From Candidatus Thiomargarita nelsonii (GTDB lineage Bacteria > Pseudomonadota > Gammaproteobacteria > Beggiatoales > Beggiatoaceae), in contig LUTY01000001.1 in assembly GCA_001640045.1 (NCBI GenBank), positions 1-14,810 of the forward strand: a DNA stretch of 14,810 nucleotides, read 5' to 3'. Shown here piece by piece: positions 1 through 14,810 of this stretch. The position numbers and the translations under genes are program-made. The notes under the pieces are model-generated. The model searched no databases, was not told where the DNA came from, and worked only from the letters and a program-made list of their open reading frames with translations. Every line of letters starts with the position of its first letter. The first letter of the stretch is position 1.

Positions 1-1715
1 CTTTGTACCTGTACCAGCAGTGATGAATGCCCACCCAATTCAAAAAAATTGTCATAAATACCCACTTTATCCAACTGTAGTGCTTGTTGCCAAACTTGAG
101 CAATGCGTTGTTCAGCCTCAGTTTGTGGCATGACATAAGTAACATATGACTCCCCAGTTTTGTAGAGGCGGGAGGCGTGGTCATCGCTGAAAGGATTAGG
201 AATAAATTTGTCTGTTGTTTGAAGGTCATTTCGCCTAACGGACAGTTGCTCCTGCTCTGCTTCTGTCAAGCATGGCAATTCCGAGAGTCGTTGATTCGGA
301 TTTGTGACAATGCCTTCTAGTAACATCTGAAAATGTTTTATAAACCGAATAATTGTGTCTGCATTAAACAGAGCCGTTTTGTATTTCAATCGTCCAACTA
401 ACCCTTGTTCTGTTTTTTCTATCAGTAGGGTCAAATCAAACCTTGTCGTCCCGTCATCAATATTGAAGGTGTTTACGGTCAGATTTGAAAGCGCTGGGGG
501 TGGGGACGGAACATTCAGAAAGGTGAACATCACTTGGAATAGCGAGGCATGGTTCAAGCTCGGCTCAAGTTGTATCAACTCCAGCAGTTTGTCAAAGGGC
601 CAATCTTGGTGAGCATAGGCACCCAAAACGACTTCACGAACCCGACTCAACAGTTCTAGGAAACTGGGATCGCCTGAAAAATCAGTACGCAGGATCAGAA
701 GGTTGGTGAATAATCCGATTAGTTCCTTGAACGCCACTCTATTGCGTCCGTCGGCAGAGGAAAACACAAAGATATCTTCCTGTTCTGTGTAACGATAGAG
801 TAGGGTTTTGAACGCGGCTAACAGCATCGTGAATAGGGTAACACCCTCCCGCTGGCTTAGTACTTTGAGCGCATCGCTCAGTTCCTTGGAGAACTCAAAA
901 GATTGTTTGGCACTTTGAAAAGTGTTAGCTGCCTGTGGTGAGCGATCTGTAGGAATTGGCAACAGATGAAAACGGTTACCAAGTTGTTGCTTCCAGTAGG
1001 ATACCTGAGTTTGCTGAACATCACTCCGCAACCACTCACGTTGCCAGTGGGCAAAATCCGCGTAATGAATAGATAATTCAGAAAGGGGAGAAGGTTTCCC
1101 AGCATAAAAGGCTTCGTAGAGTACCGACATTTCCCGGTTGAGCCTTCCCCATGACCGATCATCAATGACAATTTGATGTATTGTCAAGAGCAACACATGT
1201 TTTTCTTTACCTAAACGTAACAAGGTAGCTCGCAACAATGGACCTTGGGCCAAGTTGAATGGCCTCTGGATATCCTCGGTAGCTAATTGCAAAACCTTAG
1301 TTTCCTGTTCCTGTTCGGGAATATCTACCACCGGTAGTATCAAGGTCATATCTGGAACAATGCTTTGGGTTGGTTGCCCATTTATGGTTGGAAAGGTGGT
1401 TCGTAAGATTTTATGACGCTGCACTATTTCGTTGAGGCTCTGCTCCAGTGCTGCTACGTTGAGCGAGCCGGTGATGCGGTAGGCTCTAGCTCTATTATAA
1501 GCGGGACTGTCAGGCTCTAACTGATTGAGAAACCAAATCCGTTGCTGGGCAAAAGAAAGTGGTAATTCTCTATCTTGTGATACAGGCTGTAAAGGCGGTG
1601 CATGACGCTGTAACTTCTTGATAATTTTAACGGCATGCAGCATTTCTGTCCAACCTTCGTCTAACTTGGTCTGGCCTGGTGGAATTTTATAACTTATAGG
1701 ATATGTAATGCTCAT
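1..1715 (-). CDS. Nonribosomal peptide synthetase, condensation domain plus carrier domain, adenylation domain missing (partial)
   Basis: Open frame from ATG at 1715 to the left edge, 571 codons visible, with AGGTGAG about 9 nt upstream as ribosome-binding site. Residues about 48-480 form an NRPS condensation domain: LSFAQQRIWFLNQLEP (C1), RHKILRTTF (C2), the C3 region IHQIVIDDRSWG at 179-190, ADGRNR...ELIGLFTN (C4), HQDWPFDKLLE (C5), SLFQVMFTFLN (C6) and RFDLTLL (C7). The canonical C3 motif is HHxxxDG. Here the second, catalytic His is Gln181 and the Gly is Asp186. After the normal post-C linker (LTEAEQEQL) there is no adenylation domain. Only a stub resembling A7 (NPFSDDHASRLYKTGE, near residue 510) remains, followed by the PCP lead-in (MPQTEAEQRIAQVWQ) and a carrier domain with GGHS, phosphopantetheine Ser564. 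It would be a C-T module fed with substrate in trans. The gene may carry further modules to the left. Confidence 0.93.
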   Translation of the reverse strand, partial: MSITYPISYKIPPGQTKLDEGWTEMLHAVKIIKKLQRHAPPLQPVSQDRELPLSFAQQRIWFLNQLEPDSPAYNRARAYRITGSLNVAALEQSLNEIVQRHKILRTTFPTINGQPTQSIVPDMTLILPVVDIPEQEQETKVLQLATEDIQRPFNLAQGPLLRATLLRLGKEKHVLLLTIHQIVIDDRSWGRLNREMSVLYEAFYAGKPSPLSELSIHYADFAHWQREWLRSDVQQTQVSYWKQQLGNRFHLLPIPTDRSPQAANTFQSAKQSFEFSKELSDALKVLSQREGVTLFTMLLAAFKTLLYRYTEQEDIFVFSSADGRNRVAFKELIGLFTNLLILRTDFSGDPSFLELLSRVREVVLGAYAHQDWPFDKLLELIQLEPSLNHASLFQVMFTFLNVPSPPPALSNLTVNTFNIDDGTTRFDLTLLIEKTEQGLVGRLKYKTALFNADTIIRFIKHFQMLLEGIVTNPNQRLSELPCLTEAEQEQLSVRRNDLQTTDKFIPNPFSDDHASRLYKTGESYVTYVMPQTEAEQRIAQVWQQALQLDKVGIYDNFFELGGHSSLLVQVQ

Positions 1716-1896
1716 TTATTGTTCTCACCTTTCAACAATGACTACGGGTGGTTAGTGTAATTTTCTAAAATGAACGTAACAGGTTGGTTATCAAGGTGTA
1801 AGTAAAGACACTGCCACGGTATAATGTGCCTTATCGCTTGATTTATCCTTACTTGTTTAGGAATACCCGTAACAGATGTTCCCAAGGTTTTTGCTC
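1716..1896. other. Intergenic gap upstream of the NRPS gene
   Basis: 181 bases between the chorismate-lyase-like gene and the NRPS start, both on the minus strand. Apart from the NRPS ribosome-binding site (AGGTGAG) I see no convincing promoter, hairpin or small gene. A TATAAT-like word on the plus strand near 1820 has no matching -35 element and no gene behind it. The NRPS gene could be read through from upstream or have an unrecognised promoter here. Confidence 0.5.
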
Positions 1897-2430
1897 TCAA
1901 TACTCTATTGGGAAATATTCATAAATTAAAAATTGGTGTTCTTTTGTTTTGATAATTCGTCTTCTAAACACAAAACGGTTCTCTTTCTCTACTCCGAAAA
2001 TTATTGGAATATCTTTTCCTAAAAGATTTTCTATACAAATTGTTGTAAATTCAAGTTCGGTTTCATTCCAGCGTCTCAAAATAAAATTTCCCAGCGATTC
2101 ATTAGAAGCTTCTAAAGACGCTTCTAATTCCTGTGCGATAAGATGATCATTCCCATGTATAAGATTCAGAAACGATTCAGCATATATGGCGGGAGTCTTT
2201 TCTTTATCGGTTAAATTAAAGCGAATTGCTCTATAGTAAGTCGAATGGAAGTTTTGATTCCATATTATACGACTTTTGTTCTCTTCAAATTCAAAACTTC
2301 CCGGTTTGATCGTATGATTTAAAACCTCAAATTGGAGCGATGGAAACCTATTGAGTAAAGCAGTACTTATAATATTGACATTAACAAGGGGCTCGATTTG
2401 GGAAAATTTTTCCATAACAGACTCTCTCAT
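1897..2430 (-). CDS. Chorismate pyruvate-lyase-like (UbiC/DUF98 fold) protein
   Basis: A 177-residue protein. The first ATG (2430) has no clear ribosome-binding site. The ATG at 2415 (protein starting MEKFSQIEP) has GAGAG about 6 nt upstream and is the likelier start, giving 172 residues. By eye it follows the order of E. coli UbiC: YYRAIRFNL matches the central strand containing the UbiC Arg, NESLGNFILRR matches the TPLGRYLF segment, and the C-terminal FVFRRRIIKTKEHQFLIYEYFP matches [22 protein letters not shown]. Glu171 lies at the position of the UbiC catalytic Glu. UbiC cleaves chorismate to 4-hydroxybenzoate and pyruvate. If active, this protein could supply an aromatic acid to the AMP ligases of the cluster, but that is inference. 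The fold is shared with UTRA ligand-binding domains, so a non-catalytic role is possible. It lies 17 nt downstream of the SGNH gene, consistent with one operon. Confidence 0.6.
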   Translation of the reverse strand: MRESVMEKFSQIEPLVNVNIISTALLNRFPSLQFEVLNHTIKPGSFEFEENKSRIIWNQNFHSTYYRAIRFNLTDKEKTPAIYAESFLNLIHGNDHLIAQELEASLEASNESLGNFILRRWNETELEFTTICIENLLGKDIPIIFGVEKENRFVFRRRIIKTKEHQFLIYEYFPIEY

Positions 2431-2447
2431 ATCTGAACACGTTGATT

Positions 2448-3542
2448 TTATTGTCTTCCAACTTCTTGGGTAATCGTATCTCCGAGGGCCTCTCCAATGC
2501 AGTCAGCCCAAAGGGTATTCATTACTCTATTAGGATGCCCATCAACCGGCACTTGTCTCTCAGACGTTAGTGGGTACACACAGTCAATGTAATTGATATG
2601 GTTGTTTTTTAAGAAGTTTATATAGTGAAATTTTGTTTCTGTGTTGCACGAAAGCAGAATGACGGCAAATTGAGTGCCTTTTTTTTGGCACAGACTATTC
2701 ATTTCTAACAGCAATTTCTCCGTTACTCTTCTTTTTTGGGAATCTCTCCCCCACGTTTTTAACTTCATGTATAGTGTTTGAAAAAAATTGACAGTCGCTA
2801 ATTTTTCTGTCAATGGCCACTTTGGATAAATTTCGACTGGATGTTTTATAAGGTTGTTTTCACTATCGATTGTACAATATGGAATGCCCCTATACTCTTG
2901 TCCTATCCTTCGTCCCACCCTTTTTAACAATTCAGAAGGTGCTATATTGCGAACTTCATGGTGTCCAATGAATCCATAGAGGATCATTATGGGAGGTTCA
3001 GATAACATTTTTGATGAGAAAAGCCTTTCAATGGTCAATAAAGACTGATATGTTCCATAGCCACCTGTTCCAAAATTTAACACTTGTACAGAGGGATATC
3101 TGCTCTGTAATTTCCATGAAAAAGTTTCATTGTCGGATATTGCATATCCTTGAGTAAAAGAACCGCCTACAATAACAAGTTGACGTCGTTTGTCGAGCTT
3201 TTCCGCCCCGGTAGTTCGCATTCCTCCGGGCAAAAAAGTCAACGTTCCTCCCGTCGAAAAAGTTAGTTCCTTTGAATTTAGAGCATAAGCAGGAACAGCA
3301 TATTTCATTTTCTTTGAAGAAGTATAATCGGGAAAAAAGTATTTTCCTTCCCTATTCTTCCAACCTAGTTTGGGATCAGATTCGTGTACTGGATTAAAAC
3401 TACGAAGTTTATAAGGTGGATGCCCTGTAAGTCTAAGCAAGAGTTCACTGCAAACGACAATGGCAATCAGACTAAAAAAAACCGTGATGAGGGAAAATAT
3501 TCGTGTTTTATAACGTTTAATGAGCATTTTTGATGTTTTCAC
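2448..3542 (-). CDS. Membrane-anchored SGNH/GDSL hydrolase-like protein, copy A
   Basis: A 364-residue protein read from a GTG at 3542. An ATG at 3527 (MLIKRYK) has AGGTG 12 nt upstream and may be the true start, since MLIKR is where similarity to copy B (4926-5969) becomes continuous. One hydrophobic segment (about residues 15-35) follows a basic start, suggesting an N-terminal membrane anchor with the enzyme domain outside. SGNH landmarks are LVIVGGSFTQGY with nucleophile Ser128 (block I), NFGTGGYGTYQ (block II), LYGFIGHHEVRN where GxND is usual (block III), and a C-terminal DGHPN in place of DxxH (block V). Copy B has a proper DRWH at this point, whereas copy A is one residue shorter and reads VDGH, so its catalytic Asp-His spacing is altered. 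SGNH enzymes hydrolyse or transfer esters such as acetyl or acyl groups; the substrate here is unknown. Confidence 0.8.
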   Translation of the reverse strand: MKTSKMLIKRYKTRIFSLITVFFSLIAIVVCSELLLRLTGHPPYKLRSFNPVHESDPKLGWKNREGKYFFPDYTSSKKMKYAVPAYALNSKELTFSTGGTLTFLPGGMRTTGAEKLDKRRQLVIVGGSFTQGYAISDNETFSWKLQSRYPSVQVLNFGTGGYGTYQSLLTIERLFSSKMLSEPPIMILYGFIGHHEVRNIAPSELLKRVGRRIGQEYRGIPYCTIDSENNLIKHPVEIYPKWPLTEKLATVNFFQTLYMKLKTWGRDSQKRRVTEKLLLEMNSLCQKKGTQFAVILLSCNTETKFHYINFLKNNHINYIDCVYPLTSERQVPVDGHPNRVMNTLWADCIGEALGDTITQEVGRQ

Positions 3543-3655
3543 CTATTTAACTTTAATTTTTCTGGTATAATTTTATCTAAGTTGGCTAATTATATTGATA
3601 GTCACTAGTAAGTACTGAACCATGAATTTTATGATATTTTGAACATAAAACGTTA
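3543..3655. promoter_or_regulatory. Divergent promoter region between SGNH copy A and the beta-propeller gene
   Basis: The two flanking genes point away from each other, so both should have promoters here. On the plus strand TGGTATAAT (3563-3571) is an extended -10 element about 155 nt before the ATG at 3727, with no good -35. On the minus strand a perfect TATAAT occurs at 3594-3589, upstream of SGNH copy A, with only a weak -35 match. Both assignments rest on short words in AT-rich DNA. Confidence 0.35.
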
Positions 3656-3707
3656 CGGAGCAGTTGTGCCGGGTTTATCGGCACGGTTTATCGGCAAACC
3701 TGCTCCG
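3656..3707 (+). repeat. Nested inverted and direct repeats in the leader of the beta-propeller gene
   Basis: An 8-nt inverted repeat, CGGAGCAG (3656-3663) and CTGCTCCG (3700-3707), encloses two copies of GGTTTATCGGCA (3672-3683 and 3685-3696, period 13). A second hairpin, GTGCCG (3666-3671) with CGGCAC (3679-3684), overlaps the first copy, so alternative pairings are possible. The element ends 6 nt before the AAGGTAAG ribosome-binding site of the next gene. It could be a structured mRNA leader, a protein-binding site or the remnant of a small mobile repeat; nothing decides between these. Confidence 0.5.
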
Positions 3708-3726
3708 GCAAAATAAGGTAAGAACC

Positions 3727-4704
3727 ATGTTATACCAGAAATTCAGGCCCCATTCATCATCCAATCCCCTATCACTGCGTTTGCGCCCACGGTTTCGCGC
3801 GGTTTGTCAAGTGCTAAAATCATTGTTCCTATTCCCACGGACAGGTGCCCTGCTTACTGCTGTATTAGTGAATCTCACACTATTAGCCGGTGATGTTCCA
3901 TTTTCCACTGAATATACATATGCTCCTCCTCTTGATGAAATTTCCGGTATCGCTGTGAGCAGGAAAAATACGGATGTATTGTGGATACATAACGATTCTG
4001 GCGACCAGAATCGCATATACGCGATTAATTCACAAGGTAACTACCTTGGTGCTTACTATATTGATGATGTTTCATCGCGTGATTGGGAAGACATAGCTGT
4101 CGGTCCTGGACCCATAGACAGCGAGCATTACATTTACATTGGTGATATCGGCGATAACCAGGCAGAGTATGATTTCAAGTACATTTATCGTGTCCGTGAA
4201 CCATACGTCGATTTCAACCAATCTCCCTTAGTATCAACAATTTCTGATGTTGAAGTCATCAAGTTTCAATACCCTGATGGAAAACGGGATGCCGAAACAC
4301 TTATGGTTGATCCTCTTACAAAGGATATTTATATCGTCTCAAAAAGAGAAAGCAATGTTAGAGTTTACCGTGCTCCTTATCCGCAAGCTACCAATAGCAC
4401 CATAACACTTGAACATGTGGCTACACTTAATCTAGATGGTCAGACGGTTGGTGGCGATATTTCTCCATCAGGACTTGGAATATTACTGAAAACTTATAGC
4501 AGCATTTATTACTGGTGCCGTATGTCAGGACAGAAATTGTGGCAAACTTTTAAAAATAAACCAGTAACAGTGCCATATACTATTGAACCGCAAGGTGAAG
4601 CTGTGGGTTGGATGTCTAATGGACTTGGATATTACACAATTAGCGAAGAGCCAGATGGTAATCCCGCACACCTTTATTTTTATCCTATAATGATTTTAAA
4701 ATAG
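3727..4704 (+). CDS. Exported beta-propeller-like protein of unknown function
   Basis: Start chosen at ATG 3727 because AAGGTAAG lies about 6 nt upstream. A TTG 21 codons earlier (3664) falls in the repeat element and lacks a ribosome-binding site. The protein has 325 residues. About 30 basic residues precede a hydrophobic stretch (LLTAVLVNLTLLAG), so it looks exported with a long signal peptide or single anchor; a GTG at 3811 would give a more typical signal. The body has motifs of a recurrent bacterial propeller-like family: ISGIAVSRKNTDVLWIHNDSGD, RDWEDIAVGPGP, YIGDIGDN, YRVREP, DAETLMVDP and IYIVSKRE. These repeat Asp-rich strand-turn elements, and I know no enzymatic activity for them. 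It is the only plus-strand gene, lying between the two SGNH paralogs, and may be an insertion unrelated to the biosynthetic genes. Confidence 0.75.
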   Translation: MLYQKFRPHSSSNPLSLRLRPRFRAVCQVLKSLFLFPRTGALLTAVLVNLTLLAGDVPFSTEYTYAPPLDEISGIAVSRKNTDVLWIHNDSGDQNRIYAINSQGNYLGAYYIDDVSSRDWEDIAVGPGPIDSEHYIYIGDIGDNQAEYDFKYIYRVREPYVDFNQSPLVSTISDVEVIKFQYPDGKRDAETLMVDPLTKDIYIVSKRESNVRVYRAPYPQATNSTITLEHVATLNLDGQTVGGDISPSGLGILLKTYSSIYYWCRMSGQKLWQTFKNKPVTVPYTIEPQGEAVGWMSNGLGYYTISEEPDGNPAHLYFYPIMILK

Positions 4705-4734
4705 TAGTTGTAAAATTAACTTGATAGTGTCACA

Positions 4735-4860
4735 TTTGAATCATGACGTGGGGTAACGCATGCCGCGAGAACGCCATAGGATGCGGGTAATGCTACTTAT
4801 ATTATCGTTCCCACGCTCAGCGTGGGAATGCCTGCCCCGACGCTCTGCTCTGCGTCGAGT
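4735..4860. repeat. Palindromic intergenic repeat (REP-like) between convergent genes
   Basis: The 221-base gap between the ends of the convergent beta-propeller and SGNH copy B genes holds two hairpins. The first is a perfect 10-bp arm palindrome, TTCCCACGCT (4808-4817) and AGCGTGGGAA (4819-4828), with a one-base centre. The second is CGACGC (4838-4843) and GCGTCG (4852-4857) with an 8-base loop. To the left, 4750-4795 contains GTAACGCAT and ATGCGGGTAA words that look like a decayed inverted repeat. This resembles dispersed palindromic repeats found in many proteobacterial and cyanobacterial genomes. No T-tract follows either hairpin, so it is not a classical terminator, but hairpins between convergent genes could still end or stabilise transcripts from both sides. 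Confidence 0.7.
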
Positions 4861-4925
4861 GTTGGTGCAATGGCTCAAAATACGCGATAATCGATAATAC
4901 TTGGCGAAGGTACTTACTCATTGAC

Positions 4926-5969
4926 TTATCTTCCAACTTGGGTAATCGTATCACCAAGGGCTTCTCCAATGCAGTCAGCCCAAAGGGTATTCATTACTCC
5001 ATTGGGATGCCACCTGTCCCAGCTCAATCGCTTATCAGGCGTTAGTGGGTACACGCAGTCAATGTAATTGATATGGTTGTTTTTGAGAAATTTGATGTAA
5101 TGAGATTTGGTTTCGTTCTTGCAGGAAAGCAGAACTACGGCAAATTTTGTGCTGTTATTTTTGCACAGACTGTTCATTTCTAACAGCAATTTCTCTGTAA
5201 CTCTTCTTTTTTGGGAACCTCTCCCGATGGTTTTAAGTTTCATATATTGTTTTTGAAAAAAATTGACAATTGCCAACTTTTCTCTCAACGGCCACACTGG
5301 ATAACTTTCAGGAGAATGTCTTATGAGGTTGTTTTTATAATAATCAATTGTACAATATGGAAGGCTGCTATACTTTCGTGCTATTGCTTCTAACCATTCA
5401 TAAGGAGCTACATTGCGAACTTCATGGTGTCCGATGAATCCATATAAAACTATTACGGGAGGAACAGATTTTGAGAATATTCTTTCAAGGGCCAATAAAG
5501 ATTGGTATGTTCCATAGCCAGAAGTTCCATAATTTAACACCTGGACGGATGGATATTTGCTCTGTAATTTCCAAGGGTAAGTTTCATTATCGGACACCCC
5601 ATATCCTTGGGTAAAAGAGCCACCTACAATGACAAGTTTACGTGGTTTGTCAAGCTGTCCCCCCCCTGTAGAGCGCATCCCGCCTGGCAAAAAAGTCCAT
5701 GTTCCTCCCGTCGAAAAAGTTATCTCCTTTGAATTTTGAACATAACCAAGAATAGGGTATTTTCCTTCTTTATTTTTCCAACCTAATTTTGAATCCTGTT
5801 CGTACATTGCTACTGGATTAATAGCACTATCTCTTGGCCTATAAGGTAGGTGCTCTGTCAGTCTAAGCAAGAACTCACTGGAAACGATGATGACAATTAG
5901 ACTAAAAAAAAACGTGATTATGGAAAATATTAGTTTTTTATGACGTTTAATGAGCATTTTTGATATCAT
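4926..5969 (-). CDS. Membrane-anchored SGNH/GDSL hydrolase-like protein, copy B
   Basis: Close paralog of the 2448-3542 gene, nearly collinear throughout. Start taken at ATG 5969; a GTG directly before it (5972) and an ATG at 5957 (MLIKRHK) are alternatives, and the ribosome-binding site is weak for all. From 5969 the protein has 347 residues: a basic N-terminus, one hydrophobic segment (about 13-31), then LVIVGGSFTQGY with Ser118 (block I), NYGTSGYGTYQ (block II), LYGFIGHHEVRN (block III variant) and DRWHPN with Asp318 and His321 (block V). Here the DxxH dyad is intact, so this copy has the better case for catalysis. Compared with copy A it lacks a short stretch after the GKY element (copy A residues about 68-86). 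Esterase or acyl/acetyl transferase chemistry outside the membrane is likely; the substrate is unknown. It lies 69 nt downstream of the HemN-like gene. Confidence 0.82.
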   Translation of the reverse strand: MISKMLIKRHKKLIFSIITFFFSLIVIIVSSEFLLRLTEHLPYRPRDSAINPVAMYEQDSKLGWKNKEGKYPILGYVQNSKEITFSTGGTWTFLPGGMRSTGGGQLDKPRKLVIVGGSFTQGYGVSDNETYPWKLQSKYPSVQVLNYGTSGYGTYQSLLALERIFSKSVPPVIVLYGFIGHHEVRNVAPYEWLEAIARKYSSLPYCTIDYYKNNLIRHSPESYPVWPLREKLAIVNFFQKQYMKLKTIGRGSQKRRVTEKLLLEMNSLCKNNSTKFAVVLLSCKNETKSHYIKFLKNNHINYIDCVYPLTPDKRLSWDRWHPNGVMNTLWADCIGEALGDTITQVGR

Positions 5970-6038
5970 CACTGATTTAACTTTATGATTATGGACAACA
6001 ATTTACTTTTCTATAATATAAATAGTGAATAAACAAAA

Positions 6039-7319
6039 TCAAGACATTTCCATAAGACATCTCGTCAATCTTTTGCCCACATAGTCTCCATAAAGAATGC
6101 CTTTTGAGGTCAACTCAATCTCTTTTTCGGATGTAGATATAAAACCCTCTAACTCAAGCTGCTTAATAGTTGAAGCACAAAGTGAATCTAACTTAAAGCC
6201 ATGCTTCCTTTGAAATTCCTTCAAATCCAGACGAACTAACTTCATTTCCAACGCCACATTTCGTATCATTCGCTCCAAACTAGTCAACTGATAACCACGA
6301 CTAAGAGGAAGTTCATTCGCTTCTACAGCCGCTACATACCTTTCCAAATCATTAGTATTTTGAAGAAGCCCATAATCACCAAGAAAACCAAATGCTGACG
6401 CACCAAAACCGTAATAATCGTTCCCTCGAAACATATTGATAGGGTATGTATGCACATAGTGCCCCATTTTTGTAAATGTAAAAGAACTCCACGGGAAATA
6501 TTGCGCTTGCTCAAACTGTTCTATAGCATACCGCATGAATTCAATCTCCTGAGCATCAGAGGGTAATTCAAGCGTCTTTTTACGGACACCAGCAGAATAC
6601 GCCGTATTTGCATATAGCTCCATCTTATATACGGTTATGCTTTCTATATTTGTAGAAAGGGCACGTTTTATAGTATCGGCCCATGTTTCTTGAGTATCGC
6701 CGGCAAGTCCACTGAGAAGATCAATATTGACAACAGCACCCGTGGCTTTAGCCATTTCTATGGCCTTCAAAGCCTTTTTCTCTGTGTCCTTCCGCCCAGA
6801 CAGCTTGACAACTTCGTCGCAAAACGATTGGATTCCAAGACTGATACGATTCACGTCAAACTTTTTCAGGATATCCGCTTTTTTCTCAGTGAGTGTGACC
6901 GGCTCTGCCTCAACTGTAAATTCATGTTCATCATCAATACTTAGATTTTCATGGAGACATTCAATGATTTTGGATAAATGACCTTCCTTCAGAAGGGTTG
7001 GCGTACCACCCCCGAAGTAGATAGAAACAACATGCTTATCCTTTAAGTGAAAACGCTTTGCCGCAATCTCAATTTCCCGACAAACCGCATCCACATATCT
7101 ATCTATCTCAGGTCTTTCGCTTCCTTTCAGGGTAATGGTTCTGTAGTAGCAATAAGCGCATCTTTGTATACAAAAAGGGATATGCACGTAAACGCTTATT
7201 GGCTTCTCGGTTAACATCTCTTCGACTGCCGATTTTTTCCAATATTGAAAGCTTGGATAGTTGGTAACAAACCCTTTTCTGGAAGGCTCAACGTAGGATT
7301 CTTCTGCTTTTATATTCAT
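6039..7319 (-). CDS. HemN-like radical SAM enzyme (coproporphyrinogen dehydrogenase/class C methyltransferase family)
   Basis: A 426-residue protein from ATG 7319, with AGTGAGG just upstream. The radical SAM cluster motif is CIQRCAYC with Cys50, Cys54 and Cys57, inside the HemN-type context ISVYVHIPFC...YC. It is followed by YFGGGTPTLL (GGGTP at 103-107), the conserved EAEP strand, VNRISLGIQSF, and NIDLLSGLAGDTQETW. The C-terminal portion has the HemN winged-helix-like end (RMIRNVALEMKLVRLDL, then LELEGFI). The family includes the oxygen-independent coproporphyrinogen III dehydrogenase HemN, the haem chaperone HemW, and class C radical SAM methyltransferases or cyclopropanases in natural-product pathways (NosN, Jaw5, C10P, YtkT). 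Lying beside a carrier protein, a tailoring role such as methylation or cyclopropanation of a carrier-bound or peptide substrate is more likely than haem synthesis. That choice is inferred from context. Confidence 0.85.
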   Translation of the reverse strand: MNIKAEESYVEPSRKGFVTNYPSFQYWKKSAVEEMLTEKPISVYVHIPFCIQRCAYCYYRTITLKGSERPEIDRYVDAVCREIEIAAKRFHLKDKHVVSIYFGGGTPTLLKEGHLSKIIECLHENLSIDDEHEFTVEAEPVTLTEKKADILKKFDVNRISLGIQSFCDEVVKLSGRKDTEKKALKAIEMAKATGAVVNIDLLSGLAGDTQETWADTIKRALSTNIESITVYKMELYANTAYSAGVRKKTLELPSDAQEIEFMRYAIEQFEQAQYFPWSSFTFTKMGHYVHTYPINMFRGNDYYGFGASAFGFLGDYGLLQNTNDLERYVAAVEANELPLSRGYQLTSLERMIRNVALEMKLVRLDLKEFQRKHGFKLDSLCASTIKQLELEGFISTSEKEIELTSKGILYGDYVGKRLTRCLMEMS

Positions 7320-7400
7320 AGCCTCACTTACCTAATATATAAATATTTAACAATTCTCAACCTTGGCAAAAATTAGGATATTGCGTAGATAAATTGCATA

Positions 7401-7691
7401 TCATTTCAGTCCAATGGTTCCCGTAGGTTCAACTTTGTTGTCCACCTTGGTAGAAATAAAGTCGGCCAACGTTTTGATATTCCTAAATAACTCAGAGTTC
7501 AACTCGGAATCAGAAAATTCAAACCCAAAGCGATCTTCAAGCAAGTTTATAAATTCCATAATGGCCATAGAGTCAAGTCCAATCCCATCTTCAAACAAGG
7601 ATGCCGTCTCATCAATTTCTTCTAGCTTGATGTTTGCATCTATTTCATCCGCGATAATATGCTTAAGTTGGTTAATCATATTTTCAATCAT
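7401..7691 (-). CDS. Discrete acyl/peptidyl carrier protein
   Basis: Start chosen at ATG 7691 (MIENMINQLKHII), which has AGGAG 9 nt upstream. A longer frame reaches 7748 but its extra 19 residues are Lys/Glu-rich and overlap the ligase gene. The protein has 96 residues. The phosphopantetheine attachment motif is GIGLDSMAIMEF with Ser41, flanked by a typical four-helix carrier pattern (LFEDGIGLDS, LLEDRFGFEFSDSEL, LADFI). It carries an acyl or aminoacyl group as a thioester on a phosphopantetheine arm. The neighbouring AMP ligase ends 22 nt upstream, so ligase and carrier are translated from adjacent sites and are very likely partners. The phosphopantetheinyl transferase that would activate it is not in this window. 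Confidence 0.92.
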   Translation of the reverse strand: MIENMINQLKHIIADEIDANIKLEEIDETASLFEDGIGLDSMAIMEFINLLEDRFGFEFSDSELNSELFRNIKTLADFISTKVDNKVEPTGTIGLK

Positions 7692-7713
7692 TCTACGTTT
7701 CTCCTCTTTTTCC

Positions 7714-9222
7714 TTAGCAGCATGTTTTCTGGCATCGTGCATGGTCATTGGATGCCATTTCTACAAGTGCCTGTCTATCTACTTTACCGTTAGGCAATGT
7801 TGGCAACGAGTTAACAACACATACATTGTCTGGAATAGCGTACTTAGGCAAAACATCAAAACACGCTTTTCTAATTTTAGTGCCGCTGGGTGTGGTGCCT
7901 TGAGTTGGAACACAAAATGCCACAATTTCTTGCCCTCGCTTAGTCTCTCCCCTCGCCACCACAACGACACGCTCTGTACTTTCAATCGTCTCCATTGCCT
8001 GTTCTATTTCCGAAAACAAGACGAGAAAACCACTTCTGTTCACGCTATGGTCACATCTACCAAGCACTTCTATATACCCATCTTGCTGTATTCTACCCAA
8101 GTCTCCTGTCTTAAACCAATCATACTGGCTCGACACACCCTGACTAATCATTTTTCCATTTCCGTCTACATATCCTTCAAAACCGTACTCATGCTTGCAA
8201 CAGAGTTCACCAACTGCCGTTATCTCCTCACCAGTTTCAGAGGTTTTTTCGTTTAGGCGCATTTGCACACCCGGCAGAGGCTTTCCAGCACTTATGGCAC
8301 GCACATCAATGGGATCATCCGGATCATAGGTAGCTATTGCGCCCATTTCAGTGCTTCCGTATAGATTTAACAGGCAGCCAAAACGGGACTCAAAGCTCGA
8401 AAATGTATCTTCTTTAATTCTATCGCCAGCAGTCACCACGCGCTTGTAGGCTCTTGAAGTTTTTAGTCCCTTCAGTAACATTTCACATAACGTCGGTGTC
8501 AGAAAAGCAACATTTTGATTGAACTGCCTTTCTCTCTCTATATATCTAATGATATTAGAGTTTTCCTGCAAGTCAATTGATGCCCCAACCACAATACCGG
8601 GAAGAAAGGCAGCACCTAGACCATACATATGAAAAATGGGAACTGGGATGGTTATTCTGTCATCCCCCTCCAATCCAAACCTTTTTACGCAGTTCAGAAC
8701 GTTACCAAGGAGCTTTGCGTGTGAGTGCATCACGATTTTTGAGGCTCCCATGCTACCTGAGGTCCTTAAATACAGTTTCCCCCTGGCATTGTCTTCCCTA
8801 TTATCCTGTTCACAATTGCATTGCTCATTCCTTTCAATGCGTAAAAATTTCTCTGGATATCTATTACACTCCACCAGTTCATTGTTCAAAGAACTTTCAA
8901 TCATGAGTCGGTATTGGCAGAATTTCGGTATCAAGGGCTTAAAGCCAAGCTCTTTTCCACTGTGGCACACCGGCGGTAACAAGACAAAACTATAACCCTT
9001 TTTTAATAGGTACAACAGGGTTAAAGCACCCGGCACAGAATTGACGCATTCCAATGCAAGGTTATTTTCAATACCGATTTTTATTTCGGCAAAATACTTG
9101 TCAATCCCTTCAAAAACAGTCGGCATTTCCTGATAAGAGCAAGTTAGCTGCCCATCGGTCAAAGTGTTCTTTTGAGAATGTACAGAGCTTACGACTTGAC
9201 CAATAATTTCTTCAAATGTCAT
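7714..9222 (-). CDS. AMP-dependent acyl/aryl ligase (adenylation enzyme), complete
   Basis: A 502-residue member of the acyl-adenylate-forming superfamily, from ATG 9222 with GAGGTG a few bases upstream. Core motifs are the P-loop LRTSGSMGASK (152-162, ending in the usual Lys), NLYGSTE (286-292), FKTGD (370-374, the ribose-binding Asp), LGRCDHSVNRSGF (387-399, hinge) and LPNGKVDRQAL with the C-terminal catalytic Lys480. The middle contains IPVPIFHMYGLG, the usual A4 region. It should activate a carboxylic acid as its adenylate and load it onto the carrier protein encoded immediately downstream. The length and the absence of fused C or T domains indicate a free-standing ligase rather than an NRPS piece. 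I cannot name the substrate. A candidate is the aromatic acid a chorismate-lyase-like protein might produce, but that is inference. The final 18 residues (SNDHARCQKTCC) look unconserved. A close paralog lies at 14226-14810. Confidence 0.92.
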   Translation of the reverse strand: MTFEEIIGQVVSSVHSQKNTLTDGQLTCSYQEMPTVFEGIDKYFAEIKIGIENNLALECVNSVPGALTLLYLLKKGYSFVLLPPVCHSGKELGFKPLIPKFCQYRLMIESSLNNELVECNRYPEKFLRIERNEQCNCEQDNREDNARGKLYLRTSGSMGASKIVMHSHAKLLGNVLNCVKRFGLEGDDRITIPVPIFHMYGLGAAFLPGIVVGASIDLQENSNIIRYIERERQFNQNVAFLTPTLCEMLLKGLKTSRAYKRVVTAGDRIKEDTFSSFESRFGCLLNLYGSTEMGAIATYDPDDPIDVRAISAGKPLPGVQMRLNEKTSETGEEITAVGELCCKHEYGFEGYVDGNGKMISQGVSSQYDWFKTGDLGRIQQDGYIEVLGRCDHSVNRSGFLVLFSEIEQAMETIESTERVVVVARGETKRGQEIVAFCVPTQGTTPSGTKIRKACFDVLPKYAIPDNVCVVNSLPTLPNGKVDRQALVEMASNDHARCQKTCC

Positions 9223-9269
9223 GTCACCACCTCACGATTTGCATATCAATTTTTTTCATAAAAAGTATC

Positions 9270-10301
9270 CTAAAACGCAATTTTCAGCAACCGTTGCAAA
9301 TCTTTTTGACTCAAATTTTGGAGCCTTGTATTTAATTCTCCACTTTCAATTCGTTCTTTTACAATCTGGGGAAAATGCCAATCAAGTTTTAGTTCATCTC
9401 GTAATTCCTTTTTACTAAACCAGAAAATTTCTGCATACTTTTCTGCCAGTTTTCTCCAATCCAATTTCTCAATTTTGGTAGTAATAGAGGTTATTACCTC
9501 TGACAATGCCATACATAAACTATTAACTTCATCCAAACTCAAGGGATTTCCATCTCCGTCAATATAAAAATATCTGAGACTATCTATATAATTTCTGCCC
9601 TGTTTGATGGATAGGTGATTGAAAATGTCAATTGTTAACCCTAAATCTTTGTAGGCCGTTACAATTTTGATACTCCCATATTTCAAAGATTTACATTCAT
9701 CCCATAACTCTACCGCGTTTAAACAAAAAAATTCTCTTATCAAAAAATCTTCTTTATAGTCAGGATGTCTATATGGCCCATGAAACTCCTTGCTGAGTCC
9801 ATGCGCTCGGAAACAGACAACTTCAGAATATGCCCACAAAATCCCACATAATTTATGGACAATCATAGAATTGTCCTTTGTGGTAGAAATCATCTTTGAA
9901 ACATCAATGGCATCCCTGAATTTGATTGGGGATAATATAATATTTTTCCCATCCCTGTTACACAGGTTGCCATACTTCAGATTTTCAACCATTGAAAGTA
10001 AAAGAATGACATATTTCCGCTGTTTTTCCCTTGACATTCTCAATTTTTTCATACCTTGAACAGAGGGCATTATTAATCTAATAATACGTGCAGGGGTTTT
10101 CAACATGGTCGAAATATCCATTTCGTCAAACCCTTTTTCTTCTAACTTGTCGATATCATTCAGTAACTCCTCAAAAAAGATATCCATAAAAAGATGAGTA
10201 ATGGAATTAATATCGACAGGCCAAGTATTTTTCCCATCTCTGGCCCATGTTTCAGATACAGCATTTTTAAAATCCTCAATTATCTGTTTTTCTGTTTCCA
10301 T
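9270..10301 (-). CDS. Protein of unknown family, 343 residues, in biosynthetic operon
   Basis: Start at ATG 10301 with a strong AAGGAG 7 nt upstream. I do not recognise the family. The protein is soluble, largely helical in appearance, with no signal peptide or membrane segment. The most conserved-looking stretch is AHGLSKEFHGPYRHPD (166-181), rich in His and aromatic residues, followed by LIREFFCLNAVELW (187-200), then a beta-rich part (IKIVTAYKDLGLTIDIFNHL, 211-230) and FYIDGDGNPLSLDEV (245-259). The tail is charged and helical. Two His (167, 174) and nearby acids could bind metal or act in catalysis, but this is only suggestive. It sits 47 nt upstream of the AMP ligase and 100 nt downstream of the PhpK-like gene, so it is co-directional with both. 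A TATAAT at 10333-10328 has only a poor -35 partner. Confidence 0.8.
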   Translation of the reverse strand: METEKQIIEDFKNAVSETWARDGKNTWPVDINSITHLFMDIFFEELLNDIDKLEEKGFDEMDISTMLKTPARIIRLIMPSVQGMKKLRMSREKQRKYVILLLSMVENLKYGNLCNRDGKNIILSPIKFRDAIDVSKMISTTKDNSMIVHKLCGILWAYSEVVCFRAHGLSKEFHGPYRHPDYKEDFLIREFFCLNAVELWDECKSLKYGSIKIVTAYKDLGLTIDIFNHLSIKQGRNYIDSLRYFYIDGDGNPLSLDEVNSLCMALSEVITSITTKIEKLDWRKLAEKYAEIFWFSKKELRDELKLDWHFPQIVKERIESGELNTRLQNLSQKDLQRLLKIAF

Positions 10302-10401
10302 AAATAACTCCTTGTCAGGCTTGTAATATTATAAATGATCCCACGTAATATCTTGCTCAGTGATAATTTTAAGGACTAAAAAATAACTTAGAGCTAAAAC
10401 T

Positions 10402-12018
10402 TTATGATGATTTACGGAAAATTGAAGCTAATCTCCTTTCTTGCTCACTCGTCTCTGGAATTTTGTCGTTATTAAAACTTTGCACTAACATCTCTTGTGC
10501 AATACTTGTAAAACCTGTGATCTGTTCCAGTGATATGCCCTTTCCCATCAAATACGGTATTGCCCAAAAATAGAACATATACGAAGGCAGCACCACAGAC
10601 CCCCTGATGGTTTTATACATCAATTCCACCATATTACTTGCCACCTTCCAATCCATTGAATTATGTTTCCAACTATAACCCTCGCCGATAAGTCCATGTT
10701 TTTCTGCATGTTTATGAATAGGCGTTTTTTTGGCATAATAGTAAAGTTCTGCGCGGTAAAATGCAGGGGAACTCTCTTCGAGAAAATTTATAGTATTTCT
10801 GAGAGTTTCCTCTGTTTCTCCCGGAAAACCCACGATAATTGAAACAAAGGTCGTAATACCCCGTTCTTTAAGCTTGTGAATGCCGTATTTATATTTATCT
10901 ATCTTAGCAAATTTATTCATATTATTCAAAATGGTTTGGTCGCCAGACTCTATACCTAAGAACACCCCCTTGCAACCACTGTCACGCATCAAATCAAAAG
11001 TTTCATCATCAGAGTGTGAACATCTAAAATAGGAAAACCAATTGAAATCAAATTTATATCGGATCATCATTCGGCATATCTCTTTAAATCTTCGCAATGG
11101 TACATTGAATGTATCGTCAATAAAAATGATATTTTTTACCCCTGATGCATGGAACATTTTTAATTCATCCTCAACAACCTTCAAGCTGGTAAAATTTAAT
11201 GGCCCCGCCACAACAGGATACTGGCAAAAACTACACTTAAAGGCACAACTTCGAGCAGTTCGCGTCTGTGTTGTTGGGGTGTAAAACTCCCTTCTAAAAT
11301 ACCGCCATTCAACACTGTTTTCGTCCATGTCGTTACTTTCAATCATCCTTTTTGTTCTATGAAAAGTATTATTATCAAACGTATAAATCAAATTGGGAAT
11401 GTCACTAAAGTTTTGTTTTTTCTGGTTTCGCAATTCACGGAGAATATAAGATAAGGTTGTCTCCCCTTGAGAATCGTAAACATAAATATCTGCACCGATT
11501 CTTTTAAAATTCAGATGTTGTGTCTTGCTATCATAGCCAGAACAAATGTTATATATATGCGGCCCACCAACAATTATTTTTGTTTGGGGACTATGGTGTC
11601 TAACAAAATTAATAATATCGATAATAGGACTATTATCGACATAAAAAGTCGTTGTTATGGCTACTGCACTTGGTGATTGCACTAGCAGGTCTAACAATCG
11701 ATCTTTTTCATAATTAAAAAAGTTAATGATCTCAACCTTAAATTGTCGTTTACGAAGAAAACTCTTCAAATAACTGACACCTAAACTCGGTAACTCACAC
11801 ACATGAAAATGCCGATCTTGGCCCGTTGTCTCTTTTAAGATTTGATTCAGCACGTCCATGTAGGGCGTTCTTACACCACGAAAATAGACTGAATTAGTCT
11901 TTAATTGCCGGTAAGTTCCGGAATAGGCTTGCATTTTTCTTAAATTGTTTTCTACCACCTGGAAACCGATATCATTGTAACCAATAATTATGCAATCCAA
12001 ATTATCGTAACGTGCCAT
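10402..12018 (-). CDS. Cobalamin-type (class B) radical SAM protein, PhpK-like
   Basis: Start chosen at ATG 12018 (MARYDNLDCIIIGYND) because GGGAGG lies about 10 nt upstream; another ATG at 12039 lacks one. The protein has 538 residues. An N-terminal Rossmann-like region (about 70-200, including SAVAITTTFYVDN and KIIVGGPHIYN) corresponds to the B12-binding domain of this class. The radical SAM domain has CAFKCSFC with Cys258, Cys262 and Cys265, then IIFIDDTFN, GVFLGIESGD and FVSIIVGFPGET. The opening LDCIIIGYNDI and the later SGTYRQL resemble PhpK, the cobalamin-dependent P-methyltransferase of phosalacine biosynthesis, and related proteins annotated with natural-product clusters. Class B enzymes typically methylate unreactive carbon or phosphorus, though other reactions are known. 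The PhpK resemblance is from memory of the family and not from an alignment. It follows the split phosphotransferase block directly. Confidence 0.85.
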   Translation of the reverse strand: MARYDNLDCIIIGYNDIGFQVVENNLRKMQAYSGTYRQLKTNSVYFRGVRTPYMDVLNQILKETTGQDRHFHVCELPSLGVSYLKSFLRKRQFKVEIINFFNYEKDRLLDLLVQSPSAVAITTTFYVDNSPIIDIINFVRHHSPQTKIIVGGPHIYNICSGYDSKTQHLNFKRIGADIYVYDSQGETTLSYILRELRNQKKQNFSDIPNLIYTFDNNTFHRTKRMIESNDMDENSVEWRYFRREFYTPTTQTRTARSCAFKCSFCQYPVVAGPLNFTSLKVVEDELKMFHASGVKNIIFIDDTFNVPLRRFKEICRMMIRYKFDFNWFSYFRCSHSDDETFDLMRDSGCKGVFLGIESGDQTILNNMNKFAKIDKYKYGIHKLKERGITTFVSIIVGFPGETEETLRNTINFLEESSPAFYRAELYYYAKKTPIHKHAEKHGLIGEGYSWKHNSMDWKVASNMVELMYKTIRGSVVLPSYMFYFWAIPYLMGKGISLEQITGFTSIAQEMLVQSFNNDKIPETSEQERRLASIFRKSS

Positions 12019-12090
12019 TTTATATGTACCTCCCATCATAAAAACAGAAATTCAATACACCTATTTGTCGTGGTGCAAAGATTGAGAGAA

Positions 12091-12450
12091 TCAATCCCCT
12101 TTTTTTCTGTCTCCAGAACCATAAATAATCCCTTTAGTCGCATCTAAAGTTATAATCATATTTTCCTCTAATAGCTTTGTTGCTCTTTCAGCGTCAGCTA
12201 TGCAGGGTATACCCATTTCCATAGATACGATACAAACGTGTGTGAGCATCCCTCCCCCCTCGCAAATAAGACCCGATGAATTCATCACTCCAACCGCAAA
12301 AGCAGGGCTGCTATTCCTGACTACCATTATATCCCCACTTTTAATCTTATTAATATCAGTAGAATTTTTCACTATCTTTACAGAGCCAGTGACAAGCCCG
12401 GGGGATACAGATATGCCTTTAACAATGACGACGGAATTAGCTTCCTTCAT
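12091..12450 (-). CDS. Free-standing PEP-utilising phosphohistidine (swivel) domain
   Basis: A 119-residue protein from ATG 12450, with GGGAG 8 nt upstream inside the end of the preceding gene; the two overlap by 14 bases. It is the mobile domain of PEP synthase/PPDK-type enzymes: VKGISVSPGLVTGSVKIV (10-27), SGDIMVVRNSSPAF (38-51), and the phosphohistidine motif GGGMLTHVCIVSMEMGIPC with His71. The canonical motif is GGxTSHxAIVARELGIP; the usual Ser/Cys before His is Thr here, and His is kept. In dikinases this His is phosphorylated by the ATP-binding domain and then passes the phosphate to the acceptor. Here it is a separate polypeptide, and its ATP-binding partner is almost certainly the product of 13266-14114. 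The total length is only the swivel domain; no PEP/pyruvate-binding TIM barrel is encoded nearby. Confidence 0.9.
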   Translation of the reverse strand: MKEANSVVIVKGISVSPGLVTGSVKIVKNSTDINKIKSGDIMVVRNSSPAFAVGVMNSSGLICEGGGMLTHVCIVSMEMGIPCIADAERATKLLEENMIITLDATKGIIYGSGDRKKGD

Positions 12451-13273
12451 TTAATAATCTCCCTGCCTTTAAAATATCCCAATTTTCAACCACTGAGTTT
12501 CCACTAAATCTGCTCTGCACTTTGTAACTCATCATATTAAAATTTATCCCCTTATTATTAAATAGTGGCTTTAATGTATTGGTAATTGTACCCTGCCCGT
12601 CTACCAGTATAATATCATTAAATATATAATCAGGTTCTGCCCATGTAATAACCCCATCTTCTTTAAGAAAGAAGACTACTTCAGACACGATATTCTCAAA
12701 GCTGTTGGAAATACTTAAGCTTGACAATACTTTATGAAGATATATTCTGGACACTTTGTTATGAAAGATGTCTTTGAGTTCACTGGCCCCTTTTATAACA
12801 AAATTAAGGATACTCCCATTCACATTCCTTTTTTTCATCTGGTTACGTTTTATGTCCCAGTACTTTATCGCTTCATCTGTGATAGAAAGTCCCGCATTAA
12901 ATATATTCACAATATCACCAGCACTTTTATTTTTATCTGTTATGTAATGCGTTGAGATACTTTGAATAAGATCACAATTCTCTTCATCAGGCTCTGCTAC
13001 AAAAACAGAGTCATATAATTCGGATAATAAAAATACACAAAACCCCATACCCGGGCCAATTGTTAAAACTGAATCCGATGGTGCAGTGGATAAAATTAAG
13101 TGCTTATGTGAGTCGTAGCCACCTTGGATATTGTTATTCAAAATATCATACACATCAGATAAACTTTTAAGTCCCCACTTGGTTACAAAACTCCGTTCAT
13201 TTCCAGAATTTTTAATAGCAGAACACAGTTTATTAGAAAATTCATCAAGTTTTGGAAAATGGATTTCACACAT
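12437..13273 (-). CDS. Class I SAM-dependent methyltransferase-like protein
   Basis: A 278-residue protein whose ATG (13273) overlaps the stop of the upstream gene (ATGTGTGA), implying coupled translation; its own ribosome-binding site is weak. Residues 69-78 (VLTIGPGMGF) match the glycine-rich SAM motif I, and FVAEPDEEN (91-99) gives the acidic residue ending strand beta-2 (Glu94). RIYLHKVLSSL and VVFFLKEDGVITWAEPD fit motifs IV to VI of the Rossmann methyltransferase fold. The N-terminal 60 residues and C-terminal part are unfamiliar and could form the acceptor-binding region. It lies exactly between the genes for the ATP-binding and phosphohistidine domains, where fused phosphotransferases carry their substrate domain. 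It may methylate the same substrate, or bind it for phosphorylation. I cannot name the substrate. Confidence 0.75.
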   Translation of the reverse strand: MCEIHFPKLDEFSNKLCSAIKNSGNERSFVTKWGLKSLSDVYDILNNNIQGGYDSHKHLILSTAPSDSVLTIGPGMGFCVFLLSELYDSVFVAEPDEENCDLIQSISTHYITDKNKSAGDIVNIFNAGLSITDEAIKYWDIKRNQMKKRNVNGSILNFVIKGASELKDIFHNKVSRIYLHKVLSSLSISNSFENIVSEVVFFLKEDGVITWAEPDYIFNDIILVDGQGTITNTLKPLFNNKGINFNMMSYKVQSRFSGNSVVENWDILKAGRLLNEGS

Positions 13274-14114
13274 ATTTTGTTATTGCTCGTGATTGAAGAA
13301 TAAATATTTTATCATCTTTGGCTAAGGCCCATTCTATATCTTGTGGCCTACCATAATGAGACTCAATTTTTGTTCCAATCTCACATAACTCAGTTAATTT
13401 TTCGTCAGTCAATGAGTAAGATTTTCTCTGTTCTTCTGAAGTGCTTTCTTCTAAAGCACCAGATTCACTGCCTAGTATTAAAATATTTTTTTTACCAAGG
13501 TTTTTTGTTATCACTTGATAAGGTTTTTTAGAAATTTCAAAATGGTCAGGAGTGACTCTTCCTGATACAACAGTTTCCCCACATCCCCAATTTGATTCAA
13601 CAATCATTACGTCTTTATTTCCTGAAAAAGGATTGGCTGTAAAAAGAACACCGGCTGATTTTGGCTCTATCATAGTTTGAACAATGACAGCCATTTTCAG
13701 ATTATCTTCAGGGATATTCATTCTTTTTCTATAAACCATTGCCCTTTCAGTAAATAGGGAATTCCAACAATCAACAATTTTTCTAATAATTTGATCTTCA
13801 CCTTTAACATAAAGGTATGAATCGTATTGTCCAGCAAAAGATGCTGTATCAATATCCTCTGCTGAGGCAGAAGAACGAACTGCAACTCGATCATTTCCTA
13901 TATTTTTTGCAAGATTATTATAGCACTTTACTATTTTTTCTTCTACTTCTTTAGGTATTTTATTTTTTTCCTTATATTGAGAGTAAGCATCAACCGTGAC
14001 TATAAAGCCAGCCGGAACCGGAAAAAAAGCCTTTACCAGTTCAATAAGATTTTTTCCTTTACCTCCACTTTTACCGGGTTCTACTTTATCAAAAAATTCA
14101 ATTGTTTTCATCAT
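13266..14114 (-). CDS. Free-standing PEP-synthase-type ATP-binding domain (split dikinase/phosphotransferase)
   Basis: Start taken at ATG 14114 (a second ATG follows at 14111); a TTG at 14123 is less likely, and no strong ribosome-binding site is visible. The protein has 282 residues and is the N-terminal ATP-grasp-like domain (PPDK_N) of PEP synthase, rifampin phosphotransferase and related dikinases. Motifs are GKSGGKGKNLIEL (14-26), FPVPAGFIVT (31-40), VAVRSSASAED (77-87), ASFAGQYDSYL (91-101), AGVLFTANPFSG (154-165), ESNWGCGETVVSG (173-185), and QDIEWAL...IFILQSR (258-276). The residues expected for ATP binding and transfer, Lys20, Arg80, Glu261, Gln274 and Arg276, are present. It should use ATP to phosphorylate the His of a swivel domain. 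Both the swivel and acceptor domains are missing from this chain, and the swivel is encoded two genes downstream. The full-length family is usually 700-900 residues. Confidence 0.9.
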   Translation of the reverse strand: MMKTIEFFDKVEPGKSGGKGKNLIELVKAFFPVPAGFIVTVDAYSQYKEKNKIPKEVEEKIVKCYNNLAKNIGNDRVAVRSSASAEDIDTASFAGQYDSYLYVKGEDQIIRKIVDCWNSLFTERAMVYRKRMNIPEDNLKMAVIVQTMIEPKSAGVLFTANPFSGNKDVMIVESNWGCGETVVSGRVTPDHFEISKKPYQVITKNLGKKNILILGSESGALEESTSEEQRKSYSLTDEKLTELCEIGTKIESHYGRPQDIEWALAKDDKIFILQSRAITKYV

Positions 14115-14163
14115 TACACACAACTCGGTAGTCCCTACAAATCAGTGGAGGTATTAAAATCCG

Positions 14164-14178
14164 CAAAGCTCCGCTTTG
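14164..14178. terminator. Small hairpin downstream of AMP ligase 2
   Basis: CAAAGC (14164-14169) and GCTTTG (14173-14178) form a 6-bp stem with a 3-base loop, in the 111-base gap after the end of the ligase at 14226. On the minus strand it is followed by CGGATTTTAAT, a weak U-rich tail. It could be a weak or partial terminator, or just a short repeat. Strong termination here would separate the ligase from the phosphotransferase block. Confidence 0.3.
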
Positions 14179-14225
14179 AACTTTGAACCCCATCACAGAA
14201 AAATTTACAGCAAGGACTATTTTAT

Positions 14226-14810
14226 TTAGCGACTGGGTGCCATTTTTAAAAGAGCCTGTCTATCTACTTTACCATTGGGCAATGTTGGCAATGAGCTAAC
14301 CACAAATACGTCGTCTGGAATTGCGTAGTTTGGCAATCTCTCAAAACACGCGCTGCGAATTTGATCGCTACTAAGTGTGGCTCCTTGACTCGGAACACAA
14401 AAGGCCACAATCCGTTGCCCCCGCTTACTCTCTCCCTTTGCTACCACCACGACACGCTCTGTGTCTTCAATTTTCTCCATCGCTTTCTCTATATCCGCAA
14501 ACAAAACGAGAAGGCCATTTCTGTTCACGCTATGATCACATCTACCGAGTACTTCGATATGTCCGTTTTGCTGAATCCTACCCAAATCTCCGGTCTTAAA
14601 CCAATCAGACTGACTCATCATGTTCAAACGATTGTTGTTCCCATTTTCGTCCACATATCCGTCAAAACCGTATTCGTGTTTGCAACAGAGTTCACCAATG
14701 TCAGCATTCATATCATCATCAGGCTCAAAACCTTTATCCTTGAGACGTATCTGCACACCCGGCATCGGTTTTCCAACCGTGATAGCCCGCCTATTGATAG
14801 GGTCATCTGG
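14226..14810 (-). CDS. AMP-dependent acyl/aryl ligase, second copy (C-terminal part, cut by window edge)
   Basis: The frame is open to the right edge (it reads PDDPINRRAITVGKP before the internal Met at 14765), so this is the C-terminal 194 residues of a longer gene. It is plainly a paralog of the 7714-9222 ligase, with the same order of motifs: ELCCKHEYGFDGYVDENG, DWFKTGDLGRIQQNGHIEVLGRCDHSVNR, RVVVVAKGESKRGQRIVAFCVP, and the C-terminal LPNGKVDRQAL with the catalytic Lys. The ribose-binding Asp (TGD) and hinge are kept, so it looks functional where visible. No carrier-protein gene follows it, unlike copy 1. It may load the same carrier with a different acid, or be a recent duplicate. Its N-terminal P-loop half lies outside the window. 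Confidence 0.92.
   Translation of the reverse strand, partial: PDDPINRRAITVGKPMPGVQIRLKDKGFEPDDDMNADIGELCCKHEYGFDGYVDENGNNNRLNMMSQSDWFKTGDLGRIQQNGHIEVLGRCDHSVNRNGLLVLFADIEKAMEKIEDTERVVVVAKGESKRGQRIVAFCVPSQGATLSSDQIRSACFERLPNYAIPDDVFVVSSLPTLPNGKVDRQALLKMAPSR

Follow-up and report, generated by a model that had tools for sequence, protein, structure and literature searches.

A probable new form of split small-molecule dikinase with a free-standing phosphohistidine swivel protein in Candidatus Thiomargarita nelsonii

The window analyzed here, 14,810 nucleotides in length, is one entire contig of the Candidatus Thiomargarita nelsonii genome, a fragmented assembly (4.83 Mb, 3164 contigs, 52.67% complete). 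The window ends are the contig ends, and the gene neighborhood is readable only between them. All thirteen genes followed are encoded on the minus strand, and the plus strand carries an ORF at 3664-4704. From high to low coordinate, a partial second AMP ligase is followed by the genes for an ATP-grasp protein, a methyltransferase-like protein, a phosphohistidine swivel protein, a B12-binding radical SAM protein and a 343-aa protein. The order then continues with an AMP ligase, an acyl carrier protein (ACP), a HemN/HutW-like radical SAM protein, an SGNH-like protein and its paralogue, a 177-aa protein and an NRPS condensation protein.

14226..14810, minus strand: second AMP-forming ligase, C-terminal part, truncated by the contig end (AMP-binding_C, 44.9 bits)
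13266..14114, minus strand: free-standing ATP-grasp protein (PPDK_N), 282 aa (Pfam, 294.6 bits)
12437..13273, minus strand: class I SAM methyltransferase-fold protein, 278 aa, without a Pfam family (fold of the predicted model)
12091..12450, minus strand: free-standing phosphohistidine swivel protein (PEP-utilizers), 119 aa, catalytic His71 (Pfam, 66.6 bits)
10402..12039, minus strand: B12-binding radical SAM protein, TIGR04479, PhpK subfamily (619.6 bits, cut-off 600)
9270..10301, minus strand: 343-aa conserved protein, candidate acceptor or catalytic partner (no family or solved fold matched)
7714..9222, minus strand: stand-alone AMP-forming acyl/aminoacyl ligase (Pfam AMP-binding, 111.4 bits)
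7401..7748, minus strand: stand-alone acyl carrier protein, 115 aa (PP-binding, 43.6 bits)
6039..7319, minus strand: HemN/HutW-like radical SAM protein (TIGR04107, 213.6 bits, under the cut-off of 400)
4926-5972 and 2448-3542, minus strand: two SGNH-like proteins, paralogues (GDSL matches under the Pfam cut-off)
3664-4704, plus strand: 346-aa ORF between the SGNH-like genes (no Pfam match at E<=0.001)
1897-2430, minus strand: 177-aa protein before the NRPS gene (no Pfam or NCBIfam match at E<=1)
3..1715, minus strand: NRPS condensation domain protein, truncated by the contig end (Pfam Condensation, 346.1 bits)

The original prediction had described a dikinase split over three overlapping genes. 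The three ORFs (13266-14114, 12437-13273 and 12091-12450, minus strand) lie in the claimed order and overlap by exactly 8 and 14 bases. The B12 radical SAM gene sits between the swivel gene and the 343-aa gene. Two pairs of similar genes also mark the window. The AMP ligases at 14226-14810 and 7714-9222 flank the set, share 70.7% amino acid identity over 191 aa (DNA, 77.3% over 577 columns) and read as a duplication. The SGNH-like pair is 67.5% identical and 1383 bases apart, with the 346-aa plus-strand ORF in the gap.

The ATP-grasp subunit is encoded by its own ORF, with its own start and stop, and scores far above the PPDK_N cut-off of 27 bits. It carries a GGKG motif from position 17 and an RSSA motif from position 80 and, read from motif positions, K19, R80 and S99 are the likely equivalents of Lys22, Arg117 and Thr136 of RPH-Lm, residues whose roles are given in an excerpt of PMC4844700, with the Lys and Arg positioning the ATP phosphates. 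The PPDK_N profile is covered at positions 5-41 and 74-311 in the window protein, and at 5-48 and 74-312 in its relative at a second locus (L003, below). Because the two proteins align gaplessly across the unmatched region (profile positions 42-73 and 49-73, respectively), the shortened N-lobe is common to both. The protein aligns with the PEP synthase of PDB chain 8a8e through the ATP-site motifs. Among NCBIfam models, PEP synthase scores highest (277.4 bits), followed by PRK06241.1-3 (270.9), RPH (250.4), PigC (240.0) and RedH (213.5). PRK06241.1-3 is named PEP synthase, but its swivel match lies at the C-terminus (788-886 of 891), an RPH-like layout, and the near-tie of 277.4 vs 270.9 bits would hardly decide between the two arrangements. 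Other PPDK_N proteins of the window's genome (G000) and of two further genomes (G488 and G489) were considered as layout guides and rejected as too distant to inform.

The swivel protein passes the Pfam PEP-utilizers cut-off of 23.1 bits. Its stand-alone relatives comprise 20 database proteins of 110-138 aa, including the window's own, from a search that accepts 0.55-1.75x the query length, so that fused relatives could not appear. His71, G66 and G67 are invariant in all 21 aligned sequences (these 20 and that of locus L004, below). With K19, R80 and S99 present in the ATP-grasp protein and H71 in every aligned swivel, the catalytic residues of both phosphotransfer proteins are indeed retained, as had been claimed. 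The swivel scores 86.6 bits against PEP synthase, 72.4 against PRK08296.1-5, 64.9 against PRK06241.2-2, 54.3 against PigC, 52.0 against RPH and 41.0 against RedH. It thus leans toward PEP synthase over the models with a C-terminal swivel (72.4 bits and less), and 8a8e is the top PDB sequence match for both the ATP-grasp and the swivel protein.

The middle protein matches no Pfam family at E<=1. Its predicted model (pLDDT 89.6) has a class I methyltransferase fold, and the fold matches listed are all methyltransferases or methyltransferase-fold domains. In alignment A1 (61 of 65 rows used; P0033, P0057, P0064 and P0065 (partial) left out), motif I GxGxG (G73/G75/G77) is conserved in 60/61 relatives, with one gap, and the acidic EPD (E94, D96) in 61/61. 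(A second alignment, A2, uses 66 of 70 rows, leaving out P0126, P0128, P0130 and P0131.) The GxGxG motif and the acidic residue that closes strand 2 are SAM-binding features of such enzymes. On this sequence evidence, the protein is very likely to be a genuine class I SAM methyltransferase. The original prediction allowed it to bind a substrate, methylate it, or both; with a complete SAM site it looks like an enzyme rather than a mere binding domain. Its placement in the acceptor position is not upheld: the RPH-like gene order is the one support, and the 343-aa protein is a second linked candidate.

The 343-aa protein has a confident predicted model that matched no solved fold, and no known family was found for it. 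Residues K109, E160, H167 and H174 are invariant among its aligned relatives. We think that it belongs to the set as a fourth member, overlooked in the original prediction, which had counted a nearby PEP/pyruvate-binding domain or other acceptor as evidence against itself. No PEP/pyruvate-binding domain was matched in the 14 window proteins scanned against Pfam. That domain, the acceptor of PEP synthase, is C-terminal there and comes after the swivel; the 343-aa gene has the corresponding place behind the swivel gene in L004, and the neighborhood may well encode another acceptor. A profile of the 343-aa protein gave no matches in 396 genomes from the phylum of G488, among which there was no positive control. 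Four distant relatives (P0132, P0133, P0134 and P0135) share 35-37% identity; their longest contigs match no listed methyltransferase in size, and they perhaps represent a second type of gene set.

A pattern scan of genome contigs yielded two readable loci. L003, from an Acidobacteriota MAG (G488), encodes an AMP ligase (cut), an ACP, a HemN/HutW-like radical SAM protein, a repetitive ORF, the ATP-grasp protein and the methyltransferase, where the contig ends. L004, from a Candidatus Aminicenantes MAG (G489), encodes the methyltransferase (cut), the swivel, the 343-aa protein and an NRPS with three condensation stretches. The ATP-grasp and methyltransferase genes adjoin in L003 (9-base gap), as do the methyltransferase and swivel genes in L004 (16-base overlap), and the gene set is therefore not a chance arrangement. 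Identities to the window are 54.7% for the ATP-grasp protein (278 aa), 51.8% for the ACP (85 columns), 50.6% for the HemN/HutW-like protein (415 columns) and 40.7% for the ligase (226 columns) in L003, 55.9% for the swivel and 36.4% for the 343-aa protein in L004, and 55.1% (L003) and 41.7% (L004) for the methyltransferase. The window's genes for the ligase, the ACP, the HemN/HutW-like protein, the ATP-grasp protein, the methyltransferase, the swivel, the 343-aa protein and the NRPS all recur in at least one of the two loci; the B12 radical SAM gene recurs in neither. The gene set is real and is linked in independent genomes.

Linkage of the dikinase genes to the middle gene is thus conserved on the ATP-grasp side in L003 and on the swivel side in L004. 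Homologs of the middle gene without flanking domains were not seen: both readable relatives (2/2) keep one flank, their contigs ending before the other. The expected recurrence of the triplet is borne out for the pairs but not for a complete triplet outside the window, both contigs being cut; likewise, among the readable contigs, none besides the window carries all four genes. In L003, a repetitive 136-aa ORF with ISPVHY-like repeats (2240-2650) lies between the radical SAM and ATP-grasp genes and is perhaps a non-coding tandem repeat.

Contig sizes extend this picture. Of 65 methyltransferase clusters, 25 have a longest contig of exactly the same size as that of a 343-aa cluster (one is the window, three are megabase-long contigs) and 40 do not; nine shifted controls of the matching gave 0 matches. 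Thirteen of the 20 swivel clusters, window included, match methyltransferase and/or 343-aa clusters in the same way. A swivel and a 343-aa relative are both found on a contig size of 194,973 bases, for which no methyltransferase is listed. Because 90% clustering hides contigs, neither this case nor the 40 unmatched clusters is decisive. If tags are numbered by fives, exactly one would fit between the NCBI locus tags GY950_02195 (methyltransferase) and GY950_02205 (343-aa protein).

The methyltransferase profile matched 1 of 95 genomes near that of the window, namely the window's genome itself. Across its phylum the count was 5 of 398, the further four being weak, partial matches of 19.0-23.6 bits. 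Around G488 and around G489 it matched 2/247 each, G488 and G489 themselves. Full-strength matches among the genomes searched are thus confined to the window's genome, G488 (L003) and G489 (L004, cut by the contig end). The 20 genomes listed for the phylum of G488 (of 396) do not recur in the searches around the window's genome. This suggests, short of proof, that the window's genome and G488 belong to different phyla, and transfer or misbinning is therefore possible.

The B12 radical SAM protein resembles the PhpK subfamily in passing the TIGR04479 cut-off; PhpK proteins are radical SAM P-methyltransferases. Unlike in that subfamily's expected setting, no phosphonate gene was recognized in the window, and the relatives in G001 (same genus as the window), G488 and G489 (558.9-597 bits) adjoin NRPS domains, which makes the P-methyltransferase label doubtful for this part of the subfamily. 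In L004, no PhpK-like gene lies between the swivel and 343-aa genes. Three short contigs (2226, 3110 and 3756 bases) leave 237, 914 and 1545 bases beyond the methyltransferase, swivel and 343-aa genes, less than the 1638-base radical SAM gene; contigs of 3917 and 4191 bases have enough room. Because of this absence in L004 and the lack of room on the three contigs, the PhpK-like gene is probably an accessory insertion in the window and not part of the core.

Comparison with known dikinases defines what is new here. PpsAB, CreHI and HpeHI are described in an excerpt of PMC12167813 as two-component dikinases that pass phosphate from ATP through a phosphohistidine to a small molecule, and the nucleotide motif of the phenolic kinases is said there to resemble that of PEP synthase. 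As in these systems, the window has a separate ATP-grasp protein, and their swivel His likewise carries phosphate to small molecules. The original description of a dikinase split over several genes holds in that the ATP-grasp and swivel proteins are separate ORFs, whereas splitting as such is no novelty, as PpsAB, CreHI and HpeHI precede it. In all three, according to the excerpt, swivel and substrate domain form a single protein (HpeH, 71.1 kDa), whereas the window swivel stands alone at 119 aa; because of this difference, the distinctive feature is the stand-alone swivel with two candidate docking partners. The window genes also differ in their neighbors, a methyltransferase and the 343-aa protein, and in a context suggestive of biosynthesis rather than catabolism. 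In RPH, as excerpted from PMC4844700, the ATP-grasp part comes first, then the acceptor and then the swivel, and the catalytic His is near the C-terminus, whereas the His is central in PEP synthase and PPDK. The window shares with RPH the order of ATP-grasp, middle part and swivel, together with the Lys22 and Arg117 equivalents; unlike RPH, a single chain with a RIF-binding domain, it has three ORFs, the central one encoding a methyltransferase fold. PEP synthase is the best NCBIfam and PDB sequence match of both phosphotransfer proteins (narrowly for the ATP-grasp), yet in the window the parts are separate, the ATP-grasp N-lobe is shortened and a PEP/pyruvate-binding domain was not found. With the methyltransferase as acceptor, the layout would be that of RPH; with the 343-aa protein in this role, it would be that of PEP synthase. 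PasAB, PhtL and Cj1418 are dikinase-like proteins that act, or are assumed to act, on nitrogen (PhtL in a natural-product route, Cj1418 in a capsule route); the likeness is drawn from their descriptions, and the window differs from them in partners and layout. A literature search gave no description of such a gene set among the matches listed, and the searched libraries do not name it either. The set is most likely a new form of split small-molecule dikinase.

The reading that we tentatively favor, with a little less than even confidence, is a dispersed small-molecule dikinase in a biosynthetic cluster that acts on an NRPS-linked building block, the 343-aa protein being the likeliest acceptor. 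It builds on the observed domains, catalytic residues, folds and gene linkage, to which phosphotransfer, the acceptor's identity, the sequence of the steps and a connection with the NRPS are added conditionally. The ATP-grasp protein would phosphorylate the swivel at His71 with the beta-phosphate of ATP. The phospho-swivel would dock on a separate acceptor protein, likeliest the 343-aa protein, which would take the phosphate while holding either a small molecule or an acyl group carried on the ACP. Such an acyl group may be loaded by the stand-alone ligase and ACP; in L003, ligase, ACP and HemN/HutW-like radical SAM genes recur near the ATP-grasp and methyltransferase genes, as in the window. 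The methyltransferase may modify this building block too, either ahead of phosphorylation or following it, and the NRPS would take up what results. The PEP-synthase-like swivel and the order methyltransferase, swivel, 343-aa protein, NRPS in L004 favor the 343-aa protein as acceptor, and on position we prefer it to the methyltransferase. Against this reading stand the near-tie of the ATP-grasp scores and, in the window, the radical SAM gene that parts the swivel gene from the 343-aa gene.

The acceptor could instead be the methyltransferase-fold protein itself, binding the small molecule, taking the phosphate from the swivel, and either methylating that molecule or using its fold for binding only. 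Its gene lies between the ATP-grasp and swivel genes with 8- and 14-base overlaps, which is the RPH domain order (excerpt of PMC4844700), it adjoins the ATP-grasp gene in L003 and the swivel gene in L004, and the ATP-grasp protein nearly ties with the model of RPH-like layout. However, its SAM site is intact, as in an ordinary methyltransferase, its listed fold matches point the same way, and the 343-aa protein is a second linked candidate placed after the swivel in L004; we hold this alternative to be rather unlikely. About as doubtful, and slightly more so, is phosphorylation as activation only, in which a carbonyl or hydroxyl would be activated, the 343-aa protein or an ACP-bound partner would condense or eliminate, and the product would lack phosphorus. 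Phosphorylation is such an activation step in the mechanism of PigC, the prodigiosin-type ligase. Both phosphotransfer proteins match the PigC and RedH models, and the neighborhood contains ligase, ACP and NRPS genes, but PEP synthase outscores PigC for both proteins and no intermediate is known.

Formation of a P-N bond (phosphoramidate), with the methyltransferase perhaps O-methylating the phosphoryl to give a methyl-phosphoramidate-like group on a peptide, appears improbable. It has precedents, each known here from an excerpt, in phenylphosphoamidate synthase PasAB, a related dikinase (PMC7500099), in PhtL of phaseolotoxin, for which P-N formation is assumed by its authors (PMC4530439), and in Cj1418, which belongs to the route that leads from glutamine to phosphoramidate in Campylobacter (PMC11800397); the sequence, however, gives no sign favoring nitrogen as acceptor. 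Least probable of all is a phosphinate or phosphonate pathway in which the PhpK-family protein methylates phosphorus and the dikinase plays a supporting role. The TIGR04479 score speaks for it, as does PEP mutase above the cut-off in 2 of the 4 genomes searched (G001 and G488). Against it, PEP mutase gave no match in the window's genome (52.67% complete) or G489, the radical SAM relatives adjoin NRPS domains, and the gene is missing from L004 and lacks room on three short contigs.

A bolder version of the preferred reading, with the 343-aa protein as acceptor, is rather doubtful: the swivel would be a diffusible phosphate carrier running from the ATP-grasp protein to a new-fold acceptor, with the methyltransferase helping to make a (methyl-)phosphorylated carrier-bound unit for the NRPS. 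In dikinases, the histidine domain that carries the phosphate is mobile but as a rule stays attached to the rest of the enzyme, and the free 119-aa swivel would then be a carrier able to act as an independent protein, as HPr is in sugar uptake. A free swivel with a new-fold acceptor would add a new class to the phosphorus-tailoring enzymes of uncultured bacteria. The methyltransferase and the conserved 343-aa partner, for which no known fold was matched, hint at a tailoring step of which no description was found among the matches listed, making the set a lead to new phosphorus chemistry in such bacteria.

Two further observations concern the radical SAM family. PhpK-subfamily radical SAM proteins with 41-44% identity adjoin condensation-domain proteins at three loci in three genomes (L013, L014 and L046). 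The B12 radical SAM model also gives 35 (G488) and 78 (G489) matches in single genomes, several in open frames of >1000 aa, a sign of radical SAM domains inside very long proteins in these two genomes.
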